Positions 1 through 64,000 of a stretch of 64,000 bases of DNA are shown piece by piece. Source of the stretch: Thiothrix sp. (GTDB taxonomy: Bacteria > Pseudomonadota > Gammaproteobacteria > Thiotrichales > Thiotrichaceae). A program made the position numbers and the translations under genes. The notes beneath the pieces are model-generated. The model did no database searches, had not been told where the DNA came from, and saw only the letters and a list, made by a program, of their open reading frames with translations. The stretch spans positions 1 to 64,000 of the forward strand of contig JAGRJD010000028.1 of NCBI GenBank assembly GCA_020442915.1, in the 5' to 3' direction. The number at the start of each line of letters is the position of its first letter. Positions within the stretch are counted from its first letter, which is position 1.

Positions 1-234
1 CTGATCACCCAGACGTTTACCCAGAGCATCGAACGCCAGAACCTCAACTTCCGGACCCGTATCAAACGCCTGCAACGCAAGACCATCTGCTTTTCAAAGT
101 CTGTTGAAATGCACGATAAAGTCATTGGTGAGTTTATCAACAGAGAGTTTTTTTCAACTCATCTAAAACACGACCCAAGAAATGTCCCGCCTGTGTTTAG
201 GAGGAAAATAGCATTTGCCCGGCTCGGGGCATGA
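1..234 (+). pseudogene. IS1-family transposase (InsB-type), C-terminal fragment
   Basis: The first frame is open from the window edge to a TGA at 232-234. It encodes the C-terminal part of an IS1 DDE transposase, with the hallmark stretches SIERQNLNFRTRIKRLQRKT and FSKSVEMHDKVIGEFINREF. IS1 InsB normally ends soon after this point. Here a further ~27 residues (starting STHLKHDP) follow, which look like read-through into flanking DNA. The upstream part lies outside the window, so I cannot say whether the element is otherwise complete; no terminal inverted repeat was recognised downstream. Bases 235-398 hold nothing I recognise. Confidence 0.75.
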
Positions 235-398
235 TCGCCATACCCCAACGCTTAAACCCGTTCGGCAGCCCCACCATCTCCTGATCCCAACCACCTCGAC
301 ACCCGGGAAGCAGCCCTCTGGCTATACGGTCAGGCACTGCCGAACGGCTGGTGCGGGCTGATCCTGCACAGACGGGCTGCGACAGACAAACACCGTTA

Positions 399-1064
399 CT
401 ACAGGCGTCGCCCCTGAAACATGTGCATCAGGTAGCCGATGATCTTCAGCTCTGCCTTGGGCACCTGCTTGGCCGGGTAATGCGGATTATCCGCAATCAG
501 CATCACCGCATCGCTGCCAATGGAAATGCGCTTGACCTCCACCAGCCCGTCATATTCCACATAGGCCAGACCATCACGTGCTGCGGTAAAATCCGTATCC
601 ACCAGCACGATATCACCCGGATTGAAGGTGGGTATCATGGTGTCCTGGCTGATATTGATCAGCATCATGCCGCTGGACGGCTCCGTGCCTATCGCCTCAC
701 GAAACCATTCACGGTCGGTGATCAGAGCATCCGTCAGGGTGTTCCTGCTGACCTTTTCCCCATTAACACCCTGCTTGTGGATGGGCATGACACACTGCCT
801 GGATGAAAACTGAACCGGCGACTGAAAAAACCGCACTCTCCCGGTCGACATCCATTCAGGGCTGCACTTCAGGATTTTGCAGAGTGCGAACAGGTAATTG
901 ACCGGTACATTATCGCGGTTGCACCAGTTGTGGATGTTCTGGCTGATGATGTCATCCCCCAGCTCCCGGCTGATCGCACTGGCAAGGCTGGTATACTGCT
1001 CAAAGCCCTGCTCACGCATGCATTGCTCAATTCTTTGCCTTGTGGGCGTTGATTTACCGGACAT
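399..1064 (-). CDS. Phage-type repressor: helix-turn-helix plus LexA/S24-like domain
   Basis: The 221-residue protein has an N-terminal DNA-binding HTH (about residues 8-70) and a C-terminal S24/LexA-like fold (about 105-215), the layout of CI-type prophage repressors. In active family members a Ser in a GDSMxP motif and a downstream Lys form the catalytic dyad. Here the motif reads SQDTMIPTF, so Thr142 replaces the serine, while Lys178 (LVEVKRI) is kept. Autocleavage may therefore be lost, though Thr nucleophiles cannot be excluded. The ATG at 1064 is preferred to a GTG at 1088. A perfect 12-bp palindrome lies just upstream. No other phage gene is nearby, so this is probably a relic or a domesticated regulator. 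Confidence 0.8.
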   Translation of the reverse strand: MSGKSTPTRQRIEQCMREQGFEQYTSLASAISRELGDDIISQNIHNWCNRDNVPVNYLFALCKILKCSPEWMSTGRVRFFQSPVQFSSRQCVMPIHKQGVNGEKVSRNTLTDALITDREWFREAIGTEPSSGMMLINISQDTMIPTFNPGDIVLVDTDFTAARDGLAYVEYDGLVEVKRISIGSDAVMLIADNPHYPAKQVPKAELKIIGYLMHMFQGRRL

Positions 1065-1097
1065 GCTCTCGCCTTTACTCCCTCGCACTGAGGAAAA

Positions 1098-1109
1098 TTT
1101 TAGCTAAAA
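1098..1109. promoter_or_regulatory. Perfect 12-bp palindrome, candidate operator
   Basis: TTTTAGCTAAAA is a perfect palindrome 34 bp upstream of the repressor start and downstream of pobA. It lies in AT-rich DNA where the repressor promoter would be expected. A role as an autoregulatory operator is inference from position and symmetry only. Confidence 0.3.
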
Positions 1110-1121
1110 ACTGACTATAAA

Positions 1122-2303
1122 TCAAAAAGGTTCCCCCACATAAGGCCTTGCCAGTGCCCGCTGCGCATCCTCGTTACGGCGCAGAAAATCCAGTTCGGCT
1201 TCCTGCAGGCGCTGGTCAATCGCGGTCTGCTCCGGAAAACGGTGCAGCAGGTTGGTCAGCCACCAGGACAGGCGGGTTGCACTCCAGACCCGTCTGAGCG
1301 CGGTTTCGGAGTAGCTGTCCAGCCCGCTACCCTTACCGGTGCGGTAAAAATCAATCAGGGCACGTGACAGGTAGAACACATCCGAAAACGCCAAATTCAG
1401 GCCCTTGGCTCCGGTCGGCGGTACGATATGGGCAGCATCCCCGACCAGAAACAGCTGTCCCCAGCGCATGGGTTCGGCCACAAAGCTGCGCAGGGGGGCA
1501 ATGGATTTTTCGATCGAAGGACCGGTTTCAATCTGATCGGCAATCACTGGCCCCATGCGCGTGGTCAGCGCATTCCAGAAGCGGTCATCGCTCCAGTCTT
1601 CCGGAGTATCGCTCAGGGGGCACTGGACATAATAGCGGCTCAGCATCGGGTTGCGCTGCGAGCACATGGCAAACCCGTCAGGGTGGTTGGCGTAGATGAT
1701 TTCCGGTACCGGCGGGGTGCGCGACATGACGCCCAGCCAGCCGAAGGGATACACCTTTTCAAACGTCTGCAGCACGGTTTCGGGAATGCTGCGCCGGCTG
1801 ACCCCGTGAAACCCGTCACAGCCGGCAATGAAATCCGCTTCAATCCGCTGCATCACGCCATCCTGCCGGTAACTGGCCCAGGGCCTGCTGCCGGTGATAT
1901 CGTGCAGCGCCACATCAGCCGCTGCTTCGATAATGACGCCGCCGGCGGCATCACGGGCGGCATACAGGTCTTCAGTGATCGCGGTCTGGCCATATGTCAT
2001 CATGGTGCGTCCGGTATGCTTTTTCACATCAATGAAAAACTGCTCATGACCGGCCCAGACAATCCCGGTACCGTTATGCACACTGCCCTCGGTATCCAGC
2101 CGTTGTGCCAGACCGTGCTGGCGCAGCATCTGTACCGTACCGGCTTCCAGTACCCCGGCCCGGATGCGTGACAGCACGTGCTGGCGTGAGGTCCGTTCAA
2201 GAATGATACTCTCAATGCCCGCCTGCGCCAGAATGTGTGACAGCATCAGCCCGGAGGGGCCGCCGCCGACAATGATGACCTGGGTACGTGTGGTTGTGCT
2301 CAT
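1122..2303 (-). CDS. pobA: 4-hydroxybenzoate 3-monooxygenase
   Basis: FAD-dependent hydroxylase that converts 4-hydroxybenzoate to protocatechuate with NADPH and O2, feeding the beta-ketoadipate pathway. The 393-residue length matches Pseudomonas PobA (394). The N terminus carries the Rossmann FAD motif VIIVGGGPSGL, followed by the family stretch SRIRAGVLEAGTVQMLRQHG. The second FAD motif GDAAHIVPPTGAKGLNLAFSD sits near residue 285. The ATG at 2303 has a good ribosome binding site (AAAGGAAA); the longer reading from 2324 is less likely. No PobR regulator or protocatechuate genes adjoin it. A feruloyl-CoA synthetase at 58-60 kb suggests wider use of lignin-type aromatics. Confidence 0.95.
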   Translation of the reverse strand: MSTTTRTQVIIVGGGPSGLMLSHILAQAGIESIILERTSRQHVLSRIRAGVLEAGTVQMLRQHGLAQRLDTEGSVHNGTGIVWAGHEQFFIDVKKHTGRTMMTYGQTAITEDLYAARDAAGGVIIEAAADVALHDITGSRPWASYRQDGVMQRIEADFIAGCDGFHGVSRRSIPETVLQTFEKVYPFGWLGVMSRTPPVPEIIYANHPDGFAMCSQRNPMLSRYYVQCPLSDTPEDWSDDRFWNALTTRMGPVIADQIETGPSIEKSIAPLRSFVAEPMRWGQLFLVGDAAHIVPPTGAKGLNLAFSDVFYLSRALIDFYRTGKGSGLDSYSETALRRVWSATRLSWWLTNLLHRFPEQTAIDQRLQEAELDFLRRNEDAQRALARPYVGEPF

Positions 2304-2394
2304 CGTGGGGTTTCCTTTGTGCAAAATGTATTGTGCAGGGTTTGTTCAGTATGCAGGAAAATCGCTGCCAGCTGCCGCCGTAACGGGAACCTAG

Positions 2395-2447
2395 TTGACA
2401 AAGCAGAAAAAATGCACAAAAATAAGTTGACACTTTTTAATTTCTGC
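2395..2447 (+). promoter_or_regulatory. Promoter region of the HTH/metallopeptidase module
   Basis: Two exact TTGACA boxes occur at 2395-2400 and 2427-2432 in an AT-rich stretch just upstream of the gene at 2467. An inverted repeat GCAGAAA/TTTCTGC (2403-2409 and 2441-2447) brackets the second box and could be an operator bound by the HTH protein of the module. No strong -10 box is evident, so the transcription start is unassigned. Confidence 0.35.
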
Positions 2448-2466
2448 AAACATTCGGGGGCAACCC

Positions 2467-3087
2467 ATGACTTCCGCGCTTTACAGACACCCGAGCGACT
2501 ATGCACCCGACCTGAAACAGGAATACCTGCACGAGCTGTGCAATGAAATACTGGATGTGGTAAAGCAGGCGCTAATGGCGGCAGGCACGGATCATGATAC
2601 GGCATGGACACGCGGAACACTAGCCTATGGACGGGTGCAGGGCTTCTTCCAGAGCCTGCAGAAGTCGCGCCGCAAGCCCTGGATCACGCTCGCCAACAAG
2701 ACCATGGACTTCACCTTTCGCATCGGCAGCACCTGTGTCCAGTTTGTCATGGACGATCCGTTTGCCCCGCGCAAGACCCACCGCCTGAAAACCAACGCCC
2801 TGGAGCAGCTGCAACTGGAACAGCTGCAGCTGGCACTGGGACCGGAACCGGAAGTGGCCGCCTGGCGCCTGTTTGTGGACCGGGACCAAGAGGAAGAGCT
2901 GCCGGGCCTGAACGCCTTTCTGGTCGGCTTCGACAACAACCTGAGTCCGGTCTGCGTCTGGCACCATGACGATACCGCAGCAGTCCCGGTACAGACCGGC
3001 AGGCGTGCCGCCACCGTGGTGATTCCGGCCACCCCGGTACAGCGGCGCGGCAAAGCGCAGGCTGACCGTAGCCCGAAACGGTCCTGA
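2467..3087 (+). CDS. Uncharacterised protein, first gene of a two-gene HTH/metallopeptidase module
   Basis: A 206-residue soluble protein with no signal peptide or membrane segment. I do not recognise its family. The N-terminal half is mixed helical; residues about 115-130 are Leu/Gln-rich (ALEQLQLEQLQLAL), suggesting a short coiled coil, and the tail is basic. It ends 7 bp before a gene for an HTH plus ImmA/IrrE-type zinc peptidase, so the two are almost certainly co-transcribed. Such pairings are known from toxin-antitoxin and phage-defence modules (for example RosmerTA), where the partner of the peptidase gene is variable. A toxin or antitoxin role here is inference from context. Confidence 0.6.
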   Translation: MTSALYRHPSDYAPDLKQEYLHELCNEILDVVKQALMAAGTDHDTAWTRGTLAYGRVQGFFQSLQKSRRKPWITLANKTMDFTFRIGSTCVQFVMDDPFAPRKTHRLKTNALEQLQLEQLQLALGPEPEVAAWRLFVDRDQEEELPGLNAFLVGFDNNLSPVCVWHHDDTAAVPVQTGRRAATVVIPATPVQRRGKAQADRSPKRS

Positions 3088-3094
3088 TGTTCCC

Positions 3095-4189
3095 ATGAAC
3101 GGCAATCCTGCAGCGGCGAGGTTCCGCCATGACAAGCTGAAGCTCGCCCGGCTGGCGGCGGGCCAGTCCTATCCGGACATCGGCAGACTCCTGGGGGTTA
3201 CACGCCAGTATGCCCACAAGCTGGAAGTGAATGCCGTGCCCTCCCCGGCCCAGTGCCGGCAGCTGGGTGCACACCTGCTGGTCACGGAAACCTTCTTCCA
3301 TACCCCGCGCCAGTGCCCGCTGGAACCGGAACAGTGCCATTTCCGTCCGCTGCGCACGGCCACACTGGGCCTCAAAAAAACCCTGGCGGCCCAGGTCGAG
3401 ATATTCGAGACCCTGTTGCAGCAGCTGGAGCAGGAGGTCGATTTCCCCCCGGTGAACATTCCGGATATCGGTGATGCAGATATCGGCAGTGCCGCTGCCA
3501 TCGAACGCCTGGCCGAACAGCTGCGCCGTGAGCTGGAACTGGGGCCGGGACCGTTATCCAGCATGACCCGGCTGGCGGAAAAAGCCGGTGTACTGCTGGT
3601 TCAGCTCACGGAAGCCGATGCCCGTGTGGAGACGTTTTCATTGTTCAATGAGCGGCCCCTGATCGTATGCAGCAACACCGGCACACCGGCCCGGCAGCGT
3701 TTTGATCTGGCACATGAAATCGGCCATCTGGTGTTGCATCAGGGCATGGAAACCGGCTGCCGCCAGACTGAAACACAGGCCGACCGTTTTGCCAGCGCCC
3801 TGCTCATGCCCCGGAGCGCCTTTGCTGCTGAATTCCCAGCCATGCGTGGACGCTACCTGAGCTGGCAGGCGCTGGGAGAAATGAAGGTGCGCTGGCGGGT
3901 GAGTTTCAAAGCCCTGCTCTACCGGGCCGGGCGGCTGGGGCTGCTGACCCCGGAACAGGTGAAATCCGGATTTGTGCATCTGGCCCGGCATGGCCATGCC
4001 CGGCATGAAGACCTGGACGAACTGATCCCGGCGGAATCAACGGAGCTGGTGCAGCAGGCCATCGACCTGCTGGATCACGCCGACTGGCAGCAGCTGCTGG
4101 ACCAGACCGGCCTGACACGGGAGGCGGTGGCGGGCCGTTACCGGCTGGAGCTGCCGCGTCCGCGCCTGACGCTGGTGCATTCGGCTTGA
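3095..4189 (+). CDS. HTH (XRE-like) plus ImmA/IrrE-type metallopeptidase
   Basis: A 364-residue fusion. Residues about 10-65 form an XRE-like helix-turn-helix (YPDIGRLLGVTRQYAHKLE). Residues about 150-290 form an ImmA/IrrE (DUF955) zinc peptidase with HEIGH at 207-211 and the downstream ETQADRFASALLMP motif supplying the third metal ligand. IrrE and ImmA cleave DNA-bound repressors. In stand-alone HTH-peptidase pairs the peptidase gene often acts as antitoxin or regulator of its neighbour. The module sits in an accessory segment beside an IS1 remnant and a phage repressor. Inference: a mobile stress or defence module; no direct evidence of activity. Confidence 0.85.
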   Translation: MNGNPAAARFRHDKLKLARLAAGQSYPDIGRLLGVTRQYAHKLEVNAVPSPAQCRQLGAHLLVTETFFHTPRQCPLEPEQCHFRPLRTATLGLKKTLAAQVEIFETLLQQLEQEVDFPPVNIPDIGDADIGSAAAIERLAEQLRRELELGPGPLSSMTRLAEKAGVLLVQLTEADARVETFSLFNERPLIVCSNTGTPARQRFDLAHEIGHLVLHQGMETGCRQTETQADRFASALLMPRSAFAAEFPAMRGRYLSWQALGEMKVRWRVSFKALLYRAGRLGLLTPEQVKSGFVHLARHGHARHEDLDELIPAESTELVQQAIDLLDHADWQQLLDQTGLTREAVAGRYRLELPRPRLTLVHSA

Positions 4190-4211
4190 TACCGTACCGG
4201 CCAGTACAGCT

Positions 4212-4757
4212 CTAATCATGCCGGATATAAAGCAGTATCTCGCTTTTATTGGGGTGATCCTGCAGCCACTGCCGCACCTTGCGGGCCTTGACCAGATCCG
4301 CCCGTGACACAAACTTCATCAGCCGCTGATCCAGATTGTCCTCCCGCTCCTGCTCCCGCACCCGGCGCTGCCACACCTCGGTCAGCACCATGGGCATACG
4401 CCGCTCCAGCTCCATGGCCTTGAGCAGCTCCCATTCCCCGGCATCCAGCCACACCTCGTCACAATTGACGCAGAAATCCAGCCGGCTTTCCATGTCCACG
4501 GCAATCCGGTATTTCACCATCAGGCGCTTGCATTTGGGGCAGTTGAGTGCAATATGGGTTTCCTGCCCATCCACCGGCTCCCGCCCGGAAAGTCCGTGCC
4601 CGCCATCCGGTGCCTGCGGGGCAAACAGCTCCAGCCAGTCCCGATAGGACAGCAGCGACACCACGGCCCCCCCACAGGACGGGCACCCCATGGCTGAAAG
4701 TCCACGCTCCAGTTTCACGGGGCTGAGGCTCACTGTTCTGCATTTTGGACAATTCAT
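4212..4757 (-). CDS. Zinc-ribbon (TFIIB-type) protein
   Basis: A 181-residue protein starting MNCPKCRTVSLSP. It has three CxxC-containing knuckles: CPKC near the N terminus followed by CPSC, CPKC near residue 75, and CVNC followed by DEVWLDAGEWELL, the signature of the bacterial zf-TFIIB family. The rest is helical and charged. The ATG at 4757 has GGAG 6 bp upstream; a longer reading to 4844 lacks a comparable site. The molecular role of this family is unknown. It converges with the metallopeptidase gene and is not obviously part of that module. Confidence 0.7.
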   Translation of the reverse strand: MNCPKCRTVSLSPVKLERGLSAMGCPSCGGAVVSLLSYRDWLELFAPQAPDGGHGLSGREPVDGQETHIALNCPKCKRLMVKYRIAVDMESRLDFCVNCDEVWLDAGEWELLKAMELERRMPMVLTEVWQRRVREQEREDNLDQRLMKFVSRADLVKARKVRQWLQDHPNKSEILLYIRHD

Positions 4758-5106
4758 CCACGGCTCCAACAGTTTTTCTGATTCCGGTTTTGATGTTCCA
4801 TTCTTCAGGTAGTCGCACACAGGCTGCCGGGGGTTTCCCGACAACGGTCATACGGGGACTTGCAGCACATAGGCAACGCCGGGTCGGCCATACAAAACCA
4901 CATCGTTTTGTTGTCATTTGCTGGGGGACAATTATCCAGATAAAACCGGTGGTTGGCTAGTCCGGCAGCAATACCCCCATGAAGGCCACAGGCACGGAAC
5001 CGCATCCGCTCACGGAGCGCCTGCGTATGCCTCAGGGACTGATCAGGTTATCATTCACCTGCACCGGTCCAGCCCGGACACCCGCCATCACAACCAGGAA
5101 ATCTGC

Positions 5107-6297
5107 ATGCAAACACGTTTATCCTCCCGCCTGTCAACCGCCCTGCTGGCGACCTGCCTCAGTCTGCTGCTCCAGCCCGTGCTGGCAGCTGAATGGCAGG
5201 CAATTGAGCAGCAGGCCAGCGGCCAGACCGTCCATTTCAACGCCTGGGGTGGCGCTGAAAACACCAACCGCTACATCGACTGGGCTGCGACCAAGGTCCG
5301 GGAGCGCTTCGGAATCAAGGTTGAACACGTGAAAATCAGCGATGCCGCTGAAGTGGTGAAACGCATCCAGACTGAACAGGAAGCCGGGCGCACCCGCAAT
5401 GGATCGGTTGACCTGCTGTGGGTAAATGGCGAAAACTTCAGCACTCTCAAACAGCAGGGACTGCTGTATGGCCCCTGGGCCGAGACTCTGCCCAACTGGC
5501 AGTATGTCGACACCGAAAAACCGGTGCGCCAGGATTTCTCCGAAACCACCGATGGACTCGAAGCCCCCTGGGGGACAGCCCAGCTCACCTTTATCGCCGA
5601 CCGCACCAGCGTCCCGACTCCCCCCCTGTCAGCGCAGGCACTGCTGGCACTGGCCCGCCGGCATCCGGGCCGGATCAGTTACCCCAGGCCCCCGGACTTT
5701 CACGGCACCACCTTCCTCAAGCAACTGCTCCTGAGTCTCGGGGCTGACCCGCAGGTGTTGCAGCACCCTGTACAGCATGCAGATTTTGCCACCGTGACCC
5801 GACCGCTCTGGGACTATCTGGACCAGCTGCACCCGCTGGCCTGGCGCCAGGGCAGGGCCTTTCCGGCCAGCAGCGCCGAAATGCACCAGAAACTGGCAGA
5901 CAGGGAGCTGCTGCTTTCACTGACCTTCAATCCGAACGAAGGGGCTGGTCTGGTGGCTTCCGGCCAGCTGCCGGACACCGTTTACAGCTTCGGCTTCACG
6001 AACGGCACCATCGGTAACGTCCACTTTGTCGCCATCCCGTTCAATGCCGGTGCCAAAGAGGCGGCTCAGGTATTCGCCAATTTCCTGCTGTCTCCGGAGG
6101 CCCAGCGCCACAAGGCCGATATCACGGTCTGGGGGGATCCGAGCGTACTGGCCGCAGACAGGCTGCCGGCTGCCGGGCACACGGCCCCGCAGGCAATCCC
6201 CGGCGCACTGGCCGCTCCAGTCCCGGTCCTGCCGGAGCCGCATGCCAGCTGGGTGGAAGTGCTGGAACGGGAATGGCTGCAACGCTACGGCAGCTGA
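5107..6297 (+). CDS. ABC transporter substrate-binding protein, YnjB-like
   Basis: A 396-residue exported protein with a clear signal peptide (LATCLSLLLQPVLA, cleavage likely after AxA near residue 27). It matches the YnjB group of extracellular solute-binding proteins: HFNAWGGAENTNRYIDWAA near the mature N terminus, and DLLWVNGENF and PWGTAQLTFIAD further in. The ATG at 5107 follows AGGAAA. Its stop lies 25 bp inside the next gene, a fused permease, so translation is coupled. The substrate is unknown; E. coli YnjBCD is itself uncharacterised. The 260 bp upstream contain no riboswitch that I recognise. Confidence 0.85.
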   Translation: MQTRLSSRLSTALLATCLSLLLQPVLAAEWQAIEQQASGQTVHFNAWGGAENTNRYIDWAATKVRERFGIKVEHVKISDAAEVVKRIQTEQEAGRTRNGSVDLLWVNGENFSTLKQQGLLYGPWAETLPNWQYVDTEKPVRQDFSETTDGLEAPWGTAQLTFIADRTSVPTPPLSAQALLALARRHPGRISYPRPPDFHGTTFLKQLLLSLGADPQVLQHPVQHADFATVTRPLWDYLDQLHPLAWRQGRAFPASSAEMHQKLADRELLLSLTFNPNEGAGLVASGQLPDTVYSFGFTNGTIGNVHFVAIPFNAGAKEAAQVFANFLLSPEAQRHKADITVWGDPSVLAADRLPAAGHTAPQAIPGALAAPVPVLPEPHASWVEVLEREWLQRYGS

Positions 6298-7895
6298 TCC
6301 GTCGCCTTCCCGTCCTGCTGGCCTGGAGCGGCATACTGCCGGTCCTGCTGCCACTGCTGCCCGGCCTGTGGCAGGTGCTGGCACCCGGCCTGAGTCTGGG
6401 CGCCTGGCAGGCACTGCTGCAGGATGCCCGGTTTCCGAAAGCCCTGGCCAGTACCCTGTTTTCCGCCACCGCCTCCACCCTGCTGGCCCTCGGGCTGGCC
6501 TGCTGGCTGTTGCTGCTGGCTTATCCGGGCGCGTACTGGGAACGCCTGCAGCGCCGTCTGCCATTGCTGCTGGCCTTTCCACATGCAGCTTTTGCCATCG
6601 GGCTCGGTTTCCTGTTCGCCCCCTCCGGCTGGCTGGCACGCCTTTTTGCCGCCATAGCGGGCACTGACAGTCCGCCGGCATGGGTGACGGTGCAGGACCC
6701 TTATGCCCTGAGTCTGACCCTGGTACTGGCCCTGAAGGAAAGTGCCTTTCTGCTCTGGGTGCTCATGACACTGCTGCTCCGGCACGACTTCCGGCAACAG
6801 CTTATTCTGGCACGCACACTGGGTTATAGCCGCCGGCAGGCCGTCACAGCCATCCTGCTGCCCCAGCTGCTGCCCCGGCTGGGCTGGCCCCTGCTGGCGG
6901 TATTCGCCTACGGGCTGTCGGTGGTCGACATGGCACTGATTCTCGGGCCGACCACCCCACCGACACTGGCCGTGCTGGGCTCGCACTGGTTTGTGGACCC
7001 CGATCCGGAGCGCCAGGCCACGGCCAGTGCACTGGCCCTGCTGCTGTTGCTGCTGCCGGGACTGGCCAGCCTTGCGGGCCGGCTGGCATTGCGCTGCCAC
7101 ACCCTGAAGCGGCAAAGCCCGGACGGGGTACGCAGGCCATCCAGGCAGCAGCTTCGGCCATATACGGCATACTGGCTGCTGATTCTGCCGGGCTGGGCGG
7201 CCCTGCTGCTGCTGGGCCTGTGGTCACTGGCACAGCACTGGTTTTTCCCGGCCCTGCTGCCGGCGTTCACCCTGTCCGGCTGGCAACAGGCTGACCTTGT
7301 CCCCCTGCTGGAAACCCTGCGCCTGGGAAGTCTCGCGGTGCTGATGGCCCTGCCGCTGACCCTGCTCTGGCTGGAATGGGGACCCGGACGCCAGGGCTGG
7401 CTTTATGTTCCCCTCATCCTGCCCGCCCTGCCGCTGGCGGTAGCCCAGTATCAGGTTCTGCTGCCGCTGCAACTCGACCATACCTTGCCGGGGGTGGTCT
7501 GGAGCCATCTGGCCTGGGTACTGCCCTACATGATTCTGGTCCTGAGCAGCACCTACCGGGCGTTTGATGCCCGTTACCTGCTGGCCGCCCGTGTGCTCGG
7601 CCTTCCGCACTGGCAGGCCTGCCTGCGCATCAAGTGGCCCATGCTGCTGCGCCCGATACTGGCGGCCATGGCGGTCGGCTTTGCGGTCAGTGTGGCGCAG
7701 TACCTGCCGACCCTGTTTGCCGGTGGCGGGCGTTTTGAAACCGTCACCACCGAAGCGGTGGCACTGAGTGCCGGCGGCAATCGCCGCACCCTAGCGATTC
7801 AGGCCCTGCTGCAGGCACTCCTGCCCCTGGCCGGATTTGCCCTGGCATCGGCAACCGGCCAGCTGTACAGCCGGCGGCGACGGGGCCTGCGCTGA
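6273..7895 (+). CDS. ABC transporter permease with two fused domains, YnjC-like
   Basis: A 540-residue inner-membrane protein, very rich in Leu and Ala, with about 12 predicted membrane segments in two repeats. Each half carries a version of the EAA loop that docks the ATPase (around ARTLGYSRRQAVTAILLPQL and AARVLGLPHWQACLRIKWPM). The size and bipartite layout match YnjC and ThiP-type permeases. It overlaps the substrate-binding gene. The expected ATPase gene (YnjD-like) is not downstream: the next gene encodes a small HlyU-like protein. The importer must borrow an ATPase from elsewhere or be non-functional. Confidence 0.87.
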   Translation: MAATLRQLIRRLPVLLAWSGILPVLLPLLPGLWQVLAPGLSLGAWQALLQDARFPKALASTLFSATASTLLALGLACWLLLLAYPGAYWERLQRRLPLLLAFPHAAFAIGLGFLFAPSGWLARLFAAIAGTDSPPAWVTVQDPYALSLTLVLALKESAFLLWVLMTLLLRHDFRQQLILARTLGYSRRQAVTAILLPQLLPRLGWPLLAVFAYGLSVVDMALILGPTTPPTLAVLGSHWFVDPDPERQATASALALLLLLLPGLASLAGRLALRCHTLKRQSPDGVRRPSRQQLRPYTAYWLLILPGWAALLLLGLWSLAQHWFFPALLPAFTLSGWQQADLVPLLETLRLGSLAVLMALPLTLLWLEWGPGRQGWLYVPLILPALPLAVAQYQVLLPLQLDHTLPGVVWSHLAWVLPYMILVLSSTYRAFDARYLLAARVLGLPHWQACLRIKWPMLLRPILAAMAVGFAVSVAQYLPTLFAGGGRFETVTTEAVALSAGGNRRTLAIQALLQALLPLAGFALASATGQLYSRRRRGLR

Positions 7896-7977
7896 AAGTG
7901 CCCGGGACCGGCAGGCTTGCACCCCGGTCCGGACAGCCGCCATAATAGGGCCTGTCAACCTACTTGCCGGACCTGCC

Positions 7978-8253
7978 ATGAGCCTGTTTTCCTCCCTCAA
8001 AGCCCTGTTTAGTGGCGGCGATACGCCGTCCGGGCCGCACGCCGCCGCAACCTACAAGGACCATGAAATTATCGCCACGCCCCAGCGTGAGGGCAGCCAG
8101 TATCGGGTCAGCGGCCTGATCCGCAAGGGGGAACGTGAGCACCACTTCATTCGTGCCGATCTGCTCGGCAGTGCGGAGGAATGCGCCCAGGAAACCCTGC
8201 GCAAGGCCAGACTCACCATTGATCAACTGGGCGATGACCTGTTCCGGAGCTGA
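7978..8253 (+). CDS. HlyU-family small protein
   Basis: A 91-residue protein resembling the HlyU family: YKDHEIIATPQREGSQYRVSG, then IRKGEREHHFIRAD and DLLGSAEECAQETLRKARLTIDQLGD. Although named after a Vibrio haemolysin activator, this short-barrel type has no HTH, and its biochemical role is unclear. It lies 83 bp after the permease gene and its stop is 4 bp before the start of the dehydrogenase-like gene, suggesting a small operon with that gene. Confidence 0.7.
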   Translation: MSLFSSLKALFSGGDTPSGPHAAATYKDHEIIATPQREGSQYRVSGLIRKGEREHHFIRADLLGSAEECAQETLRKARLTIDQLGDDLFRS

Positions 8254-8257
8254 TGGC

Positions 8258-9181
8258 ATGCAGAACCTGAATCGCAGCCGGCTTGAAAGCCTGAACCTTT
8301 CCAGTGCCGACATCATGCACTGTCTGGAGCAGGTCATACTGGCCCAGGAGCGCGGTGAGGCGCATGCCGCCCCCAAATCGGCGCTGGTACCGGGAGACGG
8401 GCGTTTTCTGATGACCACGCTGTCGACCCTGAACAAGCCTCCCCTGATGGCCGTCAAGGCCGTGGTGGTGAATCAGGACAACCCGGCCCGATGGCAGCTG
8501 CCGGTCATCAACGGCCATATCCTGCTGATGCACAGCCACAGCGGTGAACTGCTGGCCCTGCTTGATGGCAGCTGGGTTACGGAAGTGCGCACCGCTGCGG
8601 CCAGTGCCTTGGCGGCGCGCTATCTGGCCCGACCCGATGCCGGCAGTATCGCCTTCATCGGCTGCGGGGCCCAGGCACGCATGCACCTCAAACTGTTTGC
8701 CGACCAGTATCCGCTGACGGAAATTCATGCCCTGGGGCGCGGAGCCGCCAACCGCGATGCCCTGTGCGCACAGGCCCGCTCACTGGGACTGGCGGCCCAT
8801 GCCAGCCCCGATGCCCGGACCGCGCTGGAAGCCGCCGATATGGTCATCAGCACCCTGCCGATCACCTCGGAAGACCCGCCGTTTCTGGATGCCCGCTGGC
8901 TCAGACCCGGTGCTTTCATGTCCTCCGTCGACCTCGGCATTCCCTGGCTGGCAGAAGGCATGGCGCGCTTTGATCGCATCGCCGTCAACGATCTGGCCAC
9001 AGAGCGGATGGAAAAACCGATGCTGGACATGCAGCTGGTTGCTTATGACCTGATGATGCTGGCCGCGAACCCCCAAAGCCGGCGTCAGCAGACGGATGAG
9101 TGCAATGCCTTCGTATTCCGTGCCGTACCGCTGGGTGATCTGGCACTGGCCATGCTGGCCTGGGAGCGTGTGCAGGAATGA
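8258..9181 (+). CDS. Ornithine cyclodeaminase / mu-crystallin family protein
   Basis: A 307-residue NAD(P)-dependent enzyme. The Rossmann motif IAFIGCGAQARMHL lies near residue 130, preceded by the family segment LLALLDGSWVTEVRTAAASALAARYLARPDA. Members include ornithine cyclodeaminase, alanine dehydrogenase and 1-pyrroline-2-carboxylate reductase; the sequence does not tell which. The ATG at 8258 lies 4 bp after the HlyU-like gene, so the two are probably co-translated. An insertion-element remnant follows directly. Confidence 0.85.
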   Translation: MQNLNRSRLESLNLSSADIMHCLEQVILAQERGEAHAAPKSALVPGDGRFLMTTLSTLNKPPLMAVKAVVVNQDNPARWQLPVINGHILLMHSHSGELLALLDGSWVTEVRTAAASALAARYLARPDAGSIAFIGCGAQARMHLKLFADQYPLTEIHALGRGAANRDALCAQARSLGLAAHASPDARTALEAADMVISTLPITSEDPPFLDARWLRPGAFMSSVDLGIPWLAEGMARFDRIAVNDLATERMEKPMLDMQLVAYDLMMLAANPQSRRQQTDECNAFVFRAVPLGDLALAMLAWERVQE

Positions 9182-9223
9182 GTGCGAACAAAAATCACTC
9201 AATCAAAACCGGAGTTATGATTT

Positions 9224-9382
9224 AGAAGAGATCAAGTCATCCGCAATCTGGCGGAGCTGGGGGGCTTTCTCGGCAGAAAGTGTGATGGTGAACCGGGTGC
9301 CAAAAGTATCTGGTTTGGCGACTCACGGGTGCTGGACTGCATGTATGCGATTCAGATGGCCAGTGAGTGGGCGGATGACTGA
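9224..9382 (+). pseudogene. IS4-type transposase, C-terminal fragment
   Basis: An open stretch bounded upstream by a TGA at 9218-9220 and ending at TGA 9380-9382. It reads RNLAELGGFLGRKCDGEPGA followed by KSIWFGDSRVLD, the typical end of IS4-family DDE transposases (LGGFLGRKxDGEPGxKxxW). Only about 50 codons survive. No inverted repeats or remaining element body are visible. Confidence 0.65.
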
Positions 9383-9417
9383 CTGGTGTATAAGGAGATG
9401 AGTCTAACCGCGCACAT

Positions 9418-9446
9418 AAAAAAGGCCGGTACTTCCGGCCTTTTTC
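9418..9446 (+). terminator. Rho-independent terminator
   Basis: AAAAGGCCGG-TACT-TCCGGCCTTTTT: a strong GC stem with an A-tract before and a T-tract after, so it could work in both directions. It lies after the transposase remnant and before the opposing tRNA-Leu gene, separating the two transcription units. Confidence 0.85.
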
Positions 9447-9516
9447 GTTTTGTAGTTTACTGGTAGTTTGATTTTCTTATTAGCTTCCTGAATATTCGCT
9501 AACTTGTTGTTTTTAT

Positions 9517-9602
9517 TGGTGCCTGGAGAGAGACTCGAACTCTCACGGTTATTCACCGGCGGATTTTGAATCCGCTGCGTCTACCGATTCCGCCACCCAG
9601 GC
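9517..9602 (-). tRNA. tRNA-Leu (anticodon CAA)
   Basis: Read on the minus strand, it has a 7-bp acceptor stem (GCCTGGG paired with the CCAGGC end, U-C wobble position aside), discriminator A and an encoded CCA end. The anticodon stem GCGGA/TCCGC encloses loop TTCAAAA with anticodon CAA. A long variable arm follows (class II), then the T arm with GTTCGAGTC. It decodes UUG. It faces away from queA. Confidence 0.95.
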
Positions 9603-9676
9603 TGAAAGAGAGGCATGCATTCTACCTGAAACTCAATATTTGGAAAGTCTTTTTCCCGCGTGTATGATCAGCGTCC

Positions 9677-10726
9677 ATGCAACTCAGTGATTTCTTCTAC
9701 CACCTGCCCCCTGAGCTGATCGCACAGTCACCGCTGCCAAAGCGCAGCCAGAGCCGACTGCTGGTACTGGACGGCGCCAGCGGCAGACTCAGTGACCGGC
9801 ACTTTACCGATCTGGCTGAACTGCTGCAGCCGGATGACCTGCTGGTATTCAACAATACCCGCGTTATTCCTGCACGCCTGTACGGACACAAGGCCAGCGG
9901 TGGCAGAATTGAAGTGTTGATGGAGCGCATCATCAATCCCCATGTTGTACAGGCGCATATCCGGGCCAGCAAGGCACCCCGTGCCGGTACCCGTCTGTTG
10001 CTGGAGAACACCCTGGAAGCTGAAGTCACGGGCCGGAACGATGACGGCCTGTTCCAGCTCCGATTCCTGCATGAAACCCCGGTATTCGACCTGCTGGAAC
10101 AATTCGGACACATTCCCCTGCCCCCCTATATCGGGCGTCCTGACCTGGCTTCCGACCGGGAGCGTTACCAGACCGTTTTTGCCCGCATACCGGGAGCGGT
10201 AGCGGCACCGACAGCGGGATTGCACTTCGACGAACCCCTGCTGCAGCGCCTGGCGCACAAGGGCATCCAGTCCACTACCGTGACCCTGCATGTCGGTGCC
10301 GGCACCTTCCAGCCGGTCCGCGTTCAGGAGCTTTCCCGCCACACCATGCACGCCGAATATGCCGAAGTACCACAACAAGCCTGTAACGCGATACAGGCCT
10401 GTCGGGCGCGAGGCGGACGCGTCATCGCAGTGGGCACCACCTCGGTACGCAGCCTGGAAAGTGCAACCGGTCTGCAGGGCCTGAAACCTTTTCAGGGGGA
10501 TACACGACTATTTATCAAACCCGGTTATCGGTTCCGTTCCGTGGATGCCATGATCACCAACTTCCACCTGCCGGAATCGACCCTGCTGATGCTGGTATCG
10601 GCCTTCGCCGGCACGGACAACATCCGTTCAGCCTACCAGCATGCCATCGCCCGGCATTACCGTTTTTTCAGTTACGGCGACGCCATGCTGCTGTATCCGG
10701 ATTACCCTCCGCCTCTGGTCGGCTGA
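9677..10726 (+). CDS. queA: S-adenosylmethionine:tRNA ribosyltransferase-isomerase
   Basis: QueA transfers and isomerises the ribose of AdoMet onto preQ1 at the wobble position of GUN-decoding tRNAs, giving epoxyqueuosine. The 349-residue length is typical. Motifs are [20 protein letters not shown] at the N terminus, [19 protein letters not shown], and GTFQPVRV with [10 protein letters not shown] in the second half. In many gammaproteobacteria queA is followed by tgt, yajC, secD and secF. Here it stands alone: yajC-secDF lies 22 kb away and tgt is not in the window. Confidence 0.95.
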
Positions 10727-10770
10727 AACCGGGCAATTCAGCGGATATTAGATGTTTTGATGTGACTTTT

Positions 10771-10801
10771 TTACAACATGTAGTATCCTTTTCTGTTGTA
10801 A
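10771..10801. promoter_or_regulatory. Inverted repeat upstream of the SH3-repeat protein gene
   Basis: TTACAACA (10771-10778) and TGTTGTAA (10794-10801) form a perfect 8-bp inverted repeat with 15 bases between, in the AT-rich 207-bp gap between queA and the next gene. It may be an operator of a dimeric regulator or a weak RNA hairpin; there is no T-tract. Only symmetry and position support this. Confidence 0.3.
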
Positions 10802-10933
10802 ACTTGATTAGTTGTGCAGTTTGTTCAACACTTGAAACAGTAAACCCTTTCTTTCAGTCTCATAATTTTTGCTTACATTAAAATGACACCCACCCGGCAA
10901 GATGCCGGAAAGGTTTGTCGGAGGAAGACGCAG

Positions 10934-11761
10934 ATGTTCAACAAGTTATTGAAATTCGGGATTCCAGCCCTGTTTGCCGGAATCATGCTGATGAATGCGG
11001 CCCAGGTCGCACAGGCAGCTCCCCTCACCCTGCCTGCGGACAGCTCGAAAATCTATCGGGTCCAGGGCCTGACACCGGGCAATGTGCTCAAGATGTACGC
11101 CAACCCCGGCTCCGGCATTCTGGTCAACCTGCCGCACAATGCAACCTGGATCGTGCGCCGCAACAATCAGGCCATGGTCGGCAATACGCTCTGGGAAAAG
11201 GTCAGCTGGGATACCATGACCGGCTGGGTGGAGTCCAGGCGCCTGACCTATGACCCCCAGGCAACCGCCATTGCCACCGCCCGCCGTGCCTGCATGACCA
11301 ATCCGGCAGTTGCGGACAAGATGTGCTGCGGCTATCCGGAAACCGCCAAGGGCATCCCCTTCCGCTCCGTGCCTATCTTCTCTGTCAGCGGCCTGCGCCC
11401 CGGCCAGAGCCTGATGATGTACAAGGAAGAAGGGGATGGCTCCGCCATCGCAGTGGAAATTCCCCACAACGCCACCTGGATTACCCGTATGGGCAAGGTC
11501 GCTCGTGCCGGCAATGTGGCTTTTGAACAGGTACGCTGGGGTGGTATCAACGGTTGGGTCAACATGGCCTATCTGCGTGAAGATCCGGCCAAAACCCGTG
11601 AAGGTGATGAAAAGCGCCGTCGTTGCAGCAGCAGCGGTACCCTGCTGCCTGCAGCTGACCCGGAAGTGGTCTGCCTCCCGGCATCGGTCATCCGCCGCCT
11701 GCGTGAAAGTGGCGCCCTGCCGGAAGCGGTCCTGCAGCAACTGTCACAACAACCCAAGTAG
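10934..11761 (+). CDS. Exported protein with two SH3-like repeats
   Basis: A 275-residue protein with a signal peptide (LLKFGIPALFAGIMLMNAAQVAQA). Two related segments follow (about residues 30-105 and 130-220). Each runs RVQGLTPGNVLKMY or SVSGLRPGQSLMMY, then LPHNATWIVRR or IPHNATWITRM, GNxxxEKVxW or GNVAFEQVRW, and GWVxxxxL. This is the pattern of bacterial SH3 (SH3b) domains, which often bind cell-wall or surface ligands. Four Cys lie between and after the repeats. The ATG at 10934 follows GGAGG. No catalytic domain is present. It appears monocistronic. Confidence 0.7.
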   Translation: MFNKLLKFGIPALFAGIMLMNAAQVAQAAPLTLPADSSKIYRVQGLTPGNVLKMYANPGSGILVNLPHNATWIVRRNNQAMVGNTLWEKVSWDTMTGWVESRRLTYDPQATAIATARRACMTNPAVADKMCCGYPETAKGIPFRSVPIFSVSGLRPGQSLMMYKEEGDGSAIAVEIPHNATWITRMGKVARAGNVAFEQVRWGGINGWVNMAYLREDPAKTREGDEKRRRCSSSGTLLPAADPEVVCLPASVIRRLRESGALPEAVLQQLSQQPK

Positions 11762-11772
11762 CCTTCTTCCTC

Positions 11773-11812
11773 CCCCCGCCGGCCACTCCATAACCCCTGG
11801 CCGGTGTGGGGG
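11773..11812. terminator. GC-rich hairpin between convergent genes
   Basis: CCCCGCCGGCCA pairs imperfectly with TGGCCGGTGTGGGG just after the SH3-repeat gene and before the 3' end of ppsR. There is no T-tract, so it is a possible terminator or RNA-stabilising hairpin. Confidence 0.35.
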
Positions 11813-11829
11813 CCTCCGGGCTCTCTGCA

Positions 11830-11853
11830 CCCTTCCCCTATTCAGGGGAAGGG
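11830..11853. repeat. Perfect inverted repeat (10-bp arms)
   Basis: CCCTTCCCCT-ATTC-AGGGGAAGGG: perfect 10-bp arms with a 4-base loop between the convergent SH3-repeat and ppsR genes. It may serve as a bidirectional stop, but there is no T-tract. Confidence 0.5.
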
Positions 11854-11892
11854 TCGCAGCTTCCGGTATTTCCACCGGGCCTGCCGTCCCGC

Positions 11893-12723
11893 CTACTGCC
11901 CGTAAAGCTGCCGCCGCAGACCGGAACGGTTCAGAATCGTGGTACTGATTTCTTCAATCGAAATATTGCTGGTATCGATAAACGGAATACCCGCCATGCG
12001 GTACAGACTTTCCTGCCACTGGATTTCACTCTGACACTGGTTCAGCGCAGCATAGCGGCTGTTGGGGCGGCGCTCCTGGCGAATGCGATGCAGCTGCCCC
12101 GCACTCAGGGTCAGGCCAAACAGCTTGTTGCGAAACGGCTCCAGAATTTTCGGCACCCGCATGGATTCCATATCTTCTTCCGTGAGCGGGTAATTGGCGG
12201 CGGAAATACCATATTGAAGCGCCATGTAAAGGCAGGTCGGGGTCTTGCCGGAGCGCGAGACACCGATAAGGATAATGTCAGCATCAGCAAAGTTTTTGGC
12301 CGAAACGCCATCATCATTGCTGAGGGTATAATTGATGGCGGCAATGCGGTTGAAATAGGCCGAATTGTTCTGCACTCCGTGCGAACGCCCTACAGCATGG
12401 GCGGATTTCTGCTGTAGCTCCTGCTCCATGGAATCAATGAAAGTACCGAAAAAGTCATAAATGACACAGTCGGCCTGCTGCACGATGGCACGCACCTCCT
12501 CATCAATCAGGGTACTGAACACCAGCGGGCGGCAGCCGTCGATATGTGCTGCCTGGTTGATGCGTTCAGCCAGCTCGTGCGCCTTGTCCACCGAATCCAG
12601 AAACGGCACACTGCTGCGCCGCCATTCGATACCGTCAAACTGGGTCAGCAGGCTGTGTCCCAGGGTTTCAGCCGTGATGCCGGTACGATCAGACAGGTAG
12701 AAAACCGAACGCTGCTTCTGCAT
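11893..12723 (-). CDS. ppsR: PEP synthase regulatory protein (kinase/pyrophosphorylase)
   Basis: PpsR (DUF299) inactivates PEP synthase by ADP-dependent phosphorylation of a Thr near the catalytic His and reactivates it by phosphate-dependent dephosphorylation. The 276-residue protein begins RSVFYLSDRTGITAETLGHS, has the P-loop GVSRSGKTPT near residue 152, and ends with the typical SISIEEISTTIL-like segment (here NISIEEISTTILNRSG). Its start overlaps the ppsA stop in TGATG, so the two are translationally coupled. Confidence 0.95.
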   Translation of the reverse strand: MQKQRSVFYLSDRTGITAETLGHSLLTQFDGIEWRRSSVPFLDSVDKAHELAERINQAAHIDGCRPLVFSTLIDEEVRAIVQQADCVIYDFFGTFIDSMEQELQQKSAHAVGRSHGVQNNSAYFNRIAAINYTLSNDDGVSAKNFADADIILIGVSRSGKTPTCLYMALQYGISAANYPLTEEDMESMRVPKILEPFRNKLFGLTLSAGQLHRIRQERRPNSRYAALNQCQSEIQWQESLYRMAGIPFIDTSNISIEEISTTILNRSGLRRQLYGQ

Positions 12724-15101
12724 CAGGCCCTGCCCTCCAGTTCCGCCAGATACAGCCAGGTACCCACCACGGTATCCGGATTCAGGGAAATGCTGCTGAT
12801 GCCCTGTTCCAGCAGCCAGGCCGCAAAGTCCGGATAGTCAGATGGCCCCTGCCCGCAGATACCGACATATTTACCCTGCCGCTGACAGGCTTCAATCGCC
12901 ATGCCCAGCAGTTTTTTCACCGCCGGATTGCGTTCATCAAACAGGTGGGCAATCAGGCCTGAGTCCCGGTCCAGTCCCAGAGACAGCTGCGTCATGTCAT
13001 TGGAGCCAATGGAGAAGCCGTCAAAGTACTGCAGAAACGCGTCCGCCAGCACGGCATTGGAGGGAATCTCACACATCATGATCAGGCGCAGGCCGTTTTT
13101 ACCCCGCTCCAGCCCTTCCCGTGCCAGCAGGGCAGTCACCTGTTCAGCCTCCTCCAGCGTGCGGCAGAACGGTACCATGACCTCGACATTGGTCAGGCCC
13201 ATGTCATCCCGCACCCTGCACAGGGCCTGACATTCGAGCTGGAAGCAGGCTTCAAAATCCGCCGACAGGTAACGGGATACCCCCCGATAGCCGATCATCG
13301 GATTTTCCTCATGTGGCTCATAGCGCTCCCCGGCCAGCAGGTTGGCATATTCATTGGACTTGAAGTCCGACAGGCGCACAATCACTTTTTCGGGGCTGAA
13401 AGCCGCAGCCAGGGTTGCAATCCCCTCAACCAGCTTTTCAACATAAAAGGCCACCGGGTCAGCATAGCCCGCCACCCGTGCACCTATGGCCGCCTTGAGA
13501 TCAGGTGGCAGGCGCTCGAACTCCAGCAGGGCCTTGGGGTGGATACCGATGGTATTGTTGATGATGAACTCCAGCCGTGCCAGTCCGACACCCGCATGCG
13601 GCAGGCGCGAAAAGGCGAATGCCCGCGAAGGGTTGCCCACATTCATCATGATCTTGACCGACAGGGATGGCAGCCTGCCGGTGTCAGCACGCTGCACCTC
13701 AAAATCCAGCAGGCCCTGATAAATATAGCCGGTATCCCCCTCGGCACAGGATACCGTGACCTCATCCCCGTCCCGGATCAGCCGGGTAGCATCGCCACAG
13801 CCGACCACTGCCGGAATGCCCATTTCCCGGGCGATAATGGCGGCGTGGCAGGTACGTCCGCCCCGGTTGGTGACAATGGCTGCCGCCCGTTTCATGATCG
13901 GCTCCCAGTCCGGATCAGTCATGTCCGTCACCAGCACATCGCCTTCCTGCACCTCATGCATCTGCTCCACACCCATGATCACGCGTGCCACCCCCTTGCC
14001 GATCTTCTGGCCGATGGCACGCCCCTCCACCAGTGCCCTGCCCTTGCCCTGCAGCTGATAGCGCTCAATGGTCGTGCCGGCATCACGGCTTTTCACCGTC
14101 TCCGGGCGTGCCTGCACAATGTAAAGCTGCCCGTCAACGCCATCCAGTGCCCACTCGATATCCATGGGCCGGCCATAATGCCCCTCAATAATCACGGCCT
14201 GGCGGGCCAGTTCCTCCACCTGGGCATCCGTCAGGCAGAAGCGTTGTGTACGGGCAGGCTCCACCTCGCGGGTCAGGGTGGCCCTGTTGTGGGCGTCGCC
14301 CCCGGCATAGACCATTTCAATGGCCTTGCCACCCAGACGGCGGGACAGGATAGCCGGTCGGCCAGCACTGAGGTTGGGCTTGTAGACATAGAACTCATCC
14401 GGATTCACCGCTCCCTGGACCACGGTCTCACCCAGACCATAGGCACCGGTGATGAAAACCGCATCGGCAAAACCGGATTCAGTGTCCAGTGTGAACATGA
14501 CGCCACTGGCCCCGACATCGGAGCGTGCCATTTTCTGCACCCCGGCAGACAGGAATACCTTGTCATGCTCAAAATTCTGGTGTACCCGGTAGGCAATGGC
14601 ACGGTCATTGTAGAGCGAGGCGAATACTTCCTTGATGGCGGCGATGACCTGATCCAGCCCGCGCACATTCAGGAAGGTTTCCTGCTGACCGGCAAATGAC
14701 GCATCCGGCAGGTCTTCAGCGGTCGCCGAAGAGCGCACGGCAAATGAGGCATCCTGACCGGAGCCGGCAGCCAGCCGGTTGTAGCCATGCGCAATGGCCT
14801 CCAGCAGGGGTTCGGGCAAGGGCGCAGCCATGAGCCAGCCACGAATGGCAGCACCGGCCCGGGTCAGGGCAGCAATGTCATCCACATTCAGGGTCGCAAG
14901 CAGGCTATTGATCCGGTCCGCCAGCCCCTCATGGGCCAGAAAATCCTGGTAGGCATGGGTCGTGGTTGCAAAGCCGTTCGGCACACTCACCCCCTTGCCG
15001 GTCAGGTTGCTGATCATCTCCCCAAGGGATGCATTCTTGCCGCCGACGACACCGACATCATCCATGCCAAGTTGATCGAACCAGAGAATATAGTCAGCCA
15101 T
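12723..15101 (-). CDS. ppsA: Phosphoenolpyruvate synthase
   Basis: Converts pyruvate, ATP and water to PEP, AMP and phosphate, the entry step of gluconeogenesis from C3 acids. The 792-residue length is that of E. coli PpsA. It has the N-terminal ATP-grasp domain ([12 protein letters not shown] at ~20), the swivelling domain with catalytic His in [20 protein letters not shown] (about 420), and the C-terminal PEP-binding barrel ending [12 protein letters not shown] and [11 protein letters not shown]. The ATG is preceded by AGGAG. It is transcribed away from a LysR regulator gene. Confidence 0.97.
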
Positions 15102-15371
15102 GCTCGGAAACTCCTGCTAAATCGTTATGGGTTGGCCAAGGGGATAAGGGTAATGAAAAAGGCGGGGGATTGCATCTGTACGGGACGGGCGCTCAACAGA
15201 AAAAAGAGCGGCATCGGCTTGATGCCGCAAGCACCACAGTTAGCATTTTGCGAATTGGCATGAAGACACTGTATCTTGTGTGACCGCGCAATTAATGAAT
15301 GTTATGTTAACAAACCTGGGGGGACAGGCTAAAATCAATTGTTTCAATTTTCATTATTTTCTGGCTCAATA

Positions 15372-16292
15372 ATGCATTACTACAAGCAGACCCGCTACAA
15401 GCTGTTGAGGACCTTCTGCGTTGTGGCCCAGAAAGAAAACATCACCCAGGCTGCCGAAGTGCTGCACATCAGCCAGCCCACGGTCTCACTGCAGGTGCAG
15501 GCGCTGGAGCGGGAAATGGGAGAAAAGCTGCTGGAACGGCGCGGCCCGAGCATCAAGCTGACACCGGAAGGCCGGGTACTGTACCAGCTGGCCCATCCGC
15601 TGACAGCCGGGATCGAAGCCCTGCGCGAGACCTTTGCCGCCAGCCTGGGTAAAATGGAACGGGGTGAGCTCAATATTGCTGCCGGCCAGTCCACCTCACT
15701 TTACATCCTGCCGGAGTACATTGAACGCTTCAAACACCAGTTCCCCGGCATCCGCATCAACCTGCATAATGTCGAAGGCCAGAATGGCATGAAAATGCTG
15801 ATGGCGGACCAGGTTGACCTGGCGGTCGGACCCCTGCTGCAGATTCCGGACAGCATCAACTACAAACCCTTCGCCACCTTCAACTCCATCCTGATTGTCG
15901 CCCGTGACCACCCGCTGACCCGCAAGGCCAGCGTCACCCTGGAAGACATCAGCCCCTACGGCCTGATCCTGCCGCCCAAAAACCAGAGTACCTGGCGCAT
16001 GGTGGATACCGTCTTCCGCCAGAACCGTATTCCCTATACCGTCAGCATGGAGGCCGGCGGCTGGGAAATCGTCAAGCAGTACGTGGAACTCGGGATCGGC
16101 ATTTCCATCCTGACCGAAGTCTGCCTGACCGGAAAGGAGGAAAACCTCGCAGCCATCTCCATGGATGCCTACTTCCCACCCCGCAACTATGGCCTCATCA
16201 TCCGCAAAGGCAAGTTTTTCACCCCGCAGGCAAAACGCTTCATCCAGATGTTTGATCCGGGTTTCTTTGTCGACGAGAACCTGCAGGAGTGA
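15372..16292 (+). CDS. LysR-type transcriptional regulator, CysB-like
   Basis: A 306-residue protein. The N-terminal winged HTH (residues 8-66) reads LLRTFCVVAQKENITQAAEV, then HISQPTVSLQVQALEREMGE. An effector-binding domain covers ~95-295. The opening with a Tyr-rich segment (MHYYKQTRYKLLRTF) and the pattern SLYILPEYIERFKHQFPGI recall CysB/Cbl-like regulators of sulfur metabolism, but target genes cannot be told from sequence. The ATG at 15372 is chosen over a TTG at 15339. It is divergent from ppsA across 270 bp, so either gene may be a target. Confidence 0.8.
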   Translation: MHYYKQTRYKLLRTFCVVAQKENITQAAEVLHISQPTVSLQVQALEREMGEKLLERRGPSIKLTPEGRVLYQLAHPLTAGIEALRETFAASLGKMERGELNIAAGQSTSLYILPEYIERFKHQFPGIRINLHNVEGQNGMKMLMADQVDLAVGPLLQIPDSINYKPFATFNSILIVARDHPLTRKASVTLEDISPYGLILPPKNQSTWRMVDTVFRQNRIPYTVSMEAGGWEIVKQYVELGIGISILTEVCLTGKEENLAAISMDAYFPPRNYGLIIRKGKFFTPQAKRFIQMFDPGFFVDENLQE

Positions 16293-16433
16293 TCAGAAAT
16301 CACAAAAATTTCATTCGGTTAACAGATAATTTTCACCCGCTGTCCAGGCATTTATCCGCTCAACATCAGAATAATTTTTTTCTATTACAAAGAAATTCAA
16401 GCACTGTTAATTTAGGTTTTTTATAATCGACTC

Positions 16434-16533
16434 ATTGATGTGCAAGCATCAATACCGGGAACAATAACAAGAATCGTCACCAGGCGATCAGCTTCCTCAA
16501 TCATTCGGCGGGCTTATTCAGCCCGCCTTTTTG
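16434..16533 (+). ncRNA. Candidate small RNA downstream of the LysR gene
   Basis: A perfect TATAAT box at 16422-16427 is followed, about 100 bases on, by a strong Rho-independent terminator, with no convincing ORF between. The stretch upstream is AT-rich; a clear -35 box is lacking. The layout suggests a short independent transcript of about 100 nt. It resembles no RNA family that I recognise. Alternatively the hairpin merely terminates the LysR gene, 215 bp upstream. Confidence 0.35.
16507..16532 (+). terminator. Rho-independent terminator
   Basis: GGCGGGCT-TATTCA-(A)GCCCGCC followed by TTTTT. It is a strong stem with a T-tract, ending either the LysR transcript or the candidate small RNA. 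Confidence 0.85.
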
Positions 16534-16802
16534 GCGGCTTTACCTGTACACAGCGATGCTTTCGGCTTAACGAATTTTCACACACAACCATGTAACGGTA
16601 ACGAAACACTCCCGCTTACAGGAACTCCGAAATAATTTCTTGAAATTCAGCTTCTTAGCCGCAACCCCTGATTTGAAAAAGGGAAATCCAGCCCCCAAAG
16701 ACACCCGCAGCCCTGTGGCAGACAGGTCTGGAATCACGGTATTTCACCGTTACAAGGCTCGGCTTACTGATTTTCAGACAGGGAGACAGCCTATAATGAT
16801 CC

Positions 16803-17036
16803 AACGCTTGGACAACAGGAAGCATGAAAAATAAGGCAACTGCCTGGAGGGGCCGGGATATGAGTTTATCAGGTCACTGTTGTTACTCCGGTTATTATAT
16901 CTCACTGTATCAACCTGGTAAATGCTTGACTATTTCGGCAGCAGACGGGTCTTTCGCCAGCCCGTTCTCTCTGGTGCGGACTTACAGGCTTGTGCTCTAA
17001 GCAATCGTTAGGCGGGTGCTCCTTCCCCGCCTTTTT
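16803..17036 (+). ncRNA. Candidate structured RNA ending at the 3' end of murQ
   Basis: A second TATAAT box (16792-16797) is followed by ~235 bases without a convincing ORF. The stretch has potential stems, for example TATCAGGT with ACCTGGTA (16877-16921) and ACGGG with CCCGT (16945-16970), and ends in a terminator. The transcript would be antisense to the last codons of murQ. I recognise no known family (not 6S RNA, tmRNA or RNase P RNA). It is weakly supported. Confidence 0.3.
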
Positions 17037-17991
17037 CTTTTTCCCCGGTGACAGCGATCGGGCACAACAGCACCCGCTCCAGCCGCCCCTGCACCTGTTT
17101 CAGCAGGTCGGCAGCCTCCTCAGGTCCAAGCTGCCCTGCCAGCATGACAACTGCCGTCTTCACCCGGTAATCACACTGCGCCAATGCCTGCAACGCCTGT
17201 TCCCTTGAGACCCCGGCCAACTGCATCACCAGCCGGCAGGCCCGGATACGCAGCTTCTCATTGGTGACACGTACATCCACCATCAGGTTGCCATACACCT
17301 TGCCCAGCTTCACCATCAGGCTGCTGGACAGGGTATTCAGCGCGATTTTCTGGGCCGTTCCAGCCTTGAGACGCGTGGAACCCGACAACACCTCCGGCCC
17401 GGTGAGCAGCTCAATGACATGATCGGCCTCCCGCCCCAGGGCCGAACCGGGATTATTCACCAGGGCAATGCACAGCGCCCCGGCCCGACGTGCCTCCTGC
17501 AAGGCACCGATACAATAGGGCGTGCGTCCGGAAGCCGCAATGGCCAGCACGCAATCCAGCGCACCGACAGCGGCACCGCGGACAGCATCCACACCGGCCT
17601 GCGGCTGGTCTTCAGCATTTTCAACCGCCTGCATCAGTGCCGCAGCGCCACCGGCCAGTAATGCCAGCGAGCGTTCCGCCGGCCAGGAAAACGTCGGGTT
17701 CAGCTCCACGCAGTCCAGCAGCCCCAGACGCCCGGAGGTCCCCGCCCCCACATACACCAGCCGGCCACCGGCCCCGATGCGCACCACCATCGCCTCCAGG
17801 GCAGCTTCCAGCTGGGGAGCGGCATCCAGCACACTTTGTACCGCCTGCCACTGATCCTCCACAAACGCCCGGATCAGCCCGGCACTGTCCAGCTGCTCCA
17901 GTGCCGGCCCGGCTCCGACCATGGACTCGGTTGTCAGGGCATTGATCAGATCCGGCTCAGCAATGGGTTGCAGGGAAACGCTTTCGGCCAC
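17008..17991 (-). CDS. murQ: N-acetylmuramic acid 6-phosphate etherase
   Basis: Cleaves the lactyl ether of MurNAc-6-phosphate to give GlcNAc-6-phosphate and D-lactate in cell-wall recycling. The 327-residue protein has an SIS-type sugar isomerase fold: VYVGAGTSGRLGLLDCVELNPTF near residue 80, IAASGRTPYCIGAL near 150, and the stretch TGPEVLSGSTRLKAGTAQKI near 215. The start is GTG at 17991 with GAGGAG upstream. It overlaps the end of the kinase gene by 35 bp, pointing to coupled synthesis of the two recycling enzymes. Confidence 0.95.
   Translation of the reverse strand: MAESVSLQPIAEPDLINALTTESMVGAGPALEQLDSAGLIRAFVEDQWQAVQSVLDAAPQLEAALEAMVVRIGAGGRLVYVGAGTSGRLGLLDCVELNPTFSWPAERSLALLAGGAAALMQAVENAEDQPQAGVDAVRGAAVGALDCVLAIAASGRTPYCIGALQEARRAGALCIALVNNPGSALGREADHVIELLTGPEVLSGSTRLKAGTAQKIALNTLSSSLMVKLGKVYGNLMVDVRVTNEKLRIRACRLVMQLAGVSREQALQALAQCDYRVKTAVVMLAGQLGPEEAADLLKQVQGRLERVLLCPIAVTGEKEKGGEGAPA
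17010..17036 (+). terminator. Rho-independent terminator overlapping the murQ 3' end
   Basis: AGGCGGG-TGCTCCTT-CCCCGCCT followed by TTTTCTTTTT on the plus strand. On the minus strand no T-tract follows the stem, so it serves plus-strand transcription coming from the gene-free region, not murQ. Its stem encodes the last residues of MurQ on the other strand. Confidence 0.7.
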
Positions 17992-18958
17992 GATGGGTGC
18001 TCCTCAAGGGTCGGTAGACATTGTGCCGGACCAGTATCCGCATAAACGGCTGCTGGAGGGCAGCCAGTCGGATGGCACAATCCACATGGGCATTCAGGGC
18101 ATGCAGACGTACCGGTACCGGCCATTCCAGCTGTTGCTGCATGGCCTCATAAACCAGCGGATGCAGGGCTGCAGCCCGTCCGGACAGGACAATGGGACGC
18201 GCCCCGAAACGGTGCAGCACGCTGTTGCCCAGCCGGGCCAGCTCACCGCCGGCCTGACGCAGAATATCTGCCGCCAGCGGATCATCCTCTGCACTCTGTG
18301 CCACCTGCAGGGCCAGCTGGCCGATGCTGCCACGGTCACGCTGATAGATGAATTCCCGTGAATGATCCCAGCTGGAGCCTCCCAGGGTGGCAAACAGACG
18401 CCGCGCCATGGGTGAAGTCTGCCAGCTGCCGGGCTGCTCGTCCTCACGCCGCCAGACCAGGCGCAAGGCTTCACGCGCTATCCAGTAACCGGCCCCGGCA
18501 TCATCCAGCAGGCTGCCACGGCCACCAGCCCGGTGCATCCCCCCCTCGGCGTCGACATAGACCGCCACCGAACCGGTACCCGCGTAGACCAGACAGGCAG
18601 TTCCGGGCGTTATGCAGGACAGGTAGGCAAACAGCAGGTCCCCCATCAGGTAAACCGACTCCCCGATTGCGGGCAGGAAAGTCCGCAGCTGCCGGACGAA
18701 CCAGCGGGCACGGGCCACATCGTCCCCCAGACCGGTAATACCCATGACCAGCGCATGCGGAGCAGCGGTATCGGCGATGGTACGCGACAGCTGCTGCAGG
18801 GTGGTCTGCATGCGCTGCTGCTCAGTTTCGTTGCGGACAAGTCCGGACAGGGGGGCGGTTTCCCCCTGGGCCAGCAGGCTGCCATCCGGCATGGCCAAAG
18901 CCCAGCGGGTGGCGGTACCACCGGCATCAATCCCCAGTGCGGGCATTCGGGCCTGCAT
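17957..18958 (-). CDS. BadF/BadG-type amino-sugar kinase, probable MurNAc/GlcNAc kinase
   Basis: A 333-residue actin-fold ATPase: phosphate-1 motif GIDAGGTATRWAL at the N terminus, VYAGTGSVAVYV near residue 115, and GGRGSLLDDAGAGYWIAREAL with the adenosine/sugar loop. The family includes GlcNAc kinase and the clostridial MurNAc/GlcNAc kinase MurK. MurQ needs MurNAc-6-phosphate, and no murP or anmK is adjacent. The tight overlap with murQ therefore suggests that this kinase supplies that substrate. That assignment is inference; GlcNAc or glucosamine are alternatives. The ATG at 18958 follows AAAGG. Confidence 0.8.
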   Translation of the reverse strand: MQARMPALGIDAGGTATRWALAMPDGSLLAQGETAPLSGLVRNETEQQRMQTTLQQLSRTIADTAAPHALVMGITGLGDDVARARWFVRQLRTFLPAIGESVYLMGDLLFAYLSCITPGTACLVYAGTGSVAVYVDAEGGMHRAGGRGSLLDDAGAGYWIAREALRLVWRREDEQPGSWQTSPMARRLFATLGGSSWDHSREFIYQRDRGSIGQLALQVAQSAEDDPLAADILRQAGGELARLGNSVLHRFGARPIVLSGRAAALHPLVYEAMQQQLEWPVPVRLHALNAHVDCAIRLAALQQPFMRILVRHNVYRPLRSTHRGRKRFPATHC

Positions 18959-19115
18959 GGCATTTACCTTTGCTGTAGGCTCCAGGGAGGCGCTTATTGT
19001 TTTATCAGCCCACCCTGAAGCCGGATTGTTATCAGGTTTTGTTAAACAATTGTTATTGTAGACTTGGATAACTGAAAGCCGGCTGAGTTCCCGATGGAGG
19101 GAAAACGCCGGCAGG

Positions 19116-19865
19116 TTAACGTCCGCAGCAGCCGCAATCGGGTCGCCGTTGCAGACGGAACCGGGTCCATTCCATGCCCAGACCATCAAACAGCAATACC
19201 TGCCCGATCAGGCTCTCTCCGGCTCCGGTGATGAGCTTGAGCGCCTCCAGCGCCTGCATGCTGCCCATGACCCCGAGCAGGGGGCCGGCCACACCATTGG
19301 CCGCGCAGGTTTCCGGCAGGCCCTGCACATCACCGTAAAAACACTGGTAGCAGGGACTGTCCGGCACGCCGGGATGGAACACGGAAATCTGCCCTTCCCA
19401 GCGAATCGCAGCCGCTGAAACCAGCGGCCTGCCGGCCTGTACACAGGCACGGTTGATCGCCAGACGCACATCCAGCTGGTCGGTGCAGTCCAGTACCAGA
19501 TCAACCGTCTGCACCTGCGCCAGCAGTTCAGCGGCGCTGAGCCGGGCAGGTACGGTCTCCACCCGGATGTCGGGGTTGAGCTCCAGCAGGCGCTCCCGTG
19601 CCGAATCCACCTTGAGTCGCCCCACACTGGCATCGGCATGCACAACCTGACGCTGCAGGTTGCTCAGGTCCACAGTGTCAAAGTCATTCAGGACCAGGGT
19701 GCCCACACCACCGGCGGCCAGATACATGGCCACCGGAGAGCCCAGTCCACCCAGCCCGATGATCAGTACCCGTGCCTGCAGCAGCCGTTCCTGCCCGGCC
19801 AGATCCAGCTGCGGCAGCATGATCTGGCGGCTGTAGCGCAACAGCCGGACATCATCCAGCTCCAT
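19116..19865 (-). CDS. moeB: ThiF/MoeB-type adenylyltransferase
   Basis: Activates the C terminus of a ubiquitin-like sulfur carrier (MoaD for molybdopterin, possibly ThiS) by adenylation. The 249-residue length is that of MoeB. It shows the YSRQIMLPQLDLAGQERL start, nucleotide motif IIGLGGLGSPVAMYLAAGGVG, the DFDTVDLSNLQRQ segment, and two zinc CxxC pairs (CYQC near residue 172; CGCC at the end). It lies one base from msrA, so the msrB-msrA-moeB genes form an operon. No moaD or thiS adjoins it. Confidence 0.85.
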   Translation of the reverse strand: MELDDVRLLRYSRQIMLPQLDLAGQERLLQARVLIIGLGGLGSPVAMYLAAGGVGTLVLNDFDTVDLSNLQRQVVHADASVGRLKVDSARERLLELNPDIRVETVPARLSAAELLAQVQTVDLVLDCTDQLDVRLAINRACVQAGRPLVSAAAIRWEGQISVFHPGVPDSPCYQCFYGDVQGLPETCAANGVAGPLLGVMGSMQALEALKLITGAGESLIGQVLLFDGLGMEWTRFRLQRRPDCGCCGR

Positions 19866-20396
19866 TCAGGCGCCCTGATCCAGCCGGTCGGCAAACTGCC
19901 GGCGGAATCTGGCCAGCTTGGGAGCAATCACCGCCTGACAATAGCCGGCTGCCGGATTGTCCCGGTAGTAATTCTGATGGTAGTCCTCGGCCTTGTGGAA
20001 CTGTACCAGCGGTTCGATCCGGGTCACGATCGGGGCGGAAAAATACGCCTGCATGGCCTGCAGCACCTGTTCCGCACTGGCCTGCTGGGTGGCATCATGG
20101 GTAAAAATGATGCTGCGGTACTGGGGGCCGGTATCCGCCCCCTGGCGGTTCAGGGTCGTGGGGTCATGGGTGCTGAAATGAATGCGCAGCAGGTCTTCAT
20201 AACCAATCCGATCCGGATCAAACGTGATCTGCACCACCTCGGCATGCCCGGTCCGTCCGCTGCAGACCGAGCGGTAATCTGCCGGGCCATCGCCACCGCT
20301 GTAACCGCTTTCAACCTTTTCCACCCCGCGCAGGTGCTGGAATACCGCCTCGGTACACCAGAAACAGCCGCCCCCGAAGGTTGCCTGTGCCCTCAT
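19866..20396 (-). CDS. msrA: Peptide methionine sulfoxide reductase A
   Basis: Reduces the S-epimer of methionine sulfoxide in proteins. The 176-residue protein has the catalytic GCFWC motif at residues 10-14, followed by GVEKVESGYSGG and the TGHAEVVQITFDP segment. The resolving Cys may be the one in AAGYCQAVI. No signal peptide is present, so it is cytoplasmic. Its start overlaps the msrB stop by 4 bp (ATGA). Confidence 0.95.
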   Translation of the reverse strand: MRAQATFGGGCFWCTEAVFQHLRGVEKVESGYSGGDGPADYRSVCSGRTGHAEVVQITFDPDRIGYEDLLRIHFSTHDPTTLNRQGADTGPQYRSIIFTHDATQQASAEQVLQAMQAYFSAPIVTRIEPLVQFHKAEDYHQNYYRDNPAAGYCQAVIAPKLARFRRQFADRLDQGA

Positions 20397-20839
20397 GATT
20401 TCACCTTCTTCAGGGATACGGCATTCATGCAGTAACGCAGACCGCCCGGTGCCGGTCCGTCGGGAAAAACATGTCCCAGATGGGCATCACAGACATTGCA
20501 CAGGGTTTCAACCCGGTGCATGCCGTAGCTGTCGTCACGGTGATAGGCAATGGCATTGGTGCGTACCGGCTGGGTGAAAGACGGCCAGCCGGTACCGGAA
20601 TCGAACTTCTCCGAAGCATCAAACAGCAGGCTGCCACAGCACACACAGGCATACTGTCCCGGCTCAAACAGGCTGCACATTTCAGAACTGAACGGACGTT
20701 CGGTACCGTGGCGGCGGGTGACTCCGAACTGTTCGGGTGTCAGTTGTGCCTGCCATTCCTGCTCGGTTTTATGAACGGTATGATCCGGTTCGGGATTGCC
20801 TTTGGCGGCAAAACCCAGAACATCAATCCAGCGCAACAT
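20393..20839 (-). CDS. msrB: Peptide methionine sulfoxide reductase B
   Basis: Reduces the R-epimer of protein methionine sulfoxide, complementing MsrA. The 148-residue protein has two structural-zinc CxxC pairs (CVCC and CNVC), the SGTGWPSF motif, and the catalytic Cys in LRYCMNAVSL near the C terminus. The ATG at 20839 has a perfect GGAGGAG site; the longer reading to 20992 is unlikely. It is the first gene of msrB-msrA-moeB. Confidence 0.95.
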   Translation of the reverse strand: MLRWIDVLGFAAKGNPEPDHTVHKTEQEWQAQLTPEQFGVTRRHGTERPFSSEMCSLFEPGQYACVCCGSLLFDASEKFDSGTGWPSFTQPVRTNAIAYHRDDSYGMHRVETLCNVCDAHLGHVFPDGPAPGGLRYCMNAVSLKKVKS

Positions 20840-20964
20840 GGCTCCTCCTGCAGATGGTTTAACAGGAGAATAGTAACAAGGTCGGGACAAAGCCGGTAGT
20901 TCCCGGAGCGACTTGCGGGTAAAGCCCGGCACCGCCATGAACCGGGCGGAATCCGGATGAGCCG

Positions 20965-21585
20965 CTAGGCCAGCGGCAGCGGCTCCGGCCATTCATTCAG
21001 GTACTGGCGCCGCCCTATCGCCCCCGGCACCGGAATGCCCTGCTGCAGGCGCTGCAGCAGCGTCCGGTACCGGGCGGCATAAGCATCCATCTGCTCGCCA
21101 CTCAGACGCAGGGTGCCATGCACCACAAAGGGCGGCAGGTAATGCATACCGCACAGATTGGCAGTCTGCTCAAACGGGGCCAGCAGTTCCCGCACGGTAA
21201 AATAGTTGTGCCCTTCCCGATGGTAGGCCTCACGGCTGCCGCCGGTGCTGATGACATTGCCCAGCGCCTTGCCATACAGGGCCCGCCCGCTGGAACCGTA
21301 GGCAAAACCGTATTCCAGCACCAGATCCTGCCACTCCTTGAGGATTGCCGGTGTGCTGTACCAGTAAAACGGATGTTGAAACAGGATCAGGTCATGCTGG
21401 TTGAGCAGCAGCTGCTCGCGTTCGATGTCGATCACCAGGTCCGGATAAACCTGATAAAGGTCATGGACCGTGACACCCTCCAGGGTCCGGGCCGCCTGGA
21501 GCAGCCGGTACTGGACCCTGGACTTCTCCAGGGCCGGGTGCGCGAACAGGATCAGGATTTTCCGCAGGGGATTGTCAGCGTCCAT
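20965..21585 (-). CDS. KefF/MdaB-like NAD(P)H quinone oxidoreductase
   Basis: A 206-residue flavodoxin-fold protein: ILILFAHPALEKSRVQ at the N terminus, DLILFQHPFYWYSTPAILKEW near residue 70, and ALGNVISTGGSREAYHREGHN near 110. These match the ancillary FMN oxidoreductases KefF/KefG of potassium efflux systems. No kefB or kefC is nearby, so a stand-alone quinone reductase role is equally possible. It lies 3 bp downstream of the heme-binding barrel gene and is probably co-transcribed with it. Confidence 0.8.
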   Translation of the reverse strand: MDADNPLRKILILFAHPALEKSRVQYRLLQAARTLEGVTVHDLYQVYPDLVIDIEREQLLLNQHDLILFQHPFYWYSTPAILKEWQDLVLEYGFAYGSSGRALYGKALGNVISTGGSREAYHREGHNYFTVRELLAPFEQTANLCGMHYLPPFVVHGTLRLSGEQMDAYAARYRTLLQRLQQGIPVPGAIGRRQYLNEWPEPLPLA

Positions 21586-21588
21586 GAC

Positions 21589-22224
21589 TCACAGCTCCCG
21601 GGCCAGTGGATTGGGGGTCGGCCCGGCCACACGGGTCAGCAGGTTTTTGTCGGTATGGTGAAAAACCTCATCCTGGCCCTGAATCCGGAGCACGGTATCC
21701 TCTTCATAAGACCAGGTGCCATCCGGATTGAAAGCCACGCTGATCCTGAAGGCAACCGTCCTGAAGGCATGCAGCAGAAACGGTGAGGAACAGATGCCCC
21801 AGGTGTCCAGCCCTTCGGTGGCATTCAGTTCGAAGCGGGTGGCATCGGCAGCCACCCGTCCGGCAGCCATGGCTGTCATGCCTCTGGGAATGGTCAGGGT
21901 GTGCATCACCGTCTGTGTGGCCTGCTCCCACAACCAGTAACCGACCTGCTCGTGATAGGTCTTGACCTGATCCGGCTTGGTGATCAGGGTCTGATAGCGC
22001 AGGCCGTAAAGCAGCTGTGGCCCGTTGGTCACAGGGTCAATCGGCTGCAGTTCGATTCTTTCCACAAAAGCCTGCTTTTTGGAGCCTTCCGCCTTCGGTT
22101 TGACATCAAGGCCACGGCGCCCCTCCCAGATACCAGCCATCTGTTTCAGCGGCCCCAGGTTATTCAGGGTATTGGCATCAATATTCTGCGGCTCAGTATA
22201 AATATCACTCGGAAACTCGCTCAA
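21589..22224 (-). CDS. Heme-binding beta-barrel (nitrobindin-like/FABP-type) protein
   Basis: A 211-residue soluble protein that starts its barrel with LGPLKQMAGIWEGRRGLD, the conserved opening of the nitrobindin/THAP4-like family (DUF1794 type), with further strands LQPIDPVTNGPQLLYGLRY and EQVGYWLWEQATQTVMHTL. Family members bind heme or small hydrophobic ligands; the proximal His cannot be assigned with confidence. A TTG start at 22224 is chosen because AGGAGG lies 7 bp upstream of it; the reading from 22248 begins within that site. Confidence 0.7.
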   Translation of the reverse strand: MSEFPSDIYTEPQNIDANTLNNLGPLKQMAGIWEGRRGLDVKPKAEGSKKQAFVERIELQPIDPVTNGPQLLYGLRYQTLITKPDQVKTYHEQVGYWLWEQATQTVMHTLTIPRGMTAMAAGRVAADATRFELNATEGLDTWGICSSPFLLHAFRTVAFRISVAFNPDGTWSYEEDTVLRIQGQDEVFHHTDKNLLTRVAGPTPNPLAREL

Positions 22225-22389
22225 AGGAAACCCCTCCTGACCTGTCAATGCTTGTCACGGACACCGTTTGGGAAAAATTTTCACGCACGGAGCATGCAGG
22301 AAATGATAAAGAAAAAGCCAGACCAGCGCTAGGCTGAGACAGGGCAGCCAGGCCAGGGCAATTTTGGAAAATAAATTCCATAGCAGTGG

Positions 22390-22503
22390 ATGCTGAGTGC
22401 CATCAGCGACCAGCAAGTGGCACATCCGCTGACTTATGCGAAAATGGGCTGCGATAACCTGCGCCGGCTGTGTGCGGATGCGGGAATTGAGGTAGCGGTT
22501 TAA
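22390..22503 (+). pseudogene. Short ORF fragment before mmsA, origin unrecognised
   Basis: Thirty-seven codons (middle part HPLTYAKMGCDNLRRLCADA) end at TAA 22501-22503, 21 bp before mmsA. The peptide looks like the C-terminal end of a globular protein, with no ribosome binding site for its own start. It is probably a relic of the gene that preceded mmsA in its source, carried along when mmsA was inserted. I could not name the parent family. Confidence 0.35.
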
Positions 22504-22524
22504 CCCAAAAGGTAAGCAATCATT

Positions 22525-24015
22525 ATGGAAACCATCGGACATTTGATCAACGGAGAGCTGCGCGAAGATACCGCTCGCACCCAGGACGTGTACAACCCGT
22601 CCACCGGCGCGGTGCAGAAACAGGTGGCGCTGGCCGGCAGGGCCACGGTCGAGGAGGCCATCGCCGCCGCCGAAGCCGCATTCCCGGACTGGCGCGACAC
22701 CCCGCCAGTCAGACGTGCGCGCATCATGTTCCGTTTCAAGGCCCTGCTGGAAGCACATGCAGACGAGATCAACCAACTGGTCGGCCTGGAACACGGCAAG
22801 ATTGGGCATGATGCCGGTGGCGAGCTGCAGCGCGGTATCGAAAACGTGGAATTCGCCTGCGCCATTCCGGAGCTGCTCAAGGGCGAATACAGCAGGAATG
22901 TCGGCCCCGGCATCGACTCCTGGAGCGAGTTTCAGCCGCTGGGCGTGGTGGCGGGCATCACCCCGTTCAACTTCCCGGTGATGGTGCCACTGTGGATGTA
23001 CCCGGCAGCGCTCGCCTGCGGCAATACTTTCGTGCTCAAGCCTTCCGAGCGCGATTCCAGCTCCACGATGCGCGTGGCACAACTGGCGCAGGAGGCCGGG
23101 CTGCCACCGGGAGTGCTGAACGTGGTCAACGGCGACAGGGAAGCGGTCGACACGCTGCTGCATGACCCGCGCGTGCAGGCGGTGAGCTTTGTCGGTTCCA
23201 CACCGATCGCCGAATACATCTACGCCAGCGCCAGCGCCAACGGCAAGCGGTGCCAGGCCTTGGGCGGGGCGAAGAACCACGCCATCGTGATGCCGGACGC
23301 GGACCTTGATAACGCTGTCAACCAGCTGCTGGGCGCGGCCTTCGGCTCCTCCGGTGAACGCTGCATGGCGCTGCCGGTGGCGGTGGCCGTGGGTGAAGAC
23401 ACCGCCAACCGGCTGGTCGACAAGCTCGGTGCGGCGATGCAGCCGCTGAAAACCGGCCCCTGGTCGGACAGCAGCAATGATTTCGGCCCGCTCATCACCA
23501 AAGCGCATCAGGAGAAGGTCAGGGGCTACATCAACAGCGCCGAAGCCGATGGTGCAACCGTGGTGGTGGACGGGCGCAATACCGTGGTGCCAGGGCATGA
23601 AAATGGCTTTTACGTCGGTGCGACCCTGATTGATCACGTGACACCCGACATGCAAAGTTACCAGGAAGAAATTTTCGGCCCGGTATTGCAGGTGGTGCGC
23701 GTCAACAGCATGCAGGAGGGCATGGACCTGATTGATGCGCATGAATACGGCAACGGCACCTGCATTTTCACCCGCGACGGGGAAGCGGCACGTTATTTCA
23801 CCGATCACATCAAGGTCGGCATGGTGGGCGTGAACATCCCGCTGCCGGTGCCGGTCGCCTATCACAGCTTTGGCGGCTGGAAACGCTCACTGTTCGGGGA
23901 TTTGTCGGCATACGGGCCGGACAGTGTGCGCTTTTATACGCGCCGCAAGACGATTACCCAGCGCTGGCCCTCGGCAGGCGTGCGCGAGGGGGTTTCGTTC
24001 GCGTTTCCGAGCTGA
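22525..24015 (+). CDS. mmsA: Methylmalonate-semialdehyde dehydrogenase (CoA-acylating)
   Basis: NAD- and CoA-dependent aldehyde dehydrogenase of valine, beta-alanine and inositol breakdown. It oxidises methylmalonate or malonate semialdehyde to propionyl-CoA or acetyl-CoA. The 496-residue length is typical. Motifs are GVVAGITPFNFPVMVPLWM, the NAD motif SFVGSTPIAEYIY, LGGAKNHAIVMPDAD, and the active-site segment FGSSGERCMALPVAV with catalytic Cys. No mmsB or transaminase gene adjoins it. It stands alone on the plus strand among minus-strand genes, and a fragment precedes it, suggesting acquisition as a cassette. Confidence 0.95.
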   Translation: METIGHLINGELREDTARTQDVYNPSTGAVQKQVALAGRATVEEAIAAAEAAFPDWRDTPPVRRARIMFRFKALLEAHADEINQLVGLEHGKIGHDAGGELQRGIENVEFACAIPELLKGEYSRNVGPGIDSWSEFQPLGVVAGITPFNFPVMVPLWMYPAALACGNTFVLKPSERDSSSTMRVAQLAQEAGLPPGVLNVVNGDREAVDTLLHDPRVQAVSFVGSTPIAEYIYASASANGKRCQALGGAKNHAIVMPDADLDNAVNQLLGAAFGSSGERCMALPVAVAVGEDTANRLVDKLGAAMQPLKTGPWSDSSNDFGPLITKAHQEKVRGYINSAEADGATVVVDGRNTVVPGHENGFYVGATLIDHVTPDMQSYQEEIFGPVLQVVRVNSMQEGMDLIDAHEYGNGTCIFTRDGEAARYFTDHIKVGMVGVNIPLPVPVAYHSFGGWKRSLFGDLSAYGPDSVRFYTRRKTITQRWPSAGVREGVSFAFPS

Positions 24016-24031
24016 TGGGGGCGCTGCCCCC
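24016..24031. terminator. Short GC hairpin between mmsA and aroA
   Basis: GGGGGC-GCT-GCCCCC directly after the mmsA stop and before the convergent aroA stop. There is no long T-tract, so it is only a possible terminator. Confidence 0.35.
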
Positions 24032-25366
24032 TTACCCCTGTACCGTCCGTTGCTCCCGAATCGCCAGACCGGCACCCGCCGCCAGCGCGACAAAGCCGGG
24101 GAAGGACGTATTCACCGTGGCACAGTCATCAATGGTCATGGGCACAGCCGCACGCAGCCCGGCAATCGAAAAGGCCATGGCAATACGATGATCGTTATGG
24201 CTGGTCACGGTGGCACCACTCAGCGGCCCCCCCTGAATCACAATGCCATCGGGCGTCGGACGCGCATCAATGCCGCACGCCGCCAATCCGTCCACCATGA
24301 CCTGGATGCGATCACTTTCTTTCACGCGCAACTCCTCCGCCCCGGTCAGCACGGTTTCACCATCAGCACAGGCTGCTGCCACAAACAGCACCGGAAATTC
24401 ATCAATGGCCAACGGCACCAGTGCTTCAGGAATGCGGATACCCTTGAGCCTGGCCGCCCGTACCCGGATATCCGCCACCGGCTCGCCACCGACCTCCCGC
24501 GGGTTCTGTATTTCCAGATCCGCCCCCATCAGGCGCAGAATCTCGATCACGCCGGTACGGGTCGGATTCATGCCCACATGTTCGATCACCAGCTCCGATC
24601 CCGGTGCAATGCTGGCCCCGACCATAAAAAATGCTGCCGAAGAAATGTCGGACGGTACATCAATCGCCATGGCCCCAAGACGCCCTCCCCCCTTGAGGCT
24701 GATGCGCCTGCCATCGGTCTGCACCGGGTAGCCGAAACCACGCAGCATACGTTCGGTATGATCGCGGGTCGGTGCCGGTTCAGTCACGCTGGTTTCACCC
24801 TCGGCATACAGCCCCGCCAGCAGCAGGGCCGATTTGACCTGGGCACTGGCGACGGGCATGTCGTAATGCATGCCGTGCAGCGTACTGCCCCCCCGCACCA
24901 TCAGCGGCGGCGTTCCGGCTGCCGTGGTCTCGATGCGGGCACCCATGTCAGCCAGTGGCACGGTGACGCGCTTCATGGGACGTTTCGACAGGGAGCCGTC
25001 ACCATTCATGCGCACATCAAAGGCCTGGCCGCTCATGAGCCCGGCCATCAGGCGCATGGAGGTACCGGAATTTCCCATGTCCAGATCGTGCACCGGTGCC
25101 CTGAGGCCATGCAGCCCCACGCCGTGAATCACGACCCGGCCATCGGCAGTCGGCCCTTCGATCGACACCCCCATGGCACGGAAGGCATTCAGGGTGCACA
25201 GGCAATCCTCGCCCTGCAGAAAACCGCTGACCTCGGTGGTGCCTTCGGCCAGTGAACCCAGCATGATGGAACGGTGGGAAATCGACTTGTCGCCCGGTAC
25301 GCGGATGCGGCCTTTGAGGCTGCCGCCGGGCTGGACAATGAAACGGATGGAATCGGCGTGGCTCAC
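24032..25366 (-). CDS. aroA: 3-phosphoshikimate 1-carboxyvinyltransferase (EPSP synthase)
   Basis: Sixth step of the shikimate pathway: joins PEP to shikimate-3-phosphate. The 444-residue protein has GRIRVPGDKSISHRSIMLGS at the N terminus, LDMGNSGTSMRLMAGLMSG (EPSPS motif) near residue 95, and VKESDRIQVMVDGL near 345. The variant LMAG after NSGTSMRL is the naturally divergent class II-like type. Its start overlaps tyrA by 4 bp. It is the last gene of hisC-tyrA-aroA in the window. Confidence 0.95.
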   Translation of the reverse strand: MSHADSIRFIVQPGGSLKGRIRVPGDKSISHRSIMLGSLAEGTTEVSGFLQGEDCLCTLNAFRAMGVSIEGPTADGRVVIHGVGLHGLRAPVHDLDMGNSGTSMRLMAGLMSGQAFDVRMNGDGSLSKRPMKRVTVPLADMGARIETTAAGTPPLMVRGGSTLHGMHYDMPVASAQVKSALLLAGLYAEGETSVTEPAPTRDHTERMLRGFGYPVQTDGRRISLKGGGRLGAMAIDVPSDISSAAFFMVGASIAPGSELVIEHVGMNPTRTGVIEILRLMGADLEIQNPREVGGEPVADIRVRAARLKGIRIPEALVPLAIDEFPVLFVAAACADGETVLTGAEELRVKESDRIQVMVDGLAACGIDARPTPDGIVIQGGPLSGATVTSHNDHRIAMAFSIAGLRAAVPMTIDDCATVNTSFPGFVALAAGAGLAIREQRTVQG

Positions 25367-26265
25367 GAATGTTGTCCTGGTTCAAAACGGGCGACATAAT
25401 TGTCGCGGGTCTGCTTGGCCTGCTGCATCAGTTGCTGCAGGCCCTCAGCATCATGGTTGCGGATCAGGGCGGAAAAATGACTCAGGTTATTCTGCAGCGC
25501 ACGGATCATGTCCAGAATGGCGCGATCATTGTAAAGGCAGATGTCGCGCCACATGACCGGATCACTGGAGGCGATGCGGGTGAAGTCACGAAAACCGCCG
25601 GCGGCATAGCGCAGGATGTCCTCACGCTGCGGCATGCCCAGCAGGGTGTCCACCAGCGCAAAGGCCAGCACATGCGGCAGGTGGCTGGTGGCAGCCAGTA
25701 CCTGATCATGCAGCTCAACCGGCATACCTTCAACCAGCGCGCCGGTCACTTTCCACATGGCGGTCACGGCAGCCAGTGCCTCGGGGTCGGTATGCGGCTG
25801 CGGGGTCAGGATCACGCGGCGTCCCTGATACAGCTCCGCAACCGCAGCCTCCACCCCGCTCTGCTCACGTCCGGCAATCGGATGGCCGGGCACAAACCGG
25901 GTGAAATCCGGCCCCATGATGTCGCCGACCTCCCGCACGATCGACGCTTTGGTACTGCCGGCATCGGTCAGAATGGCGGTCGGAGGCAGGGCCGGCCTGA
26001 TCTGCACCAGCACTCCGCGCATGGCTCCCATGGGCACCGCCAGCAGTACCATGTCGGCATCCCGGACTGCACTGGCCGGATCAAGCACATAGCGGTCGAT
26101 AACCCCGAGGTCAATGGCCCGCTGCAGATGCCCGGCACTGCGGCTGCAACCGACCACCTCCCCGCAGTATCCGGCCTGGCGCAAGGCCAGAGCCAGCGAC
26201 CCGCCGATCAGCCCGACCCCGAAAATGACCAGCCGGCCCACCCCCCTGCCCGCTTCCGGCATCAT
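25363..26265 (-). CDS. tyrA: Prephenate/arogenate dehydrogenase
   Basis: NAD(P)-dependent oxidation of prephenate (or arogenate) in tyrosine synthesis. The 300-residue protein has the Rossmann motif FGVGLIGGSLALALRQAG, LTDAGSTKASIV near residue 98, and the catalytic His region VPGHPIAGREQSGVEAA. No chorismate mutase domain is fused. Overlaps of 4 bp with both hisC and aroA show an operon. Confidence 0.93.
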   Translation of the reverse strand: MMPEAGRGVGRLVIFGVGLIGGSLALALRQAGYCGEVVGCSRSAGHLQRAIDLGVIDRYVLDPASAVRDADMVLLAVPMGAMRGVLVQIRPALPPTAILTDAGSTKASIVREVGDIMGPDFTRFVPGHPIAGREQSGVEAAVAELYQGRRVILTPQPHTDPEALAAVTAMWKVTGALVEGMPVELHDQVLAATSHLPHVLAFALVDTLLGMPQREDILRYAAGGFRDFTRIASSDPVMWRDICLYNDRAILDMIRALQNNLSHFSALIRNHDAEGLQQLMQQAKQTRDNYVARFEPGQHS

Positions 26266-27419
26266 GCCTCCCCGTCAGGTGGCAGCTCGGCCAGCACTTT
26301 ACGCAGGGCCTGAATGCAACGGGTATTCTGGGCTTCGGTACCGATGGTGATGCGCAGGTGCCGGGGCAGGCCGTAATTGGCTACCGGACGCACAATCACG
26401 CCCTCCCGCAGCAGGGCTTCGTAGACCGGGGCAGCCGTGCGCCCGGTATCGACGGTGATGAAATTGCCGATGCTGGGAATATGGCCCCAGCCCTCCCCGC
26501 TGCAGGCGACAGACCACTGCTGCAGGCCACTGACATTGTTGGCGGCACTGTGACGCAGGTGAGCCTCATCCGACAGGGCCGCCTCCGCCGCAACCAGTGC
26601 TAGGGCATTGACATTGAAGGGCTGGCGCACCCGGTTCAGCAGGTCGGCAATGGCCGGGCTGGAAACGGCATAGCCCACGCGCAGGCCGGCAAGCCCGTAA
26701 ATCTTGGAAAAGGTCCGGGTCACAATCAGGTTGGGAAACGCATCCAGCCACACCAGCGCACCCGGTAGCACATCCTCACGCGCCACGTACTCAATGTAAG
26801 CCTCATCCAGCACCACAATGATCCGGGGCGGCAAGGCCTGCAGAAAGGCCTGCAGGGCATCCGTGCTCAGCCAGGTGCCGGTCGGGTTGTTGGGGTTGGC
26901 GATGAAAACAACACGGGTTCTGTCATCCACCCGTGCCTGCATGGCAGCCAGATCATGACCATAAGGCATCCCGGGATGATCAGGCGACAGGGCCGCTGCC
27001 ACCTGCAGTTCGGCCCCGATGGACTGGGTCACGATCGGGTAAACCGCAAACGCATGTTCGGAAAACACGGCTCCCCCGCCGGCATCCAGAAAGCAGCGTC
27101 CGATAATGTCCAGCACGTCGTTGGACCCATTGCCGAGCGTGATCTGCGCCGGAGACACTCCCAGCTGTTTGGCCAGTGCAGCCTTGAGACGGTATCCGCC
27201 GCCGTCCGGATACAGCTCCAGGCTTTTCATGGCGGGAGCCATGGCCGCCAACGCCCTGGGGCTGGGGCCGAGCGGGTTTTCATTCGAAGCCAGCTTCAGG
27301 CTGTTGCGGATACCCAGCTCACGCTCCAGCTCGTCAATCGGCTTGCCCGGCTGGTAGGGTTGCAGGGCCTGTACCCCGCGCACGGCAAGGCTCTGGTAAT
27401 CAAGGGGTGAATGTTGCAT
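26262..27419 (-). CDS. hisC: Histidinol-phosphate/aromatic aminotransferase
   Basis: PLP-dependent fold-type I aminotransferase. In this gene order (hisC-tyrA-aroA) the product likely serves aromatic amino acid synthesis as well as histidine. The 385-residue protein shows LASNENPLGPSPRALAAM, the substrate loop ANPNNPTGTW, VLDEAYIEYV, and the PLP lysine in TRTFSKIYGLAGLRVGY. The ATG at 27419 gives the usual N terminus; an upstream reading to 27467 is unlikely. A ribosome binding site is not obvious. Confidence 0.92.
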   Translation of the reverse strand: MQHSPLDYQSLAVRGVQALQPYQPGKPIDELERELGIRNSLKLASNENPLGPSPRALAAMAPAMKSLELYPDGGGYRLKAALAKQLGVSPAQITLGNGSNDVLDIIGRCFLDAGGGAVFSEHAFAVYPIVTQSIGAELQVAAALSPDHPGMPYGHDLAAMQARVDDRTRVVFIANPNNPTGTWLSTDALQAFLQALPPRIIVVLDEAYIEYVAREDVLPGALVWLDAFPNLIVTRTFSKIYGLAGLRVGYAVSSPAIADLLNRVRQPFNVNALALVAAEAALSDEAHLRHSAANNVSGLQQWSVACSGEGWGHIPSIGNFITVDTGRTAAPVYEALLREGVIVRPVANYGLPRHLRITIGTEAQNTRCIQALRKVLAELPPDGEA

Positions 27420-27682
27420 GGCGTCTGAACATGAAAATGAACATGGAAAGAGGCTGCATTCAATCACATTGATGTACGGTTTGCCAGTGGAGAAATTTCA
27501 CTGCCGGGCCGGTCGGACTCCACTGATCGGCAAAATATCGGCTGTAAACGGGAAACCGGCTACCGCAAAGGCTGGTCAGGCTATAGTGCTTTTGTCTACA
27601 CTTGGCTTCAGCCACGGGCTCCGGCCATTACAAATCTACAACAAATATTTTCAACTCATGACAAGACAGGAAACCCCCAACC

Positions 27683-28684
27683 ATGACAGCTGCACACTCC
27701 CTGAACCAGGAATGGCAAAACTGGCTTGACCAGAACCTGGAGCGTCAATGCGATCCGGTCGAGCTTTACCAGATCATGCGGGACAACGGCTTCAGCCGGA
27801 CCGTGATCAAGGTGATGATGGGTGATGCCTTTCCGGCCAGTGTCGAAGAAAAACCCAAACCGAAAAGTGCCATTGACCATGAGACTCTGGCCAATGCTCC
27901 CCTTGGGGCCAATCGTCCCGATCTGGTGGTTGAACGCTTTGACACCGACCGGCTGCAGCTTTATACCTTGGAAAATTTCATGACTCCGGAAGAGTGTGAA
28001 ACACTGATCCGGCTCGCGGAAACCGAACTCAAGCCCTCGGAAGTGACCCACAGCAATGGGGATGACCGCTTCCGTACCAGCGAAACCTGTGATTTTGTCC
28101 ACATCCGTGAAACCTTCGTGGACCAGATTGAAGAAAAGATTGCCCGGACCATGGGAATCCGCCTGCCCTACTCCGAACCGATCCAGGTCCAGCGTTATGA
28201 TGTGGGGCAGGAGTTCAAGGCACACCACGACTTCTTTTCACCGGACATGCCGGGTATCTATGAGCAGTATACCGGCGAAATGGGCCAGCGCACCTGGACC
28301 TTCATGGTCTACCTGAACTCGACTCCCAAAGGGGGCGGCACCCGTTTTACCGAAATCGACCAGACCTTTTACCCCAGACAGGGCATGGCAGTAGTCTGGA
28401 ACAACCTGCATCCGGATGGCGTACCCAATCCGTTTACCATGCATCACGGCATGCCGGTGGAAGAAGGCAAAAAGGTCATCATCACCAAATGGTTCCGTGA
28501 AAACGGTCAGGGGCCGATGTTCTACACCGAATCCGCACCAGCACAGGAGCAGGACACGGTAAAGGACCGGGAATCCTCCAGCCCCGGAAAACTGACCCAT
28601 ACCCAGCAGGCCAAAAACCGCAAACAGGCCCAGAAGCTCAAGAAACAGAAGCGTAAACAGGCCAGAGCACGCCGGAAACGGTGA
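27683..28684 (+). CDS. Prolyl-4-hydroxylase-type 2OG-Fe(II) dioxygenase with basic tail
   Basis: A 333-residue protein. The catalytic barrel (about 90-275) has the iron ligands His181 and Asp183 (KAHHDFF) and His254 (FTMHHGMPV), with Lys269 (ITKWF) for 2-oxoglutarate. The FTEIDQTFYPRQGMAVVWNN strand is typical of P4H enzymes. Residues 1-75 form an extra helical domain. The last ~40 residues are Lys/Arg/Gln-rich (QKLKKQKRKQARARRKR), suggesting binding to RNA or the ribosome. Bacterial relatives hydroxylate proteins such as EF-Tu; the substrate here is unknown. The gene stands alone, divergent from hisC across 263 bp in which I see nothing distinctive. Confidence 0.85.
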   Translation: MTAAHSLNQEWQNWLDQNLERQCDPVELYQIMRDNGFSRTVIKVMMGDAFPASVEEKPKPKSAIDHETLANAPLGANRPDLVVERFDTDRLQLYTLENFMTPEECETLIRLAETELKPSEVTHSNGDDRFRTSETCDFVHIRETFVDQIEEKIARTMGIRLPYSEPIQVQRYDVGQEFKAHHDFFSPDMPGIYEQYTGEMGQRTWTFMVYLNSTPKGGGTRFTEIDQTFYPRQGMAVVWNNLHPDGVPNPFTMHHGMPVEEGKKVIITKWFRENGQGPMFYTESAPAQEQDTVKDRESSSPGKLTHTQQAKNRKQAQKLKKQKRKQARARRKR

Positions 28685-28732
28685 GCCGCCTCCCGATGCG
28701 GGAAACGGGAAATCCCATGCAGGCAGCCGGGG

Positions 28733-29398
28733 CTAATCACCCTGGCTGTCTTTCAGCGTGCGGGCCGCATATTTCTCGCTCAGGTAAAGGTAGCGTTCAC
28801 GCATGGTCAGTGCCTCATCCTTGAGCTTTTCTTCTTCGAGTCGGTTCTGGCTGATGGCGGTTTCATACTCACCCAGATTCTGCTGATTCGTTGCCAGAAA
28901 ACCCTCCAGTTGGTTGCGAATGGCCTTGCTGTCTTCGGTTTCCAGTTTTGCCTCAAGCTCGGTGCGTTCCTGCCGCAGTTTGTCACGCAACATGACCAGC
29001 TGTGCATAGTTGGCCTTCAGGGTTGCGAAACGCTCATCATTGAAACGATCCAGTTCTTCCACACTGGCATAACTGTTCAGCAGCAGCGAGTCGGTTCGCT
29101 CCTGCTGCCGATCCCGCTCCTTGCGCTTTTCCTCCAGACTCTGCAGCCACTCCTCTTCCCTGACCTGCTCGGTGGACTTGGCCGGGGCTACCTGCTTGAG
29201 GGTGAGTCCCTGCTTGCTGAGCTGGCTGTGCCCATCCTGGGAAAACTCGGGCGGAACATTATCGGAATAATGCACCGCACCATCCTTGTCAACCCAGCGG
29301 AACAGCCCCTCTGCCTGCAGCTGCATACTGAGACACAGCGTGCAGCCGCCAAGAATGACCACGCCGGGAGATACGTACTGCCTGACTTTGAATTTCAT
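28733..29398 (-). CDS. DUF4124-domain exported protein with coiled coil
   Basis: A 221-residue protein. After a signal-type hydrophobic segment (VVILGGCTLCLSMQLQA) comes the short DUF4124 motif GLFRWVDKDGAVHYSDNVPP. From residue ~75 to the end it is a long charged helix (QVREEEWLQSLEEKRKERDR), very likely a coiled coil. Such proteins are envelope-associated and uncharacterised. It converges with the prolyl hydroxylase gene. Confidence 0.75.
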   Translation of the reverse strand: MKFKVRQYVSPGVVILGGCTLCLSMQLQAEGLFRWVDKDGAVHYSDNVPPEFSQDGHSQLSKQGLTLKQVAPAKSTEQVREEEWLQSLEEKRKERDRQQERTDSLLLNSYASVEELDRFNDERFATLKANYAQLVMLRDKLRQERTELEAKLETEDSKAIRNQLEGFLATNQQNLGEYETAISQNRLEEEKLKDEALTMRERYLYLSEKYAARTLKDSQGD

Positions 29399-29513
29399 AA
29401 TGCTTATCCACGGACACTACAGGAACAGGTTGATTGAACCCCTGTTTTTAACATGCACCCTGAAATAAAGCCAATCTATAGGCCATACGGCAGAATTGTC
29501 CGGATGGATCATG

Positions 29514-31073
<1,560 letters not shown>

Positions 31074-31286
31074 TTTGGAGCCCTTAGCCATGTTGGTAGA
31101 TGCCTGCACATCGGGTAGCCTGGATAGCTTACAGGAGCCTTGCCTGACAGATTATTAATCGCCAGACACTTCCTGCAGACCAGACAGGATCATTGGCAAA
31201 CCCATTTTTTTTGCCTGAATTTTTTCGTCTTTTCCGGTTATCATAGGCGGCTGTTTTATCATAGTACATCTGGAGATAAATTGGCC

Positions 31287-31862
31287 ATGGCCACCTACAA
31301 TACCAGCGAATTCCGCAGCGGACTGAAACTGATGATCGATGGCGACCCCTATGTCATTGTCGAGAACGAGTTTGTCAAGCCGGGCAAGGGACAGGCTTTC
31401 AACCGCGTCCGGGTCCGCAACCTGAAGACGGGGCGTGTGGTCGAAAAAACCTGGAAGTCCGGCGACAGCGTGGAAGCGGCTGATGTGGTCGATCGGGAAA
31501 TGGAGTTCCTCTACAATGATGGTGAATTCTGGCACTTCATGGTTACGGATGGCTCCTTTGAGCAGTTCGCCGCCGCCGAGTCAGCCATGAACGATGCCGC
31601 CAAATGGCTCAAGGGCAATGAGGTCTGCACCGTGACCCTGTGGAATGATGCCCCCCTGAACGTGACACCACCCAACTTTGTCGAGCTGCAGATCGTGGAA
31701 ACCGATCCCGGTGTCAAGGGCGACACGGCCAGTGGCGGCTCCAAACCGGCCCGGCTGGAAACCGGAGCGGTCATCAAGGTACCGCTCTACATGGACCAGG
31801 ACGAAGTGGTCAAGATTGATACCCGTTCGGGTGAGTACGTTTCCCGCGTCAAGGAAAGCTGA
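31287..31862 (+). CDS. efp: Elongation factor P
   Basis: Binds stalled ribosomes between the P and E sites and promotes peptide bonds in polyproline stretches. The 191-residue protein has the three-barrel layout. The tip loop reads KPGKGQAF with Lys34, the residue that EpmA modifies with (R)-beta-lysine. The next gene, 6 bp downstream, is epmA. The aminomutase epmB is not in the window. The ATG at 31287 follows GGAG with longer-than-usual spacing. Confidence 0.97.
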
Positions 31863-31868
31863 ACCAGG

Positions 31869-32828
31869 GTGGAATGGCAACCCTCCGCCGGGCTGGAAGC
31901 CCTGCAGGCCCGTGCCGGTCTGCTGCGCCAGGTGCGTGAATTCATGCAGGTCCGGGGTATCATGGAAGTGGAAACCCCGGCCCTGTCCCGGGCCGGCACC
32001 ACCGATCCGGCCATTGACAGCCTGAGTGTAGCCCTGCCCCGGGAGTTGCGCTACCTGCACACCTCCCCCGAATACCCGATGAAGCGCCTGCTGGCCAATG
32101 GCAGTGGCGACATTTACCAGATCTGCAAGGTCTGGCGCCTGGACGAAAGCGGCAGTCGCCACAATCCGGAATTCACCCTGCTGGAGTATTACCGGGTTGG
32201 CCACGACTACCGGCAGTTGATGCAGGAAGTGGGTGCACTGCTTGCCCTCCTGATTCCCGGCCTGCCGGCAGCACCGGTGTTCCGGGAATACCGGCACTGC
32301 TTTCTGGACACCTTTGGACTGGACCCCTTCAATACCCGACCGGAGACACTGGCTGCCTGCGCTGCCGCCCACGGGCTGGAACTGCAGGGCGGGCAGGATA
32401 AACTGGATCTGCAGGGCTGGCTGGACCTGCTGTTTTCCCATGTAATCGAACCGGGTTTTCCGGACACGGGCCTGACCTTTGTCTATCATTACCCGGCGGC
32501 ACAATCCGCACTGGCCTGCGTGAGCGAACACGAAGGGTATGCGGTCGCCTGCCGTTTCGAGGTTTACCTCGGTCCCCTGGAGCTCGGCAACGGCTATCAG
32601 GAGCTGTCCGACGGGGCTGCCAATACCCGCAAACTCACCCGTGATGCCCGACAGCGCAGCCGGGAAGGCAGATCCGGCCCGGTGATTGACCGGCGCTTTC
32701 TGGCCGCCATGCAATCCGGGTTGCCGCACTGTGCCGGGGTGGCTATCGGGCTCGACCGGGTTTTGTTGTGCCGTCTGGGTGAAAAACGCCTGGAACAGGT
32801 TATCAGTTTCGCGTGGGAACTGGCATAA
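31869..32828 (+). CDS. epmA: EF-P beta-lysine ligase
   Basis: EpmA (PoxA/GenX/YjeA) is a truncated class II lysyl-tRNA synthetase homologue that attaches (R)-beta-lysine to Lys34 of EF-P. The 319-residue protein lacks the anticodon domain. It keeps motif 2 (GDIYQICKVWRLDESGSRHN followed by PEFTLLEYYR) and motif 3 (GVAIGLDRVLLCRLG). It starts with GTG, 6 bp after efp, so the substrate and its modifier are co-translated. Confidence 0.95.
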   Translation: MEWQPSAGLEALQARAGLLRQVREFMQVRGIMEVETPALSRAGTTDPAIDSLSVALPRELRYLHTSPEYPMKRLLANGSGDIYQICKVWRLDESGSRHNPEFTLLEYYRVGHDYRQLMQEVGALLALLIPGLPAAPVFREYRHCFLDTFGLDPFNTRPETLAACAAAHGLELQGGQDKLDLQGWLDLLFSHVIEPGFPDTGLTFVYHYPAAQSALACVSEHEGYAVACRFEVYLGPLELGNGYQELSDGAANTRKLTRDARQRSREGRSGPVIDRRFLAAMQSGLPHCAGVAIGLDRVLLCRLGEKRLEQVISFAWELA

Positions 32829-32861
32829 TAGCGCGCATTTTCAGTTTGAGGAGCATACGCA

Positions 32862-33191
32862 ATGAGTTTCTTTATTTCCGACGCTTGGGCACAAAGCGCC
32901 CCCGGCCCGGCTGGTGGCGGCATTGAGCTGTTGATCATGATGGCGATCTTCTTTGCCATCATGTATTTCATGGTCATCCGACCCCAGCAGAAGCGAGCCA
33001 AGGCCCACAAAAGCATGCTGGACGCCCTGAGCAAGGGAGATGAAGTCGTCGCCGGGGGGGGCATTCTGGGCAAGGTCAGCCAGATCGGCGAGAACTTCGT
33101 CGAACTTGAAATCGCAGACAATGTGCGCATCAAGGTCCAGAAGCAAGCCATCGGAACCGTCATGCCCAAAGGCACCCTGAAAAACGCCTGA
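32862..33191 (+). CDS. yajC: Sec translocase accessory subunit YajC
   Basis: A 109-residue single-span membrane protein of the SecDF-YajC complex. The N-terminal helix IELLIMMAIFFAIMYFMVIRPQQKRAK is followed by a small cytoplasmic domain with KGDEVVAGGGILGKV. It heads yajC-secD-secF. It starts 33 bp after epmA, so transcription may run on from efp-epmA. Confidence 0.95.
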   Translation: MSFFISDAWAQSAPGPAGGGIELLIMMAIFFAIMYFMVIRPQQKRAKAHKSMLDALSKGDEVVAGGGILGKVSQIGENFVELEIADNVRIKVQKQAIGTVMPKGTLKNA

Positions 33192-33201
33192 CCATATCGC
33201 C

Positions 33202-33224
33202 AGGCTTCCCGGACCGGGAAGCCT
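33202..33224 (+). repeat. Perfect hairpin between yajC and secD
   Basis: AGGCTTCCCGG-A-CCGGGAAGCCT: 11-bp arms with a single-base centre (effectively a smaller stem with a tight loop), in the 51-bp gap between yajC and secD. No T-tract follows. It may act as an mRNA processing or stabilising element that sets different YajC and SecD levels. Confidence 0.5.
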
Positions 33225-33242
33225 CTCACGGGAATATTAACA

Positions 33243-35105
33243 ATGAACCGCTACCCACTGTGGAAATACCTGCTGTTGATTGTGACCCTGATTGTGGGTC
33301 TCATTTATGCACTGCCCAACCTTTACCCCTCCGACCCTTCGGTCCAGATCAGCCAGCGTCAGGGTAATGATCTGGAGCCGGCCCTGATGCAGTCCCTGGA
33401 AAAAACCCTGAATGAGCATCAGCTGGGTTTCAAGTCCAGCGAGCTGAACGGCCCGAATGCCCTGATCCGTTTCGATGATACCGAAACCCAGCTGGAGGCC
33501 TCCGACCTGATCCGCGAGACCCTGGGGCGGGAGTATGTGGTGGCCCTGAACCTGGCCCCTGCCACCCCGGCCTGGCTGCAGGCCCTGAATGCCCAGCCCA
33601 TGTACCTGGGGCTGGACCTGCGTGGCGGTGTCCACTTCCTCATGGAGGTGGACATGGATGCCGCCAAGGAAAAAGCCTTTGAGCGCTATGAGGATGAGTT
33701 CCGGGACTACCTGCGCAATGACAAGGTTGAATACCTGGGCGTCGCACGGGACGGTGAAATACTGACCATCAAGTTCAAGGATGCCGAGCAGCGCAGTGCC
33801 GGCCTCAAGACCTTGAGCTCCAAGTATTTCAACGAGCTGCAATGGCAGGAGCAGGATCCGGCTGAAACCTATGACCTTACGGCGACCATTGCCCCCGAAC
33901 AGCTGCAGAACATCCAGAAGCTGGCCCTGCAGCAGAACATCACCACCCTGCGCAAGCGCGTCAATGAGCTCGGAGTGGCCGAACCGGTCATCCAGCAACA
34001 GGGGTTGAACCGTATCGTGGTCCAGCTGCCCGGCGTACAGGATACCGCCCGTGCCAAGGAAATCCTGGGCGCCACGGCGACACTGGAGTTCCGCATGGTC
34101 GATGATACCGGCAACGACCCGGTCAGCGCCGAACAGAGCAAGCGCATCCCGCTGGGTACCCAGCTGTTTCATGAAAGCAACGGCAACCCCATCCTGCTCA
34201 AGCGCCGGGTGATGCTGACCGGAGATTACATTACCGACGCCTCTTCCGGTTTTGGCAACGATACCGGCGCCCCCGAAGTCAACATCGTCCTCAACGGCAA
34301 AGGCGGCGAACGTTTCCGGCAGGCCACCGGCACCAATGTCGGCAAGCTGATGGCAGTTATCTACATCGAAACCACCTATGATGAACAGGAAGTCAAGGGC
34401 GAAAAGGTGCGCAAACCCGTCAAGCATCAGGAAGTCATCAACGTGGCACGCATTCAGGATGAGCTGGGCAGCCGTTTCCGCATCACCGGCCTGGACTCAC
34501 CGAAGGAAGCCCGTGATCTGGCCCTGCTGTTGCGTGCCGGTGCCTTGGCTGCCCCGCTTTACATCGTTGAAGAACGCACCATCGGCCCCAATCTCGGCCA
34601 GGCCAATATCGACAGCGGCTTCAAGTCGATCCTGATCGGTTTTGTGCTGGTCATGGTATTCATGCTCATCTATTACCGCCTGTTCGGCCTGTTCGCCAAC
34701 CTGGCCCTGACCATGAACGTGGTGATCATCTTTGCGGTCATGTCCATGCTGCAGTTCACCCTGACCCTGCCCGGCATGGCCGGTATCGTGCTCACCATCG
34801 GCATGGCAGTGGATGCCAACGTGCTGATTTATGAGCGTATCAAGGAAGAGCTGCGCAATGGCGCGCCAGTACAGACCGCCATCAACCGCGGTTATGATCA
34901 GGCGTTCTCCACCATCATGGACGCCAACGTCACCACCCTGATTGCGGCCCTGGTCCTGTTCATGTTCGGAACCGGCCCGATCAAGGGCTTCGCCATCACA
35001 CTGGCCATCGGTATCGCCACCTCCATGTTTACGGCGATTGTGGGCAGCCGCGCGCTGGTGAATCTGGCCTACGGTGGCCGCAAGGTTGAAAAGCTCAGCA
35101 TTTAA
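33243..35105 (+). CDS. secD: Protein translocase subunit SecD
   Basis: SecD uses the proton motive force to pull exported proteins into the periplasm. The 620-residue protein has an N-terminal anchor (YLLLIVTLIVGLIYALPNLY), a large periplasmic part beginning GLDLRGGVHFLMEVDMDAA, and five further membrane spans. The RND-type motif GMAVDANVLIYERIKEEL sits near residue 525. The length matches E. coli SecD (615). Confidence 0.97.
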   Translation: MNRYPLWKYLLLIVTLIVGLIYALPNLYPSDPSVQISQRQGNDLEPALMQSLEKTLNEHQLGFKSSELNGPNALIRFDDTETQLEASDLIRETLGREYVVALNLAPATPAWLQALNAQPMYLGLDLRGGVHFLMEVDMDAAKEKAFERYEDEFRDYLRNDKVEYLGVARDGEILTIKFKDAEQRSAGLKTLSSKYFNELQWQEQDPAETYDLTATIAPEQLQNIQKLALQQNITTLRKRVNELGVAEPVIQQQGLNRIVVQLPGVQDTARAKEILGATATLEFRMVDDTGNDPVSAEQSKRIPLGTQLFHESNGNPILLKRRVMLTGDYITDASSGFGNDTGAPEVNIVLNGKGGERFRQATGTNVGKLMAVIYIETTYDEQEVKGEKVRKPVKHQEVINVARIQDELGSRFRITGLDSPKEARDLALLLRAGALAAPLYIVEERTIGPNLGQANIDSGFKSILIGFVLVMVFMLIYYRLFGLFANLALTMNVVIIFAVMSMLQFTLTLPGMAGIVLTIGMAVDANVLIYERIKEELRNGAPVQTAINRGYDQAFSTIMDANVTTLIAALVLFMFGTGPIKGFAITLAIGIATSMFTAIVGSRALVNLAYGGRKVEKLSI

Positions 35106-35123
35106 GGCGTGAAGGAGCCTGAT

Positions 35124-36113
35124 ATGACAGAACAAACCAATGAATCGACCCTGACACTGGAGCAGATGGCTCCCGTGACAGGTGGCAGACTGATTGACTT
35201 CATGCGTCTGCGCCACATCGCGCTTGCCCTCACCATTGTCCTCACCCTGGCATCACTGGCATCCATTGCCATCCGCGGCCTCAATCTCGGTGTGGACTTT
35301 ACCGGTGGTACCGTCATGGAAGTCACCTATCCGGACAGCAAGAATCCGGATATTGTGCGCGAACTGCTGAAAAACAATGGCTACGAAGCCGTGGTCCAGC
35401 ACTTCGGCAGCAGCAGGGAGCTGCTGATCCGCCTGCCGCCACCGGAAGCCGGTGATGATTCTGCAGAAGCCAAGGCAGCCCTGAGCAACAAGGTGCTGGG
35501 CATTCTGCAGGCTGAAACGGCAGAGGCCAGACTGAACCGGGTTGAGTTCGTCGGGCCGCAGGTCGGTGAGGAACTGCGTGAACAGGGCGGACTGGCGATC
35601 CTGCTGGCGCTGGGCGGCATCCTTATCTATGTGGCCCTGCGGTTTGAATACCGGTTTGCCGTCGGGGCGGTTGTCGCCACCATCCATGACGTGATTGTCG
35701 TGGTCGGCTTCTTCTCCTTCACCCATATCGAATTCGACCTGACCGTCCTGGCGGCGGTCCTGGCCGTCATCGGCTATTCACTCAATGACACCATTGTCGT
35801 GTTCGACCGTGAGCGCGAGAACTTCCGCCTGATGCGTACCGAAACACCCTATGAAGTCATGAACATCTCGATCAACCAGACCCTGTCACGTACCCTGATG
35901 ACTTCCTTCACCACCCTGATCGTGGTCACCGCCCTGTACGTGTTCGGCAGTGAAGTCATTTCCGGCTTCGCACTGGCCCTGATCATTGGCATCCTGATCG
36001 GTACCTATTCATCCATCTATGTGGCCAGCAACCTGCTGCTGATGATGGGTATCACCAAAGAAGCCCTGATCCCGCCTCCCAAGGACAATGCGGAATTGGA
36101 CGCCATTCCTTGA
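35124..36113 (+). CDS. secF: Protein translocase subunit SecF
   Basis: Partner of SecD. The 330-residue protein has six membrane spans, with GLNLGVDFTGGTVMEV in the first periplasmic loop and VIGYSLNDTIVVFDREREN in the conserved cytoplasmic-side motif. The ATG at 35124 follows AAGGAG and lies 18 bp after secD. A strong terminator follows the gene and ends the operon. Confidence 0.97.
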   Translation: MTEQTNESTLTLEQMAPVTGGRLIDFMRLRHIALALTIVLTLASLASIAIRGLNLGVDFTGGTVMEVTYPDSKNPDIVRELLKNNGYEAVVQHFGSSRELLIRLPPPEAGDDSAEAKAALSNKVLGILQAETAEARLNRVEFVGPQVGEELREQGGLAILLALGGILIYVALRFEYRFAVGAVVATIHDVIVVVGFFSFTHIEFDLTVLAAVLAVIGYSLNDTIVVFDRERENFRLMRTETPYEVMNISINQTLSRTLMTSFTTLIVVTALYVFGSEVISGFALALIIGILIGTYSSIYVASNLLLMMGITKEALIPPPKDNAELDAIP

Positions 36114-36143
36114 ACAACGGATATTCTGGCGTTTTATGTTATG

Positions 36144-36166
36144 GCCCCCGGTAACGGGGGCTTTTT
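36144..36166 (+). terminator. Rho-independent terminator of the sec operon
   Basis: GCCCCCG-GTAA-CGGGGGC followed by TTTTT, 30 bp after the secF stop. Confidence 0.9.
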
Positions 36167-36190
36167 GAAGCAAGAACAGGCGCAAACCGC

Positions 36191-36643
36191 TCAGGCCGCA
36201 GCAAAACCTGCCAGCACCAGCATCAGCACCGCAATGGCAGTCAGCTGGGTACGCAAACGGGCATAGTGGGAATTGATGCGCGGAAACAGCAGCAACCGGT
36301 CAGCCACATACGCCCCGATCAGCAGCAGGGCCATGAAAAGCAGCGACAGTCCTACCGGCAGCAGCAGCCCCAGCCAGGCCAGTACCCCCGGCACAATGCC
36401 ATAAACCAGCAGACGCTCGACCTCATGTTCAGGCAGGTAGCGCTGCATGCCCAGTACCACCCCCCAATGCACGGCTCCGAGAAAACTCAGCACCATGGCC
36501 GCATACGCTGCCAGCCACCAGTCCAGCCGCACCCCCTTGAGAAAGGGCAGCTCCAGCCCCAGCAGCAGGGTCAGTGACAGCAGCACAAACGGCAGCAATC
36601 CGGCATACCCCAGTATCCATGCAATTTCCGGCAGTGGTCTCAT
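36191..36643 (-). CDS. DUF3429 membrane protein
   Basis: A 150-residue hydrophobic protein with about five membrane segments. It matches the DUF3429 family: WILGYAGLLPFVLLSL at the N terminus, then AAMVLSFLGAVHWGVVLGMQ with the conserved GAVHWG. Function unknown. It lies between the convergent sec operon and a divergent Lrp-type regulator. Confidence 0.8.
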   Translation of the reverse strand: MRPLPEIAWILGYAGLLPFVLLSLTLLLGLELPFLKGVRLDWWLAAYAAMVLSFLGAVHWGVVLGMQRYLPEHEVERLLVYGIVPGVLAWLGLLLPVGLSLLFMALLLIGAYVADRLLLFPRINSHYARLRTQLTAIAVLMLVLAGFAAA

Positions 36644-36790
36644 GTGCGTTCTCCAGTCTCTTGATACTCAGCTTGAGTGGCAATATTCTCAATATTGAAC
36701 GCAGGCATCCATAAAAAGATACAAAAACCACTGTTGCCCTGTGGCCCGCTCTGGATAGTGATACAATAACGGACAGCAGGAGGGGCAAGC

Positions 36791-37174
36791 ATGAAACAGG
36801 CCCGGCTCGATGCCACCGACATCAGGATACTGCGCATCATGCAGTCGTCCCCGGAACTCAACATTCACGAGATCGGGGAACGGGTCGGGTTGTCCCACAC
36901 GCCCTGCTGGCGCCGGCTGCGTCGCCTGCGGGACAGTGGCGTCGTATGCGGGCGGGTCTGGCTGCTGGACCCGGAACAGGTCGGGCTTGATGTCACCATC
37001 TTCGTTTCCGTACGCCTCAAAAGCCATACCTCGGAACTGCTGGAAAGTTTCGAGCAGGCCACACTGGACATTCCCGAAATCCTGCAGTGCTACAGCATGA
37101 GCGGTGAATTTGATTACCTGCTGCGGGTGGTGGTGGCTAGCGAAATCAAGCGCACCACCTGCCTGCCGATCTGA
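36791..37174 (+). CDS. Lrp/AsnC-type regulator with an internal deletion in the sensor domain
   Basis: A 127-residue protein. The HTH (LDATDIRILRIMQSSPELNI, then HEIGERVGLSHTPCWRRLRR) and the first half of the RAM ligand-binding domain are intact up to EFDYLLRVVVA. The text then jumps to SEIKRTTCLPI, the normal C-terminal end of the family. About 30 residues (the second helix and strand of RAM, usually ending in a SSFAL-like motif) are missing without loss of frame; the junction is at 37136-37141. DNA binding may persist, but ligand sensing and oligomerisation should be affected. It lies 200 bp upstream of the large oxidoreductase gene, its likely target. Confidence 0.85.
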   Translation: MKQARLDATDIRILRIMQSSPELNIHEIGERVGLSHTPCWRRLRRLRDSGVVCGRVWLLDPEQVGLDVTIFVSVRLKSHTSELLESFEQATLDIPEILQCYSMSGEFDYLLRVVVASEIKRTTCLPI

Positions 37175-37376
37175 CGCCAGCCCCGGCAGTGCAGCCGAAG
37201 TCTGCCTGCATCCGGAACAGGCTCCCCAAAGCAATCCGGATCCTGAACTCAAGGCTGCCAGAGGAAAGTTTCCTCCATCACGGCCCTGGTTAACGGCAAC
37301 ATGAGACACCGGGTCCCGTGCAGAAATGACACAATGGGGGGACATTAACATCACGGAATTATCGGGAGGAGAGACC

Positions 37377-40300
37377 ATGGGTATTCCCGTCAAAAGCAAT
37401 GCCCCCAAACCCGACATCAGCCTGGACGACAAATACTGCGCCGAAACCGGGCGGATTTTCCTTAACGGCACCCAGGCCCTGGTGCGCCTGCCCATGACCC
37501 AGATGCGCCGTGACCGGGCTGCCGGACTCAATACCGCCACCTACATTTCCGGCTATCGCGGCTCCCCCATCGGTAGTTACGACCTGGCCCTGCAGGCAGC
37601 CCGCAGGCACCTTGCTCCCCTTGACATCCACTTTCAGCCCGGCCTGAACGAAGATCTGGCCGCCACCGCCATCTGGGGCTCACAGGGTCTGGCCGCCTCA
37701 CCCGGTGCGCGCAAGGAGGGTGTACTGGGTATCTGGTACGGCAAGGGGCCGGGCGTGGACCGCAGCGGTGACGTGCTCCGGCACGCCAACTCATTCGGGA
37801 GCGCCCGGCATGGCGGGGTGCTGGCGCTGGCCGGGGATGACCATCATGCCAAATCATCAACGGTGGCCCACCAGTCCGACCATGCCTTCATGTCGGCACT
37901 GATGCCGATGCTGTTCCCGTCCAGCGTGCATGAATTTATTGAGCTGGGTCTGGCCGGTATTGCCATGTCACGCTATTCGGGACTGTGGGTGGCCTTCAAG
38001 CTCATTGCCGACACCATTGATACATCAACGGTTATCGATCTGGCCCAGGAGCAGCGGCGCTTCGTCCTGCCGGAAGACTTTGAAATGCCGCCCGGCGGCC
38101 TCAACAACCGCTGGCCGGATGACCGCTTTGCCCAGGACGAACGCCTGCAGGAATACAAGGGCTATGCCGCCATCGCCTTCGCACGTGCCAACCACCTGGA
38201 TGAAGTGGTGCTGGACTCGCGTCAGGCGCGCTTTGGCATTATCGCTTCCGGCAAGGCGTTTGAAAACGTGATGGAAGCCCTGCGCGAACTGGCGATTGAC
38301 GCCCCACTGGCGGACGCAATCGGTCTGCGGGTCTACAAGGTACGCATGCCCTGGCCACTGGAACCGGACGGCGTGCGCCACTTTTCCGAAGGGCTGGAAG
38401 AAGTGCTGGTGATCGAGGAGCGGCGTGAAGTCATCGAACACCAGATCAAGCAGCAGCTGTTCAACTGGCGGGCCGATGTGCGTCCACGCATTGTCGGCAA
38501 GTTTGATGATCAGGACCGCCACATTCTTTCGCTGCATGAAGACATCACCACCGGTGTGGCAGTCCGCGCCATTGCCGCACGGCTGCTGAACTTTGAGCTG
38601 CCCGAAGGGCTGCGCGAACGCATCACCCGGCGCCGTGAAACCTACCGGAAACTGCATGCGCTGAAGGTGGGGCACAAACAGCCGGTGACACGCCTGCCAC
38701 ACTTCTGTGCCGGCTGCCCGCACAATACCTCGACCCAGGTTCCGGAAGGCAGCCGCGCCTTTGCCGGCATCGGCTGCCATTTCATGTCGCTGTGGATGGA
38801 CCGGCGCACCGAAACCTATACCCACATGGGCGGGGAAGGCGTGACCTGGCTTGGCATGGCCCCGTTCACAGACGAAAAACACGTTTTCACCAACCTCGGG
38901 GACGGCACCTATTTTCATTCCGGGATTCTGGCCATCCGCCAGTCCGTGGCTGCCGGTGTCAACATCACCTACAAGCTGCTGTTCAACAGCGCTGTCGCCA
39001 TGACCGGCGGCCAGCCGGTTGATGGCCCCCTCACCATCCCCATGCTGGCACAGCAGCTGGCTGCTGAAGGGGTCGCTGCCATCCGGCTGGTAACGGATGA
39101 TCCGCAGCGCTACCGGGGCGTGGGGCTGGCCGATGGCGTACAGGTCTTCCATCGTGAATGCCTGGATCAGGTTCAGCGCGAGCTGCGTGACATACCGGGC
39201 TGTACCATCCTGGTGTATGACCAGACCTGTGCCACCGAAAACCGCCGCCAGCGCAAGCGTGGTCTGGCTCCTGATCCGGACCGGCGTGCCTTCATCAACC
39301 CACTGGTGTGCGAAGGCTGCGGCGACTGTTCGGTGCAGTCCAACTGCATTGCCCTGGAGCCGCTGGAAACCCCGTTCGGACGCAAACGCCGGATCAACCA
39401 GTCGGCCTGCAACAAGGATTTCAGCTGTATCAACGGTTTCTGCCCCGCCTTTGTCACCCTGGAAGGTGTGGTGCCGCGCAAGGCTGCCCTGCCGGAACTC
39501 AGGCAGCAGGCCCTGCCCGAGCCACACCGACACCCGCTGGACCAACCCTGCAACATTGCCATCACCGGCATCGGCGGTACCGGCGTACTCACCATCGGGG
39601 CCCTGATCGGCATGGCCGCCCATATTGAGGGCAAATCGGTCATCCTGCAGGATTTCTCCGGACTGGCCCAGAAAGGTGGAGCCGTGGTTTCCCATGTGCG
39701 TGTCAGCCGCGCTGACCAGCCTCTGCACGCACCACAGATCGCTGCCGGTGAAGCCGACCTGCTGCTGGCTGCCGATACCGTGGTTGCCGCCAGCACCGCC
39801 AGCATCAACCTGTATCGGGACGGGCGTACCCGTGCCATTCTCAATACCCGCCTCAGCCCGGTCTCCGGCTTTGTCTTCCAGCGTGATTTCGACTTCCGCG
39901 AGCAGCAGGTACTGGATGCCATCCGTGCCCATGTGCATCCCGAGGTGGCCCAGCTCGACTTCGGACACCTGTCGGAGCGGGTCTGCGGAGATGCCATCGC
40001 CACCACCGTCATGCTGCTTGGTTACGCCTGCCAGCAGGGCCTGCTGCCGGTGGGGCCGGAAGCACTGCTGCAGGCCATTGTGCTGAATGGGGTGGCGCCG
40101 GACCTGAACCGGCGCGCCTTCACCTGGGGACGGGTATTCGCTGAATACCCGCAACAGGCTGCCGAACGGCTGGCTGATGCCAAACCCGGCTCCGGACTTC
40201 ACAGTGGTGTGGCCGGGGGCCTTGAAGGGTGTGCAACACTGGCCGAACTGATGCAGCAGCATGAAACCTTCCTCAAGGCCTACCAGAATCAGGCGCTGGC

Positions 40301-40871
40301 CGACCGCTACCGCAGTCTGGTACAGCAGGTGCAGGCGACGGAAACCGCTGTCACCCGCAATGACAGGCTGACCCGCACAGTGGCACGGCAGTATTTCCGC
40401 CTGCTGGCCTATAAGGACGAATATGAGGTGGCCCGCCTTTATACCAGTGGCGAGTTTGAAAACTACCTGAGCAGCCAGTTTGAAGGCAATCTCAGAACCA
40501 CCTTCCACCTGGCCCCCGGTTGGCTGGCTGGCAGGTCCCTGCCGAACGGCCGCCCGCGCAAACGTGCTCTGGGCCACTGGATGTTCACAGCCATGAAACT
40601 GCTGGCCCGGATGCGCTTCCTGCGCGGCACGCCGCTGGACCCGTTCGGCTACCAGCAGGAGCGACAACTGGAACGGGGACTGCCGGCTCAGTATGAACAG
40701 GCGATCGGGATTCTCTGCCAGCACCTCAATGCCGGCAACTTCAAAGAGGCGCAGGCCCTTGCAGATTATACCGATGATATCCGCGGGTTCGGTCCGGTTA
40801 AAATGGCCGGGATCAAAACGGCGGAAAAACGGTACGAAGCGGCCCTGCAGGCCTTCCTGAGGACAGCGTAA
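37377..40871 (+). CDS. Indolepyruvate:ferredoxin oxidoreductase family, single-chain
   Basis: A 1164-residue fusion of the subunits of 2-oxoacid:ferredoxin oxidoreductases. It converts aryl- or branched-chain 2-oxoacids and CoA to acyl-CoA with reduced ferredoxin. The N-terminal part (RIFLNGTQALVRLPMTQMRR, then YISGYRGSPIGSYDL) is followed by the TPP-binding domain (CAGCPHNTSTQVPEG; THMGGEGVTWLGM; LGDGTYFHSG). A cysteine-rich segment (CEGCGDCSVQSNC) comes next, and a gamma-type domain begins AITGIGGTGVLTIGALIGMA. The ATG at 37377 follows GGAGGAG. The Lrp-type gene upstream is the usual companion for amino-acid catabolism. Confidence 0.93.
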   Translation: MGIPVKSNAPKPDISLDDKYCAETGRIFLNGTQALVRLPMTQMRRDRAAGLNTATYISGYRGSPIGSYDLALQAARRHLAPLDIHFQPGLNEDLAATAIWGSQGLAASPGARKEGVLGIWYGKGPGVDRSGDVLRHANSFGSARHGGVLALAGDDHHAKSSTVAHQSDHAFMSALMPMLFPSSVHEFIELGLAGIAMSRYSGLWVAFKLIADTIDTSTVIDLAQEQRRFVLPEDFEMPPGGLNNRWPDDRFAQDERLQEYKGYAAIAFARANHLDEVVLDSRQARFGIIASGKAFENVMEALRELAIDAPLADAIGLRVYKVRMPWPLEPDGVRHFSEGLEEVLVIEERREVIEHQIKQQLFNWRADVRPRIVGKFDDQDRHILSLHEDITTGVAVRAIAARLLNFELPEGLRERITRRRETYRKLHALKVGHKQPVTRLPHFCAGCPHNTSTQVPEGSRAFAGIGCHFMSLWMDRRTETYTHMGGEGVTWLGMAPFTDEKHVFTNLGDGTYFHSGILAIRQSVAAGVNITYKLLFNSAVAMTGGQPVDGPLTIPMLAQQLAAEGVAAIRLVTDDPQRYRGVGLADGVQVFHRECLDQVQRELRDIPGCTILVYDQTCATENRRQRKRGLAPDPDRRAFINPLVCEGCGDCSVQSNCIALEPLETPFGRKRRINQSACNKDFSCINGFCPAFVTLEGVVPRKAALPELRQQALPEPHRHPLDQPCNIAITGIGGTGVLTIGALIGMAAHIEGKSVILQDFSGLAQKGGAVVSHVRVSRADQPLHAPQIAAGEADLLLAADTVVAASTASINLYRDGRTRAILNTRLSPVSGFVFQRDFDFREQQVLDAIRAHVHPEVAQLDFGHLSERVCGDAIATTVMLLGYACQQGLLPVGPEALLQAIVLNGVAPDLNRRAFTWGRVFAEYPQQAAERLADAKPGSGLHSGVAGGLEGCATLAELMQQHETFLKAYQNQALADRYRSLVQQVQATETAVTRNDRLTRTVARQYFRLLAYKDEYEVARLYTSGEFENYLSSQFEGNLRTTFHLAPGWLAGRSLPNGRPRKRALGHWMFTAMKLLARMRFLRGTPLDPFGYQQERQLERGLPAQYEQAIGILCQHLNAGNFKEAQALADYTDDIRGFGPVKMAGIKTAEKRYEAALQAFLRTA

Positions 40872-40996
40872 GCCCGACGGCCTGCAGGGCAGGAAACGGG
40901 CCGGTACAAATCAGCCCGCTGCGGTATCAGAACTTGCAGAGTGGCGCGCCTGATGTGACACTGCAGGCCATCATCAGCAATACCGGAACAGGCCCG

Positions 40997-41935
40997 ATGA
41001 CCCGACCAGACCCGAACAGCAATCTGCGCCAGGCTTTTGGCGCATTCATGACCGGTGTGACCGTTGTCACGACCCGCACCGGAGGAGGGTTGCCGATCGG
41101 TTTCACCGCCAACTCCTTCACCTCGGTCTCGCTGGACCCACCCCTGCTGCTGGTCTGCCTGTCCCTGAACATGCACAGCCTGCCGGCGTTTCTGGAGTGC
41201 GAGCATTTTGCCGTCAGCATCCTGTCAGAACAACAGCAGGACATCTCCAACCGGTTTGCCAGTTACATGGGCGACCGCTTCGCCGGCACCCGGTGGCAGG
41301 CAGACAGCTTCGGCATGCCCCTGATCGAAGCGGCAACCGCCTGGTTTTCCTGCTCCATCCATCAGCGCATGGAAGCCGGAGATCACCTGATCCTGATCGG
41401 ACAGGTGGAAAACTTCGCCACGAACGAGGTACCGGGACTGGGTTATTCCAATCAGGGCTATTTCAGCCTGGGGCTGGAGCGAAGTGCCGCTGAACCGCCT
41501 CCCAGTGTACGTTCCTATCGGGCCGGAGCCATTATCGAGGTCAACGGAACCGTACTGATGCAAGAGACCGCTCAGGGCCTGCAACCTCCTTTTGTCGAGG
41601 TCCGGACTCACGTTGGTGTACTGGCAGCCATTGATACTCACCTGCAGCAGAACGGCCTGGATGCAGCGTTCGGCCCGGTCTACTCCATTGTCGACAATCC
41701 CCAGACCGGGGACTATCAGGTATTTTTCCTGGCCACCACACAACAGCAGCATCCCTACCCGCAGGGCCGCTTTGTTCCGGTGGATGCACTGATGCAGGAG
41801 CCGTTCGCCTCACCCAACATCCGCACCATGATGCAGCGCTACGTACTGGAACGGCAAACCGGGGTATTCGGCCTTTATCTCGGTGACGGGCAGGCCGGTG
41901 ACGTGCACCCGCTGGGCGAGGGCAGCAAGGACTGA
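40997..41935 (+). CDS. Flavin reductase-like domain fused to a C-terminal Nudix-like domain
   Basis: A 313-residue protein. Residues ~8-165 form a split-barrel FMN reductase (LRQAFGAFMTGVTVVTTRTG; IGFTANSFTSVSLDPPLLLV; FAVSILSEQQQDISNRFA), the type that supplies reduced flavin to two-component monooxygenases. Residues ~180-310 form a second domain (YRAGAIIEVNGTVLMQETAQ; GDYQVFFLATTQQQHPYPQG) that recalls the Nudix fold but lacks a clear Nudix box. No oxygenase partner adjoins it. The ATG at 40997 gives a normal domain start. Confidence 0.75.
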   Translation: MTRPDPNSNLRQAFGAFMTGVTVVTTRTGGGLPIGFTANSFTSVSLDPPLLLVCLSLNMHSLPAFLECEHFAVSILSEQQQDISNRFASYMGDRFAGTRWQADSFGMPLIEAATAWFSCSIHQRMEAGDHLILIGQVENFATNEVPGLGYSNQGYFSLGLERSAAEPPPSVRSYRAGAIIEVNGTVLMQETAQGLQPPFVEVRTHVGVLAAIDTHLQQNGLDAAFGPVYSIVDNPQTGDYQVFFLATTQQQHPYPQGRFVPVDALMQEPFASPNIRTMMQRYVLERQTGVFGLYLGDGQAGDVHPLGEGSKD

Positions 41936-41942
41936 AGCGGCA

Positions 41943-42428
41943 TCAACGCAGCAGGCTCAATAATCCCCGCAACGCATAGTCGACACTCTGACGGCGTACC
42001 GCCTCCCGATCACCGTCAAAATGCCGGGTCGCCACCCGCAGCGGCTGGTTGGGCACTACCCAGCCGAAACACACGGTCCCGACCGGCTTGTCCGGGGTGG
42101 CACCATCCGGTCCAGCAATGCCGGTCACGGACACAGCCACATCCGCTGCCGAATTGGCAATGGCTCCGCGTACCATTTCCGCCGCCACCACTTCACTCAC
42201 AGCGCCGAACTGCGCCAGACTGTGCTCGGACACCTCCAGCAGTTCCTGCTTGGAACGGTTGCTGTAGCTGACAAAACCACATTCGAACCAGTGCGAACTG
42301 CCTGCCAGATCTGTACAGGTCCTGGCAATCCAGCCGCCGGTGCAGGATTCCGCCGTCACCAGACGCCAATCCTGCGCCCGCAGGGTCACCGCCAGGGACT
42401 CCAGGACGGAAAGCAGCCCTTTTTCCAT
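41943..42428 (-). CDS. pncC: Nicotinamide-nucleotide amidohydrolase (CinA C-terminal family)
   Basis: PncC deamidates NMN to NaMN in NAD recycling. The 161-residue stand-alone CinA-C domain shows LVTAESCTGGWIARTCTDLAGSS (residues ~23-45, with the active-site Ser and Thr), FVSYSNRSKQELL, and VSVTGIAGPDGATPDKPVGTV. It converges with the flavin reductase gene 7 bp away and is divergent from yceH. Confidence 0.93.
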   Translation of the reverse strand: MEKGLLSVLESLAVTLRAQDWRLVTAESCTGGWIARTCTDLAGSSHWFECGFVSYSNRSKQELLEVSEHSLAQFGAVSEVVAAEMVRGAIANSAADVAVSVTGIAGPDGATPDKPVGTVCFGWVVPNQPLRVATRHFDGDREAVRRQSVDYALRGLLSLLR

Positions 42429-42508
42429 TTTTTGCTCCTCAGCGATTCCGGTGCCGCTTATAATACTCCCAAATCCATGTTTTCAGAAAATAACAATGGG
42501 GATAGCCG

Positions 42509-43174
42509 ATGAACAGCCTTGAAGACAACCAGAAACCACCCTTCAGCCCGGAAGAAGTCCGCATTCTCGGCTGTCTGATGGAAAAGCAGCTGACCACACC
42601 CAATAATTACCCGCTAACCATGAACAGCCTGACACTGGCCTGTAACCAGAAGACCAGCCGCGAGCCGCTCATGAATCTCTCCGAAGGTGAGGTCGGGCAT
42701 ATTGTACGCGGACTGATCGAGTTCGGCTGGACCGTGATCCAGAATTCGGGTCGGGCCCAGCGCGTCGAGCACAAGGTCAACCGCCAGCTGAAACTGAATC
42801 CGCAACAGCAGGCCATTCTGGCGGTGCTGCTGCTGCGTGCACCACAGACCCTGAATGAAATCCGCACCCGTACCGAGCGCATGGCCGACTTCACCACCCC
42901 TGAAGGTGCAGCCGAAACCCTGCAGGGCCTGCTGCAGGCCGAGCCACCACTGGCGGTGCGCCTGCCTGCCGGGGCCGGACGGCGGGAAGACCGCTATTAT
43001 CACTGTCTGGGCACGGAAAGTCTGGAGGCGCTGATGGCGGGCAGTGGACAGGATGGCCATGACCCGGCCCCGGTAAATGCAGGTCCGGGTGGCAGCAGTC
43101 GGATGGATGCCCTGGAGCAGCGCCTCACGGAACTGGAACAGCGGCTGGCGGAGCTGGAGGCCCTGCTGCAGTAA
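42509..43174 (+). CDS. yceH: YceH/DUF480 protein
   Basis: A 221-residue soluble protein with tandem winged-helix folds: FSPEEVRILGCLMEKQLTTP, then YPLTMNSLTLACNQKTSREP, and LLLRAPQTLNEIRTRTERM in the second wing. A helical C-terminal coil follows (LEQRLTELEQRLAELEALLQ). The family is conserved in gammaproteobacteria and uncharacterised in function. It appears monocistronic. Confidence 0.9.
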   Translation: MNSLEDNQKPPFSPEEVRILGCLMEKQLTTPNNYPLTMNSLTLACNQKTSREPLMNLSEGEVGHIVRGLIEFGWTVIQNSGRAQRVEHKVNRQLKLNPQQQAILAVLLLRAPQTLNEIRTRTERMADFTTPEGAAETLQGLLQAEPPLAVRLPAGAGRREDRYYHCLGTESLEALMAGSGQDGHDPAPVNAGPGGSSRMDALEQRLTELEQRLAELEALLQ

Positions 43175-43256
43175 TCAGCAAGGCGCGTTACAGGAGGCGC
43201 GTACCTGACCATCCAGTGTCAGTTGCCGCCCCCCACAGATAGAAACCCTCACGCCT

Positions 43257-43997
43257 TCACTCCTGTGCCGCAGACGCTGGTTGCGGGCTTGGCAGAAAAC
43301 GCAGCGGGCGCTGGTAATCGCGTGCCAGATCAGTAGCGGGTGACAGGCGGTCAGCGCCTGCACTGGTGAGCGACGGCAACAACAGCAGGCCAAGCAGGCT
43401 GGCCCGTAGCAGTCGGGCCAGACTCCAGGCCCGGTGCGCCGCTGTCTGTTGCCGGGGCATGCAGTTAATGCTCAGGAAAACGGCCACCGGACTGGTGACC
43501 TGTATCGAATAGTGGTGCAGAAGCTGCTTCAAACCTACCGCCACACCACCGGAGCACAGGTGTTCCGTGACTGCATCAGCCCCGGCTGTCCCCGGTGTAG
43601 AGCGGTTCACCATCAGCTCCCCATCCAGTACCAGCAGCTGGTTGATGGCCCCGGTGCGACTGCCGAAAGGGATAAAGGCACCCCGAGGCAGCACAATCAG
43701 GCTGGACTCCATGGAAGGGTGGTTCAGCAGCGGAATCACCCGCCCCAGGGACTGTTTGCCGGCGGCTGCCAGCAGCGGTTCAATACTCGCCTGCAGCCGG
43801 GTGTTCCGGCGCAGCAGCTGCAGGAGCGCCATGGCACTCTGAGCCAGGTTTTCAATGCATCGCGGGGTTTCCCGGTCGCGCAGGTAAATTCGGGTCACAT
43901 TCCGGTACAGGTGACTCCAGATTACTCCGGGTATCCCGGTAATAACGGGTAATGCTCCAAAATCAACTTCAAATTCAACAGCTTCAGCAGTCAACAT
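43257..43997 (-). CDS. Uncharacterised protein with cupin-like segment and C-terminal membrane helix
   Basis: A 246-residue protein of no recognised family. Residues ~100-185 (LIVLPRGAFIPFGSRTGAIN; LLVLDGELMV; LCSGGVAVGLKQLLHHYSIQ) have the strand pattern of a cupin, without an obvious metal-binding His set. Residues ~200-220 (LLRASLLGLLLLPSLTSAGA) form one hydrophobic segment. Downstream, in another frame, a short cysteine-containing ORF (43180-43257, MRVSICGGRQLTLDGQVRAS) could be a frameshifted extension; it includes a run of six G. The ATG is preceded by GGGGGCGAGG. Confidence 0.5.
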   Translation of the reverse strand: MLTAEAVEFEVDFGALPVITGIPGVIWSHLYRNVTRIYLRDRETPRCIENLAQSAMALLQLLRRNTRLQASIEPLLAAAGKQSLGRVIPLLNHPSMESSLIVLPRGAFIPFGSRTGAINQLLVLDGELMVNRSTPGTAGADAVTEHLCSGGVAVGLKQLLHHYSIQVTSPVAVFLSINCMPRQQTAAHRAWSLARLLRASLLGLLLLPSLTSAGADRLSPATDLARDYQRPLRFLPSPQPASAAQE

Positions 43998-44115
43998 GCC
44001 TCGCCCCCTGTCATGAATTTCGGCATATTCCGGAATTATGGCGCAGCCAGGCTTGATTTGGTGTGAATCGGGTCAGGAATCCTGCCTGACCCGATAAACC
44101 GTTATGTGACCGTTA

Positions 44116-45561
44116 TCAAGGTCGTCTGGAGCGCAGCAGGACACCCGCTGTCAGCAATACCAGCAGCAGCAGGTCTCTGGGGCTGAGGGAGCCACCACCA
44201 CCCTGCCCCGTGATCGTCGGACGATTGGTGCCGGTGTCGGTTCCGGTGTCGGTTCCGGTGTCGGTGTCGGTGTCGGTTCCGGTGTCGGTGTCGGTTCCGG
44301 TGTCGGTGTCGGTGTCGGTGTCGGTTCCGGTGTCGGTGTCGGTTCCGGTGTCGGTTCCCGCCCCACCATCCAGCACATCAGCACTGTCACTCAGGGGATT
44401 GCCAGCCGTCCAGTCACGCGGGGTGATGCTCAGGAAAGACCAGTGGGCATCCATGCGGGGGGAGTCTTCGGTACGTGGCATGTGATAAAATGTGGTACTG
44501 GGCCAAACGACGATATCCTGCCCGCGAATGTCCTCATTATCTGCCACAAATCCGGCCAGATTGCCGGCGCAGCCGTCCGTAACCGGATTGTGCGAGGCGT
44601 AAAGCTCACAGGGATTCTCACGGGTGACATAAAAATCGTTCTGGGTGAACGGCTCCTCATCCGGGCCGCTGTCACGGTGTTCAGCCTGGATCAGGCGGAT
44701 GTCATAGGACAGCGGCTGCCCCTCGATATTCTGCTGCCCGCCATCCACCACACGCCAGAAGCGCAGGGTCTCCGGGTCGACCGAGCGTGCACTCTCGCGG
44801 TTGAGACGTGTACGCTCCTGCAGCTGGGAGCTGTTGCCCTGAATGAAATTCAGCTCCTCGACATAATCATCATCCGGTGTCCCGTTCAGGTCGAAGTCCA
44901 GCTTCCAGAAAAAATTGTGCAGGTGCGCCAGCCCCACCCGGTTGCTGCTGATCAACCAGCCATGCTGCTCCAGGCTGGCGCTGCCAAAACGCTGCAGTGC
45001 GCCGGTCGCTCCCATGCCCAGATCAATGGCCCCGTTATCCTGAAAACGCCAGAGCGGAATGTAGTTATAGGCACCTACCCTGGACACACTGAACAGGCTT
45101 AATGCATCGCCCTGCACCACGCCACCATCCCAGGCAAGGGCGGTTCCGGTCGCCTCGACCTGCCGGCACAGCACGTTCTTGCTGTTGAAGGCCAGCAGCT
45201 CCCCGCCCGGACAGTCGTCATCCGTCAAGGCCGCCATGTAACCGCCACCCAGTCCGTAATCGGAAATATCGTGATAGCGGGCACCGTTATCATCATAGGG
45301 CACGTGAATCTGGGCCAGACCGGCCTGATTGAGTACCATGCGCCGCTCACCACCCGGCGGGGTGTAATGAATTTTGTGCAGCATGATGCCTTCACGGCTG
45401 CGATGCTCCCAGCACATGTCCCAGCGGGCCTGATTCGGCAGGGTGGCATCCATATAATACCGGTCCGAACAGTATTCGGCAGCCTGCAATCCCGTGGATG
45501 CAAGGCCGGTCAGAAGAATCAGGAGCAACAGCAAGCTCCCCTTGAGGGTTTGTGTATTCAT
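44116..45561 (-). CDS. Minimal copper-amine-oxidase-like secreted protein with GlyGly-CTERM-like tail
   Basis: A 481-residue exported protein. The signal peptide is [19 protein letters not shown]. Residues ~45-395 match only the catalytic domain of copper amine oxidases: Asp98 ([11 protein letters not shown], the catalytic base position), the cofactor region [10 protein letters not shown], His213 and His215 ([12 protein letters not shown]) and His360 ([11 protein letters not shown]) as copper ligands. The topaquinone Tyr is Tyr165, but its consensus neighbours Asn and Asp/Glu are Ala164 and Asn166, so cofactor formation is uncertain. Residues ~401-445 are a Thr-Asp-Gly repeat linker. The end, [19 protein letters not shown] followed by Arg-rich residues, is a GlyGly-CTERM-type sorting tail. 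Confidence 0.75.
44227..44358. repeat. Hexanucleotide minisatellite, 22 units
   Basis: Twenty-two tandem hexamers, mixing GGTGTC, GGTTCC and one GGTGCC, encode the Thr-Asp/Gly-Thr linker of the amine-oxidase-like protein. Unit length is a multiple of three, so slippage would change linker length without breaking the frame. Confidence 0.95.
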
Positions 45562-45669
45562 GGTTTTACGTTATATAACGTTACATCGTTTGACCATGGC
45601 AGACACCCTGAACGGTACCACGGTCTTGATAAGGTCAGTTAATTTAAAAAAATGAAAAACTTATCAAAA

Positions 45670-46302
45670 TCAGGCAAACAACACCCAGGTTGTTGCGATG
45701 TATTTGACACCCTTCGACAAAACAGCCGCCCGATGTTCATGGGTCCAGAACGGCGGGAACAGAATCAGTTTACCCTTCTCCGGTTGTACCTGCAGCTTCT
45801 GATGCAGGAAGTCGGTGGAACCGCCATACGCTGCGGGTACATCATTCAGGTACCAGAGCGCCACCAGCTGGCGGTCGGCAAATTCGTGGCTGCCACCATC
45901 CACATGCCAGTGATAATACTCACCGGGCCGGTAACGCTGCAGGTTGTAACCCAGATCCCGGAAGGGTCCGCCGAAAAACGGATACACTGACCGGAAATCC
46001 TGCAGGGCCAGCGCCAGTGAACGGTGCAGGTTATGATCCACATCCTTCCAGTGCCGGCGCTCACTGCCGCTGACATAAAGGTCGGTGGTGTGCTTGACAC
46101 CTGTGTCACTCACGGCCTGCTGGCCGATCCGGCCCGGATACTGGTCGGGCCGGTTGTGCTCAAAACGTTCGACCATGTTGTCGCACAAAAAATCCGGTAA
46201 CGCCCGCTTTTGTTCAAAGATAAAGCTGTTCGGGCTGATTTCACGCAGCGACTTCAAGGCCGGGGGGGGCTGCATTCCTGTCGCCATGTCACCTGTATCC
46301 AT
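45670..46302 (-). CDS. 2OG-Fe(II) oxygenase, P4H-like
   Basis: A 210-residue dioxygenase: NLQRYRPGEYYHWHVDGG supplies the His-x-Asp pair, and FPPFWTHEHRAAVLSKGVKY supplies the distal His and the basic 2-oxoglutarate residue. The stretch ADRQLVALWYLNDV, then AYGGSTDFLH, is typical of the prolyl hydroxylase superfamily. Substrate unknown. Start at ATG 46302 (AGAGAG upstream) or ATG 46287. It is divergent from the phosphatase gene. Confidence 0.8.
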   Translation of the reverse strand: MDTGDMATGMQPPPALKSLREISPNSFIFEQKRALPDFLCDNMVERFEHNRPDQYPGRIGQQAVSDTGVKHTTDLYVSGSERRHWKDVDHNLHRSLALALQDFRSVYPFFGGPFRDLGYNLQRYRPGEYYHWHVDGGSHEFADRQLVALWYLNDVPAAYGGSTDFLHQKLQVQPEKGKLILFPPFWTHEHRAAVLSKGVKYIATTWVLFA

Positions 46303-46401
46303 AATCGCTCTCTGGGCCGGATAAAAAATCAAGGCAAAAATTCCTGCCGTCCATCATACGCAATAATGGCGTTTATGGATTCAGGCTAATACACTAGGGA
46401 T

Positions 46402-46950
46402 ATGAAACCGGAAATTTTTGAGATCAGAACAGTCGGATCGGGTTTGTTGAGTGTCATGCCGTGCCCCCGCGCCACCCACCTTGAACAGGACCTTGCCGTA
46501 CTGGCAGAGCGCAGGGTTGACCGGGTGGTATCACTGCTGGAAACTGAAGAAGCGGCCCATCTGGGGCTGGCGGAAGAGGCTGCAGCCTGTCACAGGCTCG
46601 GCATGGACTTCACCAGCTTTCCGGTACGCGACATGCACCCGCCCCCCAACCTGCGCAAATTCCGTCAGTTGAGTACGGAACTGTATGAAGAACTGCGACA
46701 GGGCAGGAATATCCTGATCCACTGCTATGCCGGCATTGGCCGTACCGGGGTGCTGAGCGGCAGCATCCTGATCCGGAGCGGCATGTCACCCCGGGATGCC
46801 ATTGAGCTGATGTCCACCATCCGGGGCCGCAACATGCCCCAGACCCAGGAGCAATACGACTTTCTGCTGGCCGAAGCCGACCCGCCTGCCGCAGAACGGC
46901 AGACACCGGGACGCTTCAGCTGGCTCTGGAAACGGCGTCAGACCGCCTGA
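46402..46950 (+). CDS. Dual-specificity/tyrosine protein phosphatase
   Basis: A 182-residue Cys-based phosphatase with the signature ILIHCYAGIGRTGVLSG (HCx5R) near residue 110 and the general-acid Asp in FTSFPVRDMHPP. The WPD-like loop and the MPQTQEQYDFLLAEA end match small kinase-associated phosphatase types. The target is unknown. Its last 13 bases overlap the 3' end of the rhomboid gene on the other strand. Confidence 0.85.
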   Translation: MKPEIFEIRTVGSGLLSVMPCPRATHLEQDLAVLAERRVDRVVSLLETEEAAHLGLAEEAAACHRLGMDFTSFPVRDMHPPPNLRKFRQLSTELYEELRQGRNILIHCYAGIGRTGVLSGSILIRSGMSPRDAIELMSTIRGRNMPQTQEQYDFLLAEADPPAAERQTPGRFSWLWKRRQTA

Positions 46951-47507
46951 GGCCGGGAATACTTCACCATCCCCCAGGCCGTCAGCGCCCCGGCAATGGC
47001 ACCGAACAGGTGCCCGTCCCAGGAAACGCCACGCTGCCAGGGCATCACGCCCGCCAGCAGGCTGGAACCGTACAGGAACATGACCAGCACCGCCACAGCC
47101 ATCGGCACCAGCCGTCGTTCCAGCAGTCCGGAGACAATCAGGAAGGTTGCCAGCCCGAACACCAGTCCGCTGGCACCGACATGAATCGAGGCACCACGCC
47201 CGAACAGCCACAGCAGCCCTCCGCCGGCCAGGACGATGGAAATCACGATCCAGCGGCTGTTGGCACGCGAACCGGCCAGCAGGATCAGCAGTACAAACAG
47301 GGGCACGGTATTACTGAGAATGTGTGACCAGTTGTCATGCAGAAACGGCATGGCAACAATGCCCACCAGTCCGCTCAGGTGCCGGGGCACCAGACCGAAA
47401 CTTTCCAGCGGCAGAAACCGGTCCAGCAGGAATACCCCCCAGATGGCGGCAATGAACAGCAGGACCGGCAGCAGTTCTTCCCGGATACGGTGCACGTGGC
47501 TCGTCAT
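46938..47507 (-). CDS. Rhomboid-family intramembrane serine protease
   Basis: A 189-residue membrane protein with about six spans. It carries the rhomboid features FLHDNWSHILSNTVPL (the Asn that stabilises the oxyanion), the nucleophile in HVGASGLVFG, and the catalytic His in WDGHLFGAIAG. It overlaps the start of rlhA by 4 bp. Its candidate substrate, a protein with a GlyGly-CTERM-like tail, is encoded 1.4 kb away. However, the loop-1 sequence looks like ordinary rhomboids rather than the dedicated rhombosortase subfamily. Confidence 0.85.
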   Translation of the reverse strand: MTSHVHRIREELLPVLLFIAAIWGVFLLDRFLPLESFGLVPRHLSGLVGIVAMPFLHDNWSHILSNTVPLFVLLILLAGSRANSRWIVISIVLAGGGLLWLFGRGASIHVGASGLVFGLATFLIVSGLLERRLVPMAVAVLVMFLYGSSLLAGVMPWQRGVSWDGHLFGAIAGALTAWGMVKYSRPQAV

Positions 47508-49480
47508 ACAGACTCCTTCTGAAAAAATACCAGCGGCATGGCCTGCCCGTCCGATCCGGGCCGTGGCTGACGTGCAATGTGCGGCTTCATTGTGCCCATC
47601 ACATGCATTTCACAGGGCCGGCACTCAAAGCGCAGGGTATAGGTTTCCGTCCCGGATTTCAGGACCAGCGGATCAGCACGCACCTGCCCCATCACCCCGG
47701 TCACGCCTCTGGCCTGTTTCGGACACAGCTGGTAGGCATAGCGCAGGCAGTGTTTGGTGATCATCAGGCTGACCTCACCCGGCTCGGCATGCGCTTCATA
47801 GGCCGGCTCGATCACCTCGACCCCGTGGCGGCGATAAAATTGCCAAGCCAGGGAATTATAGACATTGCCCAGATAATCAAGGCTGGTTTCCGGGTAAGGT
47901 GCCGGTGGCTCCAGCCCGGCCTTGCGCACCCCGCGCGCCAGCACTTCCAGGCGGGCCTGCTCCAGTTTCGCCACCCCGTCCCGGCGCAGCTGGTTCAGCA
48001 CCGAACTGGGCAGGAACCAGGGCTGTGACAGCTGCAGCACAATCACCTCCGCCACAAACAGGGTATTCCCCAGCCGTCCCAGCTGCTCACGGGCCTGCGC
48101 GTCCCCCTGCTGCGGCTGACGCGCCAGCTCCAGTGGCAGAACAGCCGGTACCGCCACCGCCACCCCGTCGGCATCCGTCAGCTCCAGCACCAGCCCACCC
48201 GGTACGTCACGCAGCAGCAGACGCAAACTGATGCTCCGCCGGGCCGAAGGCTTCAGCAGTGCCTGTTCCCAGGCATGATCGCGGTTGCGACTGATGGCCA
48301 TTCCCGGCTTCAGGCCCTGCAAGACCAGCGCATCATTCGGCACCACATGCCAGATACTGTCCCCATCCACATTCCGGCCCCGCTGCGCCACGGTATTGAC
48401 CTGAACCCCGACCACTTCGCGCTTGCGCATGAAGCTGATGCCATCGCCATTGTGCATGGCTTCGGAAGTGGCGATTTCCAGCCAGTCGGGGCCGACCCGG
48501 TGTACCACGCCCAGGGCTGTGCCGGTGAACTTGGGGGAATCGAAAGCGCCGATATCCGCCTTGCGCCCGCTGGTGAAATAATCGGTACCGGCGCGGTTGA
48601 AAGTCTTGTCCGGGTCCGGGCGGAACAGGAATTCGCAGCGTCCCGAGCTGGCCGGAACCAGATCAGCATGCCCCTCCAGTATGCCGTCCAGCAGCTGGCG
48701 GTAATGGGCGGTGATGTTCTTGACGTAGGTCATATCCTTGTAACGCCCCTCGATCTTGAAAGAGCGGATACCGGCACCCAGCAACGCAGCCAGATTAGCA
48801 CTCTGGTTGTTGTCCTTCATCGACAGCAGGTGCTTGTCAAAGGCAATCACCCCGCCCTGCCGGTCGGTCAGGGTATAGGGCAGGCGGCAGGCCTGGGAGC
48901 AGTCACCCCGGTTGGCACTGCGCCCGGTTTCGGCATGGCTGAGGTAGCACTGGCCCGAGAACGCCACACACAGGGCACCGTGAATGAAGTATTCCAGCAC
49001 CGCCCCGGCAGCCACCGCCGCCTGTACCTCCCGAATCTGCGTTATGGAAAGCTCACGCGCCAGCACCAGCTGGGAGAACCCGGCATCACTCAGGAAACGC
49101 GCCTTGGCGGGGGAGCGGATGTCGCACTGGGTCGAGGCATGCAGCTCAATCGGTGGAAGATCCATTTCCAGCAGTGCCATGTCCTGCACAATCAGGGCAT
49201 CCACCCCGGCGTCATACAGCGCATGCACCAGCTGACGGGCCGGTTCCAGTTCGGCCTCATGCAGGATGGTGTTGAGGGTCACAAAAATGCGTACGCGATA
49301 CCGGTGTGCAAAAGCCACCAGCCCGGCAATATCGGCCACACTGTTGGCTGCATTATGGCGTGCCCCGAAACCGGGACCGCCGATGTAGACTGCATCGGCC
49401 CCGTGCAGAATGGCTTCACGCCCGATTTCCGCTGTCCGGGCCGGTGACAGCAGTTCAACCTGATGTGGCTGGAGACTCAT
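47504..49480 (-). CDS. rlhA: 23S rRNA 5-hydroxycytidine C2501 synthase (U32 family)
   Basis: A U32 peptidase-family protein that hydroxylates C2501 of 23S rRNA, with prephenate and iron involved. The 658-residue length matches RlhA (YdcP, 653) rather than the shorter TrhP (YegQ). Motifs are VELLSPARTAEIGREAILHG, GADAVYIGGPGFGARHNAAN, the Fe-S-type cysteines in CYLSHAETGRSANRGDCSQACR, and SFKIEGRYKDMTYVKNIT. The ATG at 49480 has a weak ribosome binding site (CGGAT). It is co-transcribed with the rhomboid gene. Confidence 0.9.
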   Translation of the reverse strand: MSLQPHQVELLSPARTAEIGREAILHGADAVYIGGPGFGARHNAANSVADIAGLVAFAHRYRVRIFVTLNTILHEAELEPARQLVHALYDAGVDALIVQDMALLEMDLPPIELHASTQCDIRSPAKARFLSDAGFSQLVLARELSITQIREVQAAVAAGAVLEYFIHGALCVAFSGQCYLSHAETGRSANRGDCSQACRLPYTLTDRQGGVIAFDKHLLSMKDNNQSANLAALLGAGIRSFKIEGRYKDMTYVKNITAHYRQLLDGILEGHADLVPASSGRCEFLFRPDPDKTFNRAGTDYFTSGRKADIGAFDSPKFTGTALGVVHRVGPDWLEIATSEAMHNGDGISFMRKREVVGVQVNTVAQRGRNVDGDSIWHVVPNDALVLQGLKPGMAISRNRDHAWEQALLKPSARRSISLRLLLRDVPGGLVLELTDADGVAVAVPAVLPLELARQPQQGDAQAREQLGRLGNTLFVAEVIVLQLSQPWFLPSSVLNQLRRDGVAKLEQARLEVLARGVRKAGLEPPAPYPETSLDYLGNVYNSLAWQFYRRHGVEVIEPAYEAHAEPGEVSLMITKHCLRYAYQLCPKQARGVTGVMGQVRADPLVLKSGTETYTLRFECRPCEMHVMGTMKPHIARQPRPGSDGQAMPLVFFQKESV

Positions 49481-49574
49481 GGCAAATCCGTGTTTGTAAA
49501 CCGTGGTTGAAATCGGCGTCAGTATAGCCCTGCTGCCGGGATTCCCCAAGTACACACGCCCCGGCCCGCCGGCT

Positions 49575-50237
49575 TTACGGCAGCAGCCACGCGCGCAGAA
49601 ACATCCCGAGGTCCCGGATTTCCGCCAGACTCACGCTGTGCCCGATCGGGTAGGTCAGGTATTCGGGCGCATACCCCATCTCCTGCAGGCGCTTTTGAGC
49701 CGCCTGCCCCAGACTTTCCGGCACCACGTCATCCATGAGGCCATGGCAGATCCGGATCAGCAGTTTGCGGTTGGCGGCATCCGGACGAATGGTGTCGGCA
49801 GTGGCAAAATAAGTCGACAAGGCCAGCACCCCGGCCAGCGGTTCGGGGTAGGTCAGCGCGGCCTGATACACCACCGCCCCGCCCTGCGAAAACCCGGCCA
49901 GCACAATGCGCTCACTGGCAATGCCGCGCTCCCGTTCACGGTCAACCAGCGCCTGTACAGCGCGGGCTGACGCCAGCAGCTGCCCGGTATCCACCCTGCG
50001 TCCCAGATCCATTTCCAGAATGTCATACCAGGCCGGCATCACATAGCCATTATTGATGGTGACCGGAATGCGCGGGGCATGCGGAAATACAAAACGGATC
50101 GGTGCATCCGCCGGCAGACCCAGCTCCGGGACCACCGGCTCGAAGTCATGCCCGTCCGCCCCCAAGCCATGCAGCCAGATCACGGCAGCCGTGGCCGGGA
50201 CCGGGGGTTCAATTTCAACAGCAGGCAGCAAGGCCAT
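49575..50237 (-). CDS. Carboxylesterase/acyl-protein thioesterase-like hydrolase
   Basis: A 220-residue alpha/beta hydrolase: AAVIWLHGLGADGHDFEPVV near the N terminus (oxyanion loop), nucleophile in VLAGFSQGGAVVY, Asp in CHGLMDDVVPE and His in YPIGHSVSLAEI. It matches the small EstB/phospholipase family. The natural substrate is unknown. The gene stands in the same orientation as rlhA. Confidence 0.9.
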   Translation of the reverse strand: MALLPAVEIEPPVPATAAVIWLHGLGADGHDFEPVVPELGLPADAPIRFVFPHAPRIPVTINNGYVMPAWYDILEMDLGRRVDTGQLLASARAVQALVDRERERGIASERIVLAGFSQGGAVVYQAALTYPEPLAGVLALSTYFATADTIRPDAANRKLLIRICHGLMDDVVPESLGQAAQKRLQEMGYAPEYLTYPIGHSVSLAEIRDLGMFLRAWLLP

Positions 50238-50379
50238 GGTTCATCTCCCTGAAAGTGATAAACCGGCTCCTGTCAAACCCTCGACGGAAGCCGGAAGGGC
50301 TATGGTATCAGGATAATCCGGTGTTCTCAGGTGTCGGGATGGTTCCAGTTCAGGCATCTTCGGTATTGTAGCCGTAGAC

Positions 50380-50490
50380 TCAGGGGCGCAGCAGACGGTC
50401 CTGCGCCTGAAAAGCCGCTATTTCAGCCCGTTTTTCAGGCACGATCTCACTGCCATCCCTGCCCGCCAGCAAGGCTGCTGATTTGATCAC
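50380..50490 (-). CDS. Possible 36-residue small protein after the EamA gene
   Basis: A short reading frame begins with GTG in the sequence GTGA that overlaps the EamA stop by 4 bp, has AGGG just upstream, and ends in TGA at 50380. It would encode MIKSAALLAGRDGSEIVPEK plus 16 residues. The stop/start overlap is typical of coupled genes, but no homologue is recognised and the length is marginal. Confidence 0.25.
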   Translation of the reverse strand: MIKSAALLAGRDGSEIVPEKRAEIAAFQAQDRLLRP

Positions 50491-51419
50491 AAAACCCTGG
50501 CCATCCGCCTGCGCCGCCGTGCCATGTACCAGCCATAGCCGCTCACCACCAGCAGTCCGCCGATCACCATCGCAGTTCCGAGCACAAAACCGGGCTCCAG
50601 CGGCTCCCCCAGCAGCCACACCCCGAACAGTACCCCGAACAGCGGGGTCAGAAACGAGAACACCCCCAGCTGCGGGGCCATGTAACGCTTCAGCAGTGCA
50701 AACCAGGTCAGGAAGCTGCCGAACGACACCACCAGGGTCTGAAACAGCAGGCTGGCATAAGTGGCCGGCCCCGGATTGAAAGTCAGCTGCCCGCTCCAGA
50801 ACGCACCGGTCAGGATCAGCACAAACCCCGTCAGCAACTGGTAAAACAGCGCCTCCAGGGCTGAAGCCGAAGCCAGACTGGTACTGCGCACGGTAACGGT
50901 AGTGGCTCCCCAGCTGGCCCCGGCCAGCAGCGCCAGAAAATCCCCCCACAGCACGTGGGAACCGCTGGCTGAAGGCTGGCTGCCCGAGCCCAGAAATGAC
51001 ACCGCAATCCCGGCAAACGCCAGCAATACCCCCAGCCATTGCAGACGTGCCAGCCGCTCCGCCGGAAATTTCCAGTGCATGCCCAGGGCCACGAAAATCG
51101 GCGCGGTATAAAGCAGCACCACCATGTGCGAGGCCGAGGTATAGCGCAAGCCCTCTCCCACCAGCAGAAACTCCAGCCCGAACAGCGATCCGGCCAGCAG
51201 GCCCGGCTTCCAGTTCTGGCGCAGGTTCAATGCCTTGCGCTGCCAGAACATCAACCCCAGTACCAGCACTGCCGCCAGACCGGAACGCAGGGCAATCTGC
51301 AGGGTGGGTGAAAAATCACTGGCCACGGCCTTGAGCTCAACCTGCTGCAGGCCCCAGATCGCACACAACAGGACCATGATGGCCATGCCCTGTCCATCCA
51401 GCGGGGAACGGGTACTCAT
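50487..51419 (-). CDS. EamA-family (DMT) transporter
   Basis: A 310-residue membrane protein with ten predicted spans in two EamA repeats: MVLLCAIWGLQQVELKAVAS opens the first, and LALLAGASWGATTVTVR opens the second. The tail is basic (ARRRRRMARVL), as in many inner-membrane proteins with cytoplasmic C termini. Such proteins export metabolites or amino acids; the substrate is unknown. The ATG at 51419 follows GAGGAG. It is divergent from sbcC. Confidence 0.87.
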   Translation of the reverse strand: MSTRSPLDGQGMAIMVLLCAIWGLQQVELKAVASDFSPTLQIALRSGLAAVLVLGLMFWQRKALNLRQNWKPGLLAGSLFGLEFLLVGEGLRYTSASHMVVLLYTAPIFVALGMHWKFPAERLARLQWLGVLLAFAGIAVSFLGSGSQPSASGSHVLWGDFLALLAGASWGATTVTVRSTSLASASALEALFYQLLTGFVLILTGAFWSGQLTFNPGPATYASLLFQTLVVSFGSFLTWFALLKRYMAPQLGVFSFLTPLFGVLFGVWLLGEPLEPGFVLGTAMVIGGLLVVSGYGWYMARRRRRMARVL

Positions 51420-51579
51420 GTCGACAACTCCTCGGCAGTGCCGGAACAAAACAGGGGATTATGCCCCGGATCACCGGGGCCGGGATAGCGTTGCGCCATG
51501 CACACTGCCGGCAGCCTGATCCCGCAGCGGCAATTCTGTTACCATGGCCCCTTCTGACTGGCCAGACCCCGAACACCCC

Positions 51580-54500
51580 ATGCGTCCGATCCGTCTCAGC
51601 CTGACCGCTTTTGGTCCATTCCGGCACCGGGAACTCATTGATTTCCTGGACTTTGGCCGGCACGCCCTGTTTTTGATCAACGGCCCCACCGGCTCCGGCA
51701 AGACCATCCTGCTGGATGCGATCTGCTTTGCCCTCTACGGCCAGACCACCGGCGGGGAGCGCGAAGGTCGCCAGCTGCGTTCGGATCATGCCGCCCCGGA
51801 TGTCCTGTGTGAAGTGGACTTCACCTTTGTACTCGGCCACCAGACCTACCGCATCCTGCGCCAGCCGGATCAGGAGCGCCCGAAAAAGCGCGGGAAGGGC
51901 CTGCTGCTGGAACCGGCACGAGCCGATTTCTGGCGCATTGAGGACGACGGCCACGAAACCGTGCTCAGCAGCCGCAAGGTACAGGAAGCCAATGCGGCGA
52001 TCGAAGCCCGGCTCGGGCTGAACGCGGAACAGTTCCGGCAGGTGATCGTCCTGCCACAGGGGCACTTCCGCCAGCTGCTGCTGGCCGGCTCACTGGAGCG
52101 TGAAGCCATCTTCAGCCGCCTGTTCCAGACCCACCGCTACAAACGGCTGGAAGAAAAGCTGGCCGAACGCGCCAGCGCCATCCAGCAGCAGGCCCGCGAA
52201 CTGGACACCATCTGTCAGGGCATCCTGTCCGTCAGTGGCCATCAAAGCCCGGAGGATGCCGGTGCCGAACTGGCACAGCTGCTGCCCCGGCAGCAGGCGC
52301 TGGAACAGCAGCAGCACACCCTGGAGCAGGCCCTGCGCCGGCAGGAGCAGACCCTGCACGAAGCCCGCCGTCAGCAGCAGGCCTGGCTGCGGCTGGAGGA
52401 AACCCGCTTGCAGCTGCAGCAGCTGGAAAACCGTCAGGCCGAAATGGACCGGCAGCAAAACCGCCTGCAGCTGGCCCGGCAAGCGGAAAAACTGGCTCCC
52501 CTGCAACGCGAGCAGCAGCACAGCCAGACCCGATACCAGCAGGGATTGGACACTTGCCAAGAACGCGAACAGGCCCTGCAGCAGGCACAAACCCGCCATT
52601 ACGTAGTCGAAGCCCGGTATCAGGAGCGGAAATCCAGCCACCTGCCCCGGCTGGAAACCCTGCAGCAGCAATCCCTGCAGCTCAACAGCCTGCTGCCCCG
52701 GATGCAGGCACTGGCACAGGCCGAGGCCGCCTGTCAGGAGCTGCAGCGACAGGCCGGGCAGCTGGCGCAGGACGAGGCCCACCTGCAACAGCAGTTCAAC
52801 AGCCGGCAGCAACAGCAGGACACACTGCTAGCCCGGCAGCAGGAACTGCAGCACTACCGGCAGGCGCTGGGGGAGCTGACAATGGAGGCAGACCGGCAAT
52901 CAGCCCGGCTGCAGCTGCAACAGGAGTACGAACACCAGCAGGCCCGGTGGCACACCCTTGAACAGCAGCTGCAGGCCGCACAGGCACAACGGATCGAACG
53001 GGAGCAGGCATTGCAGCAGGCCCGGCAGCTGCGCCTGGCGACGGAAATACGCTGGCATCAGGGACAGGCACTGCTGCTGGCCCGGCAGCTGCAAGCCGGC
53101 CTGCCCTGTCCGGTGTGCGGCAGCCTTGAGCATCCGGCCCCGGCACAGGCTGAAGTCCAGCCCCCCGGTGAACAGGCGCTGGAACAGGCACGCAGCACCG
53201 AACAGGCGGCTCAGGCGTCGATCCGGCAGCTGGAACACCAGCTGGCCCGGCAGCAGGGAGAATGGCAGGAACTGCAGCAACGCCTGGACGATATCCGCCC
53301 CCGGCTTTCCGAGCCTGCACGCGACAGCCAGCAGCTGGCCCGGAGCCTCGCCACCCTGCAGCAGCGTATGGCCACGCTGGAACGGGAACTGCAGCAGCTG
53401 GCCGGGCTGGCCCCGCAGCTGCAGACGCTGGAGCAGGAACTGGGCGCCATCCGGCAGCTACTGGAGCCCCTGCAGCAGGAAAGCCACGACTGCCGCCAGC
53501 AGCTGGCCATCGCCCAGGCACACCACCAGCAGCTGCTGGACAGCCTGCCCGCCGACTGCCGCACTGCAGCCGCTCTGGAGCAGGCCATCCGGCAGGCCGG
53601 CAGCGAACACGGGCAGCTGGAACAGGCGCTGCAGCAGGCCGAGCAGGACTGGCGTGACGGACAGGCCGGAGTCCGGGAGCAGCAGACCCTGCTGCAGGAA
53701 GCGCAACGGCACCTGCAGCAGGTTACACAGGAGCAGGAAAACCGGAGCCGGTGCTGGCAGGAGGCCCTGCAGGCCAGTGCCTTTGCAAGCCCGCAGGACT
53801 GGGAACAGGCCCGCCTTGATGATGACGAATGCCAGCGGCTGGCGGCAGACATCGAACAGCACGGACGCGAACGGATGCAGCTGCACACCCTGCTCCGGGA
53901 GCGCGCGGCCCAGGTGACGGAACAGGAATGGCCGGCATTGTCAGCGCTGGAGCAGGAGCAGACCCGCCTGCAGGACAGCCTGCAACAGGGGGGGCACGCA
54001 CTGCAGCAGCTCCAGTCCCGCACCGGCCAGCTCCGGCAAGCTCTGGAGCGGCATGCCGACCAGGTTCAGCAGCAGCAGGCCCTGCAGCAGCAGTACACCC
54101 TGGTCGGCACCCTGGCGGAACTGGCCACAGGTAAAAATGCCCACAAGATCAGCCTGCAGCGTTTCGTGCTCAGCGTATTGCTGGATGACGTGCTGCTGGC
54201 AGCCAGCACCCGTTTCCAGCACATGAGCAAGGGCCGCTACGAACTGATCCGCAAGGAGACCCGCAGCAAGGGCAATCGCGCCGCCGGACTGGACCTGCAG
54301 GTGGCCGATGCCTGGACCGGCAGGGAGCGTGATGTGGCCACCCTGTCCGGCGGGGAAAGCTTCATGGCGGCGCTGGCACTCGCGCTCGGCATGTCGGATG
54401 TGATTCAGGGCTATGCCGGCGGCATGCGCCTGGAAACCCTGTTCATCGACGAGGGCTTCGGCAGTCTGGACGAGGAGTCACTGGAGCTGGCCATCCGCGT

Positions 54501-54633
54501 GCTGGGTGAGCTGCGCGATGGTGGGCGCATGGTGGGTATCATTTCGCACGTGGCCGAGCTCAAGGCCCAGATTCCGCAGCGTCTGGACGTGATACCGGGG
54601 CGGGCGGGCAGCCGGGTGCGGGTGGTGGGTTGA
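51580..54633 (+). CDS. sbcC: SMC-like DNA exonuclease subunit SbcC
   Basis: ATPase subunit of the SbcCD (Mre11-Rad50-like) nuclease that opens hairpins and blocked DNA ends. The 1017-residue protein has the N-terminal FGPFRHRELIDF and Walker A GPTGSGKTILLDAI, a very long Gln/Leu-rich coiled coil (about 180-850), a zinc hook CPVC at Cys510 and Cys513, then the ABC signature VATLSGGESFMAALALALGM and Walker B TLFIDEGFGSLDEESL. The nuclease gene sbcD is normally directly upstream, but here an EamA transporter gene is divergent. SbcD must be elsewhere. Confidence 0.93.
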   Translation: MRPIRLSLTAFGPFRHRELIDFLDFGRHALFLINGPTGSGKTILLDAICFALYGQTTGGEREGRQLRSDHAAPDVLCEVDFTFVLGHQTYRILRQPDQERPKKRGKGLLLEPARADFWRIEDDGHETVLSSRKVQEANAAIEARLGLNAEQFRQVIVLPQGHFRQLLLAGSLEREAIFSRLFQTHRYKRLEEKLAERASAIQQQARELDTICQGILSVSGHQSPEDAGAELAQLLPRQQALEQQQHTLEQALRRQEQTLHEARRQQQAWLRLEETRLQLQQLENRQAEMDRQQNRLQLARQAEKLAPLQREQQHSQTRYQQGLDTCQEREQALQQAQTRHYVVEARYQERKSSHLPRLETLQQQSLQLNSLLPRMQALAQAEAACQELQRQAGQLAQDEAHLQQQFNSRQQQQDTLLARQQELQHYRQALGELTMEADRQSARLQLQQEYEHQQARWHTLEQQLQAAQAQRIEREQALQQARQLRLATEIRWHQGQALLLARQLQAGLPCPVCGSLEHPAPAQAEVQPPGEQALEQARSTEQAAQASIRQLEHQLARQQGEWQELQQRLDDIRPRLSEPARDSQQLARSLATLQQRMATLERELQQLAGLAPQLQTLEQELGAIRQLLEPLQQESHDCRQQLAIAQAHHQQLLDSLPADCRTAAALEQAIRQAGSEHGQLEQALQQAEQDWRDGQAGVREQQTLLQEAQRHLQQVTQEQENRSRCWQEALQASAFASPQDWEQARLDDDECQRLAADIEQHGRERMQLHTLLRERAAQVTEQEWPALSALEQEQTRLQDSLQQGGHALQQLQSRTGQLRQALERHADQVQQQQALQQQYTLVGTLAELATGKNAHKISLQRFVLSVLLDDVLLAASTRFQHMSKGRYELIRKETRSKGNRAAGLDLQVADAWTGRERDVATLSGGESFMAALALALGMSDVIQGYAGGMRLETLFIDEGFGSLDEESLELAIRVLGELRDGGRMVGIISHVAELKAQIPQRLDVIPGRAGSRVRVVG

Positions 54634-54655
54634 GGCTGGCCGGGGCGGGCGTGAC

Positions 54656-56140
54656 CTACTGAAACGCCGTTTCATCAAAGGCCCGCAACTTGCGCGAATG
54701 CAGGCGCTCGGAAGGCATCTCACGCAGTTTCTCCATGGTGCGGATGCCGATGGTCAGGTGCTGGGCCACCTGACGGCTATAGAATTCGGTAGCCATGCCC
54801 GGCAGCTTCAGCTCCCCGTGCAGCGGTTTGTCCGATACGCACAGCAGGGTGCCGTAGGGAACGCGGAAGCGGAAGCCGTTGGCGGCGATGGTGGCCGACT
54901 CCATGTCCAGCCCGATGGCGCGTGATTTCGACAGGCGCTTGACCGGGCCGGACTGGTCACGCAGCTCCCAGTTGCGGTTGTCAATGGTGGCCACGGTACC
55001 GGTACGCATGATTTTTTTCAGTTCATAACCGGACAGCTGTGTCACCTCTTCCACCGCCTGCTCCAGCGCCACCTGCACCTCCGCCAGCGCCGGAATCGGT
55101 ACCCAGACCGGCAGGTCTTCATTCAGCACATTGTCTTCGCGCATGTAGGCATGGGCCAGCACGTAATCCCCCAGCGACTGCCCCTTGCGCAGCCCGGCAC
55201 AGTGCCCCAGCATCAGCCACGCATGCGGGCGCAGCACGGCAATATGATCGGTAATGGTCTTGGCATTCGACGGCCCCACACCGATATTCACCAGCGTGAT
55301 GCCGGAATGGTCCGGACGGGTCAGGTGGTAGGCCGGCATCTGCGGCGCACGGGCGACCGGCCTGCCCTCCACGGCATTCGTCCCCCGGCGGGTGATCACA
55401 TTGCCCGGCTCCACCAGCGCCTCATAGCCACCGTCCGGCTGCAGCAGGATTGCCCGTGCATGGCGCACGAACTCATCCACATAAAACTGATAATTGGTGA
55501 ACAGCACGAAATTCTGGAAATGGGCCGGGCGGGTGGCCGTATAATGGGCCAGCCGGTGCAGCGAGTAATCAATGCGCGAGGCCGTGAACGGAGCCAGTGG
55601 CTGGGGCACACCGGGGCGGTCGTCATATTCGCCATTGACGATGCGGTCATCGGTCTGGGCCAGATCGGGAGCATCACACACATCGCGCAAAGGCCGGGTC
55701 AGGCGCTCCTGCAGCGAGCCTTCGACATGAATCCCCTCAGGCAGCGCGAAATGGAGCGGAATCGGCACGGTCGAGATGCCGACCGTGACCGGCACCCGGT
55801 GGTTGGCCATCAGCAGTTCCAGCTGGCGCTGCAGGTAATCCTCGAACAGGTCCGGACGGGTGATGGTGGTGAAATAGGTGCCCGGCCCCGGTACCCGCCC
55901 GTAAGCCAGACGCGAGTCAACATTGGCATGGCTGCCGGTACTGATGCTGACCTGGGGATAGAAGGCGCGGAAACGGGCTGCCGGGGCATTGCCGTCCATC
56001 AGGCTGCAGAATGACCGGTACAGGAAGTCGGTGCCGGTGTGATACAGCTGTTTCAAAGCAGCCACGGCATCGGCAGCCTGATGGCAGACGCGGGCGGGCG
56101 GGTAATCGGGACTGATGACGGGCAGGTCACTGTTGTTCAT
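54656..56140 (-). CDS. amn: AMP nucleosidase
   Basis: Cleaves AMP to adenine and ribose-5-phosphate, controlling the adenylate pool. The 494-residue protein has the Amn-specific N-terminal domain (VSISTGSHANVDSRLAYGRV; PGPGTYFTTITRPDLFEDYL) and the nucleoside-phosphorylase-like C-terminal domain (TLVNIGVGPSNAKTITDHIA; HAWLMLGHCAGLRKGQSLGD; LDMESATIAANGFRFRVPYG). It converges with sbcC 22 bp away. A palindrome lies just upstream of its start. Confidence 0.95.
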   Translation of the reverse strand: MNNSDLPVISPDYPPARVCHQAADAVAALKQLYHTGTDFLYRSFCSLMDGNAPAARFRAFYPQVSISTGSHANVDSRLAYGRVPGPGTYFTTITRPDLFEDYLQRQLELLMANHRVPVTVGISTVPIPLHFALPEGIHVEGSLQERLTRPLRDVCDAPDLAQTDDRIVNGEYDDRPGVPQPLAPFTASRIDYSLHRLAHYTATRPAHFQNFVLFTNYQFYVDEFVRHARAILLQPDGGYEALVEPGNVITRRGTNAVEGRPVARAPQMPAYHLTRPDHSGITLVNIGVGPSNAKTITDHIAVLRPHAWLMLGHCAGLRKGQSLGDYVLAHAYMREDNVLNEDLPVWVPIPALAEVQVALEQAVEEVTQLSGYELKKIMRTGTVATIDNRNWELRDQSGPVKRLSKSRAIGLDMESATIAANGFRFRVPYGTLLCVSDKPLHGELKLPGMATEFYSRQVAQHLTIGIRTMEKLREMPSERLHSRKLRAFDETAFQ

Positions 56141-56165
56141 ATTGGCTACCTCGGTTTGGCCTTAT

Positions 56166-56188
56166 GCATGCTCCATGGTGGAGCATGC
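56166..56188. promoter_or_regulatory. Perfect 10-bp inverted repeat between divergent amn and EamA genes
   Basis: GCATGCTCCA-TGG-TGGAGCATGC: perfect 10-bp arms with a 3-base centre, about 26-48 bp upstream of the amn start in the divergent gap. The position suits an operator acting on amn or on both genes; alternatively it may form a hairpin in the amn leader RNA. Confidence 0.5.
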
Positions 56189-56273
56189 AGTGTATGCCAG
56201 CTGGTAAAATTCGGCCAGCCCGACGGGATCCAGCGTGTCGTTGTTAAAAACACTATCACTTCAGGAGCAGAGC

Positions 56274-57218
56274 ATGCAGGGCAATCGGGGCAGTACAACT
56301 GCATTGCCATATACACCGGTACCATCGGCAAGCGAGCGTCGGCATGTCCGTTCCGGCTTGCTGCTGGCGGTGGGCGGAACCGGTCTGTTCGCCCTCAAAT
56401 CCATTTTTATCAAGCTGGCCTATCAGCAGGGCGTGGACACAACCACCCTGTTGACCCTGCGCATGCTGCTGGCGGCCCCCTTTTACGCCGGCATGCTCTG
56501 GTGGCTGCTGCAGCGGTCCGCAGGCACCAGACCCACCCGTACCGATGTGCTGGCGACATTCGGGCTGGGATTTCTGGGCTATTACCTGGCCTCGCTGCTG
56601 GATATGCAGGGGCTCAACCATATCTCTGCCCAGCTGGAACGCCTGACACTTTACACCTATCCGGTTCTGACCACCCTGCTGGGCTGGCTGTTCCTGAAGG
56701 AGCCCCTGACCCGGCGCATCCTGCTTGCGCTGGGGCTGACTTACAGCGGCGTGCTGGTGCTGTACGCGCATGAGGCCATGGACAGCGGCTCGGTGGTGAC
56801 GCTGGGGGTGTTGCTGGTACTGGGCTCCTCCCTGAGCTACTCCCTGTATGTGCTCATGAGCAAGCGCCTGATCGGCAGGCTGGGCAGCCGCCTGTTCACC
56901 AGTATTGCCATGCTGGCATCCACGGTCTATGTGCTGATCCATTTTTCTGTCACCGCACCCGCATTGCCGGTGGTGCAGATACCGCCTGCGGCCTGGATTT
57001 ATGCCCTGCTGCTGGCCTTCGTCAGCACGGTACTGCCGAGTTTCATGATCAGCGAGGCGATTGCGCGTCTGGGAGCCGGACGCACCAGCATTGTCGGAAC
57101 CGCCGGACCGGTGTTCACCATTCTGCTGGCCGTGGTCATGCTGGGTGAGCCGTTTGGCTGGGTCCATCTGGCAGGGGTGCTGCTGGTGCTTTACGGCATC
57201 AGCCTGTTGGGGAAGTGA
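56274..57218 (+). CDS. EamA-family (DMT) transporter
   Basis: A 314-residue protein with ten predicted membrane spans. The first EamA repeat begins LLLAVGGTGLFALKSIFIKL, and the second lies near LLVLGSSLSYSLYVLMSKRL. The end IVGTAGPVFTILLAVVMLGEPFGW is typical of the family. The ATG at 56274 follows AGGAG. Substrate unknown. A terminator separates it from the next EamA gene. Confidence 0.87.
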   Translation: MQGNRGSTTALPYTPVPSASERRHVRSGLLLAVGGTGLFALKSIFIKLAYQQGVDTTTLLTLRMLLAAPFYAGMLWWLLQRSAGTRPTRTDVLATFGLGFLGYYLASLLDMQGLNHISAQLERLTLYTYPVLTTLLGWLFLKEPLTRRILLALGLTYSGVLVLYAHEAMDSGSVVTLGVLLVLGSSLSYSLYVLMSKRLIGRLGSRLFTSIAMLASTVYVLIHFSVTAPALPVVQIPPAAWIYALLLAFVSTVLPSFMISEAIARLGAGRTSIVGTAGPVFTILLAVVMLGEPFGWVHLAGVLLVLYGISLLGK

Positions 57219-57284
57219 AGCAGAAACCCGGCGGCCCCGCGCCGGTATTGCCATGACAGCCCATCAGCCCTATGCTTGCTCTTT

Positions 57285-57305
57285 CCCGGCCCAGGCCGGG
57301 TTTTT
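57285..57305 (+). terminator. Rho-independent terminator after the second EamA gene
   Basis: CCCGGC-CCAG-GCCGGG followed by TTTTT, 66 bp after the EamA stop and 21 bp before the start of the next EamA gene. It lies so close to that start that it could also attenuate it. Confidence 0.8.
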
Positions 57306-57326
57306 CCATTTTTATGGCACACCATC

Positions 57327-58190
57327 ATGCATGACTATAACCGGGGCATCTGGCTGATGATCCTCACCACCTTCATTTTCGCCTCCCAGGACACCATCAC
57401 CAAACACCTGGCCCAGAACATGTCCATCCTGCAGTTTGTCGGGGTGCGGTTTCTGGTGTTTCTGGCCTTTGCACTGTGGTGGACCACCCGCAAACGCCCC
57501 CTGCGTGAAGTGCTCCGGGTCCGGCGGCCCGGCCTGCAGATTCTGCGCGGCGGCCTGCTGATCGGTGAAATCCTGGTGTTCAGCTATGCCATCCGCTGGC
57601 TCGGGGTCGGGGAAATGCAGAGCCTGTTTCTGGCCTATCCGCTGCTGGTCACGGCGCTGTCGCCCTGGGTGCTGGGTGAAGCCGTGGGCTGGCGGCGCTG
57701 GGTCGCCATTGGCGTGGGCTTTATCGGCACCCTGATCATCGTGTCACCGGGCAGTGCCAGTTTCAGCGGCTACAGCCTGATTGCGGTGCTGTGTGCCGTC
57801 ATGTTCGCAGCCTACAACCTGCTGACACGCATGGTGGGGCGCACCGACAGCGCGGAATCCTCGCTGCTGTATACCGGCATCATGGGAGCGCTGGTTTCGG
57901 TGCCGTTTCTGCCGGCGGTCTGGGAGCCGATTCCCTGGCCGGACAGCGGACTGCTGGCGGTGCTGTGCTGTACCGGCGTCGTGAGTCATTACCTGATGAT
58001 TCAGGCGCTGAAACTCACCCCCGCCGTGATTCTGCAGCCCTTCAACTACCTGGTGCTGCCGTGGGCGATTGTGCTCGGCTACCTGTTCTTTGACGAAATC
58101 ATTCCGCTGTACAAATGGTTCGGCATTGCGCTGGTGGCCGGTGCGGGGCTGTTTGTAGCCCTGCGCCAGCGTCAGCTCAAGGGGTTGTGA
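57327..58190 (+). CDS. EamA-family (DMT) transporter
   Basis: A 287-residue protein with ten predicted spans: GIWLMILTTFIFASQDTITK opens the first repeat, and SLIAVLCAVMFAAYNLLTRM opens the second. The stretch SLFLAYPLLVTALSPWVLGE fits the family. It is distinct from the preceding transporter and not a recent duplicate. Substrate unknown. The 21-bp gap to the terminator leaves little room for its own promoter, so regulated read-through is possible. Confidence 0.85.
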   Translation: MHDYNRGIWLMILTTFIFASQDTITKHLAQNMSILQFVGVRFLVFLAFALWWTTRKRPLREVLRVRRPGLQILRGGLLIGEILVFSYAIRWLGVGEMQSLFLAYPLLVTALSPWVLGEAVGWRRWVAIGVGFIGTLIIVSPGSASFSGYSLIAVLCAVMFAAYNLLTRMVGRTDSAESSLLYTGIMGALVSVPFLPAVWEPIPWPDSGLLAVLCCTGVVSHYLMIQALKLTPAVILQPFNYLVLPWAIVLGYLFFDEIIPLYKWFGIALVAGAGLFVALRQRQLKGL

Positions 58191-58214
58191 ACCCGTCCGG
58201 GTTGCATCACGGCA

Positions 58215-60056
58215 TCAGGCCGGTGCCCCGCAATCAATCACGCCGGGCTGCAGCGGCTCGGCGTAAAGCTGCTCCACCATGGCCGCACGTACCTGCAGAA
58301 CCGCCCGTTGGTTGATGGAGCCTTTGTCAGTGATCTCGCCCCGGTCGATGTCCGGGGCCGAATCCAGAATCATGGCACGCACCACCCGGTTGGAGCTGCC
58401 GGTCGCCTGGGCCGCAAACCGGCGCAGGTGCCCGGTCAGCCGGGTCCGCACGGCCGGATCGCGGGCCAGCTCCGCTTCATGGGTACCCGGTCTGCCGGCC
58501 ACCCGTGCAGCAGCATCCAGGTCCAGTACCAGCAGGGTACCGATATAGTTGCGGTCCAGCCCGGTCAGCACCGCATCGCGTACCAGCGGGGCACAGGCAT
58601 GCACCAGTCCGCTGCGCATGCTGGCGAAGTTGACCCAGGTACCGGTTGAGAGCTTGAAATCCTCGGACACGCGCCCGTCAAACAGCAGGCCCCTGCTGAC
58701 ATCGGCATCATCCACAAACTTCAGTGCATCCCCGATGCAGTAATAGCCTTCTTCATCAAAGGCTGCGGCACTCTGTTCCGGCATGCGCCAGTAGCCGGGC
58801 GTGATGGACGGCCCCTTGAGACGCAACTCCAGCTTCTGGCCGTTGGGAACCAGCTTGAAACTCAGGCCCGCCGCCGGCAGGCCGATTTCACCAGGGCGCT
58901 GCACCTCCCAGGTGGTGGTGGATGCAAATGGAGCGGTTTCGGTGGAGCCGTAACCAGTGACGATCATGATGCGCTGCCCGGTGGTTTCCCTGGCATGCTG
59001 CATCAGCCCGTCCCAGACGTGGCGGGCCAGATTGGCCCCGGCATACTGGATCTGGTTCAGGCGTGCAAAGAAGCTGCGGGTGAAGGTTTCATTCCCGGCC
59101 ATACGCTCCACCAGCATTTCATAGCCCTTGGGCACATTGCTGTACCAGGTGGGGGAGATTTCACTCAGGTTGCGCACGGTTTCGGCAATACCGGCCGGGG
59201 TGGGCTTGCCGCCGTCAATGTACAGGGTACCACCGTTGTAGATGGCAATGCCGAAATTGTGGTTGCCGCCGGCGGTATGATTCCAGGGCATCCAGTCCAC
59301 CAGTACCGGTGGCTCGTCCTGCAGGAATGCCAGGGATTCGGCAATCATGGCCTGATTGCAGCACAGCATGCGCTGGGTATTGATGACCGCCTTGGGCAGG
59401 CCGGTGGAACCGGAGGTGAACAGGAATTTGGCCACGGTATCCGGGCTCAGGGCAGCCTCGGCGGCTTCCAGCGCCGGGCCGGGTACCGTGGCCAGTGCCT
59501 GCTGCCAGTCCAGGGTATGGTCATCACCCTGCGGCGTCAGGACCGGAAGCGCCGGGGCGACAGCGGCCAGTGCCCGGCGGTAAGGCGCCAGCTTCGGGAC
59601 ATACACCATGCCGGGGGTCAGCAACCCGAAGGCATGGCGCAGTTTGCCGTAATCCTGCGATGCCAGGGCATAGGGGATGGACACCGGGGCGTAGGGAATG
59701 CCGGCCCGCATGGCACCCAGGGCCAACAGCGCATGTTCCACGCTGTTTTCCGCCAGAATCACCAGCGGACGCTCGGTGCCAAGACCGTGCTGCAGCAGGT
59801 ATTCGCCAAGGGCACGGCTCATGGCAACGGTTTCGGCATAACTGACCCGGCGCCAGTCACCGCCATCGGGACGGTCGGCAAACAGTATCTGCTGCGGCTG
59901 CTTTGCGGCCCATTCATCCAGGCGGTCGGAAAGGGCACGCGGGTAGGATGGCAGGGGCTGCCGGGACTGGATCAGGATGCTGCCATCAGGACGATCCGTG
60001 CGGGTAGCCTGATTGGTGCCCAGTCTGACCGGGCGCAAGGGGGGCGGGGTGGTCAT
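58215..60056 (-). CDS. fcs: Feruloyl-CoA synthetase
   Basis: An AMP-forming acyl-CoA synthetase of the Fcs type, activating ferulate and related hydroxycinnamates for chain shortening to vanillin. The 613-residue protein has the P-loop [20 protein letters not shown] near residue 215, [20 protein letters not shown] (typical of Fcs), [18 protein letters not shown], and the hinge region [20 protein letters not shown]. The ATG at 60056 follows GGAGGAG. The hydratase-aldolase (ech) and vanillin dehydrogenase genes that usually accompany it are absent here. Together with pobA it suggests growth on lignin monomers. Confidence 0.9.
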
Positions 60057-60170
60057 GTGCAATCTCCTCCGGGTGTTTCCTCACTCCTGAAACCACTGTA
60101 GCAGAATGCCCGGAACAGGCCCAATATCCGTTATCAGCCCCCGCCGCCACAGACCTCCCCCGTAAGCTAC

Positions 60171-61175
60171 TCAGCGCACCGGAATATCCAGCCAGGTCTC
60201 AACAGCCAGCCCCTGAAGCCCTTCCGGGCTGTTCACATAGCGCTCAATGCGTGGCAGACCACGCCTGAAGCGCTGCCTGCGCATGCGCAGCTGGGCAAAG
60301 GCCGCGTGCCAGGCAAGTTCCAGATGGGTGTATTCACCCCTGAGCCGGGTACGCATGTAGCGGCGTGCCGGCAGCTTCACGATCTCAAAGCCCGGCATGC
60401 CTCTGGCCTCCACCACCGGCATGCCCATGTCACAGCAGACCTGCCCGGTTTCAGGATTGATGCTGTGATAGATCGCCACCGGCATGCCTTCGATACTGAG
60501 CCCGGCCTGCTCCACAGCCTGCATCAGTTCCGGATAGCCCGTGCGCATGGCGGCGGGCATCGCCTGCAGTGAGCCTTCATAACGGCGGGTGATAAAGGTG
60601 GCGGCCTCCACCTGCACCAGACCGGGAAATTCCAGCACCATGGGGTCCCGCTGATCCCCCAGCTGCATGGCCAACTGTATCAGTCCGATATCAAAATCCC
60701 TGCCGATCCAGCCCTCCATCTTGTGGCTCATCCAGCGCAACAGGAACGGCATCCGGCCCTCCATGCACCAAGCCACCTGGGTACCACCATCCTGGGCGGG
60801 CTGGAAACGGAAGCGCACGCGACTGACCGAGCGCATCGGGCGCAGGAACTGGAGCCGGCAGTCAATGTGCGCGGCGGGAGAGAGCTGTTCGTGAGTCATC
60901 TCACCCGCTCCGACCAGCTTGCCATCCCAGCTGTACCAGCTGCCCTCCTGGCCACTCTGGTCGGAAAAATCCAGGCTGGCATCCGGCTCGTGCATCAGCC
61001 AGGGGCTCCACTGCGGCCAGGTGCGGAAATTGCGCACACCATCAAAAGCCACCTGGGGTGTGACAGGGATGACACGCTTGCGTTCGACCCGGAAGGTGGC
61101 CGGTTGCAGGGCCAGAAAAATCAGCCCGCCTGCCACCAGAATCAGCAGCAGGCTCAGCAGGATGTTCAGCAGCAT
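60171..61175 (-). CDS. SRPBCC-domain protein with GyrI-like C-terminal domain
   Basis: A 334-residue protein. An N-terminal membrane anchor (LLNILLSLLLILVAGGLIFL) is followed by a START/SRPBCC ligand-binding domain (about 30-175: VTPQVAFDGVRNFRTWPQWS; YSWDGKLVGAGEMTH). A GyrI-like domain follows (about 180-330: ATFITRRYEGSLQAMPAAM; MPVAIYHSINPETGQV; FEIVKLPARRYMRTRL). Both folds bind small molecules; the exact role is unknown. The ATG at 61175 follows GGAGG. The longer reading to 61406 runs through an IS3 remnant on the other strand and is unlikely. Confidence 0.8.
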   Translation of the reverse strand: MLLNILLSLLLILVAGGLIFLALQPATFRVERKRVIPVTPQVAFDGVRNFRTWPQWSPWLMHEPDASLDFSDQSGQEGSWYSWDGKLVGAGEMTHEQLSPAAHIDCRLQFLRPMRSVSRVRFRFQPAQDGGTQVAWCMEGRMPFLLRWMSHKMEGWIGRDFDIGLIQLAMQLGDQRDPMVLEFPGLVQVEAATFITRRYEGSLQAMPAAMRTGYPELMQAVEQAGLSIEGMPVAIYHSINPETGQVCCDMGMPVVEARGMPGFEIVKLPARRYMRTRLRGEYTHLELAWHAAFAQLRMRRQRFRRGLPRIERYVNSPEGLQGLAVETWLDIPVR

Positions 61176-61278
61176 GGGCGGCACCTCCGGTTTGATCAGA
61201 ATCGGCTCATGGTACCCTGTAATACCGGAAGCGACCAGTGGCCGGCTGCCTTTGCAGAGCCTTCTGTCAGGAGGGTAA

Positions 61279-61416
61279 AGTGACGACAACCCGTACTCCG
61301 AAAATCTGTTCCGGACGTGGAAGGACACGCCAGCCTGTCTACGCAAACCGTTCGATAGTCTCGAAGCAGCGCGCCGCCGGGTGGATGAATTCGTTAGCCG
61401 GTACAACCGCGAGCAA
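61279..61416 (+). pseudogene. IS3-family transposase (OrfB), C-terminal fragment
   Basis: Forty-six codons preceded by a TAA read SDDNPYSENLFRTWKDTPAC, then PFDSLEAARRRVDEFVSRYN. This is the standard end of IS3 OrfB integrases (SDDNPYSESLFRTLKY and the SLEEA helix before the last YNxxxxH motif). The final RHSALxFVTP segment is missing, because the sequence changes abruptly after NREQ. A decayed remnant. Confidence 0.75.
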
Positions 61417-61429
61417 TGTACCGTTACGC

Positions 61430-61546
61430 CTACAAACTCCCTCGAATCACACCCGCAATTTCCGCATCACTCAACTCCAGCGGGTTGGTTTTCATGCTGG
61501 AGCCGCGTGAGAAAGCCCCAATGTAGCGCACATCCGCCGCCGACTT
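61430..61546 (-). pseudogene. Possible iron-containing alcohol dehydrogenase, C-terminal fragment
   Basis: Between two in-frame stops the minus strand encodes 38 residues ending SMKTNPLELSDAEIAGVIRG followed by SL and a stop. The pattern TNP then I-x-x-I-x-R-x-x-L at the extreme C terminus is that of iron-containing alcohol dehydrogenases. The rest of the gene is absent. The assignment is weak; it shows mainly that this region has been rearranged. Confidence 0.3.
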
Positions 61547-61667
61547 CTACCCTGTCAGCCCGCCAGAACGCCTATTTTCGACCCTTGCGCAGCACCGGTT
61601 TGCCGGCACTTCCGGGGATTGAGGGGGCTTGCCGCCATGTGGTGAAAGACCGCGCGGGTTGTACCCA

Positions 61668-62424
61668 TCAACTGTAGCCGCCAATGATGGGACGTTTGCC
61701 CAGAAGAGGTCCGCTTGAGCAAGGGAGCGGGAGACAGGTTACACCCGGCCGGTGTTGTGGCCAATGCCGGCCCGTGTCAATTACGGGCTGGCCAGCAGCA
61801 AAACATCGATACCATGGAACCATTCTCGGCGTTCCCATGCCGGTAAACACAACCCCGCCGATCACATTAATAAAAAAACCATAAGGATAACCTTTTTCTA
61901 TATCACTTTTCTCCCCTGAAAAAACAAACTGCCTGAATCCCGGAATGGTGCAGTTGGTCGTCACCAGCGTGACAGGCTTGTTTCCGACCCAGGGCATGTT
62001 GATATGTTTGGCATACTGCGCTGTTGTAGCCCTGTACTGTTTGAGAAAATCATCCAGCGTTATCGACTTCAAGGTAAACTGCAGCCCTTTCGAGCATTCC
62101 TTGCGCCCGGCATTGTAGAGTTTGTCATTGAGGATGTTTTTGTCCCTCAGACTAATGAGGAAACGGCCATGGACGGCAAGGTATCTTTCAACATGATTCT
62201 GGTCCCACGTTGCAAGCGGTGTTGCATAAGATGGAAAAGAGTTGAGGCTATAACCCCCCCCCCTCAGCGTACCCAGAATGTGATACAGGTTGGGCAGGGG
62301 TGGCCGGCTGGTTCACCGACTCATACGGCCTGCCTTTGGGCTCTTGTGCCTCCGATAGGGGTGGCGTCATGCAACCGGCCAGCAGGACACTGGCCAGAAA
62401 TACGGAAAACAGCGATTGCTTCAT
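61668..62424 (-). pseudogene. Lipoprotein gene interrupted by a G10 tract (candidate phase-variable, off)
   Basis: From ATG 62424 a lipoprotein leader (LFSVFLASVLLAGC, Cys18) runs 58 codons and stops at TAG 62248-62250, immediately after ten G on the coding strand. With nine G (or twelve) the frame continues through YSLNSFPSYATPLATWDQNH and joins the downstream ORF (KSITLDDFLKQYRATTAQYA and on), giving 251 residues that end at 61668. No domain is recognised; the body has several aromatic and Cys residues. Base composition is visibly less GC-rich than in neighbouring genes. Either slipped-strand phase variation, fixed frameshift, or a read error explains it. Confidence 0.65.
62254..62263. repeat. 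Homopolymer tract C10 (G10 on the coding strand)
   Basis: Ten consecutive C on the plus strand within the lipoprotein gene, 53 codons after its start. The run is far longer than expected by chance in such a region and sits exactly at the frame break. Confidence 0.95.
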
Positions 62425-62511
62425 GATTGGGGTCTCTTTTTGATGAGTAACGGCCAGTCCGAATGAGCTCCAGGCTGGCCAGGGATTAAAAAAACGGGCG
62501 CAGACCGGTAC

Positions 62512-62859
62512 TCACTGGACCGTGAAATACAGGTTGGTACTGGAAGTATTGCCCGCTGCATTGCCGGCAATCACGCGCCAGGAGTAATTACCAACGGCCA
62601 GCGTCACGGCTGGACGAAAACTGCAATTCGTGCTGCAGGCTGCAGCCGATGACGTAATCCAGGACTGATACACAGCGACGTTGGTCGCCCGGTTCACTAT
62701 CTGCAGATAGTACTGGGTCGCGCCACTGGCTGCCCACCAGCTGTAGGTGGGAGTACGGTTGGCAAGGGTTCCGGAAGGCGCAACCGGAGCCGGTGCGGCA
62801 GGCGTGGCAGCCACACTCACGGTAAAACCGGTACTGCTGCTCCACGGGCCGTTGATGCC
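62512..62859 (-). pseudogene. Out-of-frame C-terminal domain fragment behind the metallopeptidase gene
   Basis: In a frame shifted relative to the upstream gene, 115 residues read GINGPWSSSTGFTVSVAATP, then YSWWAASGATQYYLQIVNRA and GNYSWRVIAGNAAGNTSSTN, ending at 62512. The W and Y/W spacing looks like fibronectin-type or similar beta-sandwich repeats common at the C terminus of secreted proteins. It has no start of its own. It was probably once joined in frame, directly or through a lost segment, to a secreted protein like the one encoded just upstream. Confidence 0.5.
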
Positions 62860-63857
62860 TGCAGACGGACCGGCTGGCCATTGTTCGCTGCCATGGCCCT
62901 GGAACCGGCAAAGAAAACCTGATCCGAGACAAAGGCATTACCCAGTACCAGCGAACCATTCGGGAACAGGGAGACATTGCGCAGGTTCTGCAGCACCGCA
63001 GTCCCGCTTTGTGTCGTTGTCCGCAAGCGCAGAAACTGATCATAAGATGACACACTTGAAGGGTATAGCCAAGAGCCAACCCCATTAGCTGCCCTGCTGG
63101 CAAACGTATTGATTCCCAGGCCATGCCCCAGCTCATGCAAAAGCGCCGAAGTCAGGTCCAGCCGGGTGGAAGGCGGCAGCACCTGCGGGTCATAATGCCA
63201 AAGTGTCCCGGCATCAACCGTAACCTCAAAATCAACATCAGCAGTATTCAGGTCACGATTGCTGACAGCATTGGCCAGGGCAATGGGAACCCAGAGCGGT
63301 ACTCCATCCAGGGTGATCGGCTTGAGCTCAGTCGCCCCAGCCATGGCAGCAGCTCCGCTAGCAAGCAGGCTCCAGCAGGCCCGAACCGTGACAGGCTGCG
63401 GGGAGTTGAGAATGGCACCCCAGATATTCAGGGCCGCCTGTACGGACTGGCGGGCTTCAGCTGGAAAAGTCCGGCATAAATTCCCTCCCATTTGCCCCCC
63501 GTTTGCCACATATTGAACATTGGCAAAGGTCAACCGGTTGGAATAATAGTCGCTGCGTTGCGCCGGGTCTTTGTCCAGTATCGCCTCTACCGGCGGCGGC
63601 ACATCAACCCAGTTGCGCAGCATTTCCTCAGTATAATAGCCCTCAGGCGGGGGATAAAGCACATGAACCGGGCCGGGAATGCTTCTGGTGCTCTGCTCAC
63701 CATAAGCATCAACCAGACTTTCATCACCGTCATTACAACCCGCCAGCATGACGGCAGAAAATACCATTAATGCCGACAGGAACTTACAATAATACCCTCG
63801 CCTTCGATGCGATGCGATGCGATGCGATGCGATGCGATGCGAAATAAATTGCATCAT
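62817..63857 (-). CDS. Lipoprotein with HELGH metallopeptidase motif; leader holds a pentanucleotide repeat
   Basis: A 346-residue protein. The ATG at 63857 has AAGGAG 7 bp upstream. Seven GCATC units follow and encode part of the leader (SHRIASHRIASHR), then VFSAVMLAGC gives a lipobox with Cys41. The body resembles secreted zinc metallopeptidases, with LLHELGHGLGINTF at residues 239-252. The third metzincin ligand (HExxHxxGxxH) is Thr here, so the metal site is atypical. The usual continuation after ANNGQPVRL is missing: the frame ends 14 codons later and a beta-sandwich fragment follows in another frame. As sequenced, the leader is in frame (on), but the C terminus is truncated. Confidence 0.7.
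   Translation of the reverse strand: MMQFISHRIASHRIASHRRRGYYCKFLSALMVFSAVMLAGCNDGDESLVDAYGEQSTRSIPGPVHVLYPPPEGYYTEEMLRNWVDVPPPVEAILDKDPAQRSDYYSNRLTFANVQYVANGGQMGGNLCRTFPAEARQSVQAALNIWGAILNSPQPVTVRACWSLLASGAAAMAGATELKPITLDGVPLWVPIALANAVSNRDLNTADVDFEVTVDAGTLWHYDPQVLPPSTRLDLTSALLHELGHGLGINTFASRAANGVGSWLYPSSVSSYDQFLRLRTTTQSGTAVLQNLRNVSLFPNGSLVLGNAFVSDQVFFAGSRAMAANNGQPVRLQASTARGAAVPVLP
63806..63840. repeat. Pentanucleotide repeat GATGC x7 (GCATC on the coding strand)
   Basis: Seven perfect tandem copies of a 5-base unit within codons 6-18 of the lipoprotein gene. Gain or loss of one or two units shifts the frame; both alternative frames reach TAA within about 25-40 bases after the repeat. This is the layout of contingency repeats such as CTCTT in neisserial opa genes. 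Confidence 0.95.
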
Positions 63858-64000
63858 GAAAACGCTCCTTGCGTGAAACCTGACATTGCTCCAAGCCTGA
63901 CAAAAAACAACCCGGACAATATCAGAACAAAATTTGCAATCACTTTTAAAAAACCAGTTCAATTTACTGCAGCGCCCGGAATTCTGCCATTAGATTAAAA

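Follow-up and report, generated by a model that had tools for sequence, protein, structure and literature searches.

A ten-G tract divides a lipoprotein gene beside a repeat-bearing metalloprotease gene in Thiothrix: a possible slippage switch

Repeat-driven phase variation has been studied mostly in host-associated pathogens and commensals. The opa genes of Neisseria provide a well-defined arrangement, with a CTTCT pentanucleotide array located in the region that codes for the signal peptide. In the same genus, nalP encodes a surface autotransporter and contains a genic tract of 9 to 13 C, and a survey of phase variation in Neisseria applied cut-offs of at least nine bases for poly-G tracts and at least five units for pentanucleotide repeats (PMC5953494).

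The window analysed here, a stretch of 64,000 nucleotides from a Thiothrix sp. genome, carries a tract of each of these two kinds near its end. They lie in a metalloprotease-like gene and in the small lipoprotein gene that follows it, with the features below.

62817..63857, minus strand: metalloprotease-like lipoprotein ORF, with ATG at 63857, a HELGHGLG motif and the lipobox LAGC
63805..63842, minus strand: pentanucleotide array (CGCAT x7.6) in the protease leader, currently in frame with the ATG (ON)
62512..62820, minus strand: Ig-like (Big_13-like) C-terminal protease piece, out of frame with the protease body
62248..62424, minus strand: lipoprotein leader ORF of 58 amino acids, comprising a signal peptide (lipobox LAGC) followed by a Pro-rich tether; its stop lies just past the G10 tract
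62254..62263, minus strand: G10 tract (C10 on the plus strand), within the tether that follows the lipoprotein signal
61836..62252, minus strand: lipoprotein body, read in the frame adjacent to that of the leader and with intact homologous genes elsewhere in the genus
61668..61835, minus strand: final part of the open frame, which the homologues lack and which does not resemble coding sequence

Both the G10 tract and the array, with 7 pentanucleotide units, exceed the Neisseria survey cut-offs (PMC5953494) and thus have the length expected of hypermutable genic tracts. As in opa, the array of the partner protease (7 to 8 units) is situated in the leader, where gain or loss of a unit changes the frame, and the gene is read as ON in one species and as OFF in another. 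Unlike opa, which encodes an outer-membrane adhesin, the product is a metalloprotease-like lipoprotein, the repeat units are different, the organism is an environmental sulfur bacterium, and the array is known here from a single assembly per species. With nalP the shared element is a homopolymer of comparable length inside a gene for a surface-associated product; the difference is that the G tract occupies a small lipoprotein gene beside the protease rather than the protease itself, and that it is read from one assembly. The protease also shares the HExxHxxG motif of the NF038122 'metallo_LGF' metalloproteases, although the match is weak (E 7.4e-6; 26.2 bits, where the curated cut-off is 80) and a large internal part is missing from the copy in the window.

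The leader ORF of the lipoprotein gene starts with ATG at 62424 and encodes MKQSLFSVFLASVLLAGC, which by eye shows the n-region, hydrophobic core and Cys-ending lipobox of a type II signal peptide and, in a profile search, gives weak N-terminal matches to lipoprotein models. In the ORF listing for the minus strand, its TAG stop ends at 62248, separated from the G10 tract (62263-62254) by a single codon (TTA), in agreement with the initial annotation, which had placed the end of this ORF one codon after ten G. The body frame, one base out of register with the leader frame across the tract, is open from the tract through to a stop at 61668, and the only start listed in it is a TTG at 62072, so that the earlier description of a downstream ORF without a good start is also borne out. 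Frames were scored per codon by codon usage, trained on the long ORFs of the window. The N half scores -0.03 against -0.54 and -0.56 in the other frames, and the C half scores 0.14 against -0.77 and -0.74 in frames that hold 6-7 stops; over both halves, the other frames contain 2-7 stops. The two best-scoring frames are those that join when one base is removed at the tract, as had been proposed. No interruption other than the tract is present in the lipoprotein body, which is coding-like in composition over its entire homologous length. The register differs only at the tract, where a change in length would alternate full-length and truncated frames. A joined frame of 251 codons reaching 61668 had also been proposed, and its arithmetic is correct, but it is not coding to that end: the last ~55 codons (61835-61671) score -0.37, while the other two frames give -0.30 and -0.46, a non-coding-like result. 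Since this tail also lacks a counterpart in homologues, the gene body ends near 61836 rather than at 61668, and the usual stop of the gene seems to have been lost or displaced.

Homologues of the lipoprotein body are present in three other genomes of the genus (G004, G006 and G007), at 28-34% identity and with E values of 1.4e-12, 8.2e-11 and 5.1e-8, respectively, for the best match in each genome. The family profile, a model built from rows that include this sequence itself and these matches, covers the body at positions 50-182 of 189 (E 9.6e-57) and also detects remnants of the family. Homologues that keep the two halves as separate genes had been named as the observation that would contradict a single gene; all four intact homologues (G004 contig 8, two in G006 and one in G007) are single unbroken genes, 192-205 codons long, each with its signal at the N terminus. 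Because the homologues in the genus are single unbroken genes, the two halves are, on this comparison, one lipoprotein gene, present as an OFF allele in the assembled genome. None of the four has a G tract at the equivalent place or appears in the genus-wide list of G10 tracts; neither the tract nor another repeat is conserved at this position of the lipoprotein gene. Searches of the lipoprotein sequence against Pfam, NCBIfam and PDB gave no family match, and a contig database search with the body found no relative. The predicted structure of an intact G006 homologue (pLDDT 75.6, pTM 0.70) has a mostly beta fold; Foldseek returned no significant match for it, and its beta-barrel-like matches (best Z 5.4, rmsd 4.4, 122 aligned) are too weak to name a fold.

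The partner protease contains the HExxH zinc-binding motif (HELGH), which is conserved in relatives, and its CGCAT array sits in frame between the start and the lipoprotein signal: MMQFISHRIASHRIASHRRRGYYCKFLSALMVFSAVMLAGC. The pentanucleotide repeat attributed to this neighbour is real, and a related genome has a repeat of another unit in the equivalent position. In G006, a metagenome-assembled genome labelled uncultured Thiothrix sp. whose protease is 42% identical to that of the window, CGTCT x7.8 occupies the same leader position; the frame opened by the ATG there meets a stop immediately behind the array, and the body lies in another frame. Each is an array of at least five units in a coding region where copy number changes the frame. 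Different units at the same leader position of diverged proteins, one ON and one OFF, are as repeat-driven phase variation predicts. In a survey of these two units across nine genomes of the genus, the CGCAT and CGTCT arrays were each found at no other site. Among the 80 loci returned by a protease search from a three-row alignment, only the Thiothrix one has a pentanucleotide array (at least four perfect copies), and only this one has a clear lipoprotein homologue. In G006, both intact lipoprotein homologues are located directly downstream of a metalloprotease-Ig gene, in the same order as in the window, and this conserved place after the protease suggests that the lipoprotein is its partner, as an inhibitor, anchor or substrate-binding subunit. 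Because the lipoprotein gene is the conserved downstream partner of the array-bearing protease, the protease-lipoprotein cassette is likely a phase-variation locus. The recurrence of the repeat in the two genomes is good evidence that the protease is phase-variable, and the pentanucleotide is a stronger case for phase variation than the G10 tract. A second G006 protease copy (L010 1170-2649) begins with just two CGCAT units, which may represent a collapsed array, and its frame is broken beside a tandem 7-base duplication (ATCAACG).

Long G/C tracts are distributed across this 4.08-Mb genome in numbers close to those expected by chance. There are 45 tracts of at least nine bases (33 of 9, nine of 10, two of 11 and one of 17) against ~39 expected, and 12 of at least ten against ~10, the expectations being extrapolated from the run statistics of the window. 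A run of 10 in 64 kb, with ~0.16 expected on an order-3 estimate, is thus unusual in the window and not in the genome; tracts are not over-represented, and selection cannot be read from their length by itself. The frame is kept at about 20 genic tracts, of 9 to 17 bases: 17 were scored in frame on both sides, and those of tyrS, dnaJ and a lipoprotein gene are in frame by inspection; a gspK-like gene also belongs to the in-frame set. In relatives, tracts of at least ten are in frame in genes read as aroC, xerC, pntB, gspF, proC and ispE. Only two genic tracts of at least nine bases break a gene, namely the G10 described here and a G11 on contig 115, so that what is noteworthy about the G10 is the break of frame and not the length. 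The G11 (contig 115, 8290-8300) marks a change of frame in a very large exported surface protein of about 2,590 + 1,040 residues with GEVEDY-type and parallel beta-helix-like repeats, and is a further candidate for a break by slippage, again in a surface gene. A G9 on contig 68, flagged by the coding scan as a third frame-breaking tract, proved to be an ordinary boundary between two genes. The longest tract, a G17 on contig 139 (31679-31695), keeps the frame of a dnaJ-like gene, in the part that codes for its Gly-rich region, and the contig ends ~40 bases away. Elsewhere in the window, a hexanucleotide array (GGTGTC x21.5, 79% matches) spans 44227-44355, where copy changes would leave the frame intact.

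The reading tentatively preferred here is that the lipoprotein gene occupies the second position in a conserved surface cassette and is switched OFF by the length of the G10 tract, reversibly through slipped-strand mispairing, possibly as one of two independent switches. The cassette would then consist of a phase-variable HExxH-type metalloprotease lipoprotein, with the array in its leader, followed by the small lipoprotein. The length of the G10 in the tether would shift the body out of frame so that only a 58-residue stub is made, and slipped-strand mispairing at replication would change that length and toggle the gene between OFF and ON. Consistent with this, both halves are coding in two frames and split exactly at the tract while the homologues are intact; the order of the cassette is conserved and the protease repeat occurs in two species; and, with ~20 genic tracts in frame, the other frame-breaking tract also lies in a large exported surface protein. 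It is plausible that the G10 tract is the second switch of the cassette. The change in tract length, natural reversibility and selection for switching are the parts of this reading that we infer. Set against it are the lack of a G tract in any homologue, the near-chance frequency of long G/C tracts and their in-frame occurrence in housekeeping genes of relatives, the tail that suggests a lost stop, the broken cassette copies elsewhere, and the internal segment missing from the partner protease. Of the off-switch originally proposed, a single gene split at a slippage-prone tract stands; a maintained switch at that place is not borne out to the same degree.

The strongest rival holds that a G run present by chance slipped and inactivated a gene that had become dispensable, and that the whole cassette is degenerating without the tract being kept as a switch. 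The window protease aligns with the intact G006 protein over residues 19-237 and, in another frame, over residues 371-498, the latter match being the Ig-like piece (E 8.6e-5, under the curated cut-off). Equivalents of residues 238-370 are missing, some 130 residues of the catalytic and Ig region; with them go one Ig domain, a putative zinc ligand and two segments that relatives conserve, SxSH and LMxP; a search for the missing piece elsewhere in the genome did not find it. Remnants of the lipoprotein family also occur: G004 contig 20 retains only an N-terminal part (L091 1423-1710), G006 contig 56 retains only a C-terminal part (L092 about 1500-1920), and both are flanked by the same Uma2-like and LysR-like genes. 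Together with the broken G006 protease copy, these sequences indicate that copies of the cassette decay repeatedly in the genus. The apparent protease deletion, the overrun of the lipoprotein frame into non-coding-like sequence and the broken copies elsewhere make a pseudogene a serious rival, and the chance frequency of G/C tracts and the absence of this one from every homologue point the same way. Against decay, the lipoprotein body remains uninterrupted and coding-like apart from the tract, and the protease still has a long, in-frame repeat. A decaying pseudogene is accordingly rated nearly as likely as a maintained switch at the G10.

It is improbable that the gene is ordinary and intact and that its homopolymer was merely misread in sequencing or misassembled. 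Homopolymers are common error sites and the genome is a draft of 196 contigs, but a general homopolymer fault would break many genes, and the ~20 other genic tracts that keep their frame in the same assembly make careless assembly unlikely. It is far less probable still that the gene is expressed despite the break, through transcriptional slippage or ribosomal frameshifting at the G tract. Homopolymers can support polymerase slippage in general, and two frames do meet at the tract; however, recoding sites are normally conserved among homologues, the four intact homologues have neither tract nor split, and the terminator-like hairpin matches in the region, one of them over the tract (62257-62244), do not clearly exceed what shuffled sequence gives. 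Two separate genes can be dismissed almost entirely, as the TTG at 62072 that might start the second lies ~60 codons inside the homologous body and the homologues join signal and body in single genes.

The suggestion that two switchable surface genes sit side by side is well supported for the protease array, which recurs in G006, and less so for the G10, which is not conserved and belongs to a class of tracts at chance frequency. It is rather unlikely that this free-living filamentous sulfur bacterium, from a lineage not known for phase variation, has a surface cassette with two independent slippage switches, the pentanucleotide in the protease and the G tract in its partner, giving four expression states. 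In the library of papers searched, no text combines 'Thiothrix' with 'phase variation'. When a genome is GC-rich, a long homopolymer says little by itself: in this one, most such tracts lie in frame within housekeeping genes. Relatives of Thiothrix live in springs, sediments and activated sludge. If the cassette does switch, a leader-repeat cassette in these organisms would extend phase variation to an environmental filament, in which phages or predators, rather than an immune system, may select for switching.
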